From contig NZ_JABUQZ010000001.1 of assembly GCF_013342145.1 (NCBI RefSeq), positions 2,294,001 to 2,358,000 of the forward strand: DNA of 64,000 bases, read 5' to 3'. The position numbers and the translations under genes are program-made. The first letter of the stretch is position 1. Each line of letters starts with the position of its first letter. Below the pieces are notes generated by a model that saw only the letters and a program-made list of their open reading frames with translations, did no database searches and was not told where the DNA came from. Source of the DNA: Haloterrigena gelatinilytica. GTDB lineage: Archaea > Halobacteriota > Halobacteria > Halobacteriales > Natrialbaceae. Positions 1 through 64,000 of the stretch are shown piece by piece.

Positions 1-2
1 AC

Positions 3-125
3 GGCGGGGCCGTGTCTCGACAGGGAACGGGAACTACCGAATTTCGCTACACGGAGTATCTCGTCAAAGTCAGGAGCGATGGCTGGATTCAAGTCTACGA
101 GCCGACCGAAACTGAGCTTTCGTGA
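3..125 (+). CDS. C-terminal end of an unidentified protein (5' end outside window)
   Basis: Forty codons are open from the window edge to a TGA. The visible tail contains YLVKVRSDGWIQVY and ends in TETELS. I recognise no domain. The codon use is ordinary and the frame is uninterrupted, so this is probably the end of a real gene, but a chance open frame of this length is possible. Confidence 0.4.
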   Translation, partial: GGAVSRQGTGTTEFRYTEYLVKVRSDGWIQVYEPTETELS

Positions 126-239
126 ACTCCGGTAGAGACGGCAGACCGGTAGGCAACCCCTCGAACATACTAGGTGCGTTTCTCCTATCTATTCTTTCAT
201 CCTTGAGATGAAATGCGGAATAAATGGAATACCGATCAG

Positions 240-276
240 TTCGCATACGTAGTTGTCATTCAGTCAGGTGAATCAC
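240..276. repeat. Upstream copy of a degenerate direct repeat
   Basis: This stretch, starting TTCGCATACGTAGTTG and running on to TTCAG and GGTGAA, matches 675-711 (TTCGCATATCTGGTTG, then TTCAG and GGTGAA) over about 37 bases with scattered mismatches. The two copies flank the small gene at 311-613. They could be conserved upstream regions left by a past gene duplication. Confidence 0.45.
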
Positions 277-310
277 TTAGTATCGGATGAGCACGTCTAT
301 ATCGGTCTGG

Positions 311-613
311 CTATCTAATTGCTTGGTAGTACTTTCGAGTACCCTTACCGTCGTCGATCACGCGAGTCTCGATCGCGCCCCGGCGGTAAAGATCGATGAG
401 AGACACTTTCACTGCGATTATATCGAGTTGGTACTCGCTCAATGTCTCCGATTCGCTTTCCTCCGTCGTCGAGAGAGTGGGCTCGCAAATCTCGGCCGCG
501 ATTTCCGGGACGGAGAATGCCTGCTGCTCGTGACTGGCTAAGAATTCTCGTACCTCCTCCTCGATGTTCTGTTCTTTCCGTCCTCGCTGAAAGGTTTCGT
601 TATCGATCGGCAT
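311..613 (-). CDS. Small hypothetical protein, winged-helix-like
   Basis: A 100-residue acidic protein. The charged N-terminal helix (EEEVREFLASHE) is followed by a segment that looks like a helix-turn-helix (FSVPEIAAEI), a Thr/Ser/Glu-rich insert, and a C-terminal strand-rich part (GAIETRVIDDGKGTRKYY) resembling the wing of a winged-helix domain. That suggests DNA binding, but I do not recognise the family. A TTAAGG TATA-like element lies upstream on this strand. Degenerate repeats flank the gene on both sides. No neighbour gives a functional hint. Confidence 0.55.
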   Translation of the reverse strand: MPIDNETFQRGRKEQNIEEEVREFLASHEQQAFSVPEIAAEICEPTLSTTEESESETLSEYQLDIIAVKVSLIDLYRRGAIETRVIDDGKGTRKYYQAIR

Positions 614-689
614 ACCGTGTTAGTAGACGTTCTGTAGCGGAATCGGTGTTTCGACGAGATACCTTAAGAGTTCGTTCGCATATCTGGTT

Positions 690-763
690 GCCGTTCAGCA
701 TAGGTGAAGAACATACCGTTCAGCAAAGTTACACAAATGCCGGTCAGCGTAGGGAAGAAGCAA
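690..763. repeat. Three imperfect tandem repeats of about 25 bp
   Basis: Three successive units of 25, 24 and 25 bases begin GCCGTTCAGC, ACCGTTCAGC and GCCGGTCAGC and share a purine-rich second half. They lie upstream of the minus-strand gene at 311-613, in a 277-base stretch with no gene. They could be binding sites for a regulator, or remnants of a replication or integration locus. Nothing else is recognised in 614-890. Confidence 0.5.
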
Positions 764-890
764 CACACCAAATATTTTGGGAACAGTAGTTATCCCTTGT
801 TCAGTCACTTTAACCGATAATGGCAATTAGAGATGGTTGAGGAGTCCTTTCGGGAAGGTGGAGCATATAACATCCCCACAGCGGGCACAG

Positions 891-1214
891 TTATACGCTA
901 GACGATTGAACATTGTGACTGCTTAGCGTGTGTAGGAGTTCCTCACACAGGGGGTTAGGATAGTATCGAATCGTTTCACTCCGCGAATCCCACTCGATCA
1001 GCGTGGACTCATCCAATTTCGGCAGGTGAACGTGATGTAGTTCGCTGGACACGGACGCTCCGTCCTGTAACGAATCCAGATGAGCCAGCAATTCGTCGAT
1101 AGTTGCTGTATTATTCGGTTGCCTCTCAAGGAACCGGAGTGTCTGTCGTCTGTGGTGATGACACAGTAACTGGAGCAAGCGGTCACATCTCTCCGCGTGT
1201 GTTTTGCTGGGCAT
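891..1214 (-). CDS. Small winged-helix regulator (DUF7344-like)
   Basis: A 107-residue protein with the layout of the short haloarchaeal winged-helix family often annotated DUF7344. It has an N-terminal helix ending HHHRRQTLRFL, a central helix pair with IDELLAHL, then a recognition segment ELHHVHLPKLDEST and a wing ending with ETIRYYPN. Proteins like this are usually predicted transcription regulators. The ligand and target are unknown. It stands alone, with about 130 bases to the Lrp-type gene on the same strand. The family assignment is from memory of the motif. Confidence 0.75.
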   Translation of the reverse strand: MPSKTHAERCDRLLQLLCHHHRRQTLRFLERQPNNTATIDELLAHLDSLQDGASVSSELHHVHLPKLDESTLIEWDSRSETIRYYPNPLCEELLHTLSSHNVQSSSV

Positions 1215-1345
1215 TGAAATTCGACCCTTATTCCCTAAAATACGCAGTCACGGATAAGTGTAACTCACATATCAACCTATGAATTGTGAATTTTGCACTC
1301 TCACCCATCAATTTTGTAATTTTCGGTTGCGGGGTGTGATGTTCG

Positions 1346-1873
1346 TTAGTGTGTTTCGTCGGGCTGGAAGTGCCCCCAGGGTTGACTATAGCTTGCGGTG
1401 ATTATTTCGGAACTGTGGATGGTGAGTCCGTACTCGTTCAATTCTTTCGTGAGTCGGATGAGGTCAGTCGTGGATGTCGAAACCGTTTCGATATAGAGAT
1501 TGTGTTCGTTGGTGATCATTTCGGTGACCTGAACGACACCGGTTACGGAGAGAACATTTCTGCTGACGCTCGATCGCTCCTCCGGATCACTCGTACAGAC
1601 GAAAAAGAGCCGGAGGGGAAAGCCGGCTTTTTCGTAGTTGAGTTTGGGTTCGTAGCCTTCGATAACGCCTGCGTCCTCCATGTTATCGATCCGGTTGCGG
1701 ACGGTACTGGGTGAGACGTCCACTTCCTCCGAGATTTCGGTGATCGTCGCATTACGGGCATCGCGTTGAAGCGCAAATAGGACGCCTTCATCGATGGTGT
1801 CGATCTCAAACGGCTCGTCGTTCTCCACGTCTAGATCCGACTCTGCCAGGGAGGAGTCCTCTTCATTAGCCAT
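1346..1873 (-). CDS. Lrp/AsnC family transcription regulator
   Basis: A 175-residue protein. An acidic N-terminal extension of about 25 residues precedes a classic AsnC-type helix-turn-helix (ITEISEEVDVSPSTVRNRI, about residues 44-62), followed by the linker GVIEGYEPKLNYEKAGF. The C-terminal half has the alpha-beta RAM-like effector fold (LFFVCTSDPEE, VTGVVQVTEM, then TDLIRLTKEL). Such proteins act as dimers or octamers and often sense amino acids or nitrogen status. The effector cannot be told from sequence. It is transcribed away from the cold-shock gene, so the intervening 312 bases hold both promoters. Confidence 0.88.
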   Translation of the reverse strand: MANEEDSSLAESDLDVENDEPFEIDTIDEGVLFALQRDARNATITEISEEVDVSPSTVRNRIDNMEDAGVIEGYEPKLNYEKAGFPLRLFFVCTSDPEERSSVSRNVLSVTGVVQVTEMITNEHNLYIETVSTSTTDLIRLTKELNEYGLTIHSSEIITASYSQPWGHFQPDETH

Positions 1874-2185
1874 AGTGTAGCTACCATGGCTGGACGAAAG
1901 AAGATTGACCCCAAAGACGTGTATTGTTCGTCGCCGTCATTCTCTTACGTACCATCGGCTTCCTGCGGGAAAGGGCTACGACTGATCTAACCGTATTCAT
2001 GACGCCGCTGTTCCCGGGTGCCCTGATCGGCATATCCCTGAATCAGTACGAGGTGCGTCTCGGCGCAAGTGGAGCACTGATGACATCCCGGGTCGGCCTC
2101 TGCTTCCGCTGACTGGAAGTGGTGCGATCGTGGTACTGTCTCCCTCGGGACCCTTATCCGTCCCCTTACCATCCCTTTAGAAGCA
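1874..2185. other. Intergenic, divergent promoter region
   Basis: These 312 bases lie between the Lrp-type gene and the cold-shock gene. Open frames on both strands are short and have no recognisable product. Upstream of the cold-shock ATG is CCCTTATCCG, a weak TATA-like element about 35 bases away. No repeat or RNA gene is visible. Confidence 0.5.
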
Positions 2186-2380
2186 ATGGCAAACGGTAAG
2201 GTTGATTTCTTCAACGACACTGGCGGCTACGGTTTCATTTCGACTGAGGACGCGGACGAGGACGTTTTCTTCCACATGGAGGGCGTTGGCGGCCCGGATC
2301 TCGAAGAAGGACAGGACGTCGATTTCGACATCGAACAGGCCCCCAAGGGCCCGCGTGCGACCAACGTCGTCCGCAACTAA
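2186..2380 (+). CDS. Cold-shock domain protein (CspA family)
   Basis: A 64-residue single-domain cold-shock protein. It binds single-stranded RNA or DNA and acts as an RNA chaperone. Both nucleic-acid motifs are visible: RNP1-like GGYGFIS (about residues 13-19) and RNP2-like DVFFH (about residues 26-30). The start GKVDFFNDT and the end GPRATNVV are family hallmarks. The length equals the family norm. As usual in haloarchaea it is acidic. It is a single-gene unit with its own upstream region. Confidence 0.95.
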   Translation: MANGKVDFFNDTGGYGFISTEDADEDVFFHMEGVGGPDLEEGQDVDFDIEQAPKGPRATNVVRN

Positions 2381-2573
2381 GACCGAGTTTCAGCTCTCGC
2401 CTCACAGCGACGAGTGAGTGACTCCATTTTTCGAACACTACACCCAGTAGGTGGCGCTCTCGTGTGTTGAATACTCTCATAGAGGGAACAGCTGACGACG
2501 GTGCTGAATAGAGGAGACTCACATACCGGGGCGTAGACTCCTCTTATCCGACCTCCCGAGACGGGACTTTCTG

Positions 2574-3227
2574 CTATGTCTCTGGCTGATCGTCCGCGAA
2601 CAGCGATTGTTCGATGAGGATATTGACTCCCCGACGGATACGTTGAGAGAGCGCACTGTCGCTGATCCCTATGTCATCAGCGAGTCGGGTCTGCGTCGTT
2701 CGCCGTGGTATCTCGAAGTAGCCTTCACGGTACGCTAACCGCAGCGTCTCGCGCTGTTCGGACGACAGTGGCGACTCTCCTTCGGGCATCGAAGGGTTGT
2801 AGATGTGCCGGAGTGTGATGGGAATGCCCTCGTCAGTGAGAGCCATGTTGAATGAGGAGAGCTGCTCATGAGACGGGAACCGCAGTCGGAAGTCCCATGT
2901 CTCGGCGGTCCCGCTTGCTTCGAGGATCTTCGCCTGGGTGTCGATGAGCGCCTGGATAAGCCCGTTGATGTCCGAACTCCAGTGAACCTCGAAGAGCGTC
3001 TTGTCGTCCTTAGTGGTGAGAATCTCAACCGTTTCGGTCTTGGAGTGCTCCAGCAGGCTCGTCTCGATTACTCCCGATTCAGCACCGGCGATCCAGAACA
3101 GCGGCACGATGGCTTCCCGGAGTGGGACGATCCGTTCGAGTTCGATTTCGACGGCTGGGTAGTCATCCAAGACGCGACCTAAGGGGAACGTGTCCGCTGG
3201 AACGGTAATATCGGCGATAACGACCAT
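2574..3227 (-). CDS. Bat-like HTH-10 family transcription regulator
   Basis: A 217-residue protein whose last 60 residues form the bacterio-opsin-activator (HTH-10) helix-turn-helix: LSSEQRETLRLAYREGYFEIPR, then LADDIGISDSALSQRIRRG. The first 150 residues are the usual variable strand-rich sensor part (TFPLGRVLDDYP, VEIERIVPLREAIVPLFW). Members of this large haloarchaeal family regulate light, oxygen or metabolic responses, each with a different target. No target can be deduced here. No partner gene is adjacent. Confidence 0.88.
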   Translation of the reverse strand: MVVIADITVPADTFPLGRVLDDYPAVEIELERIVPLREAIVPLFWIAGAESGVIETSLLEHSKTETVEILTTKDDKTLFEVHWSSDINGLIQALIDTQAKILEASGTAETWDFRLRFPSHEQLSSFNMALTDEGIPITLRHIYNPSMPEGESPLSSEQRETLRLAYREGYFEIPRRTTQTRLADDIGISDSALSQRIRRGVNILIEQSLFADDQPET

Positions 3228-3573
3228 CGCTCAGTAGATATCTCGGGCTTGTGGTGGCATCTCTGTGTCAGTAACGGCCTTCGAGGTCGAAGCCAAAAAC
3301 ACTACGGGTGCGGAAATTGCTTCGATCTCGAAGGTCAAGTCTCGATCCAGCGACTTCGGACGTGCTTCAACACACCACCGCGTAGCCAACTCTTCTGGAA
3401 GCAATAGTGAAGGCAACACTTGTGATGCTCTTTGCCAACACATCTCACAGGGGGAGCCGGAACCATGGCGGAAGAGAGGGGAAGACAGTTCGCATCGACA
3501 GTTCAATAGGGACGATAGCAGACGTGAAAGAGAGTGGGATGAACGACCACTCGTCAATCTGGCTGATGCAAGC

Positions 3574-3735
3574 ATGATCGAATGCCAAGAATGCGAAAGC
3601 GATCAAGCACGCGATGTACGAGTAACATACACGACCGGCTCGGCAGAGACGCTCCAATTGTGCGATCGCTGCGCTACCAAATTCGAGAACGGCGGATTCG
3701 TTACGGAAATCTTCCAAACAGAACTCAGTCAGTAA
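3574..3735 (+). CDS. 53-residue zinc-ribbon protein
   Basis: A longer frame is open upstream, but only the part from this ATG looks coding: MIECQECESD, a middle strand VRVTYTTGSAETLQL, and CDRCATKFENGG. The two CxxC pairs about 24 residues apart make a single treble-clef or zinc-ribbon fold. Haloarchaea encode many such micro-zinc-fingers; some affect biofilm formation or motility, most are uncharacterised. The role here is unknown. The upstream part of the frame lacks haloarchaeal acidic composition, so I reject the longer start. Confidence 0.6.
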   Translation: MIECQECESDQARDVRVTYTTGSAETLQLCDRCATKFENGGFVTEIFQTELSQ

Positions 3736-3882
3736 CCATCGCTACGAACACGGATGGATCGATGAAAACCGAATCGAATAATTGAGATTGGAGCGCTCAA
3801 CGTACCCCTCTATTCAGCAGGTGACTTTGGCATATTTTGGATAGATCGATAGCCACCTCGGTGCCGGCTTGCCCTGAACTGC

Positions 3883-4038
3883 TCACCTGATCGATCGAAA
3901 CTCGGTCCCGCCACAGGGACAGTCTGCGCCCGTCCCGATCAACCGGATTTCTCCGTCTGACCAGCGCCGAGCTGCATAGGGTGAATTACAGTCGGTACAG
4001 ACAGCGACAATTCTGGTTGCTTTCTGTGCACCGTTCAT
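3883..4038 (-). CDS. 51-residue zinc-ribbon protein, paralogue of the one at 52.9 kb
   Basis: A short gene beginning MNGAQKATRIVAVC. It has CTDC near residue 14, then WSDGEIRLIGTGADCPCGG and an FRSI end. The pattern CxxC, about 26 residues, CxCG is a compact zinc ribbon. The protein at 52869-53066 has the same layout (TRIVAVCRSC, then GTIRPIG, EECTCGDGDFRRI), so the two are paralogues. This supports the frame being real despite its size. The function is unknown. Confidence 0.65.
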   Translation of the reverse strand: MNGAQKATRIVAVCTDCNSPYAARRWSDGEIRLIGTGADCPCGGTEFRSIR

Positions 4039-4194
4039 AGCAGCCGCTCAACTGACTATCGACTTTGACGTAGCCCCTACTTGGGTAGGATCGATCCGAG
4101 ATCGCTCACTACCGGAGAGGACGGGAGCAGAACCACTCCAGCGTTCAGTAAAGGGAATTCACTTATCGGCACAGGCGGTGCATTGTTACTCTGT

Positions 4195-4482
4195 ATGCCC
4201 GAAGAAGTTCTGTTCAAATCAGAGAGCAGCCAGACCCGAGAAGAAATCGCATCGTATCTTCACAGTGTTGCTGAGAAGCTCGAACAAGGTGATGCGGTCA
4301 CACTAAAATCGGGTTCCGAATCCGTGACGATGGAACCGCCAGCCCGCCCAACCTTCGAGGTCAAAGCCGAACGCGAAGGGCCGACGGACGGCCCCGGTGA
4401 ATTGAGTATCGAGTTCGAACTCGAATGGGACGAGAGCGACAGTGGGGGAGACGGTGAGAGCGGACAATTAGAAATTGAGTGA
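4195..4482 (+). CDS. Amphi-Trp domain protein
   Basis: A 95-residue acidic protein. It starts MPEEVLFKSESSQTREEIASYLHSVAEKL, followed by GDAVTLKSGSESVTMEPPARPTFEVKAERE and a Glu-rich tail. This matches the amphi-Trp domain, a short module common in haloarchaea whose function is not established to my knowledge. A longer open frame begins upstream, but the family starts at this methionine. It is monocistronic. The C-terminal acidic tail (DSGGDGESG) is disordered. Confidence 0.8.
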   Translation: MPEEVLFKSESSQTREEIASYLHSVAEKLEQGDAVTLKSGSESVTMEPPARPTFEVKAEREGPTDGPGELSIEFELEWDESDSGGDGESGQLEIE

Positions 4483-4545
4483 TCAGTTCGCAGACCTATT
4501 TATCAGCGTGTTCGCTGAAGAATGGGAAGAAATCAACACTGTAAG

Positions 4546-4689
4546 ATGCGTTCTATGACGCCCTCGACTAGCGACGAACTCGAGGACACGACACCTGATA
4601 CGGTACGTGAGCGATTGCGATAGATCATCGGGAGACACGACATGGACAGTCACTCGGTGAGTTACGATGAAGTAGCCGACGAATCCTAA
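4546..4689 (+). pseudogene. Possible small gene interrupted by TAG
   Basis: An ATG frame runs 25 codons to a TAG, then continues in the same frame for 21 codons to TAA. Both parts have haloarchaeal acidic composition (SDELEDTTPDTVRERLR; then HDMDSHSVSYDEVADES). It may be a decayed small gene. The evidence is only composition and frame continuity. Nothing else is seen in the 316 bases between the amphi-Trp gene and the Usp gene. Confidence 0.25.
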
Positions 4690-4798
4690 AACTCCGTGTC
4701 AGGATCGTACCGAGCCCGGGTAATCCTCGGAAGTCGCTTCGCGTTACTTCCCCAGTAGTCCGACGGGAGCGGTGGTGAATGTGCTCCGACAGACACGT

Positions 4799-5245
4799 TC
4801 AAGGTCGCGCCAATAGTACAGACGTATCTACCGTTCGGATGACCCGGTCGGACGTACTGCCGAGTAGCCGTTCTTTCAACCCGGACCGACCGCTCGCCCC
4901 CATGACAACGAGGTCGATATCGCGTTCGGCGACGTACGCCTCGATCACCTCGTGCGGACTTCCCTCACGAGTGTTTCGATCGTAGCTGATCCCTGCCTCC
5001 TCAGCCCGGTTCGCGGCGTCGTCGAGAGCGGATTCGGCTTCCTCTTCGAGCGTCTCCGTGAGCTGCGGTGCGATGCTCCCGGACGCGCCTGCAGACATCT
5101 CTGTTCCCACGTCTATCACGTGGAGAAAGTGCACTGTCGTCGCTCTACCCTCTGCTATCGCGGTGGCCTGATCGACCGCCGCCATACTCGATTCGCTCCC
5201 GTCCGTCGGCACTAGAATATCGTCGTACACGATCGTCGATACCAT
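4799..5245 (-). CDS. Universal stress protein, UspA family
   Basis: A 148-residue single-domain Usp. The frame is open further upstream, but family homology starts at MVSTIVYDDILVPTDGS, so that start is used. The ATP-binding hallmarks are present: the N-terminal VPTDGS loop, and near the C-terminus the motif G-x2-G-x9-G-[ST] seen as GASGRSG followed by LLGSTSD, then VLLARP. Usp proteins bind ATP or AMP and help cells under stress, by mechanisms that differ between members. It lies 74 bases downstream of the broken CNNM/CorC gene on the same strand, at the end of the stress/envelope cluster. Confidence 0.92.
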   Translation of the reverse strand: MVSTIVYDDILVPTDGSESSMAAVDQATAIAEGRATTVHFLHVIDVGTEMSAGASGSIAPQLTETLEEEAESALDDAANRAEEAGISYDRNTREGSPHEVIEAYVAERDIDLVVMGASGRSGLKERLLGSTSDRVIRTVDTSVLLARP

Positions 5246-5318
5246 CCTTATAGGTAAAACCTGACTGTGTGCAAGGGCTTGGTATCGGTCCGGCTGACAG
5301 CATTTTCCCAACGATCGA

Positions 5319-6397
5319 TCAGCGGTCTGCCGCCTCGAGTTGCCCCTGATCGAGCGGATCCTCGATATCACCCATTACTGCCTCGAGGAGATCGGTTACG
5401 GTAACGAGCCCGACGACCTCTCCGTCGTCGGACTGCGTCCGACCGCTCGAGGAACTTCGTTCCTCGCTGTCTTCGATCACCAGCGCGAGTTCCTGATTTT
5501 CCGCCTGAAACTGGTCGACTGCGTCGCTCACGTCCGCGTCGGGAGAGAGCGTCATCGGCGGCGCTGCCAGTTCGCCGAAGTCGACAGCGCTGTCGGCCAG
5601 TTCCTCACGGTGCCTGACGAGGATCGGCGTATAAAGAATCCCCCGAAAGTCGGTTAGTTCGTCTCCCACCAGTGGAAACCGCGTCTGCGGTCGCTTTTCC
5701 ATCTTTCGGAGGTTTTCCTCGGCGTCGTCCTCGGCCGATAGCGCGACGATTTCGTCGGGATCGACATTACCTCACGGATCGGCTTCTCGCCGATCTGGAA
5801 GGCGTTCATCACCTCGTCGCGGCGTTCCTCGGAAAGGTCGCCCTCTTCGAGGATCGAGCCGAGTCGGTTCCGAAGGTCCGCACGGGACTCGATGACGTCC
5901 TCTTCGGTCTCGAGCCACGCGCCGGTCATCTCGATCCCGAAGAGTTTGAGCGTCAGTTTCGCGATCCCGTCGCCGAGCGTGATGACCGGCGAGATCAGCC
6001 AATGGAACCAGTACAACGGTGCCGCTCCGTACCGACAGACCACTCGCGACCGTTCGACGCCGAGGTACGTCGGCGTCTGCTCTCCATGAGTCAGATGGAC
6101 CAGGTTGATGATGAGGAAGGCGAGGATCGCGCCGCTTCCGATCGAGGCCAGCGCCGTGTTCGCGAAGAGGGGCTCGAAAATGGCCGCGAGCGCGGGTTCG
6201 GCGACGATCCCGACCGCGATGCTCGAAGCCGTAATGCCGACTTGACACGTGGTCAGATAGAGTTCGAGGTTGTCGGTCATCTCCCACGCGCGCTCGAGTT
6301 TGGGGTTGTCGGCGACGAACTCTTCCTCGGTGAACTGCCGAGCGCGCGTCAGCGCGAACTCGATGGCGACGAAGAACGCGTTCGCGAGGATCAACAA
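5319..6397 (-). pseudogene. CNNM/CorC (hemolysin-family) membrane protein, frameshifted
   Basis: Two overlapping frames together give one CNNM/CorC-type protein. The upstream part has a DUF21 membrane domain (FFVAIEFALTRARQF; several hydrophobic helices; HLTHGEQTPTYLGVERS) and the start of the CBS region (EEGDLSEERRDEVMNAFQIGEKPIREVM). The downstream part has the rest of the CBS pair (RFPLVGDELTDFRGILY, then VVGLVTVTDLLEAVMGDI). The frames join if one base is added between 5764 and 5765, giving VMVDPDEIVALS. An in-frame TAA also sits just upstream of the first codons, where the usual N-terminus would be, so the start is unclear. No C-terminal CorC/HlyC domain follows. Members are thought to move Mg2+ or Na+. 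The gene is inactive, or the assembly has an error. Confidence 0.75.
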
Positions 6398-6457
6398 GAG
6401 CCCGGCAATCAGACGGACCGCGATTGTTCCGACGGTCCTGATTTAGCACTCACGACC

Positions 6458-7477
6458 TCAGTTGGAATCGGTCGATATGATGCGCCGACCGAGAACGGCG
6501 CTCGCGATCGCGGCCACGAGGCCGGTGATCAGGGCGAGCGCTCGTCGATGCATCGACGCCTGAAGCAGGTAGCTTCGACCGCGCGCCCGGTCGTCGAACG
6601 GCCCGTGAGCGCCGAAGTCGCCGGACACCGGCTCGTACAGGTTGTGCTCGCGGTCGGGATCGACCGGCTCGTCGGTCTGCTGGGAGTCGTAGCCGCCGCT
6701 AGCGAGAAGGTTGTCGAGCCGCCGCGGGATCAAACGGTTCCCGAGGATCGCTTTCACCGTCGATCGGCCGACCCACAGCTCGTCCCTGTCGTGGTCGACC
6801 GCCCAGACGATCGCTCGAGCGGCGACCTCGGGCTGATAGATCGGTGGTACCGGCTGCGGTTTTCTCGGGAGTCGGGTTTTCGTCCACTCGAACTGCGGAG
6901 TATTCATCGCGGGCATCTGTACCATCGATAGCTGGACGTCGGAGTCGTCGTGGAGCAGTTCCGTTCGCACGGATTCGGTATAGCCCTGGATCGCGTGTTT
7001 CGCACCACAGTAGGCCGACTGGAGTGGAATCCCTCGATACGCCAGCGCGGAGCCGACTTGCACGATCGTCCCCTCGTCGCGGTCCCGCATTCGATCGAGC
7101 GCGGTCTGCGTCCCGTAGACGTACCCCAGATACGTGACCTCGGTGACGCGACGGTAGTCGGCGGCGGTCATCTCCGCAGCGGGCGAGAACACCGACACCA
7201 TCGCGTTGTTCACCCAGACGTCGATCGGTCCGAACGCGTCCTCGACGGTTTCGGCTGCGGCCTCGACCGCGTCGGGATCAGCGACGTCCGTCGGGACGGT
7301 GACTGCTTCGCCACCGGCCCGCTCGACCGCCTCGCGTGCGCCCTCGAGGCCGTCCTCGCCCCGCGCGACCAGGCCGACCTTCGCGCCGCGTTCGGCGAAC
7401 GTACGAGCGGTGGCTCGCCCGACGCCGGCTGATGCACCTGTGACGACGACGACTTCGGAGTCGGTAGTTTCGGACAT
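6458..7477 (-). CDS. Short-chain dehydrogenase/reductase with C-terminal membrane anchor
   Basis: A 339-residue SDR. The nucleotide-binding motif TGASAGVGRA is near residues 14-23, the NNA structural motif near residue 89, and the catalytic Ser plus YxxxK appear as QVGSALAYR and SAYCGAKHA. It should use NAD(P)H. The substrate is unknown. Unlike the classical 250-residue enzymes it has a charged linker (QTDEPVDPDREHN) and a C-terminal hydrophobic segment (LALITGLVAAIASAVLG), predicted to fix it to the membrane. The start lies 2 bases after the VKOR gene stop, so the two are surely co-transcribed. Confidence 0.9.
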   Translation of the reverse strand: MSETTDSEVVVVTGASAGVGRATARTFAERGAKVGLVARGEDGLEGAREAVERAGGEAVTVPTDVADPDAVEAAAETVEDAFGPIDVWVNNAMVSVFSPAAEMTAADYRRVTEVTYLGYVYGTQTALDRMRDRDEGTIVQVGSALAYRGIPLQSAYCGAKHAIQGYTESVRTELLHDDSDVQLSMVQMPAMNTPQFEWTKTRLPRKPQPVPPIYQPEVAARAIVWAVDHDRDELWVGRSTVKAILGNRLIPRRLDNLLASGGYDSQQTDEPVDPDREHNLYEPVSGDFGAHGPFDDRARGRSYLLQASMHRRALALITGLVAAIASAVLGRRIISTDSN

Positions 7478-7479
7478 GG

Positions 7480-9012
7480 TTAGCTACTGAGGGGATTCAA
7501 TCGATCGACCGTCTCGGAGGAGGCATACCGTTCCCAGCCGCCGTACCGATCCGTAATCGGCCCTCGCGGGACGCTGAGGATCAGGATGAGCGCGCCGGCT
7601 ATGACGGCGTTAATCGCGGCGACCGTCGGGACGCCACTGAACAGCCACGGAGCGACGACGATCCAGACGGCGAGCGGAATATTGCAGAACCGAACGGCGC
7701 GAGCTGGTTCGCCCGTCGCGATCACGGTAAAGGAGACGACCAACGAACCGACCAAGTGGCTGCTGTCGGCCATGAGCCCCGTCGTCCCGAAGAGGGTCGG
7801 CGAGAGCATGAGCCAGACGCCGAGCGCCATCGCACCGAGCAGCGTCCACGGGACCGAGACGCCCCAGAACGGTTCGCCGATCGGAGAGTCGCCGATCGGC
7901 CGCGTTTCGCGTTCGTCGACACCGGCCTCGTCCTCGGGAATCGTGCCGCCCATCCAGAAGGCGGTCCAGAGGCTGTCGCCTCGGCGCATCAGTCGGACGA
8001 CGTACTGGCCCATCGCGACCACCTCGTCGACCGTCAGCGAGATCATCCACAGCATGCCGAAGGCCGAGAGGAGACAGAGGGTACACCACGTCCCGACCAT
8101 GATCGGCTGCATGATGACCAGCAGCACCTGCACGAAGCCCAGCGGGATCACGACGACGCCGAAGAAGGCGACCATCCACGGCATCGTCCGCCAGCGCCGG
8201 CGATCGCCCATGAATCCCATCAGGGCCTCGACCGAGTAGGCCACTGCGCCGAGGCCGGCGTCGGAGACCGGGAACGCCTTCGATACTCGGGACGTGAGGA
8301 CCCCCCTGGTTCCGGGATTGTACAGCGGATCCCAGACGCTCTCGATGTAGCCCAACTGAAAGGCGGCCATGTACCACGAGGCGAAGAAACCGAAGATTCC
8401 GAGCGCGATCAGCGGGGCGCGCTGTGCGCCCGTCGAGGGGTTGTACGACCAGCCAGGTGGGACGGTCGGGCCATCCATCTCCGAGCGCATCACGATGAGG
8501 ACCGTGAACGTGATCACCATGACACCGACGAGCGTGTTGTTGGCGTACGCCGCGGCCGTCGGCGCCGCGAATGCGATCGGCGAGAACACCAGCCAGAGGC
8601 CGACGAAGCCGTTAGCGTAGTTGGCGTAGCCGCTCTCCCGGTAGATCGTCAGTCCCGCGAGCGCGATAAGCACGAGTCCGGTAGCGACGGTACTCCACGT
8701 CATCAGCGCGCTCTCGTAGCTCAGCGCCGGGACGCTCGCGAGGAGCCAGACGCCCAGCGAGATGACGGCGTACTGGACCCACACCTCCTTCGTCGGGTGA
8801 GCGAGCATCATGTCTCCCGGCCGCATCGAGCCACCGTCGTCTCCGTCGTGATCCTCACCCCCGGTTCCGCCGCGTTCCTCGCCGGTATCGGTATCCCGGT
8901 CGCGATCCCCGTCGTTTTCACCGCCACCGTCGACACTCGAGCGGCGCTCTCGAGCGTCGGTCGTCGTGGCGTCCGGTTCTCCGTTCGAATCGTCGTGTCT
9001 GTCGTCGGTCAT
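7480..9012 (-). CDS. Vitamin K epoxide reductase-like / SPW-repeat fusion membrane protein
   Basis: A 510-residue polytopic protein with a 65-residue disordered acidic N-terminus. Residues about 75-180 form a four-helix SPW-like module (LVFSPIAF). Residues about 195-345 resemble a VKOR domain, with SKAFPVSDAGLGA and the redox motif WCTLC at 309-313. Residues about 380-490 form a second SPW-like module (LMLSPTLFG, VVAPWLFSG). VKOR proteins pass disulfide electrons to quinones. The loop cysteine pair that normally precedes the WCxxC site is absent here, so electron transfer to a thioredoxin partner may differ or be lost. It follows the GH15 gene after 15 bases and precedes the SDR gene. Confidence 0.85.
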   Translation of the reverse strand: MTDDRHDDSNGEPDATTTDARERRSSVDGGGENDGDRDRDTDTGEERGGTGGEDHDGDDGGSMRPGDMMLAHPTKEVWVQYAVISLGVWLLASVPALSYESALMTWSTVATGLVLIALAGLTIYRESGYANYANGFVGLWLVFSPIAFAAPTAAAYANNTLVGVMVITFTVLIVMRSEMDGPTVPPGWSYNPSTGAQRAPLIALGIFGFFASWYMAAFQLGYIESVWDPLYNPGTRGVLTSRVSKAFPVSDAGLGAVAYSVEALMGFMGDRRRWRTMPWMVAFFGVVVIPLGFVQVLLVIMQPIMVGTWCTLCLLSAFGMLWMISLTVDEVVAMGQYVVRLMRRGDSLWTAFWMGGTIPEDEAGVDERETRPIGDSPIGEPFWGVSVPWTLLGAMALGVWLMLSPTLFGTTGLMADSSHLVGSLVVSFTVIATGEPARAVRFCNIPLAVWIVVAPWLFSGVPTVAAINAVIAGALILILSVPRGPITDRYGGWERYASSETVDRLNPLSS

Positions 9013-9027
9013 TGATATGTTCGCCTC

Positions 9028-10926
9028 TCACTCGCGGTCGTTCGGCCGGCGGGCGATCGCCCCGGTCGAGCCGTCGTCCAGGAGCGACTCGTTGCGTTCG
9101 GGCGCTATCGACTCGCCACTCGAGTCGGCGGCGGCGAGGTAGAGCGCGCTGTTGAGCAGTCCGATGTGACTGTACGCCTGCGGGGTGTTCCCGCGCTGTT
9201 CACCGGAATCCGGATCGATCCCTTCCGCCAGCAATCCGAGCGGACTGGCGTGGTCGAGGATCGCCTCGAAACGCGCTCTCGCCTCGTCGATCCGTCCCGA
9301 GAGCGCCAGTGCACTCACGAGCCAGAACGAGCAGACGACGAAGGGACTCGCTTCGCCGGGGAGTCCGTCGTCACCCTCGTAGCGCCGGACGAGTCCGTCG
9401 TCAGTGGTCAGGCGCTCGATCGTCGCGTCGATCGTCCCCTGGACGCGAGCGTCGTCGGGCGGGAGGAATCCGACGATCGGGACGAGGAGATTCGACGCGT
9501 CGAGCACCTCCTCGTCGCCGAACGATCGCACGAAACTGTCCGCTTCCTCGCTGTATCCCCGCTCGAGGATCGCCCGGCGAACGTCGTCGCGGCACGTCCT
9601 CCAGCGCGCGATCGGCGCCGAAAGGTCGTCAGCCGTTTCGGCGAGTTCGATCCCCCGATCGAGGGCCGTCCAGCACATCACCTTCGAGTAGACGAACTGT
9701 TCGTAGTCCGATCGAACCTCCCAGATGCCGGCGTCGGGCTCGTCCCACCCCTCGCAGACGTAGTCGATGAGGTCCCGCATCACCGACCAATCGTCGTACG
9801 TCATCGGTTCGCCGTAGCGGATACTCTCGTAGATTGTGAGGATCAGTTCACCGTAGACGTCAAGCTGATGTTGGTTTTTGGCCGCGTTGCCGATACGAAC
9901 GGGGGCCGATCCCTCGTACCCGCTCAAGTGATCGAGGACCGTTTCGTCGGAGACCGCTTCGCCGTGGAGGCCGTAAACCGGCGGCACCGATTCGGGATCG
10001 TGGCCGCGACAGTGGTCGAGACAGAGTTCGAAGTACGAGCGGGCTTCCTCGAGATGACCGAGTTCGGACAGCACCCGGACCGTGAAGGCCGCGTCGCGGA
10101 TCCAGTTGAATCGATAGTCCCAGTTGCGGACGCCACCGAGGTCCTCGGGCAGCGACGTCGTCGGGGCCGCACACACCGCACCGCTCTCCCGGTGGAGGAG
10201 GAGTTTGAGGACGAGCGACGACCGGACCGCGAGGTCGTGCCACGGGCCGCCGACGGGGCAGTCGGTCCCGTCACAGTCGTGCGTCCACTCCCGCCAGTAC
10301 TCGACGGTATCGGCGAGCGTCTTCTGATGGCACGACGGCTCGTGTGGGACCGCCTCGCCGTAGCTCAGCACCAGCCAGCGCGTCTCGCCGGCCTCGAGCG
10401 TCACCGTCGCGTCAGCGGCATGGCCGTCGGCCGACGGCTCGAGTGGAACGTCGCTGGACACGATCACTCGCTTGTCGTCGTCGCCCGCAACGACACCTTC
10501 GTTCGTCAGTTCGACATCGGGTACGTCCCGCGCGTAGTCGAATCGCGGTTCGAACGCGACCGCGAGTTCGAGCGAACCGTCCTCGCAGCCCAGTTTCCGA
10601 TAGACGGTCGGTGATCGGTCGTCCGTCACGGATTCGGTCGCCTCGGCGACGGGCATGAAATCCGTCACCGTCGCGCTGCCGCCGGCGGTCCGAAACGTCG
10701 TCTCGAGGACGTTGGTTCGATCTCGATACTGCTGGACGGATTCGAACGACTGCGTCGGCCGCACGGCGAAGTGGCCGCCGCGGTCGGCATCGAGTATCGC
10801 GGCGAAGACGCTCGGCGACTCCACGTGCGGGAACGAACACCAGTCGATCGACCCGTCGCGACCGACTAACGCGACCGTGTTCCCGTCACCGATCGCACCG
10901 TACTCCTCGAGGGGTTTGTACTGCAT
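9028..10926 (-). CDS. Glycoside hydrolase family 15 (glucoamylase/trehalase-like)
   Basis: A 632-residue enzyme. The start chosen, MQYKPLEEYGAIGDGNTVALV, is the family's normal N-terminus; the frame is open 27 codons further. It has an N-terminal beta-sandwich (DGSIDWCSFPHV) and an alpha/alpha barrel with NWDYRFNWIRDAAFT and GWDEPDAGIWEVR, where the catalytic acid Glu lies. The late segment GNTPQAYSHIGLLNSAL matches the end of the catalytic barrel. Haloarchaeal relatives could hydrolyse trehalose or alpha-glucans; the substrate cannot be fixed from sequence. No signal peptide is seen, so it is cytoplasmic. It sits between two SPW proteins in an apparent operon. Confidence 0.92.
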   Translation of the reverse strand: MQYKPLEEYGAIGDGNTVALVGRDGSIDWCSFPHVESPSVFAAILDADRGGHFAVRPTQSFESVQQYRDRTNVLETTFRTAGGSATVTDFMPVAEATESVTDDRSPTVYRKLGCEDGSLELAVAFEPRFDYARDVPDVELTNEGVVAGDDDKRVIVSSDVPLEPSADGHAADATVTLEAGETRWLVLSYGEAVPHEPSCHQKTLADTVEYWREWTHDCDGTDCPVGGPWHDLAVRSSLVLKLLLHRESGAVCAAPTTSLPEDLGGVRNWDYRFNWIRDAAFTVRVLSELGHLEEARSYFELCLDHCRGHDPESVPPVYGLHGEAVSDETVLDHLSGYEGSAPVRIGNAAKNQHQLDVYGELILTIYESIRYGEPMTYDDWSVMRDLIDYVCEGWDEPDAGIWEVRSDYEQFVYSKVMCWTALDRGIELAETADDLSAPIARWRTCRDDVRRAILERGYSEEADSFVRSFGDEEVLDASNLLVPIVGFLPPDDARVQGTIDATIERLTTDDGLVRRYEGDDGLPGEASPFVVCSFWLVSALALSGRIDEARARFEAILDHASPLGLLAEGIDPDSGEQRGNTPQAYSHIGLLNSALYLAAADSSGESIAPERNESLLDDGSTGAIARRPNDRE

Positions 10927-11019
10927 GATTACTGTGAAGGTCGGATCGCCGCTACGATGCGCACGGACCGAGCGCCGATCGTCGATAACCCGTTCATCTC
11001 TCGTCACCGATCGTCTTTC

Positions 11020-11385
11020 CTATTGGGCAGTCGCTCGAAGGGCCGGCGCGCTGCCAGCGACGTACGCGTTGTAGCTCCCGAAACTCGCCACGAGCGTGCC
11101 CGAGACGACGTCGTTCCACAGCGCCAACTCCTCCAGACCGAGTACGAACGGCGCGACGACGAGCCAGAGTCCGAGGACCGCGACGAGACCTGCGCCAGTC
11201 GCGGTTATAGGTCGCCGGCTGGCTGCCCTGACGTAATTGTAGCCGGCGACGAGGACGACCGCAGTGCCGACGATGACGTCGTTCCAGCGACCGGCCGCTG
11301 ACGTGCCGAGGACGAACGGTGCCGCGATCAACCAGCAGCCGAGCACGCCGTTGCCGCCGACCGTCAATTTCGTCGTTACGTCCAT
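11020..11385 (-). CDS. SPW-repeat membrane protein
   Basis: A 121-residue protein with four hydrophobic helices arranged as two similar halves. Each half carries a variant of the SPW signature (WLIAAPFVLG near residue 18; WLVVAPFVLG near residue 75) followed by WND (RWNDVIVGT; LWNDVVSGT). SPW proteins are short membrane proteins of unknown function. The VKOR fusion two genes downstream carries the same type of module, which suggests that the cluster products meet in the membrane. Confidence 0.85.
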   Translation of the reverse strand: MDVTTKLTVGGNGVLGCWLIAAPFVLGTSAAGRWNDVIVGTAVVLVAGYNYVRAASRRPITATGAGLVAVLGLWLVVAPFVLGLEELALWNDVVSGTLVASFGSYNAYVAGSAPALRATAQ

Positions 11386-11457
11386 GATTCGGCGCTCGTG
11401 GTGGTCTGGATCGGGAGCGAGTTGCGCTCGGAGCCGCGAACCGAGTGAACGGCACTC

Positions 11458-11811
11458 TCAGGCCGACGCCATGTTTCGGCAGGTCTCCGCACAGTCGCGG
11501 AGGACGTCCGCACAGACCTGACAGTGCTCGGCGTCGTGTTGCTCGCACTCGTCGGCGCACTCCTCGCAGGCGTCGGCGGTGATCGCGGCGAGGTCCGAGC
11601 TGTAGCCGGAATTGCGGACCATGAACCGTGCATGCATGGTCGCCAGGTCGGCGACGTCCCGGCAGAGCCGCAGACACTCGGCCATCCCCTCGCCCTCGCC
11701 GGCGCATTCGTCGGCACACCACTCACAGGCTTGTGCGCATTCGAAGCAGCTGTCGATACACTCTTGCATCTCCTCGCTTTCGCTGACGTGGTCGATCTGG
11801 GTCAGTGCCAT
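11458..11811 (-). CDS. Four-helix-bundle copper-binding protein (Csp-like)
   Basis: A 117-residue cysteine-rich helical protein: CIDSCFECAQACEWCADEC near the N-terminus, CLRLC in the middle, CEECADECEQHDAEHCQVC and CAETC near the end. The spacing places cysteines inside a four-helix bundle, as in Csp copper-storage proteins (old name DUF326). It has no Tat signal, so it should be the cytosolic type. It may buffer Cu(I). The longer upstream frame lacks family similarity. It lies 72 bases ahead of the SPW gene on the same strand. Confidence 0.9.
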   Translation of the reverse strand: MALTQIDHVSESEEMQECIDSCFECAQACEWCADECAGEGEGMAECLRLCRDVADLATMHARFMVRNSGYSSDLAAITADACEECADECEQHDAEHCQVCADVLRDCAETCRNMASA

Positions 11812-11843
11812 TGCGATCGACCGGTCGGCGGCGATCAGTTTTG

Positions 11844-12056
11844 TTATCCACACCCCACGATGAACCGACCGAATGGTGAGGGGCGAAACACGCAGCGGAG
11901 AGCTCGGTACGGCCAATCGGTGAGGCCGGCTTCACGAATCATTACCATCCCATCGGGCAGAGAAACGGTTTCGTCAGCGGGTAGCCGAGGTCCTCCTCCT
12001 TTCACCTCGTAAATGACCTCGGGTCGTTTCTCCTCCTCGAACCAGTGAAATACCAT
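11844..12056 (-). CDS. Hypothetical 70-residue protein (uncertain)
   Basis: An ATG frame beginning MVFHWFEEEKRPEVIYEVKGGG, with a reasonable acidic first half. The second half (RALRCVFRPSPFGRF) does not look like haloarchaeal coding sequence. No domain is recognised. Downstream genes on the same strand encode the Csp and SPW proteins. It may be a real small gene with a shifted end or a spurious frame. Confidence 0.3.
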   Translation of the reverse strand: MVFHWFEEEKRPEVIYEVKGGGPRLPADETVSLPDGMVMIREAGLTDWPYRALRCVFRPSPFGRFIVGCG

Positions 12057-12094
12057 GCCACAGTTTAACGAAGACTGGAACTGTCGGTCGCGCT

Positions 12095-12415
12095 GTGGAA
12101 CACTCTATCATCCACCTCCTCGAGGTCCCCTTCGCGATCATTGCCAGCACCGGAGCAGGGGTGTTCGCGCTCTTGTCTTGGGGTCTCTTCCGGAACTCCC
12201 CCTTCGGGACGGCGATCGCTCTCCTTTCTCTCGTGATGGTCGCGTTGACGGTGTATCACACGATGCTTCTCATCACCGGACCAGATCTGTTGATCCTCCA
12301 CGTCCTCCGTAGCGCGGCGAACACGATCGTCGCGATATTCCTCGGCCTGCTAATACTCCGCCACCACCAACTTCGACAGAATCGGCCAGTCGGTGAGATA
12401 TCGTGGAAGGACTGA
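12095..12415 (+). CDS. Small membrane protein paired with a membrane winged-helix protein
   Basis: A 106-residue protein with a GTG start. It has about three hydrophobic helices (VPFAIIASTGAGVFALLSWGLF, TAIALLSLVMVALTVYHTMLLI, ILHVLRSAANTIVAIFLGLLILR) and a charged end. No catalytic motif is seen. Its last codons overlap the start of the next gene by 13 bases, so the two are translationally coupled and probably form a complex. It may be the sensory half of a membrane-bound regulator pair. I do not know the family. Confidence 0.75.
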   Translation: MEHSIIHLLEVPFAIIASTGAGVFALLSWGLFRNSPFGTAIALLSLVMVALTVYHTMLLITGPDLLILHVLRSAANTIVAIFLGLLILRHHQLRQNRPVGEISWKD

Positions 12416-12984
12416 CCCCCTTCGTCGAGTACAATCTACTGATCGGAGTCGTGGTCGCCCTCGAACTCCTCTACTTCCTCTCCCTCGAGGCCTCGGTGAC
12501 GGCGTACCGTCAATTCGTACTCGTTACTGTCGGCGGGTTAGTTCTCGCTGTGATCGGCGGACCAACCGCTGAACTGTTCGCACCGTCGCTCGTTCACTGG
12601 CTCCACGGGGCCGCTGCCCTCTTGGTCGTCTTCGGCCTCTACGATCCCGTAGCAAACGACATACGGACGGCTGAGTGGGCACAGGTGTTGCTGAGCGAAC
12701 CGGCCCGGATTCGCCAGCCAGCCGACTGGATGACGCCGATGGACGACGATATCTTGAGTACGTTTCACAGCGCCGATCTGATACTGACTCCGTCGATCGT
12801 CGCCTGCAACACCGGATTCAGTCGGAAGGAAGTGAACCGCCGGCTGATCGAACTGGACGAACACGGGCTCGTCGAGAAGGTCGAACGGGGGAAGTATCGA
12901 ATGACCCAACGCGGCGAGCGATACCTTCGAGGACAGCTCCGTACAGTTCCGACGACGAACGATGATACCGACGTCCGAAATTAG
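12403..12984 (+). CDS. Membrane-anchored winged-helix regulator
   Basis: A 193-residue protein with a GTG start inside the previous gene. Residues about 7-85 contain three hydrophobic helices (LLIGVVVALELLYFLSL, FVLVTVGGLVLAVIGG, ALLVVFGLYDPV). Residues about 105-185 form a winged helix typical of haloarchaeal MarR/PadR-like proteins (DDDILSTFHSADLILTPSIVACNTG, KEVNRRLIELDEHGLVEKVERGKYRMTQRG). The layout suggests a one-component regulator that reads a membrane signal directly. The target genes are unknown. Confidence 0.78.
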   Translation: MEGLTPFVEYNLLIGVVVALELLYFLSLEASVTAYRQFVLVTVGGLVLAVIGGPTAELFAPSLVHWLHGAAALLVVFGLYDPVANDIRTAEWAQVLLSEPARIRQPADWMTPMDDDILSTFHSADLILTPSIVACNTGFSRKEVNRRLIELDEHGLVEKVERGKYRMTQRGERYLRGQLRTVPTTNDDTDVRN

Positions 12985-13156
12985 CGAATGCAGCACAGCT
13001 AGACGGCCAGTCGTGCCGAATCAGGACGGTGTGAGGTGATGAGTAACGAAACGTGGACTGAGAAGTGATCAAACTGTTCTCGTGACTAAGAGTCGATTAT
13101 CGGATTCCCGTTTCTCGGATAAGTCATATCGATGAGTCGGAGCGTAATCTATGCTA

Positions 13157-13172
13157 TGTACCGTCAGGTACA
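13157..13172. promoter_or_regulatory. Short perfect inverted repeat
   Basis: TGTACC and GGTACA arms flank a GTCA spacer. It lies in the 221-base gene-free stretch before the minus-strand gene ending at 13206, downstream of that gene's stop codon. It could be a protein site or a small hairpin. The evidence is only symmetry. Confidence 0.25.
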
Positions 13173-13205
13173 CCGCTGCTTTCGGTCGCTCACGCGCTCT
13201 CTCTG

Positions 13206-13613
13206 TTACGAATCTATGTGGGTAACGAAGTCGGACGTCAGCTGTTGCTGGGTCCGGAGTCCGGTCTGGAACCGCTGGACGATCTCTGACTGGTGTTCCG
13301 GACACGCTATCGGGACGATGGCTCCGTCCCGAACCCGTATCAGGGGATAGGAGGTGTTGTACGGCGCGAGGCGGCAGCTGGGACACGAGAGACCGCCGGC
13401 CGGTCGATGATGGACGATCTCGGCCGTATCGTCGGTACTCAACTCACAGATCGAGGAAAACTGCTCGAGATGGTCGTCGCAGCCGAGAAGGGGGATCGTG
13501 AGTCTCTCGAGGAGGAGAAAGGACACCGTCTGCTGGCCGCCGGATCGGACGGCAGACCGCCACACATCACACTGGATAGTCGACAGCGGCTGCTGGACAT
13601 CTGGTGATGACAT
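13206..13613 (-). CDS. Hypothetical protein with a CxxC/CPxH metal site
   Basis: A 135-residue protein I do not recognise. The first half is mixed (TVSFLLLERLTIPLLGCDDHLEQF, ICELSTDD). The middle carries LSCPSCRLAPYNTSYPLIRVRDGAIVPIACPEHQ, where CPSC and CPEH are well placed to bind zinc. The C-terminal helix (IVQRFQTGLRTQQQL) may pair subunits. A similar pattern occurs in small haloarchaeal proteins of unknown role. Its start overlaps the start of the divergently transcribed Usp fragment by 10 bases, which is unusual. Confidence 0.65.
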   Translation of the reverse strand: MSSPDVQQPLSTIQCDVWRSAVRSGGQQTVSFLLLERLTIPLLGCDDHLEQFSSICELSTDDTAEIVHHRPAGGLSCPSCRLAPYNTSYPLIRVRDGAIVPIACPEHQSEIVQRFQTGLRTQQQLTSDFVTHIDS

Positions 13614-13954
13614 CGTGTTTATACGTGATCGATCCCGCCGACTTCCACGGTGCTGCCACGATGGAAGCGACTGTCCCGGCGACCTACGACGCGCTTCGGG
13701 AGCAACAGGAAGATACCACGGATCAGATACTCTCGGACGCCGAAGACCGAGCCGAGAGGGTGAACGGAATCGTCGATACGGAACGGATGGTCGGATCGCC
13801 CGCCCGCTCTATCGTCGAATTCGCGGATGGGCACGACATCGATCACATCGTCATCGGAACGCACGGGCGGACCGGGACGAGTCGCGTTCTGTTGGGAAGC
13901 GTCGCCGAAGCGGTTACGCGTCGCGCTCCGGTACCGGTCACGGTCGTTCGCTGA
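13604..13954 (+). CDS. N-terminally truncated universal stress protein
   Basis: A 116-residue frame with GTG then ATG starts. It begins at the second strand of the Usp fold (CLYVIDPADFHGAATME) and lacks the first 30 or so residues with the VPTDGS ATP loop. The rest is intact: helix LREQQEDTTDQILSDAEDRAERV, then IVIGTHGRTGTSRVLLGSVAEAVTRRAPVPVTVV with the G-x2-G-x9-G-S motif. Without strand one and the ATP loop it is unlikely to fold as a normal Usp. It may be a pseudogene left by a rearrangement next to the divergent gene. Confidence 0.65.
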   Translation: MMTSCLYVIDPADFHGAATMEATVPATYDALREQQEDTTDQILSDAEDRAERVNGIVDTERMVGSPARSIVEFADGHDIDHIVIGTHGRTGTSRVLLGSVAEAVTRRAPVPVTVVR

Positions 13955-14009
13955 CCCGCGGCGAAGATACTGATGACTGACTCGTTCGCAACGGGCTGGA
14001 CCGGTCGAG

Positions 14010-14192
14010 CTACTCGCCAGCTTCTTCTGACGGGTACTCTCCCAGATCGATCGATTGATAGACCTCGGACCGCAGTTCGGACGCTCTGTCCTCGGTGAGC
14101 AGGTCCCCGTCCTCGAGCGCGTCGATCAGTTCGGCGATCGTATCGCAGAGGATCTCGGGATTATCGAGGCCGGTCGTCTCATCGTTGGCCAT
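14010..14192 (-). CDS. Small acidic hypothetical protein
   Basis: A 60-residue protein (MANDETTGLDNPEILCDTI, LIDALEDGDLLTEDRASEL, YQSIDLGEYPSEE). Composition and length resemble short haloarchaeal helical proteins, and the frame uses typical codons. No known fold is visible. It lies 86 bases downstream of the integrase pseudogene on the same strand and could belong to the integrated element. Confidence 0.55.
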   Translation of the reverse strand: MANDETTGLDNPEILCDTIAELIDALEDGDLLTEDRASELRSEVYQSIDLGEYPSEEAGE

Positions 14193-14278
14193 ACACGATT
14201 GTGATCACCGAGGGTATTCAGCGAGCGGTATGCAAACGCGTGGTCGACGCAGTAGCGTAACGGCGGCCGAAGGGTCGA

Positions 14279-15388
14279 TCAGCCCATCCGCTCGAGTGCC
14301 GCCTTTCGTTCCTCGATCGGCACTCGATCGTACCGCAGCGTAGATTTGATCGATCGATAGCGCAACTGCGCTGCGGCTGCCTTCACCGTCAATTCCTTCG
14401 CCATGTACGTCCCGACGCTGTGGCGCATCGAGTACCACGTCAAGTCGCGGTCCTCCACCGCGATTCCGGCCTCTGCACAGATCTCTCGAAACATTCGGTT
14501 CAGTGATCCGGTCGAATACGGATTTTCGAATCTGGTGAGCCAGAGTTGTTCGGTGTCCTCGTATTTCTCCCGGCAGCTCCGTTCTTCGAGCCACCGCTCG
14601 ACTGCCATCACCGTTCGCTCCGACAAGCTACACCGCCAGTGTTCCGTGTTCTTCGCCGAATCCTCCTTCGGAATCCGTACCACGCTGTTCGACGCGTCTA
14701 TCCACGACGTCGTCGCTCACCGCACTTCGATCGGACGCAGCCCGACGTCCAGTGTCGTCCACAGTAGCGACGGTATCTTCCAGCTGTTCGCGGCTTCCCA
14801 GTCGTCTACTGTTACGTCGTCCTTCGACTTGCCCAATCGCTGTGCGAGGTACCGCCGCCAGCGCTCGCGCTCGTCCGGCGTGACGGCGTCGTAGTCGGGA
14901 ATACCTCTATATTCGAGCGCGGCCTCTCGGACGCGCTCCCGTTCGTCACGCGTGAGGAAATCGCGCGGGTTGTGTAGCGATCGCGATGCAAACGATAGGT
15001 TCGGCTCCCATTCGACTGCGCTGCCGAACTCGTGTCGTTTCCACTTGAACAACGTCTGTGCCGCTTTCTGACAGCAGTGTCTGTAGCTTTGGGAGTAATC
15101 CGTCTCCGCTAGTTCCTGTATCCATGCATTCGCGTGCGTAGGGGTGATGTTCTCCGTGTATCGGTTCTCTGCCTGCCACGTTTTTCGGTAAAGCGTGTCG
15201 AGCCGGTATGCTCGTTGACGAGTCGTCGAGTGGGCGTAGCCGATCGATCGCTTCGGATCTTTTCCCTCGGAGAGCATCCAGTCGACGAGCTTGCTCCGGT
15301 GGTCTCGGTAGGAGACGCGCTGTCGAGGGTTGAGGTATTTCGCTGACGGTTCGGGTACGAGGACGATGTTTTCGGTTTCTTCACTCAT
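14279..15388 (-). pseudogene. Tyrosine recombinase/phage-type integrase with in-frame TGA
   Basis: A single frame of 369 sense codons is split by TGA at 14717-14719. The upstream 223 residues hold a SAM-like core-binding domain (WMLSEGKDPKRSIGYA, YRHCCQKAAQTLFKWKRHEF) and the first catalytic Arg in TTLDVGLRPIEVR. After the TGA the same frame continues ATTSWIDASNSVVRIPKEDSA, then WYSMRHSVGTYM (second Arg and His) and the Tyr nucleophile in LRYDRVP. A CGA to TGA change is the simplest explanation. Unless it is suppressed, the protein is dead. It is read away from tRNA-Gly, about 155 bases past the tRNA 3' end, as expected for an element that integrated at a tRNA gene. Confidence 0.85.
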
Positions 15389-15541
15389 AGATCGATGGAC
15401 CGTGTCCTGTCTACGTGAGGAAACCCGGAAGCAACGAACTACGTCTCGATCAGTTTCGCGTGAACCCTGTTCGTGGGTCGCTGGCTTACTGCACTAAGAT
15501 AATCTTCGCTCGAACCGGCGTACCGACGCGGAGAACGAGGA

Positions 15542-15612
15542 TGCGCGGACCGGGATTTGAACCCGGGCCATGAGCTTGGAAGGCTCAGGTCCTACCACTA
15601 GACCATCCGCGC
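15542..15612 (-). tRNA. tRNA-Gly (anticodon TCC)
   Basis: A 71-base cloverleaf. The acceptor arms GCGCGGA and TCCGCGC pair, with discriminator A and no encoded CCA. The D arm is GTC/GAC, and the anticodon stem TGAGC/GCTCA has loop CTTCCAA. The T arm is CCGGG-TTCAAAT-CCCGG. It would read GGA and, with wobble, GGG codons. The decayed integrase lies just beyond its 3' end, so the tRNA 3' half is the likely attachment site. Confidence 0.96.
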
Positions 15613-15745
15613 GCAGTCCTCTGTTTTCGCCCGGGATTTATGACTCTTCCTTTTTCCTCGCGTCGGCGTGAGTGAGTCTGACACGAATCGAGCCTTCTGA
15701 CTTCATCTAATTCCGCGTGAAAAAATAGCCGCCGTCGGTACTCGA

Positions 15746-17962
15746 TTAGTTCGAGCCGTTCGACTCGAGCCGAATCGCCGCGCGACGTTCCACTTCGGCC
15801 TCGTCAGTTTCGTCGTCGAGTCCGGTCTTGACGAGGAGTTCACCGCTGCCGGACTCGAGTCCGGAGAGCGTGACGGTGAACGAGCCGTCGCCGACATCCG
15901 TCGTGTTGCGGACAGTCTCGCTCCCGTCCTCGGGTTCGAACGAGACCTCGACGGTCTCCTGATTCGTCGATCCCTCGATGGTCAACTCGCCGTCCGTGAC
16001 CGTGACGTTCTCGTCTTCCCCGAGTTCGTCGAACCGTTTGTCGCCGACCGTAACGTCCTCGAGGGTCGGTTCGGGCTCGAGTTCGACCGTCACCGACTCG
16101 TCGATTGCCGACTCGAACTCGCCGTCGTCCGACCCCGCTTTGACGTGGAGTTCGCCGCTGCCGGGTTCGAGATCGGACAGCGTGACGGTGAACGAGCCGT
16201 CTTCGACGTCGATCGGGTCGGGAGTGTGGTCGTCCCCAGTCTCGGACTCGAACGAGACCTTAACGGCCTCCTGATTCGTCGTCCCCTCAATCGTCAACTC
16301 GCCGCCCGACAACGTCACCGTCGCGTTTTCAGCCGCTTGGAGCTCGTCGAACGACTCGTCGCCGACCGAATCGGTCTCGAGAGTCGGTTCGGGCTCGAGT
16401 TCGACCGTCACCGACTCGTTGATTTCCGATTCGAACTCGCCGTCGTCCGAGCCCGCTTCGACGCGGAGGTCACCGCTGCCGGGCTCGAGTCCGGACAGCG
16501 TGCCGGCGAACGAGCCGTTCTCGACGGCAATCGAGCCGTTGGTTTGGTTACCGCCGTCCACGGGCTCGAACGAGACCTCGACGGTCTCTTGATTCGTCGA
16601 CCCTTCGATAGCCAGTTCGTCGCCCGACAGCGTCACCGCTGCATTTTCAGCCGCTTCGAGGTCGTCGAACGACTCGTCGCCGATCGACTCGAGCTCGAGA
16701 GTCGGAGCGTCCGTCTCGCTCTCGACGTTGAGCCGTACCGACTTGCTGGTTTTCGACTCGAACTCGCCGTCGTCCGTTCCGACTTTGACGAGCAGTTCGC
16801 CGCTGCCGGGCTCGACCTCGGTCAGCGTTGCGTCGAACGAGCCGTCGTCTCCGATGTCGGGCTCGCTGGTCGCATTCCCGCTGCCGTCGTCGGGAATAAA
16901 TATAATCTGTACCGCGTCCCGATTCGTCTCGCCGGCGACGCGCAATTCGCCCTCGGAGAGCGTGACGTTCTGTTGCTCGTCGAAGTTCGCTATCTCGTCT
17001 CCCGCCACGGTAACGCTCTCGAGAGTGGCCTCCGATTCGTCGTCACCGAAGACGAGCGTGTCCGCGACCGGTCCGACTCCCAACAGACCTGACGCCACGA
17101 CCGAAACGAGCGCGATCAGAATTACGAGAACGACCGCGCCCCCGGCGAGCTTCTGGGGACGGCTCAGGTTCGGTAGCGCGTCGAACCGACCGCCGGTACT
17201 GGACGGCGGCGGAGGCGTCTCGAAGATCGATATCTGCCGTTTGAGCCGGTTTCGGATCTGTTCGTCGCTCTTGCTGGTCTTCGTCCGGAGGTCGTCGACC
17301 TCCTGTTTGATCGTCGCGACCTTCTCGTTGATCAACTGGCCCTCCATGCTCCGGCGCTGCTCGTCCATCAGGCGGCCCGTCTCACCCAGCGGCTCGAGGC
17401 CTCGATGGGTTCCGACTTCGACCGCCAGATCGCAGCTCTCGATGGCGTCGATCGATGTGTTGTCCGCGATCGCGACCCGGTTTGCCGGTCCCTGAAGGTA
17501 CTTCGAGCAGAGGGCCAGTGCACCGCTCGCGGACGACACGCCGAACCGCAGCCGTTTCCCCGACTGCAGCAGGTTCGAGACGACGGAGTGGTCGAACTCC
17601 GAGCCGGGAACGGAGTCGTTCCGACCGCCGAGCGACTCGTACACCCGGACGTCGTCGGACGACGTCTCGATCGACATTCCGTACTCGGTCTCGACCCGCT
17701 GGCGGAGCTCCGACCGGAAGTTCTCGAACAGGTTGCGCGTGTTTCGCGTGGTGTACACGGCGTAGAACTGTTCGGCGCGACCGACGTTCGATTCTCGAGC
17801 GCGGAAGAAGACGACCAGTTCCGTCCGGGAGCCGGCGTCGAGGTACAGCTTGACGCCGCCGAAGAAGAACTCCTCGATCCGGTCGTTCGAACGCCCTCTC
17901 CCGCCGTCTCCGTAGGGGTTTCCGTGTGAATCGTATATCGTTAGTTCTGACATGTGTTTCAC
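15746..17962 (-). CDS. Single-pass membrane protein with four extracellular tandem repeats (third gene of tubulin-like operon)
   Basis: A 738-residue protein with a GTG start overlapping the upstream stop (GTGA). Residues 1-190 form a globular cytoplasmic domain of unknown family (FFFGGVKLYLDAG, LVVFFRARESNVG). Residues about 197-247 are a coiled coil (EQRRSMEGQLINEKVATIK), followed by a proline-rich stretch (TPPPPSS). Residues 274-295 are a membrane helix (GGAVVLVILIALVSVVASGLL). Residues 313-735 are four repeats of about 105 residues, each with VGDESFDEL, NVTVTLSGGELTIEGSTNQ, GSFTVTLSGLEPGSGELLVKAG and SDDGEFES. They look like beta-sandwich modules, displayed outside and very acidic. There is no catalytic motif. 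The coupling to a membrane GTPase and a tubulin homologue suggests a surface receptor or anchor. Confidence 0.85.
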   Translation of the reverse strand: MKHMSELTIYDSHGNPYGDGGRGRSNDRIEEFFFGGVKLYLDAGSRTELVVFFRARESNVGRAEQFYAVYTTRNTRNLFENFRSELRQRVETEYGMSIETSSDDVRVYESLGGRNDSVPGSEFDHSVVSNLLQSGKRLRFGVSSASGALALCSKYLQGPANRVAIADNTSIDAIESCDLAVEVGTHRGLEPLGETGRLMDEQRRSMEGQLINEKVATIKQEVDDLRTKTSKSDEQIRNRLKRQISIFETPPPPSSTGGRFDALPNLSRPQKLAGGAVVLVILIALVSVVASGLLGVGPVADTLVFGDDESEATLESVTVAGDEIANFDEQQNVTLSEGELRVAGETNRDAVQIIFIPDDGSGNATSEPDIGDDGSFDATLTEVEPGSGELLVKVGTDDGEFESKTSKSVRLNVESETDAPTLELESIGDESFDDLEAAENAAVTLSGDELAIEGSTNQETVEVSFEPVDGGNQTNGSIAVENGSFAGTLSGLEPGSGDLRVEAGSDDGEFESEINESVTVELEPEPTLETDSVGDESFDELQAAENATVTLSGGELTIEGTTNQEAVKVSFESETGDDHTPDPIDVEDGSFTVTLSDLEPGSGELHVKAGSDDGEFESAIDESVTVELEPEPTLEDVTVGDKRFDELGEDENVTVTDGELTIEGSTNQETVEVSFEPEDGSETVRNTTDVGDGSFTVTLSGLESGSGELLVKTGLDDETDEAEVERRAAIRLESNGSN
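15758..17026. repeat. Four tandem coding repeats of about 318 bp
   Basis: These are the DNA of the four extracellular modules in the gene above. Units two, three and four are nearly identical over long stretches: recurrent GACGGCGAGTTCGAGTC on the coding strand, and GAACGAGACCTCGACGGT and TCGAACGACTCGTCGCCGA as written on the plus strand. Unit one is more diverged. High similarity at DNA level means recent duplication or gene conversion and allows copy number to change in frame. Confidence 0.8.
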
Positions 17963-19416
17963 CGTCCGAGTTCGTTGAGCAGGCGGTCGAATCCGATCGT
18001 CATGACCGAGCCGGTCTCGTCGCGCATCGGAACGCGATCGCCGTTCTCGTTCTCCGTCGTCTGATAGTAGACGGGGTGAATCTCGGCGCCGGCGGTCTGC
18101 CGAATGAGGCTGTCGATCTGTTCGCTCTGGCGGAGCCGCTGATTGACGAAGTCCTTGAACTCGTCGAACGCGAGGTGGGGTTCGATCCCCTGTTCCTTCT
18201 GGAAGTCCTCGATGAAGACGTCGGCCTTCGTCGCCACGACGAAGATGCCCTTATCGTCGGCCGCCTGGAGAATGCTGAAGTACTCCGAGATGTCGAGCGA
18301 CTCGCCGTTGGCGTACCGTTCGAGGTCGACCAGCAGGATCAGCGTGTCCGCGTCTTCGACGCCGTCCGAGAGCCGTAACAGCGTGTTGTCGGCGTCGTCT
18401 TCAGTGACGGCGCCGGACAGCGCGTCGGGGAGTCGGCTCAGGTACTCGCCCGCGTAGTCGATGCTCGAGACCTTCACGTTCTTCGGGAACGTCGAACCGT
18501 GAACGTACTGGAACGCGAGGTCCTTGATCTCGCCGCGACCCGTCGCCTCGATGAGCCAGCCCTCGGATCGCTGGTCGAGGTTTTCGACCATCTTCATGAG
18601 TTCCTGGCTCGGCTGCAGCGGCGTCTGCTTGGTCGCTTCGTCGTTCCGGCCGCGGTTCAGGGCCTCGAGGTACGCGCCGATGAGGAAGAGGCTCTTCCCG
18701 GAGCCGCGCGGACCGAGAACGAAGAAGTCCTCCTCGGAGTCGTACTGGATGAACCGTCTGACCGTGAGGATGAAGATCCCGCTCAGCACCGCGTTCCGGG
18801 CGAGCCCGTCGGTCTCGACCGAGACGCCCGACGTCTCGGAAGAGACGATCGAGACGCCGTCGGCCGTGATTTCGAAGATCGTCGGATACACGAGGTGCGT
18901 TTCGATCAACGCGCTGACGATGAGCAGGGCGACGATCAGATAGATCCCCTTCGCGGCGCTGCGGAACTCGAGGGCCTGCGCGGTCTGGGTCCGAAGCAGC
19001 TTCCGACCGCCGCCGAGAACGAGTCCGAGCAGGGTGCCGACCGCGAGCCAGCCGAGGTTCGTCATCGATGTGAATTCGATGTTCGGAATGAACAGTCCGA
19101 TCGTCCAGAGGCCGAGCAACGAAATGACCAGGCCGATCCAGAGGAGATACCCCTGCCAGCGCTTCTTCGGATCGATCGTCAACAGGATCAGTAACCCGAT
19201 GAAGATCCCCAGGAGGAAGACGCTCACCCCCTCGAGATCGATCGCGTCGACGAGGAGGTGGAGATCGATCAGCGACCGCGTGAGCTTCCCGTCCTCGTAG
19301 GCCGACCCCAGCATCGTCGCCAGCGGGAGCGTCAGCCCGAGCATGACGACGAAGTAGCCGACCAGCGAGACCTTCTCCCGGTGTCGGTTGAGCGCGGTGA
19401 CCGCGGTGGTGATCAT
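17959..19416 (-). CDS. Polytopic membrane protein with P-loop GTPase-like domain (second gene of tubulin-like operon)
   Basis: A 485-residue protein. Six membrane helices are predicted at about 17-37, 63-81, 90-110, 118-135, 157-172 and 208-221. A cytoplasmic P-loop domain follows: Walker A GPRGSGKS (235-242), a switch-like segment SSIDYAGEY (317-325, DxxGE as in TRAFAC GTPases), LILLVDLER (359-367, hydrophobic strand and Asp) and VVATKAD (393-399, G4-like TKAD). GTP specificity is inferred from TKAD. It resembles in outline the GTPases of predicted prokaryotic conflict systems (the double-GTPase type), but that comparison is from memory. Its start overlaps the tubulin-like stop by 4 bases and its stop overlaps the next start, so the three proteins are made together. 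Confidence 0.85.
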   Translation of the reverse strand: MITTAVTALNRHREKVSLVGYFVVMLGLTLPLATMLGSAYEDGKLTRSLIDLHLLVDAIDLEGVSVFLLGIFIGLLILLTIDPKKRWQGYLLWIGLVISLLGLWTIGLFIPNIEFTSMTNLGWLAVGTLLGLVLGGGRKLLRTQTAQALEFRSAAKGIYLIVALLIVSALIETHLVYPTIFEITADGVSIVSSETSGVSVETDGLARNAVLSGIFILTVRRFIQYDSEEDFFVLGPRGSGKSLFLIGAYLEALNRGRNDEATKQTPLQPSQELMKMVENLDQRSEGWLIEATGRGEIKDLAFQYVHGSTFPKNVKVSSIDYAGEYLSRLPDALSGAVTEDDADNTLLRLSDGVEDADTLILLVDLERYANGESLDISEYFSILQAADDKGIFVVATKADVFIEDFQKEQGIEPHLAFDEFKDFVNQRLRQSEQIDSLIRQTAGAEIHPVYYQTTENENGDRVPMRDETGSVMTIGFDRLLNELGR

Positions 19417-22400
19417 TGCACCCCACCGCTGAACTCGTAGGTCTGATCGTCCGCCGTCGCCCGTTCGTCGGTATCGGTATCGGCGCCGTCGTCGCCGTCC
19501 TCCTCACCAGTCACGGACACGACGTCGACGTACTCGTCTAACAGCCCCTGGACGATGTCGGGTTCGTCCTGGAGGTAGAAGCCGACGTCGTCGTCGCTCT
19601 CCATGTTGAGCATCTCGTTCCGTCGGACGTAGTAGCCCTCCTCGAGCCCGTGGTTGTGGTGGATGAGGATGTCGTCGCCCAGTTCGGACCAGCGCTTCTC
19701 GTAGCCGGAGCGGTAGCCGTCGGCCTGAACCATCTTCCGCAGGTTGTCGAGGAAGATGCCGTCGATGAACGCGCTCACGCCGATGTCCCAGCTGTCGCCG
19801 ATGTCGTGCTGCCAGGTCGTGTACGGGTTCTCGACGCGGTTGCCGCTCGCGCCGAGATCGAACGCGCTGTTGAACTGGTTCTCGAAGTCGAGGGCGTCCG
19901 GATCGATCTGCTGGACCGCCTGGCTCAACACGCCGACGCGGACCTTGATATCGTTGTACCGCTGTCGGCCCTTGCTGAAGCTCCGCTTCTTGATCCCGGA
20001 GTACTGTTCGTTGAAGACGTTCTCGACGAGATCCTCGAGGGAGCTGTGGACCCGCTGGTTCTCCTCGCGGCTGTTGAACAGGTCGCTGTCGCCGATCCCC
20101 TCGTCGCCGGTCGCCCGGAAGACGTCGTTCGGCTTGATGTTCTTGACGTACACCGACTCGTCGCGCTCGGTCGCGACCGAGCGGGTCGACGTTTCCGCGT
20201 CGTACTCGTTGCGCTTCCGGTTGAACTCGGCGAGACGGTTCGCGTACGCCTCGCGGCGTTGGTTGAGTTCCTCGAAGAGGTCGACCGTCGCCTCGTAGGT
20301 CTCGTACCCCTGCTCGAGTTCCTCGAGTTCGTCCTCGAGGTCCGCCTTGCGCTCCCTGACGTCGTCGGTGCCGCCGATTTCGGCTTTGAACGCCTCGCGA
20401 GCGATCTCTCGGAGGCGACCGAAGTCGGCGCCGTGATCGAGTTCCGATTCGATCTCGCGGCGGCGGTCCGCGCCGAACGACTCGAGTCGGTGGGCGAGTT
20501 CGTCGACGATCTCGTCCTCGAGTTCGCGCGTTCGCGCCTGCAGTTCGTCGAGGAGCGCGCCGTCGTCGTACTCGACCTCCGCGCTGAACGAGGAACCCGG
20601 CGGACCGACGCTGAACACGCCTCGCTCGTCGAGCTTGTTCTTCTGGACGCGGAAGTTGCGGTGGGCCTCCTCCTTCGCCTGCTCGGTCTTTCCGGACCAC
20701 GGCGTGAGCTTTTCGATGGTCCCCGCCTCGGTGTTCATCGTCAGGGCCGCCTTCCGCGTCTCCTTGAGGGCCGCTATCGACGTTTCGATGTCGCTGCGCT
20801 GTTCGTGAAAGTCGATCCCGACGCGGTCGAGTTCGGTCTCGATACCGTCGAGTCGCTGGGTGATCTCCTGGGTCGAGACCTGATCGACGTCGGTGTCGTT
20901 TCGAGCGTTGACGGTCTCCGAGACGAACTGCTCGAGTTCGCGCGTCAGCGCCGAGAGCTCGCTGCGGACGGCCTCGACGTCGACCGCCTGGTACTGCTCG
21001 AGCGTCTGGGTCACGTCGCGTTCCCAGTCGCGAACCTTTCGGTCGATCTCCTCGGCCTGCTCCTCCTCGAGTCGCTCGAGTTCCTCGACGGTCTCCTCGA
21101 GTTCGTCCTCGAGTCGGGCTCGCTGGTCGGAGATATCGGAGAGCTGCGTCTCGAGGCGGTTGAGTTTCACGCCGGGGTTGCCGCTGCCGTCGTCGTTGTT
21201 GATGAGGTACTCGACGGCGTCCCTGACGCGGCTGTCGTCGATCGACTGCTTCTGGACGAGCAGTCGGTGTCGCTGGACGATCGCCTTCAGGTCCGCTTCG
21301 AGCGCTTCAGCGAGGTTCTCGTCGATGTTGTCGACGAACCGCCCGGCCTGCTGGCCGGCGGTGTCGACGGCGCGGAGCGACCCCGAGATGATGTCGATCC
21401 GCTCGGAGATGTCCTCGCTCTCCTTTTCGGCGTCCGAGATGATCTCCGAGAAGATCGAGACCGACTCGTACTCGAGTTCGTTGAACAGTTCGAAGTCGAG
21501 CAGCGAACGGAGTTCGTCGAACCGCTCGTTCAGGTCCGCGCGGTCGAGGTCCCGGAGGCCCTCGCCGCTGGGGCCGTCGTAGTGGTTGTCGAGGAACCGT
21601 TCGATCTGCGTGTAGATGTCGCGTTCGGCCTGCACGGCTTCCTCCTTGGCCGAGAGGATCTCGCGAAGGGCGGTCCGTCCCTCGTTGATCGCTTCGACGT
21701 TGTACCGGAGGATCTGGGGGATCCCGATCGTGAACGGCGCGTACGTCGGCGAGTCCGCGAACGGGTCCTCGGTGCCGACGGTATTGTAGTAGGCGGCGAT
21801 CAGGTAGACGATCGCTTCGTCGAACTCCTGTAACAGCTGGCCGTTCTGGATCTTGTTCCCGCCCTTGCCGTCGAAGCCCGTCGGATCGATCGGCAGGAGG
21901 ACGCGATCCTTGAACGCGGGTTCGTCGATCAGGTTGAGGTACTCGAGTTCCGAGAGGGCGGCGAAGGCGTTGGCGTTCTCTCGGATCCCCTCGGTGTGGT
22001 TCGGGAGGATGCCGAACAGCGTGATCTCCGCGGTTCGCTGTTTCTTCTGGAGGTGGCGCGCCAGATCGATGACGATCCCGGAACCGGTGCCGCCGCCGAG
22101 TCCGGCGAGAACGGCGACCTTCCCCTTGTCCGGGAGGTCGATGTAGGTCGACAGCTCGTCGTCCTCGGCGTAGGCCTTGTAGTACATGGCCTTCCCGAGC
22201 CCTCGCTTCCGGACGACGCCGGTCGCGAAGTCGAGGTTCTCGTTGATGTGCTGTTCCTCGACCCACCAGTCGTTTTCGTCCATCCCGTTCCCGGCCGCGA
22301 TCCGCGGAACCGCGGTCTCACCGATCAGATCATTCTGGTCGTTGAGCTGGATGTTCCGGGTGATCATCTTGTACTCGATCGAGACGTCGCCGGGACGACC

Positions 22401-22637
22401 GGTTCCGGTCTCCCGGAGCTCCGATTTCAGCGTCGCGACCCGTTCGCGGATCTCGGCGATTCGCTCCCGATCCGAGTTCTCCTCTTCTTCGGCCGTATCG
22501 AGGATCGTTACGCGCACGGACTGCGGATTCGGTCGCGGCTGCAGAATCTCGCGAAGGACCCACTCCGATTCGAGTAGTTCCAACGCGATCTGCTTTCCTG
22601 CACCCCCGACTGAGAATATTCGCTCTGGTAAATTCAT
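19413..22637 (-). CDS. Giant tubulin/FtsZ-superfamily protein with coiled coils (Tubulin_2-like)
   Basis: A 1074-residue protein. The N-terminal 330 residues carry tubulin-superfamily landmarks: SVGGAGKQIALELLES (first nucleotide loop), VAVLAGLGGGTGSGIVIDLARHL with the GGGTGSG signature at 181-187, and ITLFGILPNHTEGIRENANAFAALSEL, matching the segment after the T5 loop. I could not recognise the T7 catalytic aspartates. Long coiled coils follow (for example QRARLEDELEETVEELERL), then a conserved C-terminal globular region (YTTWQHDIGDSWDIGVSAFIDG) and an acidic disordered tail. The length is about three times that of FtsZ or CetZ. The Met 12 codons upstream overlaps the TATA box at 22676-22683, so this start is preferred. 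It probably polymerises or assembles with GTP and works with the two membrane proteins coded downstream. Confidence 0.88.
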   Translation of the reverse strand: MNLPERIFSVGGAGKQIALELLESEWVLREILQPRPNPQSVRVTILDTAEEEENSDRERIAEIRERVATLKSELRETGTGRPGDVSIEYKMITRNIQLNDQNDLIGETAVPRIAAGNGMDENDWWVEEQHINENLDFATGVVRKRGLGKAMYYKAYAEDDELSTYIDLPDKGKVAVLAGLGGGTGSGIVIDLARHLQKKQRTAEITLFGILPNHTEGIRENANAFAALSELEYLNLIDEPAFKDRVLLPIDPTGFDGKGGNKIQNGQLLQEFDEAIVYLIAAYYNTVGTEDPFADSPTYAPFTIGIPQILRYNVEAINEGRTALREILSAKEEAVQAERDIYTQIERFLDNHYDGPSGEGLRDLDRADLNERFDELRSLLDFELFNELEYESVSIFSEIISDAEKESEDISERIDIISGSLRAVDTAGQQAGRFVDNIDENLAEALEADLKAIVQRHRLLVQKQSIDDSRVRDAVEYLINNDDGSGNPGVKLNRLETQLSDISDQRARLEDELEETVEELERLEEEQAEEIDRKVRDWERDVTQTLEQYQAVDVEAVRSELSALTRELEQFVSETVNARNDTDVDQVSTQEITQRLDGIETELDRVGIDFHEQRSDIETSIAALKETRKAALTMNTEAGTIEKLTPWSGKTEQAKEEAHRNFRVQKNKLDERGVFSVGPPGSSFSAEVEYDDGALLDELQARTRELEDEIVDELAHRLESFGADRRREIESELDHGADFGRLREIAREAFKAEIGGTDDVRERKADLEDELEELEQGYETYEATVDLFEELNQRREAYANRLAEFNRKRNEYDAETSTRSVATERDESVYVKNIKPNDVFRATGDEGIGDSDLFNSREENQRVHSSLEDLVENVFNEQYSGIKKRSFSKGRQRYNDIKVRVGVLSQAVQQIDPDALDFENQFNSAFDLGASGNRVENPYTTWQHDIGDSWDIGVSAFIDGIFLDNLRKMVQADGYRSGYEKRWSELGDDILIHHNHGLEEGYYVRRNEMLNMESDDDVGFYLQDEPDIVQGLLDEYVDVVSVTGEEDGDDGADTDTDERATADDQTYEFSGGVQ

Positions 22638-22675
22638 ATGACAGTCGTTATCGTCTGCAAATTCAGTCCACATGA

Positions 22676-22683
22676 CTTATATT
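22676..22683 (-). promoter_or_regulatory. TATA box of the tubulin-like operon
   Basis: On the minus strand AATATAAG lies about 40 bases before the chosen ATG of the tubulin-like gene. An archaeal start site about 25 bases downstream would give a short leader of roughly 15 bases. It overlaps the alternative upstream ATG and so argues against that start. The 295 bases between this operon and the propeller gene hold nothing else I recognise. Confidence 0.55.
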
Positions 22684-22932
22684 CTATGGCAGATTGCCTC
22701 CGAGAGGCCCTAATTCCGCTAAATCCGAGCTTTATCAAAATCAAGCAACATGACTAACAATAGTCGTGAATTAACTTTCCAATGAGAGAACGATACTGTG
22801 GCTATCATGCAACACTCTGGGAGACGAGGACAGTCATTCGAGCGAGTTACCGACGGGGCGGTGTGAGCGCGTGAGGAGGGCCGCTAGCGGAACTGGAGCC
22901 GGGAGCGGCGGAGCGGAGGCGAACGGATCGGA

Positions 22933-23877
22933 TTATCGCTCGAGGACGGTGCCAGCGGAGCCGACGGCAATGGCGACGGGACCGTCGGCGACGGCGGTCA
23001 GGTTCTCGCCGACGGGCGTCTGGTTCAGCGTCCACTCGCCGCCGTCGAGTTCGAAGATGACACCGCCGGAGCCGACGGTGTACCCCTCGTCGCCGTCGGT
23101 CTCGACGTCGAAGAGGTCGGCGTCGCCGAGGCTCTCGGGAACCCATTGCGAACCGTCGTACTCGAAGATCGAGGCGTTACCGCCGCTGACGGTGACGTCG
23201 TCGGCGGCGTCGCTGTCGAGGCCGTAGAACGTGGAGTCGGCGTCCTCGATGCCGATCGCGTTCCACGTGACGCCGTCGTCGGTGGCGTAGACGCGGCCGT
23301 TGGTATCGATGGCGTGGCCCGCGCGGTCGCCGAAGAATTCGATCGCCTTGAGACCGGCGCCGCTGCCGGGGACGACGTACTCCCAGGTGCCCTCCTCGCC
23401 GTTCTGGAAGCTGTAATGGATCGAACCGGAGTCGTCGGCGACGTAGACGTCCGCGTCGCCCACTGGTCCAGTGACGGCGACGTCGTTGAAGTTGGCCGTG
23501 TAATCGTTCGGCGCGGACCGATCGACGAGGTCGCCTGTACCGACGTCGTACTCGCCGATCGCGCCGCTGGCGCCGACGATCCAGAGTCGCTCGCCGTCAT
23601 CCGTCACGTCGACCCCGTAGAGGTCGTTCCCGTTGCCGGTCGGACCGCCCTGCAGGACGACCTCCCAGCCGGCGTCGGTCCGCTCGAGGACGGTGCCGCC
23701 CTCGGCGGCCGCGTGGGCGTTCGTCGCCGTGGACGCGACGTCGTGGAGGGTACTATCGATGGGAGTCTCGACGGCCGTCCAGCCGTCTTCGGATGCGGAC
23801 GCGGTTGCGGGGAGGGTGGCTGCGACAAGCGATGCGCCTGCGAGCTGCAGCGTCGAGCGTCGCGTGAGTCGCGTCAT
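22933..23877 (-). CDS. Tat-exported beta-propeller protein (YCF48/WD-like repeats)
   Basis: A 314-residue protein. The N-terminus TRLTRRSTLQLAGASLVAAT is a twin-arginine signal ending near ATASAS, so the protein is exported folded. The rest is six or seven propeller blades with repeated phrases such as WTAVETPIDSTLHDVAST, LWIVGASGAIGEYD, VYVADDSGSIHYS, VYATDDGVTWNAIG and GYTVGSGGVIFELDGGEW. The blades resemble those of photosystem-assembly-type (YCF48) or BNR propellers. Likely a surface binding protein; the ligand is unknown. The frame is open 16 codons further, but the Tat signal sets the start. It lies downstream of the methyltransferase on the same strand with a 303-base gap. Confidence 0.85.
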   Translation of the reverse strand: MTRLTRRSTLQLAGASLVAATLPATASASEDGWTAVETPIDSTLHDVASTATNAHAAAEGGTVLERTDAGWEVVLQGGPTGNGNDLYGVDVTDDGERLWIVGASGAIGEYDVGTGDLVDRSAPNDYTANFNDVAVTGPVGDADVYVADDSGSIHYSFQNGEEGTWEYVVPGSGAGLKAIEFFGDRAGHAIDTNGRVYATDDGVTWNAIGIEDADSTFYGLDSDAADDVTVSGGNASIFEYDGSQWVPESLGDADLFDVETDGDEGYTVGSGGVIFELDGGEWTLNQTPVGENLTAVADGPVAIAVGSAGTVLER

Positions 23878-24180
23878 AGCGCGTTCGGGGCTGGTAACGA
23901 GGATGCCATAAAACCCGTCGCTCATTCACGGCGTTAGGAGTCGTGTTACAGTTTCGTTCTCTTTATTGACTGGAAAATGAGTGACAGAGAGGTGGAAATT
24001 TGACGCATACGGAGACGAAAGACGATTAGAACCGATTTCTCGAGATGGCGTCTCCAACCGCTCTCGAGCGGCGATAACTACTAGTTGTCTCGCCGGAACG
24101 TCGCCGGAGACAGTTTATCCGCCGGTCATAAACGAACGACAGACGGCCAAACCGGCCGCTCTTGGCCGATCGTGTTCGGG
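23878..24180. other. Intergenic between methyltransferase and propeller genes
   Basis: These 303 bases hold no gene I can support. The part near 24140-24165 contains CGGCC-AAAC-CGGCCG, a short GC-rich inverted repeat just past the methyltransferase stop codon that could be a transcription end signal. The rest is the upstream region of the propeller gene and includes an A/T-rich stretch near 23950-24000. Confidence 0.4.
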
Positions 24181-24897
24181 TTACTGCTGTTCGCCGCCTG
24201 CTACGGTCACCGTCGCGTAACAGTTGCCGCTCGAGAGTTCCCAGTCGACGACCTCGAGCGCGCTGGCCTCGAGGGCGGTCTCGAACTCGTCGGGCGCGTA
24301 GATGTGGTAGAAGCGATCGACGGTCTCGCCGCCGGGGAGGGTCCACTCGACGGCGGTGTCGAATCCCTCGTCGGCGTCGAAGCGATCGTGGGCGGTCGAC
24401 CACGCGCTGACGAGGGCGCGGCCCCCCGGCGCGAGGACTCGCGCGAGTTCGTCGAGGCTGTCGCGTCGAGCGCGTCGGGTCGGCAGGTGATGCAGCGTCG
24501 CGACGTAGACCGCGACGTCGACGCTGTCGTCGGCCAGCGGCAGCCGTCCGGCGTCGCCCTGGCAGAGCGCGACCTCGAACCCGCGCTCGAGGGCGCGCTC
24601 GCGCCCGGTCTCGAGGAGGCCCCGGCTGGCGTCGAGGCCGACGACGGTCCCGCAGTGATCGGCCAGCAGTTCGGCGTGCCGACAGTTGCCACAGCCGAGG
24701 TCGAGACCGACCGCGGACTCGTTCCCGTCGGTCTCGAGGCCGCCGGCCGCGTCCTCGACGAACGACTCGACTTCGGGCCAGGCGTACTCTCGCGTGGACG
24801 CGAAGTGGTCGGCGATGCGGTCGTAGGTGTCGCGGACGGCGGCCCGTCGCTGTGCGTCGGCGTCGTCCTCGAGGTCGGACTCCTGCTCCTCGGCCAT
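24181..24897 (-). CDS. Class I SAM methyltransferase, Trm9-like
   Basis: A 238-residue enzyme. SAM motif I is LDLGCGNCRHAELLADH, motif II VGLDASRGLLETG, then LCQGDAGRLPLADDSVDVAV, and LHHLPTRRARRDSLDELARVLAPGGRALVSAW. That last block is closest to the Trm9/ALKBH8 methyltransferases, which finish wobble-uridine modifications on tRNA with Trm112 as partner. The Trm112-like protein in this window (37.3 kb) is consistent with that. The start MAEEQESDLEDDADAQRR is where the family begins; the frame continues upstream into a palindromic repeat and is spurious there. The substrate is inferred; it might be another small molecule or rRNA. Confidence 0.85.
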   Translation of the reverse strand: MAEEQESDLEDDADAQRRAAVRDTYDRIADHFASTREYAWPEVESFVEDAAGGLETDGNESAVGLDLGCGNCRHAELLADHCGTVVGLDASRGLLETGRERALERGFEVALCQGDAGRLPLADDSVDVAVYVATLHHLPTRRARRDSLDELARVLAPGGRALVSAWSTAHDRFDADEGFDTAVEWTLPGGETVDRFYHIYAPDEFETALEASALEVVDWELSSGNCYATVTVAGGEQQ

Positions 24898-24940
24898 CGT
24901 CGGTGTTCGTCGGGGAACGCGCAAAAACCGTTCGCAACGC

Positions 24941-25055
24941 GAAAGCCCAGACACGCTCGACCGTTCAGGATCGAGCGTGTCTGCCCCTTTCAGTCCCACC
25001 GAAAGCCCCGATCCGCTGGCGCCGGCGCCAGCGGATCGCCCCTTTCAGTCCCGCC
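24941..25055. repeat. Two-unit palindromic repeat element
   Basis: Two adjacent modules have the same frame: GAAAGCCC, then an inverted repeat, then GCCCCTTTCAGTCCC[A/G]CC. In unit one (24941-25000) the arms AGACACGCTCGA and TCGAGCGTGTCT are perfect 12-base complements around a 10-base loop. In unit two (25001-25055) the arms GATCCGCTGGCGCC and GGCGCCAGCGGATC form a perfect 28-base palindrome with no loop. The stems are unrelated in sequence while the flanks are conserved, so selection acts on the frame and on base pairing. The element lies between the Trm9-like gene and the pilus platform gene. It is not a CRISPR array. Confidence 0.85.
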
Positions 25056-25161
25056 CGTGCCGGGTGGCTGGTCTGGCCACCGCGGATGGATCCGAAGCGA
25101 CTGCCGTTGAGCGGGAGCGAGGCTCCCGCGAGGTCGGCAAGCCGTCCGTCTCGCCGGACTG

Positions 25162-27261
25162 TCAGACCACGACGGCGAAGAGGAGGATCGAGAGGCCGAC
25201 CATGACGGCGGCGTGTTTCGCGCCGCCGCGGATATCGCCCGTGCTCAACTGGCCGGCGATCAGCCCCGAGAGCAGCCCCTGAACGAGCGTCGCGTGGTAG
25301 AACAGCGTGTCGTAGGTCGCCCGGTCGGAGTCCGAGAAGCCGCCGAGTCCGTCGACCGCGGTGGGTCCGGTGGCGGTCGCGGTATCGGCTCCCGCCGCGG
25401 GCAGGTTCGGCAGCAGAGACGCCGCGAGCACCGCGATGATGAACAGGAAGACCAGATACGAGACGTAGACGACGATGGTGTACTCGACCATCGCCTGTTT
25501 GCGCTCGCGCTCGAGTCGCCGGTCGGCCGCGGCCTGCCGGGCGGCGATCCGAAGGACCGTCGCGAGGTTCCCGCTCGCGTTCATCGCCTCGGTGAGCAGG
25601 GTCACGACGCGGGCGGTCGTCCGGGTCCGCAGCCGCCGCTCGAGTCTGGCGAACGCGGTCTGGAGGTCGGCGCCCCACTGGACGTCCGCCCAGACGCGGT
25701 CGAGTTCGGCGCCGAGCGGTCCCAACTCCGAGCCGCGGACGTGGTCGACCGCCGAGACCAGCGACGTGCCGGCCTCGTTGACGCTCGCGAGTCGGTCGAG
25801 CAGGTCCGGGACGGCCGCCTCGACCGCGTCGATCCGGCGGCGATGACCCTCGTAACAGATCGCGAAGCCGGTCAGGACGACCAGCAGCCCCACCGCGATC
25901 GCGTCGTCGATCGCCGCGACGTCGAACCCGCCCTCGAGCGCCGCCGGGAACCGCCACAGCACGCCCGCGAGGGCGATCGGGACGGTAAGCGCGAGCGACA
26001 GCGCCGGGCGCTCGAGCAGCGTCCGAATCGGATCCCCGAATCGCTCGCGCAGGCCGCGGAGCCGCCGGTAGTACCGGAGCCGTTCGACGTTCGGACGGGC
26101 GTCGGCACCGACGGCGCCGCTATCGACGGCCCCGCCGTCGGGCCGCGCCTCACGCGCGATGTCTGCCGGGAGGTCCGGCGACGGAGCCTCGCCCGCGTCG
26201 CTCGCCGCCGCGCCGGGCGTCAGTTTATCGGTGACGACGCTCAGGTAGATCACGAACGCGAGGTTGCCGACAGGTAGGATGAGGTAGATCAACGCCCGCA
26301 GCGGCTCGAGCGTGTCGCCGACGGCGATCCCGATGACGACGAGGATCGTGATGAGAAAGAGCGGGCCCGCGACCAGCACCGTCACGTAGGCTTCGGCGAG
26401 CGTCGAGAGCAGTCCGAGGGTCCGTTCCTGCTGGGACTCGGCTTCCTCCTGGTAGTCGCGATACTGGCGCTCGAGGAAATCAGAGAGGCTGTGGCCGCTC
26501 TGGAGGACGCTGACCAGGTTCTCGCTGAACTCGCGGAACTGGGGACTCGGCGAGCGCCGACCCATCGTCTGGAGGGCGGTGACCGCGTCGACGCCGAAGG
26601 TGTCCATGTTGCGGACCGCGACGTCGAACTCCGCGGCGGCCTCGCCGTAGGTCGCCTCGTGAGCGGCGACGATGCGGATCGCCTTCGGAAACGCCATCCC
26701 GCTGCGCGAGAGGGCGTAGAGGAAGGCGACGGTCGAGGGCAGCGCCGTCTCGATCCGGCGGGCGCGCTCGTCGGCGACGTAGCGCGGGTACCACCAGCGG
26801 AGCCAGTACGCGCCGCCGCCGGCGACCGCGCCGAGCGTGAGACAGGAGGCGAGCAACAGGCCGAACAGTTCGACGAGCGACAGCGAGGGCACGCCACCGA
26901 GGTTCGCGAGGAACGCGAGGGCGCTCGGCAACGCCGCCCGGAGCGTCTCGGGATCGACCGAGAGCACGAGCAACAGGCCCCAGATGACGTAGATGCCGAG
27001 CACCGAGCCGAGGACCGCGAAGAGGCCGGCGTAGCAGACCGTCATCGCGCCGTACTCGCGGTAGGTCACCGGCGCGTGGGCGGCTCGCAGCGCCGCCTGC
27101 CTGTCGGGATGTTCGTCGCGGAACTCGTCGACGTACCCGCCGAAGAGCCCGATCGCGGCCCGCGTCAGCCGCCGGTCGACGCCGTCGTGGTATCTGGCCG
27201 CGAGGACGGGCACACAGCAGAGCGCGGCGAGCGCGAGCGGCAGGAAGGTAGATACCGACAT
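25162..27261 (-). CDS. pilC: Type IV pilus/archaellum-type membrane platform (T2SSF, PilC/FlaJ-like)
   Basis: A 699-residue membrane protein with two T2SSF domains. The first is at about 165-300 (ARRIETALPSTVAFLYALSRSGMAFPKAI) and the second at about 475-600 (VPDLLDRLASVNEAGTSLVSAVDHV). Each is followed by paired membrane helices, and further helices occur at the N-terminus. A linker of about 50 acidic residues separates the halves (GEAPSPDLPADIAREARPDG). It is the membrane base on which the ATPase assembles pilin subunits. The ATPase gene ends 5 bases upstream, so they form an operon. No pilin or prepilin peptidase gene is nearby. Archaellum genes are absent, so an adhesion-type pilus is more likely. 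Confidence 0.92.
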   Translation of the reverse strand: MSVSTFLPLALAALCCVPVLAARYHDGVDRRLTRAAIGLFGGYVDEFRDEHPDRQAALRAAHAPVTYREYGAMTVCYAGLFAVLGSVLGIYVIWGLLLVLSVDPETLRAALPSALAFLANLGGVPSLSLVELFGLLLASCLTLGAVAGGGAYWLRWWYPRYVADERARRIETALPSTVAFLYALSRSGMAFPKAIRIVAAHEATYGEAAAEFDVAVRNMDTFGVDAVTALQTMGRRSPSPQFREFSENLVSVLQSGHSLSDFLERQYRDYQEEAESQQERTLGLLSTLAEAYVTVLVAGPLFLITILVVIGIAVGDTLEPLRALIYLILPVGNLAFVIYLSVVTDKLTPGAAASDAGEAPSPDLPADIAREARPDGGAVDSGAVGADARPNVERLRYYRRLRGLRERFGDPIRTLLERPALSLALTVPIALAGVLWRFPAALEGGFDVAAIDDAIAVGLLVVLTGFAICYEGHRRRIDAVEAAVPDLLDRLASVNEAGTSLVSAVDHVRGSELGPLGAELDRVWADVQWGADLQTAFARLERRLRTRTTARVVTLLTEAMNASGNLATVLRIAARQAAADRRLERERKQAMVEYTIVVYVSYLVFLFIIAVLAASLLPNLPAAGADTATATGPTAVDGLGGFSDSDRATYDTLFYHATLVQGLLSGLIAGQLSTGDIRGGAKHAAVMVGLSILLFAVVV

Positions 27262-27266
27262 GGCTG

Positions 27267-29093
27267 TCAGGACCCGTCGCTCTCGAGCTGTCGGTCGATG
27301 CCGGTCCGTCCGATCCCGGTCTCGGTCTCGGTCTCGGTTTCAGCGTCGGATCCGAACCCGAGTTCAGCATCTGACGCCGAGTCGCCGTCGGCATCGGAAT
27401 CCGCCGCGTCGATCCGCTCGAGCACGTCCTCTCGATCGGCGTAGTACTCGTTGACCAGCGCGGTAAAGCGCCGGTAGTCGGTGATCCCGTTCGCCTGCAG
27501 GTACTCGAGGAAGCGTTCGCGGCGCTCGAGTTCGGCGAGCAGCTCGCGCTGGCTCCAGCCGCGGTCGTCCCGGATCTCCTCGAGAACGGCGCTGCCCGAC
27601 GACCGGAACGTGTCGGTGTCGCCCTCCCAGGTGTAGGCCGTCGAGTAGTCGAGTTCGCCCGTCCGCTGGTCGACCCCGTCGATTTCGGCCAGGACCTTGT
27701 TCCGGCGGACGCGGCCGTCCTCGAGGCGGGTCAGCGTCTGGACCGAGAGGATGTCGAGGCTGCCGACCATCGGGCGGGGGACGTCGATCGGCTCGTTCTC
27801 GAGGCGATTGATCGCCGTCTGGACCGAGTCGGCGTGCATCGTCGAGTAAGTTGTGTGGCCGGTGTTCATCGCCTGAAAGAGGGTGATCGCCTCCTCGCCG
27901 CGGACCTCGCCGACGACGATGTACTCCGGGCGGTGGCGCAGCGCCGACCGCAGGAGGTCGTACATCGTGACGTCGTTCCCCTCGTGGACGCGCTCGCGGG
28001 TGACCGAGGAGAGCCAGTTGTCGTGGGAGAGCTGGAGTTCGCGGGTGTCCTCGATCGTCACCACCTTCGCGCGCGGGGGGATGAACATCGAGACGGCGTT
28101 CATGCTCGTCGTCTTCCCCGAGGCCGTCCCGCCGGCGAAGATGAGGCTCTTGTCGTGTTCGATCGCCAGCCAGAGGTAGGCCAGTTGCTCGACGCTGAAG
28201 GTGCCGTACTCGAGCAGATCGATCGGCGTGAACGGCTCGTCGGCGTACTTCCGGACGGTGAAGGCCGAACCGCGCGGGGTCACCTCCCGGCCAAGCGCCA
28301 GTTCCGCGCGCGAGCCGTCGGGCAGCGTCGTCTCGACCATCGGGTCGCCGATGGAGATGTGTCGCCCCGAGTGCTGGGCGAGGCGCACGACGAAGCCGTC
28401 GAGTTCGTCCGCGCCGAAGGAGACGTTCGTCTCGACGTCGGTGTACTCGTCGTGGTAGACGAAGATCGGGAGGTCGTAGCCGTCACACGAGACGTCCTCG
28501 ACGTGGGGATCGTGCATGATCGGCTCGAGTCGCCCGTAGCCCCGGAAGTTCCGGTGGACGTAGTAGAAGAGCCGGTAGAACGTCGCCGCGTCGACGTCCG
28601 CGCCGTAGCGCTCTAAGTACTCGCGGATCGTCTCGCGCAGGAGCGCCTCGATCCCGTCCCCGCGGCTCGCGGCCCGCGGCTCCGCGGCGTCGCCTCGATC
28701 GTCCTCGCGATAAAGCAAGGGATCGCGGACGTCCTCGAACAGCGTCTCGAGCAGGCGTGCCTCGTCGTCCCGCAGCGTCGGCTCGACGGCGCGGTAGCGG
28801 TACTCGTTCGCGGACCGGTCGCGGCCGATCGTGACGAACGAAAACGGCGCGTCGGCCCAGTAACGGTCGACCTCCTCGAGGCCGTCGATCCCGTCGAACG
28901 TCACCAGCGGGCCGTGCGCCGACGGATCGTAATTCGGCACCCGCACCTCCGAGCCCTGCAGCGTCTCGCGGAGTCGACGGAGCGTTCGGCGGGCGCTCGC
29001 GAGCGTCGACTCGAGGCGGCCACCGACGCCGTCGCCGTCGCTCCCGTCGGCTGCGATCGAATCGGCCGGGTCGGTATCGCGCTGGTCGGACAT
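27267..29093 (-). CDS. pilB: Type II/IV secretion system ATPase (PilB/VirB11-like)
   Basis: A 608-residue cytoplasmic ATPase. The N-terminal third is charged and variable. The middle has the conserved GYGRLEPIMHDPHVEDVSCDG region and DPMVETTLPDGSRAELALG. The ATPase core shows Walker A GGTASGKTT (about residues 317-325), EDTRELQL (Asp box), GEVRGEEAI (Walker B region) and TGHTTYSTMHADS (His box). It powers pilus assembly with the platform protein encoded next. An acidic Glu/Thr repeat tail (TETETET) ends it. The start MSDQRDTDPADS is preferred over an Arg-rich upstream extension that is untypical for the family. Confidence 0.93.
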   Translation of the reverse strand: MSDQRDTDPADSIAADGSDGDGVGGRLESTLASARRTLRRLRETLQGSEVRVPNYDPSAHGPLVTFDGIDGLEEVDRYWADAPFSFVTIGRDRSANEYRYRAVEPTLRDDEARLLETLFEDVRDPLLYREDDRGDAAEPRAASRGDGIEALLRETIREYLERYGADVDAATFYRLFYYVHRNFRGYGRLEPIMHDPHVEDVSCDGYDLPIFVYHDEYTDVETNVSFGADELDGFVVRLAQHSGRHISIGDPMVETTLPDGSRAELALGREVTPRGSAFTVRKYADEPFTPIDLLEYGTFSVEQLAYLWLAIEHDKSLIFAGGTASGKTTSMNAVSMFIPPRAKVVTIEDTRELQLSHDNWLSSVTRERVHEGNDVTMYDLLRSALRHRPEYIVVGEVRGEEAITLFQAMNTGHTTYSTMHADSVQTAINRLENEPIDVPRPMVGSLDILSVQTLTRLEDGRVRRNKVLAEIDGVDQRTGELDYSTAYTWEGDTDTFRSSGSAVLEEIRDDRGWSQRELLAELERRERFLEYLQANGITDYRRFTALVNEYYADREDVLERIDAADSDADGDSASDAELGFGSDAETETETETGIGRTGIDRQLESDGS

Positions 29094-29328
29094 GATGAAG
29101 TCGGCTCGCGAGCGTACAGACGGAGACCGCGGCGTCGACGCGGCTCGCGAGCGGGGTCGTTCTCGTGGCATGTCGCGCGGCGAGGGGCATAAGTGAGACG
29201 GCCGTTCGATCGGCGCTCGAGCGAGTCGGCGGCGCGCGCCCCGCCGACGTCGGGGAATCGATCGGTCGAATCGGTAACCGGTCGTGCGTTACGTTGATAC
29301 GGTGTGAGTGCGAAGCGAGGGGTACGGA

Positions 29329-29799
29329 ATGAGGCGCGAGCATTTCACATTAAACGTCAGCAATATCGACTGGGTCGAAACCGACGGCGAACCGAGCAAA
29401 CCCTCGGTATCGATCGACTTTACCGGCCCGGAGACGATGCTTCGCGAGCGCCTTACCGGCCCCGACGGCGACGTTCTCGAGGCGGCGGAGACCGACGTCG
29501 CACTCCGACTACAGGAACCGCTGGATACCGACACCGCGGGCGTCGTCAGCGTGACCAACCGGGTCACCGGCGAGTTCATTCTCGAACTCAACGAGGACGC
29601 CGACGACGTCCTCCAGTTCATCCAGGCGGCCCGGGGCTACGGGGAGGACGCGACCGAAGACGACGGCCGATACGAGGTCGAAATCACGCTCGACGGCGAT
29701 AGCTTCGTCACCTACGACAAACGGACCTTTCTCGTCTACGACGACGAAGGCAACCTGCTTCGCCAACACAGCCTGATCCCCAGCGGCGTCGAACTCTAA
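29329..29799 (+). CDS. Conserved haloarchaeal protein (DUF5793-like)
   Basis: A 156-residue acidic protein starting MRREHFTLNVSNIDWVE, followed by strand-rich blocks (PSVSIDFTGPETMLRERLTGPDG, TDVALRLQEPLD, VVSVTNRVTGEFILELNEDADDVLQFI) and the end YEVEITLDGDSFVTYDKRTFLVYDDEGNLL. It matches a conserved haloarchaeal family that I remember as DUF5793. The role is unknown and no catalytic residues are evident. A Met seven codons upstream exists, but the family begins here. It is divergent from the pilus operon. Confidence 0.75.
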   Translation: MRREHFTLNVSNIDWVETDGEPSKPSVSIDFTGPETMLRERLTGPDGDVLEAAETDVALRLQEPLDTDTAGVVSVTNRVTGEFILELNEDADDVLQFIQAARGYGEDATEDDGRYEVEITLDGDSFVTYDKRTFLVYDDEGNLLRQHSLIPSGVEL

Positions 29800-29903
29800 T
29801 TCTGGCCGTCGGAACTCCCAGTCGCTCGGAACTGACCGGCAGCTATATGCGTGTTATCGACGCCCAATCGAACAGACGCCGGCGGATGCCGGCGGATCGA
29901 TCG

Positions 29904-31025
29904 ATGGCGAACGGACAACTACACACGACGGCGACCGGCGACCGACGACCGGATCCCGCGACCGGCGATACGGTGCTCGAACTCGAGAGCGTCGCCAAGC
30001 GCTACGGCGCCGAGACGGTCATCTCGGACCTCTCGCTGTCGGTCCGCGAGGGCGAGATCCTGACGCTGCTGGGTCCGTCGGGCTGTGGCAAGACGACGAC
30101 GCTCCGTCTCGTCGCCGGCCTCGAGCGACCCGACGCCGGCCGGATCGCCCTCCAGGGCGAGCGCGTCGCGGGAGCCGATCGGTTCGTTCCGCCGGAAGAA
30201 CGCGACGTCGGCGTCGTCTTCCAGGAGTTCGCGCTGTTCCCCCATCTGACCGCCCGCGAGAACGTCGCTTTCGGCCTCCGGGACCGGGACGAGCGGGAAC
30301 GCGACGCGCGCGTCGACGAACTACTCGACCTCGTCGGCCTCGAGGCCCAGGGCGGCGCCTATCCGGACGAACTCTCCGGCGGCCAGCGACAGCGGATCGC
30401 GCTGGCCCGCGCGCTGGCGCCCGAACCGGAGCTGCTGTTGCTCGACGAGCCGTTCTCGAATCTGGACGCCGACCTCCGCGTGGAGATGCGCGAGGAGGTC
30501 CGCCGGATCATCGCGGAGACCGGCGTCACCGCGGTCTCCGTGACCCACGATCAGGAGGAGGCGCTGTCGATCTCCGACCGCGTCGCCGTGATGAACGACG
30601 GCGATATCGAACAGATCGATCGGCCCCAGAAAGTCTTCCAGCAGCCCGAATCCCGCTTCGTCGCCGGCTTCCTCGGCCACGCCAGCTTCCTCGCGGGCGA
30701 GGTCCGCGCCGACGGCGTCGACACCGCCGTCGGTCGCGTCCGCCGCGACGCCGTTACTGACCTGACCGACCGGCACGACGGTGCAACCGTCGATCTGCTC
30801 GTCCGTCCCGACGACGTGACGGCCGCGCCGGCCGACGACGGAGCGGCCGACGGTCGCGTCGTTTACCGGCGGTATCTCGGGCCGACCGCGCTCTACCGCG
30901 TCGAACTCGAGTCGGGCGAGACCCTCGAGTGTATGCACAACCACGCCGACCGGATCGACGTCGGCGAGCGCGTCGCCGTCCGCGTCACCGCCGACCACGA
31001 CCTCGCCTGGTTCCCCGCGGACTGA
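29904..31025 (+). CDS. ABC transporter ATP-binding protein (PotA/AfuC/CysA type)
   Basis: A 373-residue ATPase with all motifs: Walker A GPSGCGKTT, signature LSGGQRQRIALARAL, Walker B LLLLDEPFSNLD, H-loop VTHDQEEAL. A C-terminal TOBE-like regulatory domain runs from about residue 240 (GFLGHASFLAGEV, VDLLVRPDDV). The layout is that of importers for iron(III), spermidine/putrescine, sulfate or similar. The core LELESVAKRYGAETVISDLSL sits about 30 residues in. No permease or binding-protein gene is next to it, so the transporter partners must be encoded elsewhere. Several possible starts exist; this one leaves a short acidic leader. Confidence 0.88.
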   Translation: MANGQLHTTATGDRRPDPATGDTVLELESVAKRYGAETVISDLSLSVREGEILTLLGPSGCGKTTTLRLVAGLERPDAGRIALQGERVAGADRFVPPEERDVGVVFQEFALFPHLTARENVAFGLRDRDERERDARVDELLDLVGLEAQGGAYPDELSGGQRQRIALARALAPEPELLLLDEPFSNLDADLRVEMREEVRRIIAETGVTAVSVTHDQEEALSISDRVAVMNDGDIEQIDRPQKVFQQPESRFVAGFLGHASFLAGEVRADGVDTAVGRVRRDAVTDLTDRHDGATVDLLVRPDDVTAAPADDGAADGRVVYRRYLGPTALYRVELESGETLECMHNHADRIDVGERVAVRVTADHDLAWFPAD

Positions 31026-31112
31026 GTTCCGCCGTCACCGTCGAATTCGTCGCTCCCCTCTCGTTCTCCGACGGGGGACAGTTTGATGTCGGCTTCGCGT
31101 AATTTCGAACGC

Positions 31113-31763
31113 ATGGACGCGCTCTCCAGGCGACGCGCCGCGACGGCGTGCGGGCTCGCCGCCCCCCTCGTCGCCCTCGGCGCGATCGCGCTCGCGACGC
31201 TGGTGGCCGCCCCGGAGACGTTCTCCTGGCGCGTTCGAGCGCTCTCGGAGATGGGGCGCTACGAAACCCGGACCTTTCCGCTGTTCAACGGCGGGCTGAT
31301 CCTCGGCGGCCTGCTCGGCGTCCCCTTCGGCTGGCGGCTCTGGCTGGCGGCACGGAACGGCCTCGAGCGTCTCGGCGCCGCCCTGCTGTGGGCGGCGACG
31401 GCCGCCCTGGTCGGTATCGGCGTCTTCTTTCTCGGCCACGACGCGTTCTACCTCGACGCCGAATTCCACACGCCGGTCGCCCTGCTGTTCTTCGGGCTCG
31501 CGCCGTTCGCGCAGTGGGTGTACGGAAGCGGACTCGTGCTCGCCGGCGACGCCCGACTCGGTCTCGTCTCCGTCTGGCTCGGCATCGTCCATCCGCTCTG
31601 TTGGCTCGGGTGGCTCGCGAGCCGCGCCGGCGCCGGGGAGCCGTCGGCGTGGTTCGCCGTCCCCGAATTCGTCGCGGCCGTCGCCTTCGGGAGCTGGGTG
31701 TTCGCGCTGGCCGCGGAGCGGTATCGACGGGATTCCTCCAATCGGGAGAAATCGGCGGACTGA
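31113..31763 (+). CDS. DUF998 membrane protein
   Basis: A 216-residue protein with about six hydrophobic helices and no charged catalytic site: ACGLAAPLVALGAIALATLVAA, FNGGLILGGLLGVPFGW, LGAALLWAATAALVGIGVFFLG, PVALLFFGLAPFAQWVYG, GLVSVWLGIVHPLCWLGW, PEFVAAVAFGSWVFALAA. The landmark SWRVRALSEMGRYETRTFPLFNGGLI after helix one fits DUF998. The function is unknown. An in-frame TTG and ATG lie up to 30 bases upstream. It overlaps nothing and lies 87 bases after the ABC gene. Confidence 0.8.
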   Translation: MDALSRRRAATACGLAAPLVALGAIALATLVAAPETFSWRVRALSEMGRYETRTFPLFNGGLILGGLLGVPFGWRLWLAARNGLERLGAALLWAATAALVGIGVFFLGHDAFYLDAEFHTPVALLFFGLAPFAQWVYGSGLVLAGDARLGLVSVWLGIVHPLCWLGWLASRAGAGEPSAWFAVPEFVAAVAFGSWVFALAAERYRRDSSNREKSAD

Positions 31764-31832
31764 GCGCTCCGTTCGGGTATTGTACCTGTCTCGCACACAA
31801 CGCTTAAGCCCGAACCCTTCGTATACGCGACC

Positions 31833-32111
31833 ATGCATAAAGACGAACTCCTCGAGCTACACGAAGAACTCGTCGTCATCATGGAGTACTTCGCCCAGCG
31901 GGAGGACGTCGATGAGGAACTGTTCGAGCCGTACCGCCAGCTGGACGTCGATCCCTCCCACGTCCACAAATCGAAAAGCGAGCACAAACACGCCGTCTTC
32001 GTGCTCGGCAACGCCTTGGCGAAGGGCATGAGCGAGGACGAGTTCTCGAGCGCGGGGCGGATCGGCAAGCGGATGAAGGAACTCGCCGAGGACGCCGAGT
32101 CGAAGATCTGA
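31833..32111 (+). CDS. UPF0058 family protein
   Basis: A 92-residue highly charged helical protein: MHKDELLELHEELVVIMEYF, YRQLDVDPSHVHKSKSEHKHAVFVLGNALAKGMSEDEFSSAGRIGKRMKEL. This is the whole length of UPF0058, conserved in archaea with no known function. A TATA-like CTTAAGC lies about 30 bases upstream, giving an almost leaderless transcript. It is monocistronic. Confidence 0.92.
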   Translation: MHKDELLELHEELVVIMEYFAQREDVDEELFEPYRQLDVDPSHVHKSKSEHKHAVFVLGNALAKGMSEDEFSSAGRIGKRMKELAEDAESKI

Positions 32112-32221
32112 CGGAAGTCCACCGCGATCGGCAGCGACTTCCTCGAAGTAACGGAGACAGTATCTAAAAGCAGACTGTATCTAGGCGAAACGTATTTGGT
32201 GCGGTTCCCGCTTGTTGGGGT

Positions 32222-34939
32222 ATGGAACCGCGCACGCAAGAGCGCGTCGAACAATGGGATTCCCGCCCGTTCAGCGGCGGTTACGACGGTCTCTCCGATC
32301 TCGCTGACGCCGACTTCTCCGGAGCCGTCTCCGCCGCCGGCACGTGGCTGTTCATGTTAAACGGCCGCATCGTCGGGGTCGTCGATGGCGCCATCGAGGA
32401 CTTCGAGGCCGCGTCGGGAACCCGCTACGAGGCACCAGATCCCGCGCTCCCGCTGCTCTGTACGATGGAAGAGCACGGCGGCGAGACGCGAGCGAAGTAT
32501 TACACTAACGAAACGCCGCTCCGGGAGGTCGACGGGACCCTCCAGAGCGGCTCGTTTACGGGCTACGTCGAACTGAGCGAGAACGTCCTCAGCGGCGATT
32601 ACTACGCCGTCTACTACGGCGGTCGCCGGATGGCCGCCGCCTACATCGGGAACGCCGACCGCCTCCTCACCGGCGACGAGGCGTTCGAGCGGGCCGCCGA
32701 CGAGGTCGGGATCTACGAGGTTCGCGACGTCGAGATCGAGGTCACCGACGTTCCGGGAACGGGACCGGACTCGAGCGCGACCGACGCGACCGGGGGAAGC
32801 GCCGGCGACTCGAGTCCCGCGACGGGACCGGACGCCGACGCCGCCGACGCGCGGGCCGAACCGAGCGCCGACCCGACCGAGTCGGCCCTCGGCTCGATCG
32901 ATATCGCCGGCTCGGAGCCCGAGCCCGACCCAGCCGAGACCGGGGCCGACGGTGCCGCGAGCGCGCCGCTCGAGGACGTCACGATCGGCGACGCGACGAC
33001 CGACGACGCCGCGGCGGACGCGCCCGACAGCGACCCGTCGACCGAGCCGTCAGGGATCACCGCGACCGACGCGGATCCGCTCGACTCGGAACCGGCCTCG
33101 GGCGGGATCACCGACGCGGAGTCGGCCGACGCGGCCGAGCCGGTCGGTGCCGTCGACGATCGATCGGCCGCGGAGCCCGCGGACGGAAGCGTCGCGGACG
33201 AACCGGTCGACGAACGCGACCGACCGTCGGTGGACGATCGAACCCAGCCGGCGGAGACGGCTACCGAAGTTCGGACCGAGGCCGTCGAAGACGACGCTCG
33301 AGCCCGTTCGGCGTCCGACGCCGACGCCGATGCCAATGCCGAGCCCGACTCCGAGACGGGGTCTACCGCCGACACCAGTCCGGACCTCGCCGAGGTCGAA
33401 GCCGCCGCAGAGCAACTCGAGCAAAACGACATCTCCTGGACCGAAGACGACGTCGCGGACTCGCCGTCGGACGAGGACGCCGGAGCGGCCGACGCCGGGG
33501 CGACGGCGGGCGCCGTTCCGGAGTCGAATCCGACGGACGCCGCGACGTCCGAACCGGACCCGACCGCAGCCCCAACGTCGGAGCCGGAGTCAGCGGGTGC
33601 GGCGGTGACGGCGGCTCCGGAGCCGGACGCCGAGGACACCGAGGAGACCGACGAACGGTTCGATCAGGAAGCGCAGTGGCGCGAGACGCGCAGTATTCCG
33701 TCGATCGATCCGGACAACAGCCAGTCCGACGACTCGAGTCGGGCGGCCGGTCGCTCCGAGACGAGCCAGCGGAGCCGCGCGCGCCGCGAGGCCGAGACGG
33801 ATCGGAACGGACAGCGCCGCCGGACGGCCGGGGAGGCGACGCGACAGCAGTCGAGTCGGCGGTCACAGGAGACCAACGCCGCCCGGCAGCGTCGGCCGCA
33901 GGAAGCGGAGCGGGCCGACGCCTCCAGCGGCGGGTCCGGCGCCGACGCCGGCCCGGCGGCTGCTGAGGCGAGCGACGGCGCGGACGACCGCGTGGCCGAA
34001 CTCGAGGAGCGCGTCGAGACGCTCGAGGAGCGACGCGACGAACTCGTCGCCGCGGCCGAGGAACTCGAAGCCGAACGCGATCAGTTACGGTCGGAAAACG
34101 AGGAGCTCTCCTCGACGATCGACCGCCTTCGGTCCCGGATCGAGGAACTCGAGACCGAACTGGAGCGGGCCCGCGAGGCCGACGCCGGCGCCGGCGCGAC
34201 GCCGGCCGCGAGCACGCAGCTCTCGGCCGACCGGGCGCTGGCCGACACGAACCTCTTCGTGCGGTACGCCTCGAAGAGCCAGCCGACCCTCGAGTCGGCC
34301 CACGGCGGCGAGAGCGATCGTTCGGACGTCGCCGCGAACCTGCGACTCGAGCACCACACCGGGTTCGACGCGGCCGACGTGGCCGTCGACGGCCGGCCCT
34401 ACGAGGAGTTCCTCGCCGGGACGATGGAACACCGGTTCGTCGACTGGCTCACCAGCACGGTCCTCTTCGAGATCCGCGACACCGGTAACGCCGACGGGCT
34501 GGGCGATCTCTACGACGCGATTCCGCAGATCGACCGGGCCGAACTGGACGCGACGATCTCGCTGCAGGACGACGAGACCGAGGACGTGCCCGATCAGGTC
34601 CGCTTCGACGTCGTCGCCTTCGACAAAATGGGGAATCCGCTGCTGGTCGCGAACCTGAACGACTCGCGCGAGCCCGCGACGCAGGGGATGCTCGAGGAGA
34701 TGGAGGAGGCCGCCTCGGCGGTCAAGGCCAACTATCCGGACCTGGCGGCGGCGGTCGTCGTCACTTCGAGTTACTTCGAGCCCGGCGCGCTCGAGGTGGC
34801 CGAGCAGGCGACCAGCGGCGGACTGTTGAGCCGCGGCTCGAAGATGAGTTACGTCAACCTCTCCCGGAAGACGGGCTATCACCTCTGTCTGGTCGAGTCC
34901 CGCTCCGAAGGGTTCCACATGAACGTCCCCGAGTTGTAG
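32222..34939 (+). CDS. Large haloarchaeal coiled-coil protein with a nuclease-like C-terminal fold
   Basis: A 905-residue protein. Residues 1-180 form a globular strand-rich domain (GYDGLSDLADADFSGAVSAAGTWLFMLNGRIVGVVDG, YYAVYYGGRRMAAAYIG). Residues about 181-570 are disordered and extremely rich in Asp, Ala, Ser and Glu. Residues about 585-665 are a coiled coil (VAELEERVETLEERRDELVAAAEELEAE). Residues about 680-905 are a second globular domain (NLFVRYASKSQPTLESAHGG; VRFDVVAFDKMGNPLLVANLND; LAAAVVVTSSYFEPGAL). This end resembles PD-(D/E)xK nuclease folds, with the catalytic ExK replaced by ANL. It is widely conserved in haloarchaea in my recollection, without known function. It may be a scaffold; it has no membrane segment. 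Confidence 0.75.
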   Translation: MEPRTQERVEQWDSRPFSGGYDGLSDLADADFSGAVSAAGTWLFMLNGRIVGVVDGAIEDFEAASGTRYEAPDPALPLLCTMEEHGGETRAKYYTNETPLREVDGTLQSGSFTGYVELSENVLSGDYYAVYYGGRRMAAAYIGNADRLLTGDEAFERAADEVGIYEVRDVEIEVTDVPGTGPDSSATDATGGSAGDSSPATGPDADAADARAEPSADPTESALGSIDIAGSEPEPDPAETGADGAASAPLEDVTIGDATTDDAAADAPDSDPSTEPSGITATDADPLDSEPASGGITDAESADAAEPVGAVDDRSAAEPADGSVADEPVDERDRPSVDDRTQPAETATEVRTEAVEDDARARSASDADADANAEPDSETGSTADTSPDLAEVEAAAEQLEQNDISWTEDDVADSPSDEDAGAADAGATAGAVPESNPTDAATSEPDPTAAPTSEPESAGAAVTAAPEPDAEDTEETDERFDQEAQWRETRSIPSIDPDNSQSDDSSRAAGRSETSQRSRARREAETDRNGQRRRTAGEATRQQSSRRSQETNAARQRRPQEAERADASSGGSGADAGPAAAEASDGADDRVAELEERVETLEERRDELVAAAEELEAERDQLRSENEELSSTIDRLRSRIEELETELERAREADAGAGATPAASTQLSADRALADTNLFVRYASKSQPTLESAHGGESDRSDVAANLRLEHHTGFDAADVAVDGRPYEEFLAGTMEHRFVDWLTSTVLFEIRDTGNADGLGDLYDAIPQIDRAELDATISLQDDETEDVPDQVRFDVVAFDKMGNPLLVANLNDSREPATQGMLEEMEEAASAVKANYPDLAAAVVVTSSYFEPGALEVAEQATSGGLLSRGSKMSYVNLSRKTGYHLCLVESRSEGFHMNVPEL

Positions 34940-35217
34940 GCGGGCCGCCGGCACCGTTCACCGTTTCAGAACGCCGTTTTCACTCGTTGTCGGGCGTGTA
35001 TTGACGACTCTCTCGCAGTTTACTGCCGAATAGCGTCGCGACTGCTACCGATGCGTGGCTGTGCGAAAACCGGAGGTGGCCGACCGGTCCGGTCGGTCCG
35101 TCGCGGTCGGCGTACCGTGGCGTTCGGACGGGCGGCTCGCGCGGCAAAACGCTTCCCCGAGCCCCGAAGCGACTCGAACCGTTCGGGCGGCGCGTATCGA
35201 GAGCGTGGGGAGAGAGA

Positions 35218-35523
35218 CTAGCCTTCGATTTCGGCGACGTCTTCGATCTTCATGCCGTCGAGCTTGTCCATGATGTCGTCGAGCTTGTCGTCGAGCTCGT
35301 CGACGAATTCCGCGGTTCGCTCGGTCTTGATCGCACCCTGGCTGGAGGGCTCGATGAGGTTCTCCTCCTCGAGGACGCGCAGGGAGTAGCGGACCTTGTG
35401 GTGTGGGTAGCCCGTCTCGTTGGACATCTTCACGATCCCGATCGGCTCGTTCTCGATGACCATCTTCAGGACCTGAAGATGTCGTTCCAGCATATCAACT
35501 TCCTTCTCAAGTCGGTCTATCAT
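35218..35523 (-). CDS. Small haloarchaeal winged-helix protein
   Basis: A 101-residue protein. An N-terminal amphipathic helix (DRLEKEVDMLERHLQVLKMVIENEP) leads to a helix-turn-helix (GIVKMSNETGYPHHKVRYSLRVLEEENLI), a wing (PSSQGAIKTE) and a C-terminal coiled coil (VDELDDKLDDIMDKLDGM). It is a conserved haloarchaeal predicted transcription factor. A strong TATA box lies 26 bases upstream of its start, so the mRNA is leaderless. Confidence 0.85.
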   Translation of the reverse strand: MIDRLEKEVDMLERHLQVLKMVIENEPIGIVKMSNETGYPHHKVRYSLRVLEEENLIEPSSQGAIKTERTAEFVDELDDKLDDIMDKLDGMKIEDVAEIEG

Positions 35524-35548
35524 GGCATTTGTTAACTTGTCTTTGGAC

Positions 35549-35558
35549 CTTTTAAAAG
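35549..35558 (-). promoter_or_regulatory. TATA box for the winged-helix gene
   Basis: CTTTTAAAAG is a perfect ten-base palindrome and a good archaeal TATA box. Its position about 26-35 bases before the ATG puts transcription start at or near the start codon. Confidence 0.7.
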
Positions 35559-35848
35559 TTACTCTCGGCGACTGTCAGGCCACTCTCAACTGAACGATCG
35601 TTCCTGTCAGTAGTTAACGCTTCGGGTTCCGGTGGATGATCCGCGCTCGAAACCCCGAAATCGTTAATGACTGTTCGCAACGCGTCCGAATTCGAAATCG
35701 AATTCGGGTCCGTCGACCGGACGCGACCGACCACGAGGTGTGGTCTCGGGGCCACCGATAAGAGCGTATCGTTCGAACCCGGGTCGTCTCGCGGCCCTAC
35801 TCGCGCCGGTGTACAGCCCGTTCCGGGGGCCCGTCCATACCGTAATCT

Positions 35849-35856
35849 GTTTATCG
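35849..35856 (+). promoter_or_regulatory. TATA box for purA
   Basis: GTTTATCG sits 25-32 bases ahead of the purA ATG, the spacing of a leaderless haloarchaeal promoter. Confidence 0.6.
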
Positions 35857-35880
35857 GCACGGCAAGAACCCGCCGCTGTT

Positions 35881-37260
35881 ATGACCGTCACTATCGTCGG
35901 GTCGCAACTCGGCGACGAAGGCAAGGGCGGAGTCGTCGACGTCTACGGCGACCCCGCTGACGTCGTCGCCCGGTATCAGGGCGGCGACAACGCAGGCCAC
36001 ACCGTCGTTCACGGCGGTGAGGAGTACAAGCTATCGCTCGTCCCGTCGGGCGCCGTCCGGGGCAAGGTCGGCGTCCTCGGTAACGGCTGCGTCGTCAATC
36101 TGCGAACGCTGTTCGACGAACTGAACACGCTTCGAGAGAAGGGACTCGATCCGGACGTCCGGATCGCGGAGCGCGCCCACGCCATCCTGCCCTTCCACCG
36201 CGTCCTCGACGGCATCGAGGAGGACGTGAAGAGCGAATCCGACCAGGAGGTCGGGACGACCGGTCGCGGCATCGGGCCGACCTACGAAGACAAGGCCGGG
36301 CGCCGCGGCGTTCGCATCGGGGACCTGCTGGACCCCGACGTCCTCCGCGAGCGACTCGAGTACGTCGTCCCGCAGAAGCGCGCGCTCGTCGAGGAGGTCT
36401 ACGACATCGACGTCGACGACCTCGACGACCCCGACGCGTTCGACGTGGACGCGCTCTTCGAGGAGTTCCGCGAGTTCGGCGAGCGCCTCGAGGAGGAGAA
36501 CATGACCGTCAACGCCGGCGCGTTCCTCTCGGACGCCATCGCCGACGGACAGAACGTCATGTTCGAGGGCGCACAGGGGACGCTCATCGACATCGACCAC
36601 GGCAACTACCCGTACGTCACGTCGTCGAACCCGACGGCGGGCGGCGCCGCGACGGGGACGGGGCTCGGCCCCGGCGTCGTCGGCGACGGGGAGATCATCG
36701 GGATCGTCAAGGCCTACCTCACGCGCGTCGGGAGCGGTCCGCTTCCGACCGAGCTCGGCGGCGTCGTCGGTGACACGCCCGGCTACGACGAGGAGACCGA
36801 GGGGCGAAACGAGGACCTCGCGACGTACATCCGCGACGAGGGCGGCGAGTACGGTACCGTCACCGGCCGTCCCCGCCGGGTCGGCTGGCTCGACCTGCCG
36901 ATGCTTCGCCACGCCACCCGCGCGAACGGCTTCACCGGTCTCGCGGTCAACCACATCGACGTGCTCGCGGGGCTCGACGAGGTACAGGTGGGCTACACCT
37001 ACGAACTCGACGGCGAGGAGGTCCGAACGATCCCCTCGACGACCGAGGAGTGGGGCCGGTGCGAGGCGAACCTCCGGAGCTTCGAGGGCTGGCCCGAGGT
37101 CGACTGGAGCGAGGTCGCCGACGAGGGGTACGACGCCATCCCCGAGAACGCCCGCACCTACCTCGAGTTCATCAGCGACGAACTCGACGTCCCCATCTAC
37201 GCCGTCGGCGTCGGCCCCGGTCGCGAGGAGACCGTCGTCGTCGAGAACCCCTACGAGTAA
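35881..37260 (+). CDS. purA: Adenylosuccinate synthetase
   Basis: A 459-residue enzyme of purine synthesis that makes adenylosuccinate from IMP, aspartate and GTP. The start MTVTIVGSQLGDEGKGGVVDVYGD carries the GDEGKG catalytic and GTP loop. Further hallmarks are GGDNAGHTVV, TTGRGIGPTYEDKAGRRGVRIGD, FEGAQGTLIDIDHGNYPYVTSSNPTAGG and GRPRRVGWLDLPMLRHA. The length fits the family, with a short acidic insert. The longer upstream frame is spurious because the TATA box lies inside it. The downstream Trm112-like gene is 80 bases away on the same strand. Confidence 0.97.
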   Translation: MTVTIVGSQLGDEGKGGVVDVYGDPADVVARYQGGDNAGHTVVHGGEEYKLSLVPSGAVRGKVGVLGNGCVVNLRTLFDELNTLREKGLDPDVRIAERAHAILPFHRVLDGIEEDVKSESDQEVGTTGRGIGPTYEDKAGRRGVRIGDLLDPDVLRERLEYVVPQKRALVEEVYDIDVDDLDDPDAFDVDALFEEFREFGERLEEENMTVNAGAFLSDAIADGQNVMFEGAQGTLIDIDHGNYPYVTSSNPTAGGAATGTGLGPGVVGDGEIIGIVKAYLTRVGSGPLPTELGGVVGDTPGYDEETEGRNEDLATYIRDEGGEYGTVTGRPRRVGWLDLPMLRHATRANGFTGLAVNHIDVLAGLDEVQVGYTYELDGEEVRTIPSTTEEWGRCEANLRSFEGWPEVDWSEVADEGYDAIPENARTYLEFISDELDVPIYAVGVGPGREETVVVENPYE

Positions 37261-37340
37261 CGCGGCGATTCGGGGACCCGACCGCCGGATCGCGCCCGCG
37301 TTCCCGAAACCTTTTGCTGGATGCGGCCACCGTTCGTACT

Positions 37341-37538
37341 ATGCAAGAGTCGTTGCTGGAGATCCTCTGTTGTCCGCTGGACAAACACGAGCTGGAACTC
37401 GAGGACGCCGACCGCGACGATACGGACGAAATCATCGGTGGAGACCTCGTCTGTACCGAGTGCGGCGAGCGCTACCCGATCGAAGACAGCATTCCGAACC
37501 TGCTGCCGCCGGACATGCGCGAAGAGACGCCGGCCTAA
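37341..37538 (+). CDS. Trm112-like zinc protein (methyltransferase partner)
   Basis: A 65-residue protein: MQESLLEILCCPLDKHELELE, then LVCTECGERYPIEDSIPNLLPPDM. The pattern LLEILxCP, a CxxC pair and YPIxDxIPxLL is that of the Trm112 family, which stabilises several methyltransferases for tRNA, rRNA and release factor. It would be a partner for the Trm9-like enzyme at 24.2 kb and perhaps others. The CCPLD start keeps one cysteine pair (CC); the second pair is CTEC. Confidence 0.9.
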   Translation: MQESLLEILCCPLDKHELELEDADRDDTDEIIGGDLVCTECGERYPIEDSIPNLLPPDMREETPA

Positions 37539-37554
37539 CCGGGGAACGTTACTC

Positions 37555-38136
37555 GTGTCAACCGAGGTCACCGTCCACGTCAACCGCGGCTCGTCCGACT
37601 CGCTCGAACCGAGCGTCGACAGCGTCGAGACCCGCGGTTCCTTCGACCTGCGCCTGGAGAGCCACGGCGCCCCCGCGCACGTCCACTGCCGGCTGGACGG
37701 TGATCTCGAGCGAATCGCCGCGCTCGAGACGCCGAACTACTACGTCGAGGGCGACGGCGAGACGGTCGTTCCCGTCCGCGTCTCCGCGGAGGCGATCGAC
37801 GAGCCGATCGACGGCGCGCTCGAGGTGCTGACCGGCTACGGCGCCGAATCCGTCGTCGTTCCCGTCACCGTCGATCCCGTGCCGGACGGGGTCGACGTGG
37901 ACGAGTCGTTCGCTGAACCCAGACGCTCGGACTCGGGCCCGTCGCCGACGGGTCTCGACCGGCTTCTCTCCTCGAGCGGGCTCGATCCGGGGACGCTCGC
38001 GATCGCCGTCCTCGGCCTCGTCATGGCTGCGATCGGGACGCTGACCGCGGCGTCGATCGGCGGCCCCGTCGCCACCGCCGGCGTCGTCATCGTCGTCGCC
38101 GGCGTCGCCGCGGCGCTGTTCCTGTTAGTTCGTTAG
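37555..38136 (+). CDS. Conserved haloarchaeal protein with C-terminal membrane helices
   Basis: A 193-residue protein with a GTG start: VSTEVTVHVNRGSSDSLEPSVD. The first 120 residues are strand-rich (GSFDLRLESHGAPAHVHCRLDGDLERIAALE, YYVEGDGETVVPVRVSAEA), like an Ig-like beta-sandwich. A short acidic linker precedes two C-terminal membrane helices (LAIAVLGLVMAAIGTLTAAS, TAGVVIVVAGVAAALFLLV). With no signal peptide, the N-terminal domain probably faces the cytoplasm. It lies 16 bases after the Trm112-like gene, so it is probably co-transcribed with purA. The role is unknown. Confidence 0.75.
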   Translation: MSTEVTVHVNRGSSDSLEPSVDSVETRGSFDLRLESHGAPAHVHCRLDGDLERIAALETPNYYVEGDGETVVPVRVSAEAIDEPIDGALEVLTGYGAESVVVPVTVDPVPDGVDVDESFAEPRRSDSGPSPTGLDRLLSSSGLDPGTLAIAVLGLVMAAIGTLTAASIGGPVATAGVVIVVAGVAAALFLLVR

Positions 38137-38179
38137 GCGATGACGCGACGGCCGGGACCCGAGTACCGCGTACCTGCGA

Positions 38180-39346
38180 TCAGTCTCGGTCGTCGATTCG
38201 TCTGGCCTCGAGGTTCCCCTCTTCGTCGAACCGCTTGGCTCGCAGATAGCGCGCCCGGTAGCGGTTCGCGCCGTCGTTGACGTCTGCCTCGCGGATCTCG
38301 TCCGTTCGGCCCTCGGCGACGGCGTCGATCAGCTCCGCGAGCTGGTTGTACTCGCTGGCGGTCAACTCGAGTTCGTAGGTGCGTTCCTGCTCGGACTCGA
38401 GGATGGTCCACTTGCGAGCGGCGGCGACGACCAGCGAACACGGCTCCCGGCAGGGGAAGGGACCGTCGCCGCCGTCGACGTCGAGCGCGTCGTCCTCGTC
38501 GAACTCCCACTCGCGCCGGCGCAGGCACTGCGAGTCGACGCAGCAGGCCTCGGCCATCCACTCGACGCCCTCGCGGGGCAGCTCGTCTAAGACGTCGTAG
38601 ATGCCGGTCTGGCGCTCGGCGGTCTCGGTCCAGTGGTCGACGTCGAGCGTCCCTCGCAGTTCGCGGTGCCAGTTGGCGACCGTCGCGGGGTAGAAGAACT
38701 CGACGGTCTCGACGAGTTCCTCGCCGGAGAGACCGGTGAAGGCCCATCCAGAGGGGAGCGTCGGCGCCGTCTTCAGCGGCCGGTAACGGCCGTCCTCGTC
38801 GTAGGTCGCGATCTCGCGGGCGTCGCGCGGATCGTCGTACACCTCGAGGTCGGCGAGGTCGCCGTCGGCGTCGTCGACGTGCCAGAGGTCGTAGACGCGC
38901 TCGCCGGCGGGGTCGTCGTCGGCGTCGTCGACGAGCCGCGCGGTGAGACACAGCTGGCCCCACTCGCGGTCGAGGCCGTCCCGAAGCGCGTCGTAGCGCT
39001 CGGGGACGGACAGGGGGTCGTCGACCGACGGATGGGCGGCGGTCTCCTCGTCGCCGGCTTCCTCGAGCTCGAGCGGCGCGCGTTCACACCACCGGAGGAA
39101 CGCCCGGCGGGCGGTTCCCTCGCCGCCGACGGACCGCTCCCAGTAGCGCCAGTTCGTGACGTAGTCGGAAAGCGGCTCGAGGGCGTCCGCGAGGTCGTCG
39201 GCCGCGAGGCCGGTCCACTCCTCGTCGGGGGTCTCGAGCGCGTAGCCGTCCGCGGCGCGCCCGACCCGGAGGCCGTCGACGGCGACCGCGCCGTCGTCGT
39301 CGACGGCCTCGAGCAGCGCCGCGACGCTGGCTGGTGGCGCCGTCAC
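38180..39346 (-). CDS. DR2241 family protein (CbiX-associated)
   Basis: A 388-residue protein matching the DR2241 family, usually found next to cobaltochelatase. The N-terminal 240 residues are a helical/mixed domain. The C-terminal part has a cysteine cluster (EACCVDSQCLRR, then FPCREPCSLVVAA) proposed to bind an iron-sulfur centre, and a final helix-rich part (ASEYNQLAELIDAVAEG). The biochemical role is not established; the link with cobalamin synthesis is from gene neighbourhood. It starts 2 bases after the cbiX stop, so they are one operon. Confidence 0.85.
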   Translation of the reverse strand: MTAPPASVAALLEAVDDDGAVAVDGLRVGRAADGYALETPDEEWTGLAADDLADALEPLSDYVTNWRYWERSVGGEGTARRAFLRWCERAPLELEEAGDEETAAHPSVDDPLSVPERYDALRDGLDREWGQLCLTARLVDDADDDPAGERVYDLWHVDDADGDLADLEVYDDPRDAREIATYDEDGRYRPLKTAPTLPSGWAFTGLSGEELVETVEFFYPATVANWHRELRGTLDVDHWTETAERQTGIYDVLDELPREGVEWMAEACCVDSQCLRRREWEFDEDDALDVDGGDGPFPCREPCSLVVAAARKWTILESEQERTYELELTASEYNQLAELIDAVAEGRTDEIREADVNDGANRYRARYLRAKRFDEEGNLEARRIDDRD

Positions 39347-39348
39347 GC

Positions 39349-40248
39349 TCAGTCACCCGGCTCCGCGCTCGGTTCGGGATCGGCGCCGGTCTCGAGGCTG
39401 ACCGCCTCGCGGACGGACTCGACCGCGTCGCCGATATCGGCGCCGGCGTCGGCCGCGCGCTCCAGGATGACGTCGGCCATCAGCCCCTCGGTGCCGACGG
39501 CGCCGGCGTACCAGATCCGGTGGCCGTCGACATCGCTGGGGACGTCCCAGCCCAGCCGGTAGTCCTCGGTCAGCCCCATGTCCTCGGGGATGTCCTCCTG
39601 CGTGTGGTAGCCGTCGGCGATGAACAGCGGCACGACGACGATGTCCTCGCTCTCGAAGTAGTCGGTGACGTCGTCGACCTCGGGTTCCTCGTCCATGAAC
39701 AGCGCCTTGGCCTCGTCGAACCGGTCCGTCTCGCGGATGCGCTCGGTGTGATACTCGATGGCCTTCGCGGAGTTCTCGTTGCGCTCGGTGCCGTGGCCGA
39801 CGACCGCCAGCCCGACCCCGTCGCCGACGTCGGGGTCCTCCGTGACGGACTCGGCGCGCTGGACGATCACGTCCGTCATCGCGTCGTGGGTCCCGACCGG
39901 ACCGCAGTAGTGGATCGTCTTGCCGACGTCCTCGGCCTCGAGGGTGACCTGCGAGGCGCTCGTGCCGTCGGAGTCCCACTTCTCGGGGTCCCACTCCTCC
40001 AGGCGGAGTTCGCGGGGGATGACCTGCTCGGTGAAGTAGCCCTCGCTGATGAAGAGGGGGACGACGAACACCTCGTCGGACTCGAGGGTACGGATCACCT
40101 CGCGGAAGTGCGGTTCCTCCTTCCAGAAGGCCTCGCGGACCTCGTCGAACGCCCCCGTCTCGCGGACGGTGTCCGCGTGGGCGTAGGTGGGGTCCGAGGC
40201 GTCGGGATTCAGGTGCGAGCCGTGCGCCGCGATGACCAGCGCTTGCAT
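39349..40248 (-). CDS. cbiX: Sirohydrochlorin cobaltochelatase (two-domain CbiX)
   Basis: A 299-residue enzyme of the anaerobic cobalamin route that inserts Co2+ into sirohydrochlorin. Each half is a CbiX domain. The first has MQALVIAAHGSHLNP with catalytic His and FVVPLFISEGYFT; the second has LAVVGHGTERNENSAKAI and VVVPLFIADGYHTQEDIP. The fused layout is the long CbiX type. The C-terminus is an acidic tail. The family N-terminus MQALV gives the start; the ORF is open 16 codons earlier. The start faces the BsuPI-like gene region after a 134-base gap. Confidence 0.93.
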   Translation of the reverse strand: MQALVIAAHGSHLNPDASDPTYAHADTVRETGAFDEVREAFWKEEPHFREVIRTLESDEVFVVPLFISEGYFTEQVIPRELRLEEWDPEKWDSDGTSASQVTLEAEDVGKTIHYCGPVGTHDAMTDVIVQRAESVTEDPDVGDGVGLAVVGHGTERNENSAKAIEYHTERIRETDRFDEAKALFMDEEPEVDDVTDYFESEDIVVVPLFIADGYHTQEDIPEDMGLTEDYRLGWDVPSDVDGHRIWYAGAVGTEGLMADVILERAADAGADIGDAVESVREAVSLETGADPEPSAEPGD

Positions 40249-40382
40249 GGGCGACCGTTCGGACGGAGCCAATTTATACCCTATGGAGAAGCCCAACAGT
40301 TCTACTCCGAAACGCGAACGAGAGTTGCATAGTTGGGAAAACTGATTTCAGAAAGAAGAACCGATTTCGAGGGCGCGGTCGA

Positions 40383-40742
40383 TCACTCCGGAACGGTGAG
40401 CGACGTGTGGGCCTCGCAGGACGCCTCCTGCGCGCGCAACTCGGCGGACGCGGTGTACGCGCCCGGCCGCGGTCGCTCCCACTCGCCCTCGTAGGTCGAC
40501 GACGCCCCGGGTGGGAGCGCCTCCCGGCTGAGCATCTGGGCGAACATCCGCCCCTCGGTGAAGCGCCAGACCTCCCGGTCGCCGTCGCGGACGACGAACT
40601 CCGCCTTACACATGTCCGAGAACTGCAGTTCGACGGGCTCGGCGCCGGCGTTGGTCACGGTGAACGCGAACGCGACCGATTCCGGTCGCGACTCGCCGTC
40701 GGCCGTCGATACGTCCGCCTCGAGCGTCCCCTCGAGCGTCAT
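40383..40742 (-). CDS. BsuPI-like (intracellular proteinase inhibitor) domain protein
   Basis: A 119-residue protein: MTLEGTLEADVSTADG, VAFAFTVTNAGAEPVELQFSDMCKAEFVVRDGDREVWRF, FAQMLSREALPPGASSTYEGEW, PGAYTASAELRAQ. This is a BsuPI-type Ig-like sandwich. BsuPI was named for protease inhibition in Bacillus, but archaeal members are uncharacterised. It has no signal peptide. It lies 80 bases after the PhoD stop on the same strand. Confidence 0.82.
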   Translation of the reverse strand: MTLEGTLEADVSTADGESRPESVAFAFTVTNAGAEPVELQFSDMCKAEFVVRDGDREVWRFTEGRMFAQMLSREALPPGASSTYEGEWERPRPGAYTASAELRAQEASCEAHTSLTVPE

Positions 40743-40822
40743 GGACGTGGGTTCGCGGGTGAACGGGATAGCTCTTCGCTCGGAACGCGGCTGATCGGCC
40801 GACTCGAGGCCGGCCGAGTTCC

Positions 40823-43036
40823 CTACTTCGTCAGGACGACGTTGTCGAGATAGCTGGTGTCGTCGCCGGAGCGGTACTCGCCGCGGATGCGAAGCACCTC
40901 GAGGTCGGCGAGGACCTCGCGGAACCGTTCCTCGGTGGCGAGTGGCTCCCGGCTCGTCAGATCGATCCAGGTCTCGTCGGCCGAGAGCGCCACCTCGTAG
41001 GAGGTCCACTCCTCGCCGGGGTTGTCGTCGGCGCCGCGGAACTCGTAGACGAGTTTGCGGTCGCCGCTTTGCAACAGCACGTCGCCGCCCTCGACGGGCT
41101 CGGCGTCGAACTGCTGATCGGTCGGCTCCTGCCGGAGATCGAACGAGAGGGTCCCACCGTAGAACGCCTCGCGGTCACCGAGGTACTCGAACGGCGCCTG
41201 ATAGTACCAGGCGACGCCGCCCTCGTTCTCCGCGTCGCCGATGTGGCCGCCGGGGTTGCCGCCGGTCCCGTGGTAGACCGGCCGGTTGCTCCCGCCGTTC
41301 TGGGAGACGAGCCAGCCCTCGGCGTCCTCGTCGAAGGTGCTCTCGATGCGGTCCGGGTTCTCGGGATCGGCCGCGGCGTCGATATCGGACGTGCTGACCG
41401 TCTTCGTGAACTGCTCGGTCCCGTGCTCGTCGTAGATGCCGATCGTGAGCGTCTCGCCCGACTCGGCGACGTCGACGGTGGCGAAGTTCCGGTACTCGCC
41501 CTTCGCGAAGAACTCCGTCGGGTTGAGGGCGGGGTAGAGGTCGTCGGGCTCGCCCGCGGGTGCGCCAAGCGGCCCGGCGACGGCCTCGAAGAACTCGAAC
41601 TCGCCGTCGTCGTCCGGGTCGTACGCGCTCACGACCGACTTGTGGACGTCGCCCGCGACGACGACCAGGTTCGAAACCGGCTCCGTCTGGACGTGTTCGA
41701 CGACCTCGAGCAGTTCGGCCTCGTAGCCGGTCCGGTCCGCCTCGGTCGCCCACGAGTCGGAGGGGTAGCCCAGCGGGGCCGGCGAGGCCAGCAGTTTCCA
41801 CGTCGCGTCGGAGTCGGCGAGCGCGCCCTTCAGCCACTCGAGTTGCTCCCGGCCGAGCAGCGTCTTCGAGTCCAGATCGACGTTCGGATCGCGGTACTGG
41901 CGCGTGTCGAGCAGGAACAGTTCGACGTGTTTCCCCCAGCGGAAGGAGTCGTAGAACCGGTTCGATTCGCCGGGGTCGGCGTCGTCGTCGCGGTCCAACG
42001 GCCAGTACTCGCGGAATGCCCGTCGCCCCTCGGGCATCAGCGGCTCGATCGGCCCCGCGAAGTTGTTGATGACCTCGTGGTCGTCCCAGACGGTGTACAC
42101 CGACGTGGTCTCGAGCAGTTCCAGCAAATTGGTCCGCTCGGCGACCTCGGCCGGCGGATCGCGCATCTCCTTGTACTTCCCACGGTAGATCTCGAGGGCC
42201 TCGTCGATCGGAGTGTCCTCGGTGACCTTGCCGGCCGGCGTCAGCGCGTCGGCGTAGATCGTGTCGCCGTGGTAGAGGAAGAAGTCCGGGTCGCGCTCGG
42301 CGATCGTCCGCAGCCCCGGGAACGGCGGTTCGACGGGGTCGTCGCCGTAGCCCCACGTGTCGCCGCTCCAGGCGAAGGAGACGGCCGCCTCGTCGTCGGG
42401 CGCCGGCGCTGTGACGAACGTCCCGCTTTCGACCGCGTCGGGGATCGCGTCGGCGATTCGATCGTCGTTGCCGCGACCGTCCTCGTTCGGTCGCTTCTCC
42501 GGCCCGCGGCCCTTGCCGAGATGGTCGTCGTTCCCTTTTCCTTTTCCTTTCCCTTTCCCTTTCTCTTTCGACCCTCCGGGGCCGCGTCCCTTCGGTCCGT
42601 CCGTTCGACCGTTCAGCGGCCGGTAGGCGGTCTCCGACGCCGTCGCCCAGACGTGGTACCGGTAGCGCGTGTTCGACTCGAGTCCCTCGAGTCGGAGTTG
42701 GCCCGTGGTGTCGGTCTCGGCGCCGACGGTCGTCCGCTCGTATCCGACGCGGTCGAACGACTGATCGGGGCTGTAGGCGACGTGGATCGTCGCCTCGTCG
42801 GCCGCTCGCGCCCAGACGACCGCCGTCGTGGCGGTGACGTCGCCGACCGCGACGCCGTGCGAGATCGATACGAGGTCCGCGTCGCTTCCGTCGATCGTCG
42901 ACTCGTCCGAATCCGATTCCCCCGCCGCGGTTCCCACCAGTCCGGTCGCGGTCGCCGCCAGCCCGATCGTCTGCAGAAACGTCCGTCGGTTGTCCGTCGC
43001 CGTTTCGGCCCTCATATCAGCGTGTGTGTCAGTCAT
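40823..43036 (-). CDS. phoD: Tat-exported PhoD-family alkaline phosphatase with C-terminal binding domain
   Basis: A 737-residue protein. The start MTDTHADMRAE leads to a twin-arginine signal (DNRRTFLQTIGLAATATGLVG). A PhoD N-terminal fibronectin-like domain (ISHGVAVGDVTATTAVVWARA) is followed by the metallophosphatase core: SFAWSGDTWGYG, FFLYHGDTIYAD, YTVWDDHEVINNF, RWGKHVELFLLDTRQYR and VVVAGDVHKSVVSAY. Enzymes of this family use iron and calcium to release phosphate from phosphodiesters or monoesters. The last 180 residues form a laminin-B/carbohydrate-binding-like beta domain (GGHIGDAENEGGVAWYYQAP). Between the N-domain and core lies a Lys-Gly repeat (about 156-167), unusual in an acidic proteome. 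Confidence 0.9.
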   Translation of the reverse strand: MTDTHADMRAETATDNRRTFLQTIGLAATATGLVGTAAGESDSDESTIDGSDADLVSISHGVAVGDVTATTAVVWARAADEATIHVAYSPDQSFDRVGYERTTVGAETDTTGQLRLEGLESNTRYRYHVWATASETAYRPLNGRTDGPKGRGPGGSKEKGKGKGKGKGNDDHLGKGRGPEKRPNEDGRGNDDRIADAIPDAVESGTFVTAPAPDDEAAVSFAWSGDTWGYGDDPVEPPFPGLRTIAERDPDFFLYHGDTIYADALTPAGKVTEDTPIDEALEIYRGKYKEMRDPPAEVAERTNLLELLETTSVYTVWDDHEVINNFAGPIEPLMPEGRRAFREYWPLDRDDDADPGESNRFYDSFRWGKHVELFLLDTRQYRDPNVDLDSKTLLGREQLEWLKGALADSDATWKLLASPAPLGYPSDSWATEADRTGYEAELLEVVEHVQTEPVSNLVVVAGDVHKSVVSAYDPDDDGEFEFFEAVAGPLGAPAGEPDDLYPALNPTEFFAKGEYRNFATVDVAESGETLTIGIYDEHGTEQFTKTVSTSDIDAAADPENPDRIESTFDEDAEGWLVSQNGGSNRPVYHGTGGNPGGHIGDAENEGGVAWYYQAPFEYLGDREAFYGGTLSFDLRQEPTDQQFDAEPVEGGDVLLQSGDRKLVYEFRGADDNPGEEWTSYEVALSADETWIDLTSREPLATEERFREVLADLEVLRIRGEYRSGDDTSYLDNVVLTK
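42533..42569. repeat. Hexamer microsatellite in phoD (Lys-Gly repeat)
   Basis: Five to six copies of a hexamer (CCTTTT or CCTTTC on the plus strand; AAAGGR on the coding strand) encode alternating Lys and Gly. Copy changes would keep the reading frame and lengthen or shorten a basic linker. Such a Lys stretch is rare in haloarchaeal proteins. Confidence 0.85.
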
Positions 43037-43217
43037 GACTGCGGTAGAGTCCGCATCGAATGACGGTAATAGCCTATATATTTCGTATAAATTATCGTAT
43101 GTGTGGTTCGAACGAGAGGGGTCAGTGCCGTACCCGTACGTAGTCAGGTCGTGTCCCACGAACCCGTATAGAGCGACACCGGCTGCGGTCGCGACCGGGC
43201 GACTTCGAGATAGATTA

Positions 43218-44063
43218 ATGACAGATCCGCTCGGCGACGAGCGCGAACGGGATTCGCTCGAGGCCGGGAGCGCTACGCCTATTTGCGCCCGGCCCGAACC
43301 CGCGGGCGTGCAACTGGTCGGCTACGAACCGAGCGGCCGCGGATCGATGCTGCTGGTCAGCGACGGCGACGCGGTCGAGGGGCGGCCGCTCGAGGCCGGC
43401 GCCGACCTCGCCTACGCGCTCGGCGAGCGCCACTGCGCCGGAACGATCGACGAGGACGGCGACCACGTCGCCTGCGACCGGCCGTCGGCCCCCTACTGCG
43501 AGTTCCACACGAGCACGTGGGTCTGCGCCCGCTGTACGGGCACCTGTCTGAAAGACGAGATGGACTGCTACGAGGAGCACGCCGTCTATATCGCCGCCTT
43601 CGCACCGGACACGTTCAAGGTCGGCGTCACCAAGTCCCGTCGCCTCGAGACCCGCTTGCGCGAGCAGGGCGCCGACCGCGCGGCCCACGTTCACACCGTC
43701 TCGAACGGCCGGATCGCCCGCGAACTCGAGGCCGAGATCGCCGAGTGGCTGGTCGACCGCGTCCGGACGCCGACGAAGGTGGCCTCGCTGGCCGCGACGG
43801 TCGACGAAAGCGCGTGGGACGACGTGCTGGCCGAGTTCGACGTCATCGACCGGTTCGACTTCGACTACGGGCTGGGTCTCGAGGCCCAGCCGGTGCCCGA
43901 GACCATCGCGTCGGGAACCGTCGTCGGCGTGAAGGGGCGACTGCTGGTGCTCGAGACCGGCGGGACGACCTACGCCGTCGATATGCGGGATCTGGTCGGC
44001 TACGACGTGACCGTCGGCGAAACGAACCGGAACCTGCAGTCCTCGCTCGGTTCGTTCGGCTAG
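43218..44063 (+). CDS. DUF2797 protein, zinc-binding with GIY-YIG-like segment
   Basis: A 281-residue protein. The N-terminal part has QLVGYEPSGRGSMLLVS and Cys/His clusters (RHCAGTIDEDGDHVACDRP, YCEFHTSTWVCARCTGTCLKDEMDCYEEH), probably one or two zinc sites. Next comes AVYIAAFAPDTFKVGVTKSRRLETRLREQGA, which has the look of GIY-YIG/T5orf172 nuclease cores (YIA, KVGVT, RLREQGA). The C-terminus VVGVKGRLLVLETGGTTYAVDMRDL is a small beta domain. DUF2797 has no established function that I know of. The start is the ATG in TAATG after AT-rich DNA. It is divergent from phoD. Confidence 0.85.
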   Translation: MTDPLGDERERDSLEAGSATPICARPEPAGVQLVGYEPSGRGSMLLVSDGDAVEGRPLEAGADLAYALGERHCAGTIDEDGDHVACDRPSAPYCEFHTSTWVCARCTGTCLKDEMDCYEEHAVYIAAFAPDTFKVGVTKSRRLETRLREQGADRAAHVHTVSNGRIARELEAEIAEWLVDRVRTPTKVASLAATVDESAWDDVLAEFDVIDRFDFDYGLGLEAQPVPETIASGTVVGVKGRLLVLETGGTTYAVDMRDLVGYDVTVGETNRNLQSSLGSFG

Positions 44064-44387
44064 TCGGTCTGGTTGGCTCCACTCGAGCAGTCTCTTGGTG
44101 ACTTTCTCGAGCGTTTCGTGAAGAAGACTGTTCTCGAGATTACCGCTGCTCGTGGCAACGAGGAGTTGCCACTCCCTCCCCAGCCGATTCGTTCGGTCAC
44201 TTCGTTCCCTCACTCATCCCTCGCACGCGTTTGTACCGCGGTTCACCAGTTACTCGCGGGTCACTTCGGTCCCCGCTCGTTTCTCGAGGCGCTCGGTTCC
44301 CTCGCGCCTCGCATGTTCACCGCGGCACAGCGCGCGCCACTGCACGCCGATCAGTAGCTCGCTGAAGAAGAGTCGAGGACGCTCTCT
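44064..44387. other. Gene-free 324-bp region with hairpin and degenerate repeats
   Basis: Between two convergent genes. It holds a hairpin (44152-44172). It also has three loosely similar strings with the pattern GGTCACTTCG-TTCCCTC, namely TTCGGTCACTTCGTTCCCTC, CGGGTCACTTCGGTCCCC and GGCGCTCGGTTCCCTCGC. No reading frame is convincing. The composition differs from adjacent genes. It may be a dispersed intergenic element or an untranslated RNA. Confidence 0.5.
44152..44172. repeat. Perfect 8-bp stem-loop
   Basis: Arms GTGGCAAC and GTTGCCAC enclose GAGGA. It is about 90 bases past the DUF2797 stop. It could mark the transcript end of that gene, or be part of a structured RNA. Confidence 0.6.
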
Positions 44388-45023
44388 CTAGTAGATCAGT
44401 TTCACGTCGCCGGTGTCGCCCCAGCGCTCGAGTCGGTCGTCCTCGACGCCGTACTCGATGCTGTAGGGGGTCTCCGTCTCCCAGCCCTCGCCGGCGAGGT
44501 GAGCGGCGGCTTCCGCGGCCGCGTCGCCGTACCGGTCGCCGCGGTGGAAGTGCGAGGCGGTGACGTCGACGACGTCCAGATGGGCGTGGATCGCGACCCG
44601 ATCCTCGTCGACCGCCCAGATGTGGACGTGATTCCACGCGTCGCCCAGTCGCGGCCGCCGAAACGAGTGGTCCGGCCGGACGAGTTCCCCCCGCTCGCCG
44701 TCCCACGCCCGTGCGGTCGCGTCGGGGAAGACCCGCGTCCACTCGAGGTTCCCGAATCCGGTAAAACCGTCTTCGACCGTCGACAGCGCCGCCCCGTCGC
44801 TCGAGTCCTGCGCGTGGATATTGATCGGCAACACGGGATTCCACTCGTCGTCGCTGTCGGGTTTGTAGAGACAGCGCGGATAGTCGGCGTCGCCGTCGCG
44901 CTCGAGGTCGACGACCGCGTCGGCGGGAGAATCAGACGCGCTCGCGGGGCCGGCCGCGCTCCCGACGGCGACCGCGCCTCCGATGCCGGCTACCGCCTCG
45001 CGTCTGGTCAACTCCGGCGTCAC
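44388..45023 (-). CDS. Tat-signal secreted protein of unknown function
   Basis: A 211-residue protein. The N-terminus TRREAVAGIGGAVAVGSAAGPASAS is a twin-arginine signal with an AxA-like cleavage site. The mature part has CLYKPDSDDEWNPVLPINIHAQ, NLEWTRVFPDATARAW, WNHVHIWAVDEDRVAIHAHLDVVDVTASHFHRGDRYGDAA and LAGEGWETE. The His-rich segments might bind metal, but I do not recognise the family. It ends beside the convergent repeat-rich region and has no operon partner. Confidence 0.8.
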   Translation of the reverse strand: MTPELTRREAVAGIGGAVAVGSAAGPASASDSPADAVVDLERDGDADYPRCLYKPDSDDEWNPVLPINIHAQDSSDGAALSTVEDGFTGFGNLEWTRVFPDATARAWDGERGELVRPDHSFRRPRLGDAWNHVHIWAVDEDRVAIHAHLDVVDVTASHFHRGDRYGDAAAEAAAHLAGEGWETETPYSIEYGVEDDRLERWGDTGDVKLIY

Positions 45024-45137
45024 GGTCGGTCACCGACGGTGGCGGCGTCGACGACCGCGATTCCGTCCAGCGGTTTCGAACTCACGACGGTCCGTTGGGC
45101 CACACCCGCTACAAGCGTTCGGCCTTGATACTCGTGG

Positions 45138-45488
45138 TCAGGGACCGATCCCTTCCACCGGTACCTCCGTCCCGCAGTTCGGACAGGCCGCGTGCTCGTC
45201 CGACCCGGTGTAGGTCCACGTCTCGCCGCAGTCGTGGCAGGTCAGTTCCGTGCCGTCGCCCGACGCCGTTTCCGTCCCCGTGCCCTCGGGATCGGTCCGC
45301 ATGTTTCGAACCCGCGAGAGGACGGTCGCGGCGTCGTGGAGCGTCGCGTCTTCGAGCGGAACGGCGTGGTCGCTGTCGTCGGTGACGAACCAGTAGTCGG
45401 CCGACTCGGTGTCGGCGGCGGCGACGACCGCGTACCGTCCTTCGCTGACGATCGGATCCCGTTCAGCGGTGGCGTCGTCCGAGGACAT
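45138..45488 (-). CDS. Small zinc-ribbon protein
   Basis: A 116-residue protein. It starts MSSDDATAERDPIVSEGRYAVVAAADTESADYWFVTDDSDHAVPLEDATLHDAATVL and ends with a zinc ribbon TCHDCGETW and HAACPNCGTEVP. The first half looks like a small alpha/beta regulatory domain. It is conserved-looking, with no known function. The frame stays open far upstream (antisense to the Gly-rich gene), but that part is implausible, so this start is used. Confidence 0.75.
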   Translation of the reverse strand: MSSDDATAERDPIVSEGRYAVVAAADTESADYWFVTDDSDHAVPLEDATLHDAATVLSRVRNMRTDPEGTGTETASGDGTELTCHDCGETWTYTGSDEHAACPNCGTEVPVEGIGP

Positions 45489-45615
45489 AGGGACCGTACC
45501 ACGCTGCAACGGTTCCCTCTTGTGCACGCACCAGCCGAACGCCGTTGTTCGGTCGGATACAGGCGAAGTCGAAAACATGGCAATCCTTTTCCGCGGCGGT
45601 CCTGAATCCGAGGGT

Positions 45616-45990
45616 ATGTCCGACGAAAACGAATCCGACGCCAACGGCGACGAGGGCGAGGAGAAGTCCTTCCGGGAGCGAGTCGAGGAGATCCGCGAGA
45701 AACGCGCCGAAGAGGGCGAGGGTGAGGGCGAGGCCCCCGAGAGCCCGTTCGGCGGCGGCGGCGGCCCCGGCGGTATGGGCGGCGGCGGCAACCCCTTCGC
45801 GCAGATGATGGGCGGAATGATGGGCGGCGGCCCGGGCGGCATGGGCGGCGGTCCCGGCGGCCCCGGCGGTCGCGAGGAGGAAAGCGTCGGCAACGAGGAA
45901 CTCGTCCGCGAAGTCCGTCAGCTCCGCGACGAGATGCGCGACCAGACTCGCGCACTCAAGCGGATCGCCGACGCGCTCGAGGACAACTGA
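45616..45990 (+). CDS. Glycine/methionine-rich protein with coiled-coil ends
   Basis: A 124-residue protein. An acidic coiled coil at the N-terminus (SFRERVEEIREKRAEEGEG) precedes a Gly/Met/Pro-rich low-complexity middle (GGPGGMGGGGNPFAQMMGGMMGG) and a C-terminal helix (ELVREVRQLRDEMRDQTRALKRIADAL). An in-frame Met 13 codons earlier (MAILFRGG) is a possible start. The composition and helices suggest an oligomeric or phase-forming protein. It is conserved in haloarchaea in my recollection, with unknown role. Confidence 0.7.
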   Translation: MSDENESDANGDEGEEKSFRERVEEIREKRAEEGEGEGEAPESPFGGGGGPGGMGGGGNPFAQMMGGMMGGGPGGMGGGPGGPGGREEESVGNEELVREVRQLRDEMRDQTRALKRIADALEDN

Positions 45991-45993
45991 GCC

Positions 45994-46018
45994 GACTGTC
46001 GACTGTCGACTGTCGACT
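45994..46018. repeat. Heptamer tandem repeat after a stop codon
   Basis: GACTGTC is repeated three times, followed by GACT, three bases after the stop codon of the Gly-rich gene. It is a simple slippage-type repeat. The 293-base gap to the next gene otherwise has only a TTG-started frame that I do not trust. Confidence 0.8.
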
Positions 46019-46283
46019 ACAACGACAACTGAACGACGTCGTTTCTGCCGCCGATCGGCGCCGGCGCCGATCGATCCGTCACGCACCGGCCAGCGACGCG
46101 TCCGCTCGCGTCCGGGGCTCCGTCGTCGGTCGTCTCACCGGTTTCAGAACAGTCCCTCGAGGCACAGACGGTCGGTTCAACGGGCGTTTTTGACTCCGAT
46201 AGCACGGCTACCACGCGTCCGATCGATCCGGCCCTGTTCGTCGACAAATTAGAACGAGTACCGGCCGACGGCAGTCCACAAAA

Positions 46284-47132
46284 TCAGCGCCCCAACCGGT
46301 CGCGGACGGCGTCGAGCGAGTCGTCGTCCAGCCGATCGAGGAGGTCGTCCAGCGACCAGCGGCCGACGAGCATATTGGAGAGGGTGACGCAGACGCTCGC
46401 GAGAATCAATCCGAAGAAGACGTCCGTCCCCCAGTGGATCGCCAGGTACATCGTCGAGATGATGACGCTGATCGCGATGAGGACGGCGACGGGGAACCAC
46501 TTCGGATACTCCTCGCGCGTGTAGTAGGCGAAGATGCCGACCGTCGCGGACAGCGAGGTGTGCAGCGACGGGAAGACGTTGGTGTTGCGGTTGACCTCCC
46601 CGGTGAGGTACTGGTACTCCGGATTGTTGTCGTACAGCATCGTCTCGGCGACGAACTCGGGGAGGATGTTTCGCGGTCCGTACGCGATGACCAGCACGTA
46701 CAGGACGACGCCGAGCGCGTAGTTCAACGAGTAGGCCGTCAGCAGACGGCGGAACATCGTGGTATCCGAGAGCGCGAAGTACGCCACCGGCGGAAAGAGC
46801 AGCAGGAACGTGTAGCCGTAGATGTAGCTCGCCGTGAAGTAATCCGTCAGCAACGGCGTGGCGATGTCCTGGAAGATCAGGACGAACTCGCCCTCGATCG
46901 AGCGGATCGTCTCGGTCATGTAGAACCCGACGTTCGGCTCATTTTGGCGCATATACCGGTTGAGCATCAGTACGGTGCCGAGAACGAGGAGGGTCGGCGC
47001 GGACGTCCGAAGCCGCGGTCGAAACTCCGAGACCGTCCGCGACAGGCGCTCGCGGCCGATGAATACGCCGGCCGCAATCGGGAGCACGAATCCGATGACG
47101 ATCGCCACTTGCGTCAGTACCTCGGCTAACAT
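46284..47132 (-). CDS. PAP2-family membrane phosphatase
   Basis: A 282-residue protein with six or more membrane helices. Residues from PAP2 sites are visible: NVFPSLHTSLSATVG (PSxH motif) and TMYLAIHWGTDVFFGLIL (HxxxD motif). The first site (KxxxxxxRP) is not obvious. Members remove phosphate from lipid or sugar-lipid pyrophosphates on the outer face. Its ATG shares a base with the stop codon of the substrate-binding lipoprotein gene (TGATG), so translation is coupled. Confidence 0.88.
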   Translation of the reverse strand: MLAEVLTQVAIVIGFVLPIAAGVFIGRERLSRTVSEFRPRLRTSAPTLLVLGTVLMLNRYMRQNEPNVGFYMTETIRSIEGEFVLIFQDIATPLLTDYFTASYIYGYTFLLLFPPVAYFALSDTTMFRRLLTAYSLNYALGVVLYVLVIAYGPRNILPEFVAETMLYDNNPEYQYLTGEVNRNTNVFPSLHTSLSATVGIFAYYTREEYPKWFPVAVLIAISVIISTMYLAIHWGTDVFFGLILASVCVTLSNMLVGRWSLDDLLDRLDDDSLDAVRDRLGR

Positions 47133-48955
47133 CAGTATCGCCCCTGGAGTCGATTCTCGTCGTCGGTGTAGTAGCCGGCCGCCTGAAACGCGTTGCGCGC
47201 CGCGTTGACGTTGAGCGTCCCGTCGGTGCCGGCGAACGGCGTCTCGGGGTCCGCGCCGTCCCACGCGAGGTCGTCGGGCGTCCACTCCTCGGTCACCGGC
47301 GTCGCGAGCGGCTCCGCGTGACCGCCGAAGACTTCGCTCGCGATCCACTCCTTGTCGATCAGCCGACAGACCGCGCGTCGGAAGTGGAGGTTGCTACACG
47401 GCGGCGCCCGCGCGTTGAACCCGATGTGGTAGAACGTCCACGAGGGCGACTCGAGCCGTTCGACGTCGGGGTCGTTCTCGGGAATGTCGCTGAGCGAGTA
47501 CGCGGCGAGCATCGACGAGGTGACGTCGGCGTTGCCGCTGGCGACCCGCGAGATGGAAGACGGGCTGCCGGGATCGACGGTAAATCGGAGCTCGTCGACG
47601 AGCGGCGCGAGGAGGTGGTCGCCCTCGACGTCCTCGCGCAGCGTGAAGTGATCGTCGAACCGCTCGAGCGTGAGGTGGTCCCGTTCGGAGTTGTTCTTAT
47701 ACTGGTAGGGGCCGCTCCCGGTCGGATCGATCGAGTCGCTGGTGACCAGACTCCACGATCCTTGCGGCGCCGAAAACTCCTGGGGGTCGCCGAGCCGGTC
47801 CTCGAGCTCCGATTGCCAGACGTGTTTCGGGAGGATCGGGACGGTGAAGGCGCGCTCGCAGACGTCCGTGCCGGCGGCGGCGGTGATCCGCAGCGTGTAC
47901 GCGTCCTCGATCTCGATATCGTCGATCGCGCTCGCGTGGCCGCGATAGCGGGGCGGCGGCGACGGCGACGCGCGGCCGAGCACGGTATCCTGGAAGAACT
48001 GATAGGTGAACTCGACGTCCGCGGCGGTAACCGGTTCGCCGTCGTGGAACCGACAGTCCTCGCGGAGCGAAACTCGCGCGGTCGTCGTCGGTCGGGTCGG
48101 CCCGGTAGTCTCCTCGGCGTCAGCCTCGTTCGTCTCGGACCCCGTGACCCACTCCCAGGAGTCGGCGAGCCACGGCAGGACCTCGCCGTCGACGACGGTG
48201 CCGAGCGAGTCGTACAGCAGGTCGACGACCGTCCCCCGCTCCCGGACCGTCGCCGAGATCGGATTGACGTTGACCGACGGCCGGGCGTCGGTCACGAGCG
48301 CGTTCAGCCGGTCGACGCCGGCGTCCGGCTCGAGGCCGAGATAGCCGCGTCGCGTCGCGAGATGGCCCTGGCCCCAGCCGTCGAAGCGGGTGGTGTTGGC
48401 GACCCGGATCTCCTCGGGGCGACAGATCGGATCGAACGGTTTCTCGTCCGCGACGCCGCGGAGTACGTTGGCTAAGCGTTGCTTCCGTTGCTCACCGTCG
48501 GCCCGGCGTTGGTCCTCCAGGAGGGTGTCGAAGGCCATGCTGTCGAACCCGAAGGGGTTCTGCCAGCCGGCCTCGTTGGCGTACGTGGAGTGGAGGGCTT
48601 CGTAGAGGAAGTCCGGATCGTAATCGGCGGGATGCTGACCGACGTAGATATCGAAGTCGTGGTCGATCAGCACCGCCTTGAGAAAGTCGGTACGAGAGCG
48701 CACCTTGAGGGTCACGTCCACGCCGATCGACTCGAGGTGGGACTCGAGGTGATAGGCGATCCGGATGCTTTCTCGGTCGGCGTCCGCGGGGACCGTCACG
48801 ATGGAGAGCGACAATTGGTCGGTACCGTCCTGGTCGACGACGCGTCTGACCGTATCGACGCAGCCGCTCAGAGAGAGCGAGAGCCCGGCTGCGCCCGCAG
48901 CCAGGACGGAGCGTCGATCGACGCCATCAACAGGATCGGTTGGGTTACAATTCAT
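47132..48955 (-). CDS. Extracellular solute-binding lipoprotein (family 5, peptide/nickel type)
   Basis: A 607-residue protein. The N-terminus VDRRSVLAAGAAGLSLSLSGC has a twin arginine and a lipobox (LSGC), so it is a Tat-exported lipoprotein. The fold follows SBP_bac_5 proteins: LPWLADSWEWV, CRFHDGEPVTAADVEFTYQFFQD, FTVPILPKHVW, GSGPYQYKN, FRRAVCRLIDKEW. It lacks adjacent permease and ATPase genes; its only partner is the PAP2 phosphatase. It may bind a peptide, sugar-lipid or metal chelate for a transporter coded elsewhere, or act as a sensor. Confidence 0.88.
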   Translation of the reverse strand: MNCNPTDPVDGVDRRSVLAAGAAGLSLSLSGCVDTVRRVVDQDGTDQLSLSIVTVPADADRESIRIAYHLESHLESIGVDVTLKVRSRTDFLKAVLIDHDFDIYVGQHPADYDPDFLYEALHSTYANEAGWQNPFGFDSMAFDTLLEDQRRADGEQRKQRLANVLRGVADEKPFDPICRPEEIRVANTTRFDGWGQGHLATRRGYLGLEPDAGVDRLNALVTDARPSVNVNPISATVRERGTVVDLLYDSLGTVVDGEVLPWLADSWEWVTGSETNEADAEETTGPTRPTTTARVSLREDCRFHDGEPVTAADVEFTYQFFQDTVLGRASPSPPPRYRGHASAIDDIEIEDAYTLRITAAAGTDVCERAFTVPILPKHVWQSELEDRLGDPQEFSAPQGSWSLVTSDSIDPTGSGPYQYKNNSERDHLTLERFDDHFTLREDVEGDHLLAPLVDELRFTVDPGSPSSISRVASGNADVTSSMLAAYSLSDIPENDPDVERLESPSWTFYHIGFNARAPPCSNLHFRRAVCRLIDKEWIASEVFGGHAEPLATPVTEEWTPDDLAWDGADPETPFAGTDGTLNVNAARNAFQAAGYYTDDENRLQGRY

Positions 48956-49210
48956 TCAGTCTATTACACCTCTTTGCTGTTGATATATAACAATATTGCG
49001 TACTACAATCGGCTATGGGGCACAGTCAAAAACTTTTCCAATCGGCCGTATTTCCGGCTGAACGACGCGTTGTATGGCAATTGATGACGCAGGGCGGAAC
49101 GGACGGACGGGCCGGCTCCCGACGCTTCCGGGACCGCGTTCGCCGGCGACTGACTCGATCGTCGACTGCGAGAACACAACATCAATAGGCGAACCGCCGA
49201 AAGGGTGGGT

Positions 49211-49492
49211 ATGGACGTCGCCGCCGAACGGATCGAGCGCCTGCACGACCTGGCTCGAGCGGCGGCTGCCGACGACGAGCACGACCGGGCCCGCTACTAC
49301 GTTCGCCTCGCGCGCCGCGTGGCGGAACGAAACCGGCTCACGCTGCCGCGGACGTTTCGACGCTTCACCTGCGACCGCTGCGACGCGTACCTCCGGCCCG
49401 GCCGAAACGCCCGCGTTCGACTGCAGGACGGCCACGTCGTGATCACCTGCGACTGCGGGGCCCACACGCGGTATCCGTACGACGATCAGTAG
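49211..49492 (+). CDS. rnp4: Ribonuclease P protein component 4 (Rpp21-like)
   Basis: A 93-residue protein: MDVAAERIERLHDLARAAAADDEHDRARYYVRLARRVAERNRL (two helices), then a zinc ribbon FTCDRCDAYLRPGRNARVRLQDGHVVITCDCGAHTRYPY. The four ribbon cysteines (CDRC and CDCG) are in place. It binds the RNase P RNA with Rpp29 and matures tRNA 5' ends. The start is the ATG in GTGGGTATG; the GTG two codons earlier is less likely. The next gene, also RNA-related, lies 108 bases downstream. Confidence 0.93.
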   Translation: MDVAAERIERLHDLARAAAADDEHDRARYYVRLARRVAERNRLTLPRTFRRFTCDRCDAYLRPGRNARVRLQDGHVVITCDCGAHTRYPYDDQ

Positions 49493-49600
49493 GGTTCGAA
49501 ACGCCGACGCGCGGGGCCCGGTCGGGGCCTCGAGAGTGTCCGTCTTCCGTGGCAGTCCGATTCGAGAAGATTCAAACGGCTCGGACGGGTAACGGTGGTT

Positions 49601-49849
49601 ATGGATACGCAAGCCCTCAAACAGCAGGCACACGACCTCGACGTCACCGTCTGGGTCGGCAAGAGCGGTATCGACGCGGTCGTCGACGAACTCGACGACC
49701 AGCTCGACGACCGCGATCTCGTGAAGGTCAAACTCCTCCGCGCGGCGCGGGCCGGCGGTTCGACCGAGGAGAAGGCGGCCGATCTCGCCGACCGCGTCGA
49801 CGCCGAACTGATCGAGACGCGCGGACACACCGCCGTCTTCTATCGATGA
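49601..49849 (+). CDS. YhbY family RNA-binding protein
   Basis: An 82-residue single CRM/YhbY domain: ALKQQAHDLDVTVWVGKSGIDAVVDELDDQLDDRDLVKVKLLRAA, then LADRVDAELIETRGHTAVFYR. The GKSG loop (GxxG-like) is the RNA-binding signature. YhbY proteins are linked to ribosome assembly. It overlaps the next gene by 4 bases (ATGA), and with RNase P component 4 upstream it makes an RNA-processing mini-operon. Confidence 0.92.
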   Translation: MDTQALKQQAHDLDVTVWVGKSGIDAVVDELDDQLDDRDLVKVKLLRAARAGGSTEEKAADLADRVDAELIETRGHTAVFYR

Positions 49850-50778
49850 GCCCCGCGGCCGATCCCGCCCGCGTTCTCGCACAGGCGAACGGGTTGGGTC
49901 CGATCGGTCGCACGCTCGAGGAGGCGGGAATCGCCGACGGCGCGCTGGCCGCGAGCGCCGCGAGCGTGCTCCGGTTCGCGGTCGCCGTCGTCGCCATCTG
50001 GTTCGTCGGTCGGACGGTCGTCCTGCCGCTGATCCGACGGGCGCTCGACAGACGGGGCCTCGACGAACACGCCAAGAACCCGCTGTTGATGTTGTCGCGG
50101 TTCGGCGTGCTCTTTTTCGGCATCGCCGTCGCCTTCGGCTTCGCCGGCTTCGGGAACTTCCTCGTGTCGATGGCCGGCATCGCGGCGGCCGGGGCGCTGG
50201 CGATCGGTCTCGCCATGCAGAACGTGATCTCGAACTTCGTCGCGGGCGTGTTCATCTACACCGACAAGCCGTTCCGGATCGGCGACTGGATCGAGTGGGA
50301 CAACGGCGACTACGCCGGCGTCGTCGAGGACATCAGCCTCCGCGTGACCCGCGTCCGGACGTTCGACAACGAGTTGCTCACGGTGCCGAACTCGGCGCTC
50401 ACCGACGAGGTACTCAAGAATCCGGTCGACGCCGACAAACTCCGACTGAAGTTCGTCTTCGGGATCGGCTACGACGACGACATCGAGCGGGCGACCGAGA
50501 TCATCGTCGACGAGGCCGAGCGCCACCCCGACATCATGGACGACCCCGCGCCCTCCGTCCGACTGACGGAGCTCGGCGACTCCGACGTCGGCCTCCAGTC
50601 GCGGTTCTGGATCGCGAACCCGTCTCGAGCCGACTTCGTCCGAACGCGCGGCGAGTACGTCACCGCGGTCAAACGGCGCTTCGACGAGGAAGGGATCGAC
50701 ATCCCCTACCCGGTCCGCACGCTCGAGGGCGAATTCCAACTCGAGGAAGGGCGACACATCGGCCAGCCGGCCGAATAG
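49846..50778 (+). CDS. mscS: Mechanosensitive ion channel (MscS family)
   Basis: A 310-residue protein. Three N-terminal membrane helices include FAVAVVAIWFVGRTVVLPLI and FGVLFFGIAVAFGFAGF, followed by the pore helix GIAAAGALAIGLAMQNVISNFVAGVFIYTDKPFRIGDWIEW and the vestibule domain (VVEDISLRVTRVRTFDNELLTVPNSAL). It releases solutes on sudden dilution. It overlaps the YhbY stop by 4 bases. The length equals small MscS proteins. Confidence 0.95.
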   Translation: MSPAADPARVLAQANGLGPIGRTLEEAGIADGALAASAASVLRFAVAVVAIWFVGRTVVLPLIRRALDRRGLDEHAKNPLLMLSRFGVLFFGIAVAFGFAGFGNFLVSMAGIAAAGALAIGLAMQNVISNFVAGVFIYTDKPFRIGDWIEWDNGDYAGVVEDISLRVTRVRTFDNELLTVPNSALTDEVLKNPVDADKLRLKFVFGIGYDDDIERATEIIVDEAERHPDIMDDPAPSVRLTELGDSDVGLQSRFWIANPSRADFVRTRGEYVTAVKRRFDEEGIDIPYPVRTLEGEFQLEEGRHIGQPAE

Positions 50779-50815
50779 GCCGCGGTCGGCGGTCTGGAAC
50801 CGGCTCGAACGGACG

Positions 50816-51604
50816 CTACTCCGACGGGAGTTCCTGGACGACGGCGTCTTCGGGCGGCTCGAACGCGAACGTCTCGTCGTCGAGCCCCTCGTTGAACGAG
50901 ACCGTCTCGAACTCGTGGATCAGCTCGTGGCGCTCGCCGTTCGGTCCCTCGTAGACCAGCCGTTCCTTCAGCGGGTAGTCGTACTCGGCGTCGATCCAGA
51001 GCTGCTGTTCGACGATGGTGAGATCGTCGGGTGCCTCGACCGTCTCGACCGCGTAGACGTACTCTGTATCGCCGACGAGCACCGAGATGCCGCGCTCGAC
51101 GGCTTCCTCCTTCGCCTCGACGTCGAGCACGTGGGCCTCGCGGTCGGCGATCTCCTCGGTTCCCTCGTACTCGAGGTCGTACCACTGGCTGTACTCGGCG
51201 GCCTGCTCGGCGCGGTCGGCCCGCACCGCGTCGTTGTCGAAGGGCTCGTCCGGTTCGAACCGCTGTGCCATCCCCGACTGGGGATAGTACCACCACGTCG
51301 TCGACGCGTTCGAGACGTACTGGTCGCCCACTCGGCCGGGGGACGTCGACTCGAGTACCTCGTCCCGGTAGTCGACGTACGGCCGTTCGGCGACGCGAAG
51401 CGTCTCGGTACTCGTGCCGTTGCTGCCGTTGACCGTCACCGTGACTTCGCCGGAGACGTCCTCGAGGTCGTCGCTGTGGACGAACGCCGACTCGAAGAGA
51501 GACTCCGGCTCGGGCTCGTTCGTGGGCGGTGCGACGGCGACGCAGCCGCTCGTGAGAACGACCACGAGCACAGCGAGAACGACCGCGGCTCGACGGGGTT
51601 TCAT
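50816..51604 (-). CDS. Membrane lipoprotein, LolA-like fold
   Basis: A 262-residue protein. A Sec-type lipobox (VVLTSGC) near residue 20 anchors it. The mature part is strand-rich: VSGEVTVTVNGSNGTSTETLRVAERPYVDYRDEV, TTWWYYPQSGMAQRF, then LTIVEQQLWIDAEYDYPLKERL and VSFNEGLDDETFAFEPPEDA. The last pattern matches LolA/outer-membrane-sorting-like proteins of archaea. Without an outer membrane the role is unclear, perhaps lipid or lipoprotein carriage. A GTG start four codons earlier is possible. Confidence 0.8.
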   Translation of the reverse strand: MKPRRAAVVLAVLVVVLTSGCVAVAPPTNEPEPESLFESAFVHSDDLEDVSGEVTVTVNGSNGTSTETLRVAERPYVDYRDEVLESTSPGRVGDQYVSNASTTWWYYPQSGMAQRFEPDEPFDNDAVRADRAEQAAEYSQWYDLEYEGTEEIADREAHVLDVEAKEEAVERGISVLVGDTEYVYAVETVEAPDDLTIVEQQLWIDAEYDYPLKERLVYEGPNGERHELIHEFETVSFNEGLDDETFAFEPPEDAVVQELPSE

Positions 51605-51886
51605 GTCATCAGTCACTTCACAGCACAGTCCTAAGTTTTTCCATCCGCACGGGGACGAAAACTCCCTCCGATGTGCGAGCCGAAGGGGACCACCCGCGGG
51701 ACCCGCACCCGGCTGCGAGGTCGGCGGTCGGCCGCGGACCCGACTCGGCCCGCGACTGTCAGCACCCGATTACAGTGCACCCGACACTACCAACGTGTTT
51801 TGGCGATGCTACAAAGAGTTAGCCGTCCGAAAAACGGCCCGGGCCGAGCCGAGACGCCGACTGGACCCACACACACTCGAGAACCT

Positions 51887-52546
51887 ATGAGCAGTAACTG
51901 TCCGGACTCCGACGCCACCGACAGCACGATGACGCCGAACCAGCACTGGTCGAGCGTTTCGAAACACGTCGTCAACAGCTACGTGGAAGCGAACCACGCC
52001 GTCCTCGCCGCGATGGGTCTGACCACGTCGTCGGGCGCCGAGGGCCCGACGGCGGACGGCGAGCCAGAGACCGTCGAGACGCCGGTCGTCGAAGTCGCGT
52101 ACAGCGACGAGGCGTGGATCATGGAGCGTTCGACCGACAGCTACGACGAGCTCGGCGTCGGCGACTACGTCCGATTCACGAAGCCGATCGAGGAGACCGA
52201 CGTCTCCGCGTTCGCGCAGGTCTCGGGCGACACGAACCGCCTGCACCTCGCTGACGAGTTCGCCTCCCGGACGCAGTTCGGCGGCCGGATCGCCCACGGC
52301 ACGCTCGTCGCCGGAACGATCAGCGCCGCCCTGGCCCGGTTCCCCGGGCTGACGATCTACCTCTCGCAGGACCTCGAGTTCCAGGCGCCCGTCGAGGTCG
52401 GCGAGACCGTCACCGCCGCCTGCGAGATCGTCGAGGAACTGGGCGACACCCGCTACCGCCTGCACACGACCGTCGAGAACGCCGACGGAACGACGGTGAT
52501 CGACGGCGAGGCGGTCGTGGTCATCGACGAACAACCCGGCTCCTGA
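51887..52546 (+). CDS. MaoC-like (R)-enoyl-CoA hydratase with phasin-like N-terminus
   Basis: A 219-residue protein. The C-terminal 140 residues are a hotdog MaoC domain: VGDYVRFTKPIEETDVSAFAQVSGDTNRLH, FGGRIAHGTLVAGTISAALARFPG, LSQDLEFQAPVEVGETVTAACEIVEEL, with the hydratase Asp and His. The first 45 residues (TMTPNQHWSSVSKHVVNSYVEANHAVLAAMGL) look like a helical phasin/PhaE-type segment, so it may act at polyhydroxyalkanoate granules, feeding (R)-3-hydroxyacyl-CoA. No PHA synthase is visible in the window. The frame upstream of this ATG is spurious. Confidence 0.88.
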   Translation: MSSNCPDSDATDSTMTPNQHWSSVSKHVVNSYVEANHAVLAAMGLTTSSGAEGPTADGEPETVETPVVEVAYSDEAWIMERSTDSYDELGVGDYVRFTKPIEETDVSAFAQVSGDTNRLHLADEFASRTQFGGRIAHGTLVAGTISAALARFPGLTIYLSQDLEFQAPVEVGETVTAACEIVEELGDTRYRLHTTVENADGTTVIDGEAVVVIDEQPGS

Positions 52547-52868
52547 GCCGTTCTCGCGTTCGACTCGTTCGTCCCACGGAATCGCCGCGGAACGACGGCG
52601 CCGCGTGGCCCGACGCTGGCGCTCGTTCGAGACCCCGATGGCGACACCAGTCACCAGTAGTGACCCCTCTGATCAGCAGCGACGGGGACGACAGCTCTCG
52701 AACAGCCGGCCGAAGTCGATCCGCCGTCCTCCCAAACAGCTGATTTTCCAATCCTCCCTCGAGAGGTCGCCCTGGCCCTGGTTTCGGTCGTCTCTCGTCT
52801 TCGATGTCGAAACGAGCCAAAATAACTTGGAGCAATGGTGATGCCCCATCGGCTCGTTTTCGTACTTA
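52547..52868. other. Gene-free 322 bp
   Basis: Only antisense-type open frames of no recognisable product are present. The last 60 bases (AATAACTTGG to CGTACTTAATG) form the upstream region of the short zinc-ribbon gene. TACTTAA lies right before that ATG. Confidence 0.5.
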
Positions 52869-53066
52869 ATGAGCAGGTCAGAATCCGGGACGAGGATCGT
52901 TGCAGTGTGTCGCTCCTGTGAATCGGTGTTCGTCTCCGAACAACAGCCGGACGGCACGATCAGACCGATCGGTGTCTCGGAGGAGTGCACCTGCGGTGAC
53001 GGCGACTTCCGCCGGATCGCTCCGTCGGAAGACGCCGCGCCGACGGCGGCTCCGCCGTCGGACTGA
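52869..53066 (+). CDS. 65-residue zinc-ribbon protein, paralogue of the one at 3.9 kb
   Basis: The start MSRSESGTRIVAVCRSCESVF is followed by the strand GTIRPIGVSEECTCGDGDFRRIA and a disordered tail rich in Ala and Pro. The CxxC, about 26 residues, CxCG pattern and the surrounding residues match the protein encoded at 3883-4038. It is a single zinc ribbon. The function is unknown. Confidence 0.75.
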   Translation: MSRSESGTRIVAVCRSCESVFVSEQQPDGTIRPIGVSEECTCGDGDFRRIAPSEDAAPTAAPPSD

Positions 53067-53282
53067 AGCGAACGGCGGCGCCGTGACGGATTCGGGTATC
53101 GACGGCCGCGCTCGATCGTCGCTCGTCGATACCCGACAACAACTGATTTTCGCGTCCGAAACGACGACGAGCCGATAGCGCGTCGATCGTGGCGGTCGCG
53201 GCGCTCGAGCGGTTCCGCGCACCGACGACTACGAACGACTGTCGGTCCCGGCTGAGAGACCGAACCGTTCCAAACGGGCGGC

Positions 53283-56200
53283 TCAGTCGTCTGCCTGCCG
53301 ACCGCCGACCTCCCCGGGGTCGCCGTCCTGGCCCTCGAGTTGGCCGGGCGTCGGTGAGACGACGTTGGCCGCCTCCTCGGGGGGAACGTCGAGCGGCGTG
53401 ATCCGGACGCTCGTCACCTTGTACTGCGGGATGAACGACGTCGGGTCGAGCTCGTGCTGGGTGAGCTCGTTGATCGCTCCCTGCGGGAAGTGCATCGGGA
53501 TGAAGACGACGCCGGGATCGGAGGTGTCCTCGACGTTGGCCTTCACGACGATCTCGCCCTGCCGGGACTGGACGCGGACGTACTCCTGGTCGTCGATGCC
53601 CAACTCGTCGGCCATCTCTGGGTGGATCGTCACGAAGCTCTCGGGGACGTGGTTCATCAGCGTCCCGACCCGGCGGGTCATCGTGCCGGTGTGCCAGTGG
53701 TAGAGGACCCGCCCCGAGGAGAGCGTGATCGGATACTCCTCGTCGGGCATGTCCGGTGGCTTGGCGTAGTCGGCGGGGACGAAGCGGGCCTTCCCGTCCT
53801 CGAAGTTGAACTCGTCCTCGTAGAGGTAGGGGGTGCCGGGATCGTCCTCGTCGAAGCAGGGCCACTGGATTCCCTTGGTCTCCTCCTCGAGTCGCTCGTA
53901 AGTGACGCCGCCGTAGATGGGAACGAGGGAATTGATCTCGTCCATCACGTCGGCCGCCGAGTCGTACTCCCAGTCGTAGCCGAACCGCCGGGCGAGCTGG
54001 ATGAGGATCTCCTGATCCGGTTTCGCCTTCCCCGGCGAGTCGACGGCGGGCCGGACCCGCTGGATGCGCCGCTCGGTGTTCGTGAACGTCCCGTCCTTCT
54101 CGGCGGCGGAGGCGGCCGGGAGCACCACGTCGGCGTACTCGGCCGACTCGGTCAGGAAGATGTCCTGGACGGCGAGGAAGTCGAGCTTCGTCAGCGCCTG
54201 CTCGGCGTTGTCGAGGTCCGGCTCCGAGAGGACGGGGTTTTCGCCCATGATGAACATGCCCCGGAGGTCGCCGTCGTTGACGGCGTGGAACTGCTCGGGG
54301 AGGCGGAGCCCGACGTCGTTCGGCGGGCGCTCGCCCCACTCGTCCTCGAACTTCCGGAGGACCTCCTCGTCGCCGAGGTCCTGATACCCCGGGAGCGTGT
54401 GCGGGGCCGGCCCCATGTCGCCCCCGCCGCCCTGGACGTTGTTCTGCCCGCGGAACGCCGAGAGCCCGGCGCGGGGCTTGCCGAGGTTGCCCGTCACCAG
54501 CGCGAGGTCGGCGATGGCCAGGACGTTGCGCGTCCCGGTCGTGTGCTGGGTCAACCCCATCGCCCAGCCGAAGATGCAGGTGTCGGCGGTGGCGATCGTC
54601 TCGGCGGCCTTCTTCAGTTCCTCGGCGGGGACGGCCGTCAGCTCCTCGACCTGCTCGGGCGTGAACGGCTCGACCTTCTCCTTTAACTCGTCGAAGTGTT
54701 TTGTCCGCTCCTCGATGAACTCCTCGTCGTGGAGGTCGTTCTCGATGATGTACCGGATCATCCCGTTCATCCAGGCCACGTCCTCGCCGGGGGTGGTCCG
54801 GATGTACTGGTCGGCGTGCTCGGCCAGCCCCATCTCCCGGGGATCGATGACGATGAGATCCGCTCCGTCGCGGACGTTCTGTTTGATCCGCGTCGCGAGG
54901 ACGGGGTGGGACTCGGTCGTGTTCGAGCCGGTGATGAGGTAACAGTCCGTCTCGCCGATGTCCTCGTTGATCCGGTTGGTCATGGCGCCGTAGCCGACCG
55001 TCTGCTGGAGGGCCGCCACCGTCGAGGAGTGACAGAGCCGCGCGCAGTTGTCGACGTGGGGCGTCCCCAGGACCTGCCGGGCGAACTTCTGGTTCAGGAA
55101 GTTCTCCTCGTTGGTCGTCTTCGACGAGGAGATGACCGAGAGGCTCTCGCTGCCGTGTTCGTCGCGGATCTCCGAGAGCCCCCGGTAGACGCGCTCGAGG
55201 GCTTCCTTCCAGGACGCCTCGCGGAAGCCCTCGCGGCCGACCGGGCCGTCCGGTGCGTCCTCCTTTCGAACGAGGGGTTTCTCGAGGCGGTCGTCGGCGT
55301 CGACGTAGTCGTAGCCGAACTTCCCCTTCACGCAGGTCGAGAAGTCGTTCGCCGGCGCCGAGTCCGGGTCGGCGGGCCGGACGCCGAGCACCTCGCCGTC
55401 CTTGCCGTAGAGTTCGAAGCGGCAGCCGACGGCGCAGTAGTTGCAGGTGGTCTCGGCCTTCTCGATCCGCGAGAGGCGCGCGTCGCCGATGGTCGTCGCG
55501 ACGTTGAACAGCTGGCCGGCCGGCATTGCCTGACTGGCGATCTCCTCGGAGACGTGTTCGAACTCCTCGAGAGCGCGGTCGCCGACCTCCTTCAAGGTGT
55601 GGCTCATCTGCCGCTTCGAGTCCCCGGCGCGCGATCTCGCGATCGACATGAAGCGGGCGACGCCGGAGAGCTCCTCCTCGGGCTTCGCTCGGCCCTCGAC
55701 GTCGTAGGGGAGGTCGCGGTTCGGCGCCTCCGTCTGGTCGGCCGTTTCGGCCTTCGGGCTCTCTAAGACCTTCCCGATGGAGTTCTCCTGCGTGAAGCCG
55801 GGCAGCGGAATCGTCGCGGCGTCGGTCAGCCCCTGCTCGACCAGCGCGCCGGTCGGACAGACGGTCGCGCAGTGGCCACAGGAGACGCAGGTGGACTCGT
55901 CGAAGGTCTCCTCGCCGTTCTGGAAGGCGATGCGGGTGTCCTGACCGTTGCCCTCCATTCGGAGGACGCCCTCGACCTGCACGTCGTTGCAGGCCTCGAC
56001 GCAGCGGTTACAGAGGATGCACTTGTTGCGGTCGATCTGGATGGCCGGCGAGGTGTCGTCGAGCGGTTCGTACTGGTCCCGGTCCTCGAAGACGCCCCAC
56101 CGTGGCTCCTCGACGCCCTGCTCGATGGAGGTGTCCTGCAGTTCGCAGCGGCCGTTCTGGCCGCAGGTCGTACAGCGGAGGTTGTGGTCGGAGAGCTGCA

Positions 56201-56675
56201 GGTCGAGGTTGACCTCGCGGGCCTCGGCCGCGTCGTCCTCGTCGGTTCGGACCGTCATCCCCTCCTCGACGGGGTGCGAGCAGGACGTCACGAGTCCGTG
56301 TTCTTCCGTGTGGACGGTGCAGGTCCGACACTCGCCGCGCGGCCCGATCGCGTCGGCCTGTTCGGTGTCGCGGTCGTAGTAACAGAGCGCGGCCAGCTCG
56401 TCGGCCGGCTCGACGGACTCGATCGCGTCGATGATCGTCGAGCCCGGCGGGACCGAGACGGGCGTCCCGTCGACCGTGAGGTGGGTCATTCCGTCCTCGC
56501 CGTCTCCGGAGCGAACGTCCGGGTCGTTAGCGGTCCCGGTCTCGAACTGCTCCGTGAGCGGCGTACTCGGCCGCGGATCGGCGACGTTCGGCACCGAAGG
56601 GAGCTTCTCGACGGCGGTCGGTCGCCGTTCGGTTTCCGCGTCGTCGACGTGGCTCGCCGGGTCCTCGCTGCTCAT
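53283..56675 (-). CDS. fdhA: Formate dehydrogenase-like molybdopterin oxidoreductase, alpha subunit
   Basis: A 1130-residue protein. Residues about 63-180 are a NuoG-like ferredoxin part (ECRTCTV, HNLRCTTCGQNGRCELQ). Residues 219-275 have two 4Fe-4S motifs (CILCNRCVEAC and CVSCGHCATVCP). From about 410 comes the molybdopterin core with its own cluster site (CNYCAVGCRFELYGKDG). Its active site is ARLCHSSTVAAL with Cys at 548 followed by His, in the place where FdhF has selenocysteine. This fits oxidation of formate to CO2, or a related small-molecule reaction. There is no twin-arginine signal, so it is cytoplasmic. The C-terminal domain (EYPITLSSGRVLYHWHTGTMTRR) is complete. It overlaps the NuoF-like gene by 4 bases. 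Confidence 0.9.
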   Translation of the reverse strand: MSSEDPASHVDDAETERRPTAVEKLPSVPNVADPRPSTPLTEQFETGTANDPDVRSGDGEDGMTHLTVDGTPVSVPPGSTIIDAIESVEPADELAALCYYDRDTEQADAIGPRGECRTCTVHTEEHGLVTSCSHPVEEGMTVRTDEDDAAEAREVNLDLQLSDHNLRCTTCGQNGRCELQDTSIEQGVEEPRWGVFEDRDQYEPLDDTSPAIQIDRNKCILCNRCVEACNDVQVEGVLRMEGNGQDTRIAFQNGEETFDESTCVSCGHCATVCPTGALVEQGLTDAATIPLPGFTQENSIGKVLESPKAETADQTEAPNRDLPYDVEGRAKPEEELSGVARFMSIARSRAGDSKRQMSHTLKEVGDRALEEFEHVSEEIASQAMPAGQLFNVATTIGDARLSRIEKAETTCNYCAVGCRFELYGKDGEVLGVRPADPDSAPANDFSTCVKGKFGYDYVDADDRLEKPLVRKEDAPDGPVGREGFREASWKEALERVYRGLSEIRDEHGSESLSVISSSKTTNEENFLNQKFARQVLGTPHVDNCARLCHSSTVAALQQTVGYGAMTNRINEDIGETDCYLITGSNTTESHPVLATRIKQNVRDGADLIVIDPREMGLAEHADQYIRTTPGEDVAWMNGMIRYIIENDLHDEEFIEERTKHFDELKEKVEPFTPEQVEELTAVPAEELKKAAETIATADTCIFGWAMGLTQHTTGTRNVLAIADLALVTGNLGKPRAGLSAFRGQNNVQGGGGDMGPAPHTLPGYQDLGDEEVLRKFEDEWGERPPNDVGLRLPEQFHAVNDGDLRGMFIMGENPVLSEPDLDNAEQALTKLDFLAVQDIFLTESAEYADVVLPAASAAEKDGTFTNTERRIQRVRPAVDSPGKAKPDQEILIQLARRFGYDWEYDSAADVMDEINSLVPIYGGVTYERLEEETKGIQWPCFDEDDPGTPYLYEDEFNFEDGKARFVPADYAKPPDMPDEEYPITLSSGRVLYHWHTGTMTRRVGTLMNHVPESFVTIHPEMADELGIDDQEYVRVQSRQGEIVVKANVEDTSDPGVVFIPMHFPQGAINELTQHELDPTSFIPQYKVTSVRITPLDVPPEEAANVVSPTPGQLEGQDGDPGEVGGRQADD

Positions 56676-58300
56676 CGGTTCCCCCCCGTCTGGCGTCCGG
56701 CGGTCTGGGTCATCGCGCCCTCACACTCGCCGCTGGGACAGCGGCCCTCGGTGTGAGCGGCCACCTCGCGCTCGAACTCGCGCATCCCCGTGACGGCCGG
56801 TCGAATCGCCGTGCGGCCGAAGTGGCAGATGCTCGTTTCGCCCATCACGCGGGTCAATTCGCGTATCTTCGCGTCTTGGTAGTGACCGTCGTAGATATCT
56901 CGAAGCATGTTCGTGAGTTCCTGGGTTCCCTCGCGGCAGGTGACACAGCGCCCGCAGTTCGACTCCATCGCGAAGTTCGCTCGCCGCCCGGCCGTCGCGA
57001 GCACGCAGTTGTCCTCGTTTAATAGTTCGACCACGCCCTCAGTTCCGAGCCCGGCGCCGGCGAGGGCGGGCGCCGACGGTGACTGCGAGAGCGACCGCGT
57101 GAGCCCGCCGAACTGGCCGCCGACGCAGGCCATCTTGAACTGCCCCTCGAGGGAGACGGCCTCTCGAGCGTCGGCCAGGTTCCCACCGGTCGGGAGCTCC
57201 AGGGTCGCCGCCGCGTCGACGTCGCCCGTGACGGTGACCAGCCGAGTGCCGGGATCGGCGTCGTCCGCGTCGAACTCCTCGGGGTGGAGCATCGCGCGGC
57301 GGACCTGCGCCATCGTCCGCGGGGTGTGGACGACGGTCGGTCGCCCGTAGAGCCCGTGTTCGGCCGGCGACGGCGGCCGGAGGCGCGCCTCGAGGCGGTC
57401 GTTGCCCTCCATGGCCTCGAGGGCCATCGTCGGCTCGCCGGCGATGAACCGATCCGGCCCGACGACGACCTCTGGCCCACTCTCTCGATCGAGTTGTTCG
57501 GCGAACCGCTCCTCGGCGTTTCGGGCGGCCTCGTGGACGCGCTCGCGGGCTCGGTCGTCGTTCTCGTTGCAGTAGACGACGACGTCGTCGGCGCCGACCA
57601 GTTCGGCGACGGCGAGGGCCCCGTCGAGCACCTCGCCCGGCGCGGCCTCGAGCAGCGTCCGATCGGTCGCGTTGCGGTCGTCGCTCTCGTTGGCGTTGAC
57701 GACGACGACCGGGTCGTCGGCCTCGGAGTCGGACTCGTCAGACCCCTCCGCGGCCGCCTCGCGGGCTAGTTCCCACTCCTCGACGACGGGATCGTCGACG
57801 CTCCAGTCGCCGCGACCGCGGCCGAGCAACCCCACGTCGCGGACCCGCGAGAGCGCTTCGTCGGGGTCGTCGCCGGCCAGTTCGGCCGCCGACTCGTCGG
57901 GTACCGACGCGGGATCGACCCAGCCGCAGCGGCCGAGGACGCGGCGCCGACCCACCGCCAGCGGCCCGTCCTCGGGCGTCGGAAGCGACGCCGGCTCCGG
58001 CTCGTGGTCGACGACCGTCACGGGGTCGTCGGTCGGCAGTTCGCCGCGCTCGAGCGTCTCGACGAGCGATTCGAGTCGGCCGACGACCGGCGCGGAATAG
58101 AAGACCGTCTGACCGCCGTCGGTGAGGAGAACCAGCGGCTCTAGCTCCCGAACGCCGGTCGGTCCGGTCTCGAGGACGCGGGTTTCCTCGGCCGCCGAAC
58201 GAATCTCGTCCAGCGCGCGCTGTTTTCGTCGTTCGCTCTCCGACCCGCCGGCGACGCGAACGATGGCCGCTTCGTCCGTCGACTCGGTCCGTTCATCCAT
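56672..58300 (-). CDS. NuoF-like subunit with degenerate FMN/NADH loop (formate dehydrogenase beta)
   Basis: A 542-residue protein. The N-terminal 140 residues are a poorly conserved domain. The NuoF-like part follows: DVGLLGRGRGDWSVDDP (153-169), VVVVNANESDDRN, then RFIAGEPTMALEAMEGNDRLEARLRPPSP and HGLYGRPTVVHTPRT, and the 4Fe-4S site SNCGRCVTCREG with a later Cys in SICHFG. NuoF has GRGGAGFPTG and NADESEPGT in the first two blocks; here both are changed, so FMN/NADH binding is doubtful. The subunit may take electrons from the alpha subunit to another acceptor. It starts MDERTESTDEAAIV; the ORF is open 12 codons earlier. Confidence 0.85.
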   Translation of the reverse strand: MDERTESTDEAAIVRVAGGSESERRKQRALDEIRSAAEETRVLETGPTGVRELEPLVLLTDGGQTVFYSAPVVGRLESLVETLERGELPTDDPVTVVDHEPEPASLPTPEDGPLAVGRRRVLGRCGWVDPASVPDESAAELAGDDPDEALSRVRDVGLLGRGRGDWSVDDPVVEEWELAREAAAEGSDESDSEADDPVVVVNANESDDRNATDRTLLEAAPGEVLDGALAVAELVGADDVVVYCNENDDRARERVHEAARNAEERFAEQLDRESGPEVVVGPDRFIAGEPTMALEAMEGNDRLEARLRPPSPAEHGLYGRPTVVHTPRTMAQVRRAMLHPEEFDADDADPGTRLVTVTGDVDAAATLELPTGGNLADAREAVSLEGQFKMACVGGQFGGLTRSLSQSPSAPALAGAGLGTEGVVELLNEDNCVLATAGRRANFAMESNCGRCVTCREGTQELTNMLRDIYDGHYQDAKIRELTRVMGETSICHFGRTAIRPAVTGMREFEREVAAHTEGRCPSGECEGAMTQTAGRQTGGNR

Positions 58301-58425
58301 TGGCCCCGTCTCCGACGCCGGGATACGAAAAAGCACACCCTGAACGGGGACGAGCGGATCTCCGGCGTGTCAGTCGCGCGACTGGCTGGCACCGATCAGT
58401 CCGGGAATCCGTACGTGGTGTCGGA

Positions 58426-58587
58426 TCAGAACGGGGGTTCCAGCGTCGCTCGCTCCCTGCGGCGCGCTCCGAGCGCTACCGCGAGGGCGCCGAGTATCGC
58501 GACGAGCAACAGCGCCACTGCCCCGACGCGTCGCCCGCTTTCGCGTTCCGTTTCGGTCGCTTCCGACGGCGTTCGATCGCCGAACAT
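58426..58587 (-). CDS. 53-residue single-pass membrane protein in the formate cluster
   Basis: MFGDRTPSEATETERESGRRVGAV leads to one hydrophobic helix (ALLLVAILGALAVALGA), an RRRER motif and LEPPF. It lies about 125 bases upstream of the NuoF-like gene and 173 bases after the MFS transporter, all on one strand. It may tether the oxidoreductase or transporter. Too small for a family assignment. Confidence 0.6.
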   Translation of the reverse strand: MFGDRTPSEATETERESGRRVGAVALLLVAILGALAVALGARRRERATLEPPF

Positions 58588-58760
58588 ACCCTACCGTTTG
58601 CGGACGGCACGGATAGCGTTTCTCACTGTCACCGGAATCGACAGGTCCTGCAGTGGGAGCCGACAGGTTCCGCAGTAGTGCGGTCGCGCGTCGACGCGAG
58701 CGTTCGTACGGCCTCGGGGCGAAGGCGCTGGAGTAGTTGCGCCGACGCGACTCGAGGCGA

Positions 58761-60047
58761 TCAGGTCGCCTGCGGGTCGGCCCTGGGAGATGACTCCCGG
58801 ACGTCCTCGATCCGGTAGTACAGGACGCCCACGGCGGTCAGCCCGACGACCAGCGCGGCGGTGATGATGTAGAAGGCCATGACGTAGCTACCGGTCCGTT
58901 CGACGATCTCGGAGATGAGCATCGGGCCCGCGACGCCCGCGGCTCCCCACGCCGTCAGAGTGTAGCCGTGGATCGCGCTGAGTTCCTTCGTCCCGAACAG
59001 GTCGCCCAGATACGCCGGCAGACAGGCGAACCCGCCGCCGTACGCGCTGATGATGAGGAACAGCAGTCCCGCGAACAGCCAGATGTGGGTGATCTGGGGC
59101 ATCAGCAGGAACGCGGCGATCTGGAGGCCGAAGAACACGCCGTACGTGCTCGTCCGGCCGATGTAGTCGGAGGCGGTCGCCCAGAAGATCCGGCCGCCGC
59201 CGTTGAAGATGCCGATGAGGCCGACGACCGAGGCCGCGGTCGCCGCGTCGACCTGCGCGATGACCTGCGTCATCGGCGACGCGACCGACAGCAGCATGAT
59301 CCCGGCCGAGATGTTGATGAACATGACCAGCCACACGAGGTAGAACCGCGGCGTCCGCAGGGCCTCGCTGCCGGTGAGTTCCGCGAGGTCGGTGTTGACG
59401 GAGACGCCCTTCTCGTTGTCGGCAGTGTCGATCTCGCTTTCGTCGATTCCGTCCGGAACCCAGTCGACCGGCGGCTTCTTCAGATAGCTCGCGCCGGCGG
59501 CCATCAGGAGGAAGTAGGCCACGCCGAGTCCGTAGAAGGTGACGGGAATACTGGTGGTCTCCATGACGTAGTTCGCGACCGGACCGGTCACGAGCGCGCC
59601 GGCGCCGAAGCCCATCACCGCCATCCCGGTGGCCATCCCCCGGCGGTCGGGGAACCACTGGACGAGCGTCGAAATCGGCGTGATGTATCCGAGTCCGATC
59701 CCGATCCCGCTGATCACGCCGAACGTCAGGACGAACGCGGCGTAGCTCTCGAGTTGGACGCTCACGCCGGCGCCGATGATTCCGAGGCCGAACGTTCCGG
59801 CGGCGATCAGTCCCGAGGTCCGCGGGCCGTGGTTTTCGACGAACCCCCCGAGAAACGCCGCCGAGAGCGCGAGGAAGACGATCGCGACGGTAAAGGCCAG
59901 CGAGACGTCGGATATCGCCCACCCTAGCTCGTCGCGGAGCGGGTTCTGATAGACGCTGTACGCGTAAATCGATCCGATGGAGAGGTGGATCGCGATCGCC
60001 GAGAGCGCGATCAACCAGCGGTTTCTGTTAGCGTCGGTTCGGACCAT
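58761..60047 (-). CDS. MFS transporter, OxlT-like (oxalate/formate antiporter type)
   Basis: A 428-residue protein with 12 membrane helices. The N-half has LIALSAIAIHLSIGSIYAYSVYQNPLRDELGW and the GYITPISTLVQWFPDRRGMATGMAVMGFGAGAL signature of the OxlT branch. A central charged loop (IDTADNEKGVSVNTD) separates the halves. The C-half includes GLIGIFNGGGRIFWATASDYIGR and FGTKELSAIHGYTLTAWG. The substrate may be oxalate, formate or another organic acid. It lies upstream of the formate dehydrogenase genes on the same strand. The long upstream frame is spurious. Confidence 0.88.
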   Translation of the reverse strand: MVRTDANRNRWLIALSAIAIHLSIGSIYAYSVYQNPLRDELGWAISDVSLAFTVAIVFLALSAAFLGGFVENHGPRTSGLIAAGTFGLGIIGAGVSVQLESYAAFVLTFGVISGIGIGLGYITPISTLVQWFPDRRGMATGMAVMGFGAGALVTGPVANYVMETTSIPVTFYGLGVAYFLLMAAGASYLKKPPVDWVPDGIDESEIDTADNEKGVSVNTDLAELTGSEALRTPRFYLVWLVMFINISAGIMLLSVASPMTQVIAQVDAATAASVVGLIGIFNGGGRIFWATASDYIGRTSTYGVFFGLQIAAFLLMPQITHIWLFAGLLFLIISAYGGGFACLPAYLGDLFGTKELSAIHGYTLTAWGAAGVAGPMLISEIVERTGSYVMAFYIITAALVVGLTAVGVLYYRIEDVRESSPRADPQAT

Positions 60048-60313
60048 CACCGCCGGGTACCGGATTAGCGGGTAAATGTTCGGGGCGTGCGTCTGCACGG
60101 TGGGGCTCGTCAAGCCGTCGTTAACGCGGGTTCGTGTTTATGTATTGGCGGAGAGTCCGACGGCCGCCGCTCGCTTTGACGAGGAGCGCGACAGGCTCTA
60201 GTTCGACGGACGAGCGAATCGATCTTTCGGGCGTAGGACGTCCGAATTTGGGGGTTGAGAGGAAGATGCGTGATAGAGTGCACTGGTATCCGTCCGCTCT
60301 CGCGAGCGGGATG

Positions 60314-61210
60314 TCACTGCTCTATCCGCCCGTCGAGTCGCGTAGAGTCCGCCTTAATCGACGCGTAGACCCGTTCGGCCCACTCGCGGGCCATGGGCGA
60401 GTCCGTGTCGACGAACACCTGCATCAGCCCCGTGTCGTCGTCGTATCCGCCGAGTCCGACGCGTTCGTCGAAGAGCGCGAGTCCGTACGGAAGTTTCTCG
60501 CGAGTGCGGAGGGTCAATCGTCCGCGATCGACCGCCTCGGTCACGCGGGTCGGATACGTTTCACGCAGCCTCTCGGCGATGTCCGGTGGGTAAATGAGTT
60601 CGGCTTCGGTGCCGTCGAACACTCGCTGGTAGAACTCGCCGATCATCAGCGGCGCCAGATGCGTCGTGTTGAACCCCCGGAACGTCTCCGACTCGCCGAC
60701 GAGCGAGATCAACCGCTCGGCAGGTCGGTCCGGGACGGTCGGTTCGGCGACCGTCACGGTCGAATCGATCATCGGTTCGATGGCGAACTCCGCGTGATGC
60801 GGACAGATCGCGTCCAACAGCGGACCCATCCGGTGGACGGTGCTCACGTTCGCTTCGAACCGGAGCACTTCGTCGGTGACCGCCTCGCCACGCCCCGTCA
60901 ACTGGAATCGGCTATCGACCTTCTCGACGAACCCGTGTTCGTCGAGCCACTTCGTCAAGCGGTGGCTCGTCGCCCGCGAAACGTCGAGTCGATCCTCGAT
61001 CTCGCGGCGATCCAGGGGCTCCGCTCGGAGCGCTTCGAGAACCGGACCGTGACGGACGATATCGCCGAGATGGTCCGGGTCTGCGCGGGTGCCCGCCGCG
61101 TCGAGGCGCTTGCCGAGATACTGCTGGTTCCGCGCGTTCTGCATGACCGCCTCCACGATCGGCGATGCCGGCGGAGTAAACGTGAGGTGGTCGTCTTCGG
61201 GAGCGTCCAT
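60314..61210 (-). CDS. Winged-helix transcription regulator with FilR1-type C-terminal domain
   Basis: A 298-residue protein. A winged helix (VLEALRAEPLDRREIEDRLDVSRATSHRLTKWLDEHGFVEKVDSRFQLTGRG) occupies residues about 55-105. The C-terminal half (HRMGPLLDAICPHHAEFAIEPMIDSTVTVAEPTVPDRPAERLISLVGE; LPYGLALFDERVGLGGYDDDTGLMQVFVDTDSPMAREWAERVY) matches the DUF1724/FilR1 effector module. A Met 10 codons upstream (MPPYTELVTD) is an alternative start. It is divergent from a methyltransferase gene by about 150 bases, so it may control that gene. Confidence 0.85.
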   Translation of the reverse strand: MDAPEDDHLTFTPPASPIVEAVMQNARNQQYLGKRLDAAGTRADPDHLGDIVRHGPVLEALRAEPLDRREIEDRLDVSRATSHRLTKWLDEHGFVEKVDSRFQLTGRGEAVTDEVLRFEANVSTVHRMGPLLDAICPHHAEFAIEPMIDSTVTVAEPTVPDRPAERLISLVGESETFRGFNTTHLAPLMIGEFYQRVFDGTEAELIYPPDIAERLRETYPTRVTEAVDRGRLTLRTREKLPYGLALFDERVGLGGYDDDTGLMQVFVDTDSPMAREWAERVYASIKADSTRLDGRIEQ

Positions 61211-61360
61211 GTCAGTCACTAGCTCAGTGTACGGTGGCATGAGTAGTAGCTCTATCCCGCACACGACGCGAAATCACTCTCACGTCCTGAGACGCCACTT
61301 CACGCCTCGAACGCCGTCTCCGTGAATGAGGCCAATAGGGCTGCGGCCCAGAGTTCAGGT

Positions 61361-62443
61361 ATGGCATCCCAGCGCATCGACGACGAGCCGATCGACGAAG
61401 AACGATTAGACGAAATCGTCGGAATGGCCGTCAACGAACTCGGAGCGGCCTACTACGCGCCGCTGATCGTCATCGGCGACAGGCTCGGGCTCTACGAGGC
61501 GTTGGCCGACGGCGGACCGGTCTCGCCTGCCGAGTTGGCCGAGCGAACCGACACCGTGGAACCGTACGTCACCGAGTGGCTCAATGCGGGAGCGGCCGGC
61601 GGATACGTCACCTACGATCCCGAGACGGGCCGCTACGGTCTCACTCCCGAGCAAGCGGCGCTACTGGCCGATGAAGACAGCCCCGCCTTCCTCGCTGGCG
61701 GGTACCAAGGGCTGATGGGCTACCAGAAGCACCTCTCGGAGATCGAAGCCGCCTTCCGAACCGGCGAGGGCGTGGGCTGGCACGAGCACGACGCGGACGT
61801 GTGTCACGGAACCGAACGCTTCTATCGGCCCAGCTACGAGACGAATCTCGTCGACGAGTGGATTCCCGCGCTCGATGGAATGAGCGCGAGGCTCAGGGAC
61901 GGTGCGCGCGTAGCCGACGTCGGCTGCGGTCACGGTGCATCGACGATCATCACGGCCGAGGCCTACCCCGATTCGGCGTTCGTCGGCGTCGATTACCACG
62001 ATCGCTCGATCGAGGTCGCCCGCGAGCGTGCCGAAGACGCCGGTGTGGCAGACCGTATCTCCTTCGAGGTAGCGACCGCGAAAGAGTTCACCGGTGCCGA
62101 TTACGACCTCGTGATGATGTTCGACGCGTATCACGACATGGGTGATCCGGTCGGCGTGGCGTCACACGTCCGGGAGACGCTCGTCGACGATGGAGCGTGG
62201 CTGTTGGTCGAGCCGTTCGCCAACGATCGGCTCGAGGAGAACCTGAACCCGGTGAGCAGGGCGTTCTACTGCGCCTCGACGCTGGCCTGCGTCCCGAACT
62301 CGCTCGACCAGGGCGGCGACCCGGTCCTGGGTGCTCAGGCCGGCGAAGCGCGCCTCCGGGACGTGATCACTGCGGGCGGGTTCACGCGGGTCCGTCGAGC
62401 GGCTGAGACGCCGTTCAACATCGTGCTCGAGGCCAAACCGTGA
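61361..62443 (+). CDS. SAM methyltransferase with N-terminal winged helix (Rv2258c-like)
   Basis: A 360-residue protein. An N-terminal winged helix (APLIVIGDRLGLYEALADGGPVSPAELAERTDTVEPYVTEWLNAGAAGGYV) is followed by a linker with a conserved GTERFYRPSYETNLVDEWIPAL and a methyltransferase core: VADVGCGHGASTIITAEAYPDSAFVGVDYH (motif I), FEVATAKEFTGADYDLVMMFDAYHDMGDP and GAWLLVEPFANDRLEENLNPVSRAFYCASTLACVPNSLDQ. The substrate is unknown; relatives act on small molecules. The divergent regulator beside it is probably its controller. Confidence 0.88.
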   Translation: MASQRIDDEPIDEERLDEIVGMAVNELGAAYYAPLIVIGDRLGLYEALADGGPVSPAELAERTDTVEPYVTEWLNAGAAGGYVTYDPETGRYGLTPEQAALLADEDSPAFLAGGYQGLMGYQKHLSEIEAAFRTGEGVGWHEHDADVCHGTERFYRPSYETNLVDEWIPALDGMSARLRDGARVADVGCGHGASTIITAEAYPDSAFVGVDYHDRSIEVARERAEDAGVADRISFEVATAKEFTGADYDLVMMFDAYHDMGDPVGVASHVRETLVDDGAWLLVEPFANDRLEENLNPVSRAFYCASTLACVPNSLDQGGDPVLGAQAGEARLRDVITAGGFTRVRRAAETPFNIVLEAKP

Positions 62444-62849
62444 CGGCCCCTCGTCCCGATCGTCGGCGGTTCAGCCGAGGCTACCGAGAACGATGGCGGT
62501 GTCGCTGAGTGTTTTCCTGGCCGGTCCGACGCGCGACGGACACGGGAGTCCGAGCTCACGCAGCGTCCCTGTCACTTAGCGGTCGATTCGCTGGATCGCC
62601 GCGAGGTTGGTTAGACGCGACTCCCGGAGGCAGCCACTCCCCCGCTCACCCGTCGATCGAAATCAGAGAAGATCGTCGTCCGACCGATAATCGCCGCACC
62701 GTTCGGCGAGTATTGTGGTACCGTCGCCCACGGATTCGCTCGCGACAGGAATATGGCGCTGCAGAATTTGTCCCGTCGGCCGCCACACGCGACCTCTCCG
62801 CGCCTGATAGCGCGGACGCGACGGCGCGGTCCGAAGCGAGCGCGGTCGG
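62444..62849. other. Gene-free 406 bp
   Basis: Between the convergent methyltransferase and CapA genes. Small frames on both strands lack haloarchaeal composition (Arg/Ser-rich antisense translations). No palindrome, tRNA or repeat was found. Possibly transcription termination space. Confidence 0.5.
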
Positions 62850-63962
62850 TCACAGCGAGACCGCGAGCCCGTCTCCGTCCCGTTCGTACGTCGTCTCGAA
62901 CGGCGCGGACCGATCGCGCATCGTCTCCCTGAGCCACGCCGCCGCGTCCTCACCGGCGCGGGAGACGCCGTCGTCGATCTCGATCGGAACGAGCCGTATC
63001 TCGCGGAGATCTCCGTCCTCGAGCGTCGCTTCGAAGAGGTAGCTGCTGTCGTTCCGGAGGCCGCCCTTGACCCCGAAATCGTTGACGAAATCGCCGGTGT
63101 CGTGGAGCACGACGCCGTCGCCGTATCGTTCGATTCCCTGGACGACGTGGGCGCTGTGACCGTGAACGAGGTCGACGCCCCGATCGACGAGCCAGTGACC
63201 GAACGCGACGAGCCGTCCGCTGGGACGCTCGACCCAGTTCGGCCCGAAGTGAACGGAGGCGACGAGGAGATCTGGATCGGTCACCTTCGCGCGCTCGATC
63301 GCGTCGCCGACGACCCGCCGGGTTTCGGAGGCCGACGGATCCGGAGCGATGTGGGCGATTCCCGCCCGGTCGTCGGTCGCAGCGTAGCCCGCGTATCGGT
63401 CGGCGAACGAGACGACGGCGACGTCGACGTCGCCGACGGCAAACGTGGCCGGCGCGCGGGCCGCCGACGGCGTCTCGCCGGCACCCGCGACGTCGATTCC
63501 CGCCTCGGTGAGCGCGTCTATCGTGTCGGTCAGTGACACCGGCCCGAAATCCATCGCGTGATTGTTCGCCAGCGATGCGAACCGAACGTTCCCCGCACTC
63601 AGCGCGGGAACCGCCCACTCCGGGTCGCCGCGAAAGTGATGCGTCCGTCCGGGGGCCGGTTCGCCGCGCGTCGACAGACAGCACTCGAGATTACAACAGA
63701 CGCCGTCGAGGGACTCGAGCCGGGGCCGGAGATCGCCCCAGATCGTCGCCGGGTCGACGTCGGACCGCCCGTACTGCCGGTTGAGCTCACGCCCGAGCAT
63801 CGTATCGCCGGCGAAGCCGATCGTCGTTTCGCCGCGCCCGCCGTCGCGATCGGCGGCGGAATCGCGGTCGTCGGTGACGGCCGGATCGCCTTCGGGGACG
63901 GCACAGCCGCCGATTGCGACCGCTCCGGCGGTCGCGAGAAACGTTCGCCGGTATCGGCTCAT
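62850..63962 (-). CDS. CapA family lipoprotein (poly-gamma-glutamate synthesis-type)
   Basis: A 370-residue protein. The N-terminus SRYRRTFLATAGAVAIGGC joins twin arginine and lipobox. The CapA metallophosphatase-like fold shows TTIGFAGDTMLGRELNRQYG, LESLDGVCCNLECCLSTRG, RFASLANNHAMDFGPVSLTDTIDAL, SFADRYAGYAATDD, VASVHFGPNWVERP, FGHWLVDRGVDLVHGHSAHVVQGIERYG and VLHDTGDFVNDFG. In bacteria CapA helps make poly-gamma-glutamate capsules; archaeal members are uncharacterised. CCNLECC, three cysteines beyond the norm, could bind metal. No other capsule genes are seen in the window. Confidence 0.92.
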   Translation of the reverse strand: MSRYRRTFLATAGAVAIGGCAVPEGDPAVTDDRDSAADRDGGRGETTIGFAGDTMLGRELNRQYGRSDVDPATIWGDLRPRLESLDGVCCNLECCLSTRGEPAPGRTHHFRGDPEWAVPALSAGNVRFASLANNHAMDFGPVSLTDTIDALTEAGIDVAGAGETPSAARAPATFAVGDVDVAVVSFADRYAGYAATDDRAGIAHIAPDPSASETRRVVGDAIERAKVTDPDLLVASVHFGPNWVERPSGRLVAFGHWLVDRGVDLVHGHSAHVVQGIERYGDGVVLHDTGDFVNDFGVKGGLRNDSSYLFEATLEDGDLREIRLVPIEIDDGVSRAGEDAAAWLRETMRDRSAPFETTYERDGDGLAVSL

Positions 63963-64000
63963 GGGCTCGCTGGAGTCGGGTGTGCGAACCGGTCGCGCCT

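Follow-up and report, generated by a model that had tools for sequence, protein, structure and literature searches.

What kind of element places the same flanks around two unrelated perfect palindromes? The question arose at positions 24941-25055 of the window, the whole 64,000-nucleotide stretch of Haloterrigena gelatinilytica DNA that was analysed. There the original prediction described two units with conserved flanks around different inverted repeats, and all of these features were located: GAAAGCCC at 24941-24948 and 25001-25008, GCCCCTTTCAGTCCC[A/G]CC at 24983-25000 and 25038-25055, a perfect inverted repeat at 24948-24960/24971-24983 (13+13 including the flanking C:G, with a loop of 10 nt) and a perfect 28-nt palindrome at 25010-25037. 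While the features were as described, the description missed that the minus strand is the functional one, that GAAAG:CTTTC pairing outside the palindrome creates a GGG/GGG internal loop, and that a degraded third copy is present.

Read on the minus strand, both units have the order GGGYGGGACTGAAAGGGGC, stem, GGGGCTTTC; each begins with GG(Y)GGGACTGAAAGGGGC, continues into a perfect stem and ends with GGGGCTTTC or GGGCTTTC. Unit A (25001..25055, minus strand) consists of GGCGGGACTGAAAGGGGC at 25055-25038, the 28-nt palindrome as its stem at 25037-25010 and the closing GGGGCTTTC at 25009-25001, and its fold comprises the GAAAG:CTTTC helix, the GGG/GGG loop and a 13-bp stem. Unit B (24941..25000, minus strand) consists of GGTGGGACTGAAAGGGGC at 25000-24983, the 13-bp stem at 24948-24960/24971-24983 with its 10-nt loop, and the closing GGGCTTTC at 24948-24941. 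When the sequences were folded singly, GAAAG:CTTTC was predicted for unit A; unit B preferred another pairing of GAAAG.

From its sequence and from comparison with the full copy in genome G001 (L019), the stretch 25063..25081 was recognised as a remnant of the central dyad, GGTGGC-n7-GCCACC, which separates divergent cores in full-length copies. Beyond it, at about 25084..25160 on the plus strand, GGATGGATCCGAAG... in place of GGGTGGGACTGAAAG... probably represents a degraded third core, judging from an alignment made by eye with L018/L019 and the orthologous sites. Comparison of the orthologous sites of congeners places the whole insertion, of ~220 bp, at about 24940..25160. It is bordered by a gene for a class I SAM methyltransferase (Methyltransf_11; 24181..24897, minus strand), whose start is 43 bp beyond unit B, and by one for a TadC-like T2SSF protein (25162..27261, minus strand), whose stop codon adjoins the insertion edge. 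Elsewhere in the window, a 1086-aa ORF (19413-22673, minus strand) combines a tubulin/FtsZ-like GGGTGSG motif with long coiled coils.

With just two copies in the window, the palindromes might be put down to chance, or the pair to a local tandem duplication of no wider significance. This reading has virtually no prospect of being correct, being excluded by the excess in the window, the copies in the genome, the distribution among haloarchaea and the covariation described below. With up to 2 mismatches allowed, GGGACTGAAAGGGGC occurred twice in the window compared to 0.11 expected (18-fold over expectation), and the genome-wide search that had been proposed found 9 exact copies of this 15-mer in the species' own genome, in agreement with the view that the repeat is not random. 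Among 61 relatives the exact 15-mer was present in 33; in the set of 293 haloarchaeal genomes it was present in 155, representing 52 of 87 genera, with a maximum of 67 copies per genome, a figure that counts exact matches of the key motif only. The reversed 15-mer, used as a control, had 0 matches in all 293 genomes. The suggestion that such a string is frequent in haloarchaea was thereby borne out.

A search of species genomes with the motif gave matches exclusively on haloarchaeal contigs, and the exact 19-mer was absent from the viral contigs scanned. A covariance model derived from 40 of the copies and run against 120 genomes of the phylum found matches confined to this order, among them at least 24 candidates in genomes that lack the exact 15-mer and that we call Halorubrum-like, the genus name being presumed. 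The Rfam covariance models gave no match at the gathering threshold (sub-threshold matches were to microRNA models only, by chance), the repeat was unannotated in the plasmid records examined, and the 15-mer was not found in the literature searched, where queries on MITEs, REPs and structured RNA brought up just the Haloquadratum PATE/MITE work and ribosomal leaders. The hairpin repeat is a real, widespread and previously undescribed element of salt-loving archaea. Many haloarchaeal genomes contain tens of copies and about half of the species sampled have it, yet it is not in Rfam.

Comparison of 164 extracted copies showed that the frame is constant and that the interior takes one of four forms: a plain hairpin of 41-67 nt, which is the type in the window; a type A domain (GACGYAAGCACC...GGAGCGCAGCGAG), found in the majority of copies and about 94-128 nt long; a type B domain (CGACCYCTAT...ATATGTCGCT); or no stem at all (GGGACTGAAAGGGGCCGGGGGCTTTC). 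Types A and B may bear additional hairpins, which bring them to as much as about 300 nt. Cores stood alone, followed one another in direct tandem or diverged in pairs from a ~36-bp dyad. Some copies had unusual surroundings. In G106 (L249-L268), tandem ~28-nt hairpin repeats (CGGTGACACAATCCACCG...) preceded the core, and downstream of it the 3' half of the stem was repeated in tandem units of 53-60 nt. In L246 and L247 the core was interrupted by a small element inserted within the CCCCTTTCA|TCAGTCCC frame, with the ends TAGTGATTATTGCG in L246 and a related palindrome in L247. On two related plasmids of laboratory strains, Haloarcula hispanica pHH126 (L309, 1500-1620) and H. marismortui pNG500 (L311), type B cores occupied a conserved position next to an RPA-like gene of the SOSS B family. 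The tandem 3' units were also considered as a CRISPR-like array, a candidate that was rejected since repeats and spacers could not be separated.

Only 6 of the 164 copies were called inside ORFs, the remainder being intergenic. Such a location, together with a downstream gene on the same strand in 92 of 144 copies, would suit a cis-acting element (a transcription terminator, an insulator or the 5' leader of the adjacent gene), but single copies within tandem gene pairs were co-directional in 22 cases and anti-directional in 15 (p 0.32), and divergent, tandem and convergent sites were occupied at background rates. Moreover, poly-T was absent after the hairpin, and genes around different loci appeared unrelated, an impression gained without a systematic survey. 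A cis-acting role is therefore highly improbable, and a terminator or leader was rejected for lack of an orientation bias.

If the stems varied freely in sequence but not in pairing, compensatory changes should be evident. RNAalifold applied to 40 long copies of type A gave 29 pairs, 20 of them with double compensatory changes. Paired cells amounted to 93.4% as opposed to 74.0% in shuffled alignments and double changes to 206 as opposed to 62, with 0 of 500 shuffles reaching the observed values; all five covariation measures exceeded each of the 500 shuffles and all slid controls. The covariance analysis that the original prediction had proposed thus upheld its suggestion of covarying stems. 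Even the helix GAAAG:CTTTC, otherwise invariant, is replaced by CAAAG:CTTTG or CGAAG:CTTCG in the Halorubrum-like copies. In the outer stem, the GGGACTG strand contained 1935 Watson-Crick, 53 G-U and 9 A-C pairs. Such an excess of G-U over A-C is expected only if one strand folds while single-stranded, which argues that the fold of one strand is selected. The excess was weaker in the inner domain (17:12).

Pairing was also kept at homologous loci. At the site orthologous to that in the window, G000, G002, G003 and G004 differed by compensated changes (for example GATCC...GGATC and GAGCC...GGCTC), and unit B carried compensated changes in G002, G003 and G004, with its loop inverted in G002. Since template switching can also restore perfect palindromes, the differences at this site, taken by themselves, carry less weight than the G-U excess and the inner domain. 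Judged from the sequence comparisons, the fold of one strand is under selection and would act as RNA or single-stranded DNA.

One explanation for such selection is a host-functional, structured non-coding RNA family whose transcript is selected and which spread by hitch-hiking on mini-transposons. The elaborate inner domain, in which unpaired bases are invariant and short helices covary, the asymmetry between G-U and A-C, and the retention of the frame in copies that have lost their TIRs would all be accounted for. Nevertheless, the DNA upstream of the fold was 26-37% AT, with no AT-rich promoter, a single upstream gene cannot read both members of a divergent pair, the orientation relative to neighbouring genes was unbiased, and a match in Rfam was lacking. 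We consider a host RNA unlikely, though the most plausible of the alternatives.

Evidence of mobility came from the ends of some copies. A TIR pair, GGTASTGTTCAGATAAG...CTGAACASTACC, was found at about 16 frame-1 loci, 192-495 bp apart, with a single core or a single divergent pair between the two repeats in each case. The same TIRs bound a ~697-bp insertion sequence with 8-bp duplications that encodes a 211-aa protein matching PF13610 (DDE_Tnp_IS240, IS6 family). They also bound elements of 216-217 bp (L202, L205 and L207) and of 372-382 bp (L203 and L204) that had perfect 8-bp duplications and carried a variant core, TGGCGGA[A/C]TGAAAGGGCGAG...GAGGGCTTTC, singly or as a divergent A+B pair. 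Mini-transposons of 0.2–0.5 kb with the fold inside were present in several lineages. Clean target duplications were not found at the frame-1 copies with TIRs, and neither a recognisable TIR nor a target duplication was seen at the window copy or at most Natrialbaceae-like copies.

The window locus itself is polymorphic for presence and absence. Only 2-4 bp separate the flanks in G005, while ~220 bp do so in G000, G002, G003 and G004; in G001 there are 421 bp, which include two long cores in divergent orientation. As G005 diverges most among the congeners here, we infer that the others gained the insertion rather than that G005 lost it. A second locus (L006) also differed between species, with 56 bp replaced rather than a clean empty site. 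Strand-specific pairing, mini-transposon ends with target duplications in relatives and the empty orthologous site together accord with the suggestion of an element that is mobile or RNA-structured.

Movement appears to be mostly old, since near-identical copies were rare and the best identity of copies within a genome was mostly 0.7-0.95. Some genomes in which the repeat reaches roughly 50 copies or more (G134, G211, G280, G279 and G132) had no PF13610 match, which indicates that IS6 is not the present mover everywhere. IS6 and Y1 transposases were missing from some of the richest genomes, where the mover may be gone. Both IS6 and RAYT/Y1 were rejected as general drivers because their presence did not track copy number. 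Conservation is higher in the core than in the TIRs, so that pure IS6 parasitism falls short as an explanation.

The reading that we favour, with moderate confidence, is that the window pair is the worn remainder of a non-autonomous mobile repeat that was associated with IS6 and whose single-strand fold is selected. An intact element would be 0.2-0.5 kb long and contain one core, or two divergent cores around the ~36-bp dyad. In each core, one strand would adopt the fixed frame (GGGYGGG-ACU, the helix GAAAG:CUUUC and the GGG/GGG loop), which would bear the freely varying stem and optional inner domains. An IS6-family transposase may move, or may have moved, the units in trans, and the fold may be kept because a protein or the life cycle of the element itself needs the RNA or single-stranded DNA form. 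The window copy would have lost its ends and would now comprise two simple-hairpin cores in tandem and one decayed core. Such elements would form a class of mini-transposons conserved in the inner fold and not in the ends, and the cores, supported by covariation, offer targets for RNA-seq and pull-down in laboratory strains of Haloarcula and Natrinema.

Known repeats share some of these properties. MITEs, SMRs and PATEs have been described in Haloquadratum walsbyi (PMC3119063). The haloarchaeal MITEs of IS6/ISH14-like elements are likewise short, transposase-free and dispersed, with the TIRs of autonomous insertion sequences and, on some copies, 8-bp duplications. Their interiors, however, are normally unconserved or, in any one family, homogeneous. 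In the hairpin repeat, by contrast, the haloarchaea as a whole preserve the interior fold, stem sequence and ends are variable, and a TIR is missing from many copies. PATEs, which have no TIRs, belong to IS605. The hairpin cores had no TnpB zinc-ribbon signature nearby; a TnpB omega-RNA or PATE was rejected on the absence of that motif from 1.09 Mb around 159 loci, in a motif search only. The small mobile sequences ERIC/RU of enterobacteria (for example PMC2759123) resemble the repeat in being about 100-170 bp, intergenic, MITE-like and presumably moved in trans, but differ in sequence and hosts; the repeat described here has a variable stem in an invariant frame.

Bacterial REP/BIME/REPIN sequences are closer in layout, being intergenic, with a conserved head and hairpin, frequent inverted pairs and tens of copies. 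By analogy with REP elements and their RAYT proteins, or with integron attC sites, the fold could be a hairpin of single-stranded DNA that an HUH (Y1) transposase or some other single-strand recombinase recognises, and the conserved head with its variable hairpin, the inverted pairs with a short linker, the many intergenic copies and the favoured strand are in keeping with this. Yet the fold here is much larger and has inner domains, nearly all stem positions covary on both sides, and some copies have IS6-type ends; the TIR forms with 8-bp duplications suggest a double-strand DDE enzyme. Y1 transposases were uncorrelated with the repeat, Y1_Tnp being absent from the complete genome G134 (65 copies) and present in copy-free genomes. 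Replication-strand polarity, examined on the full copy positions of G106 and G132, was rejected in both. A REP-like origin is accordingly quite improbable, less so than a cis-acting role.

The sequence after the core showed a further regularity. For ~40 nt after CTTTC, G was depleted at every third base (13.7%, compared to 30% in the other two phases), in phase with CTTTC and in all clades and the variant elements (for example L270 and L289, which are Halorubrum-like, L046 and L010). The phase spread of G was 0.174, while the largest value in 5000 phase permutations was 0.073. In Halorubrum-like copies the rhythm extended to 75 nt, with 7% G in the depleted phase. Translation of the tail was rejected, as the GC bias of haloarchaea at the third codon base was absent and copies contained in-frame stops. 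In the frame whose third position is the G-poor base, 35 stops were counted, compared to 37.1 expected from composition; the other forward frames had 43 and 67, compared to 58.7 and 121.5, a deficit that may reflect how rare TA generally is in these genomes. Conventional coding of the tail is unlikely, and the stop counts would be insufficient by themselves for this judgement.

A bolder reading, which we rate as a long shot, is that of a haloarchaea-wide mobile RNA or single-stranded DNA in which the GGG/GGG loop, framed by GGGYGGG, would form a joint between two helices, possibly a potassium-stabilised G-quadruplex, and a protein or the ribosome would read the tail in 3-nt steps. If true, mini-transposons would carry RNA of a new kind, serving as a guide, a ruler or a means of delivery. 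The length of the tandem 3' units was a multiple of three in 28 of 41. Insertions on the 3' side of cores were also mostly multiples of three.
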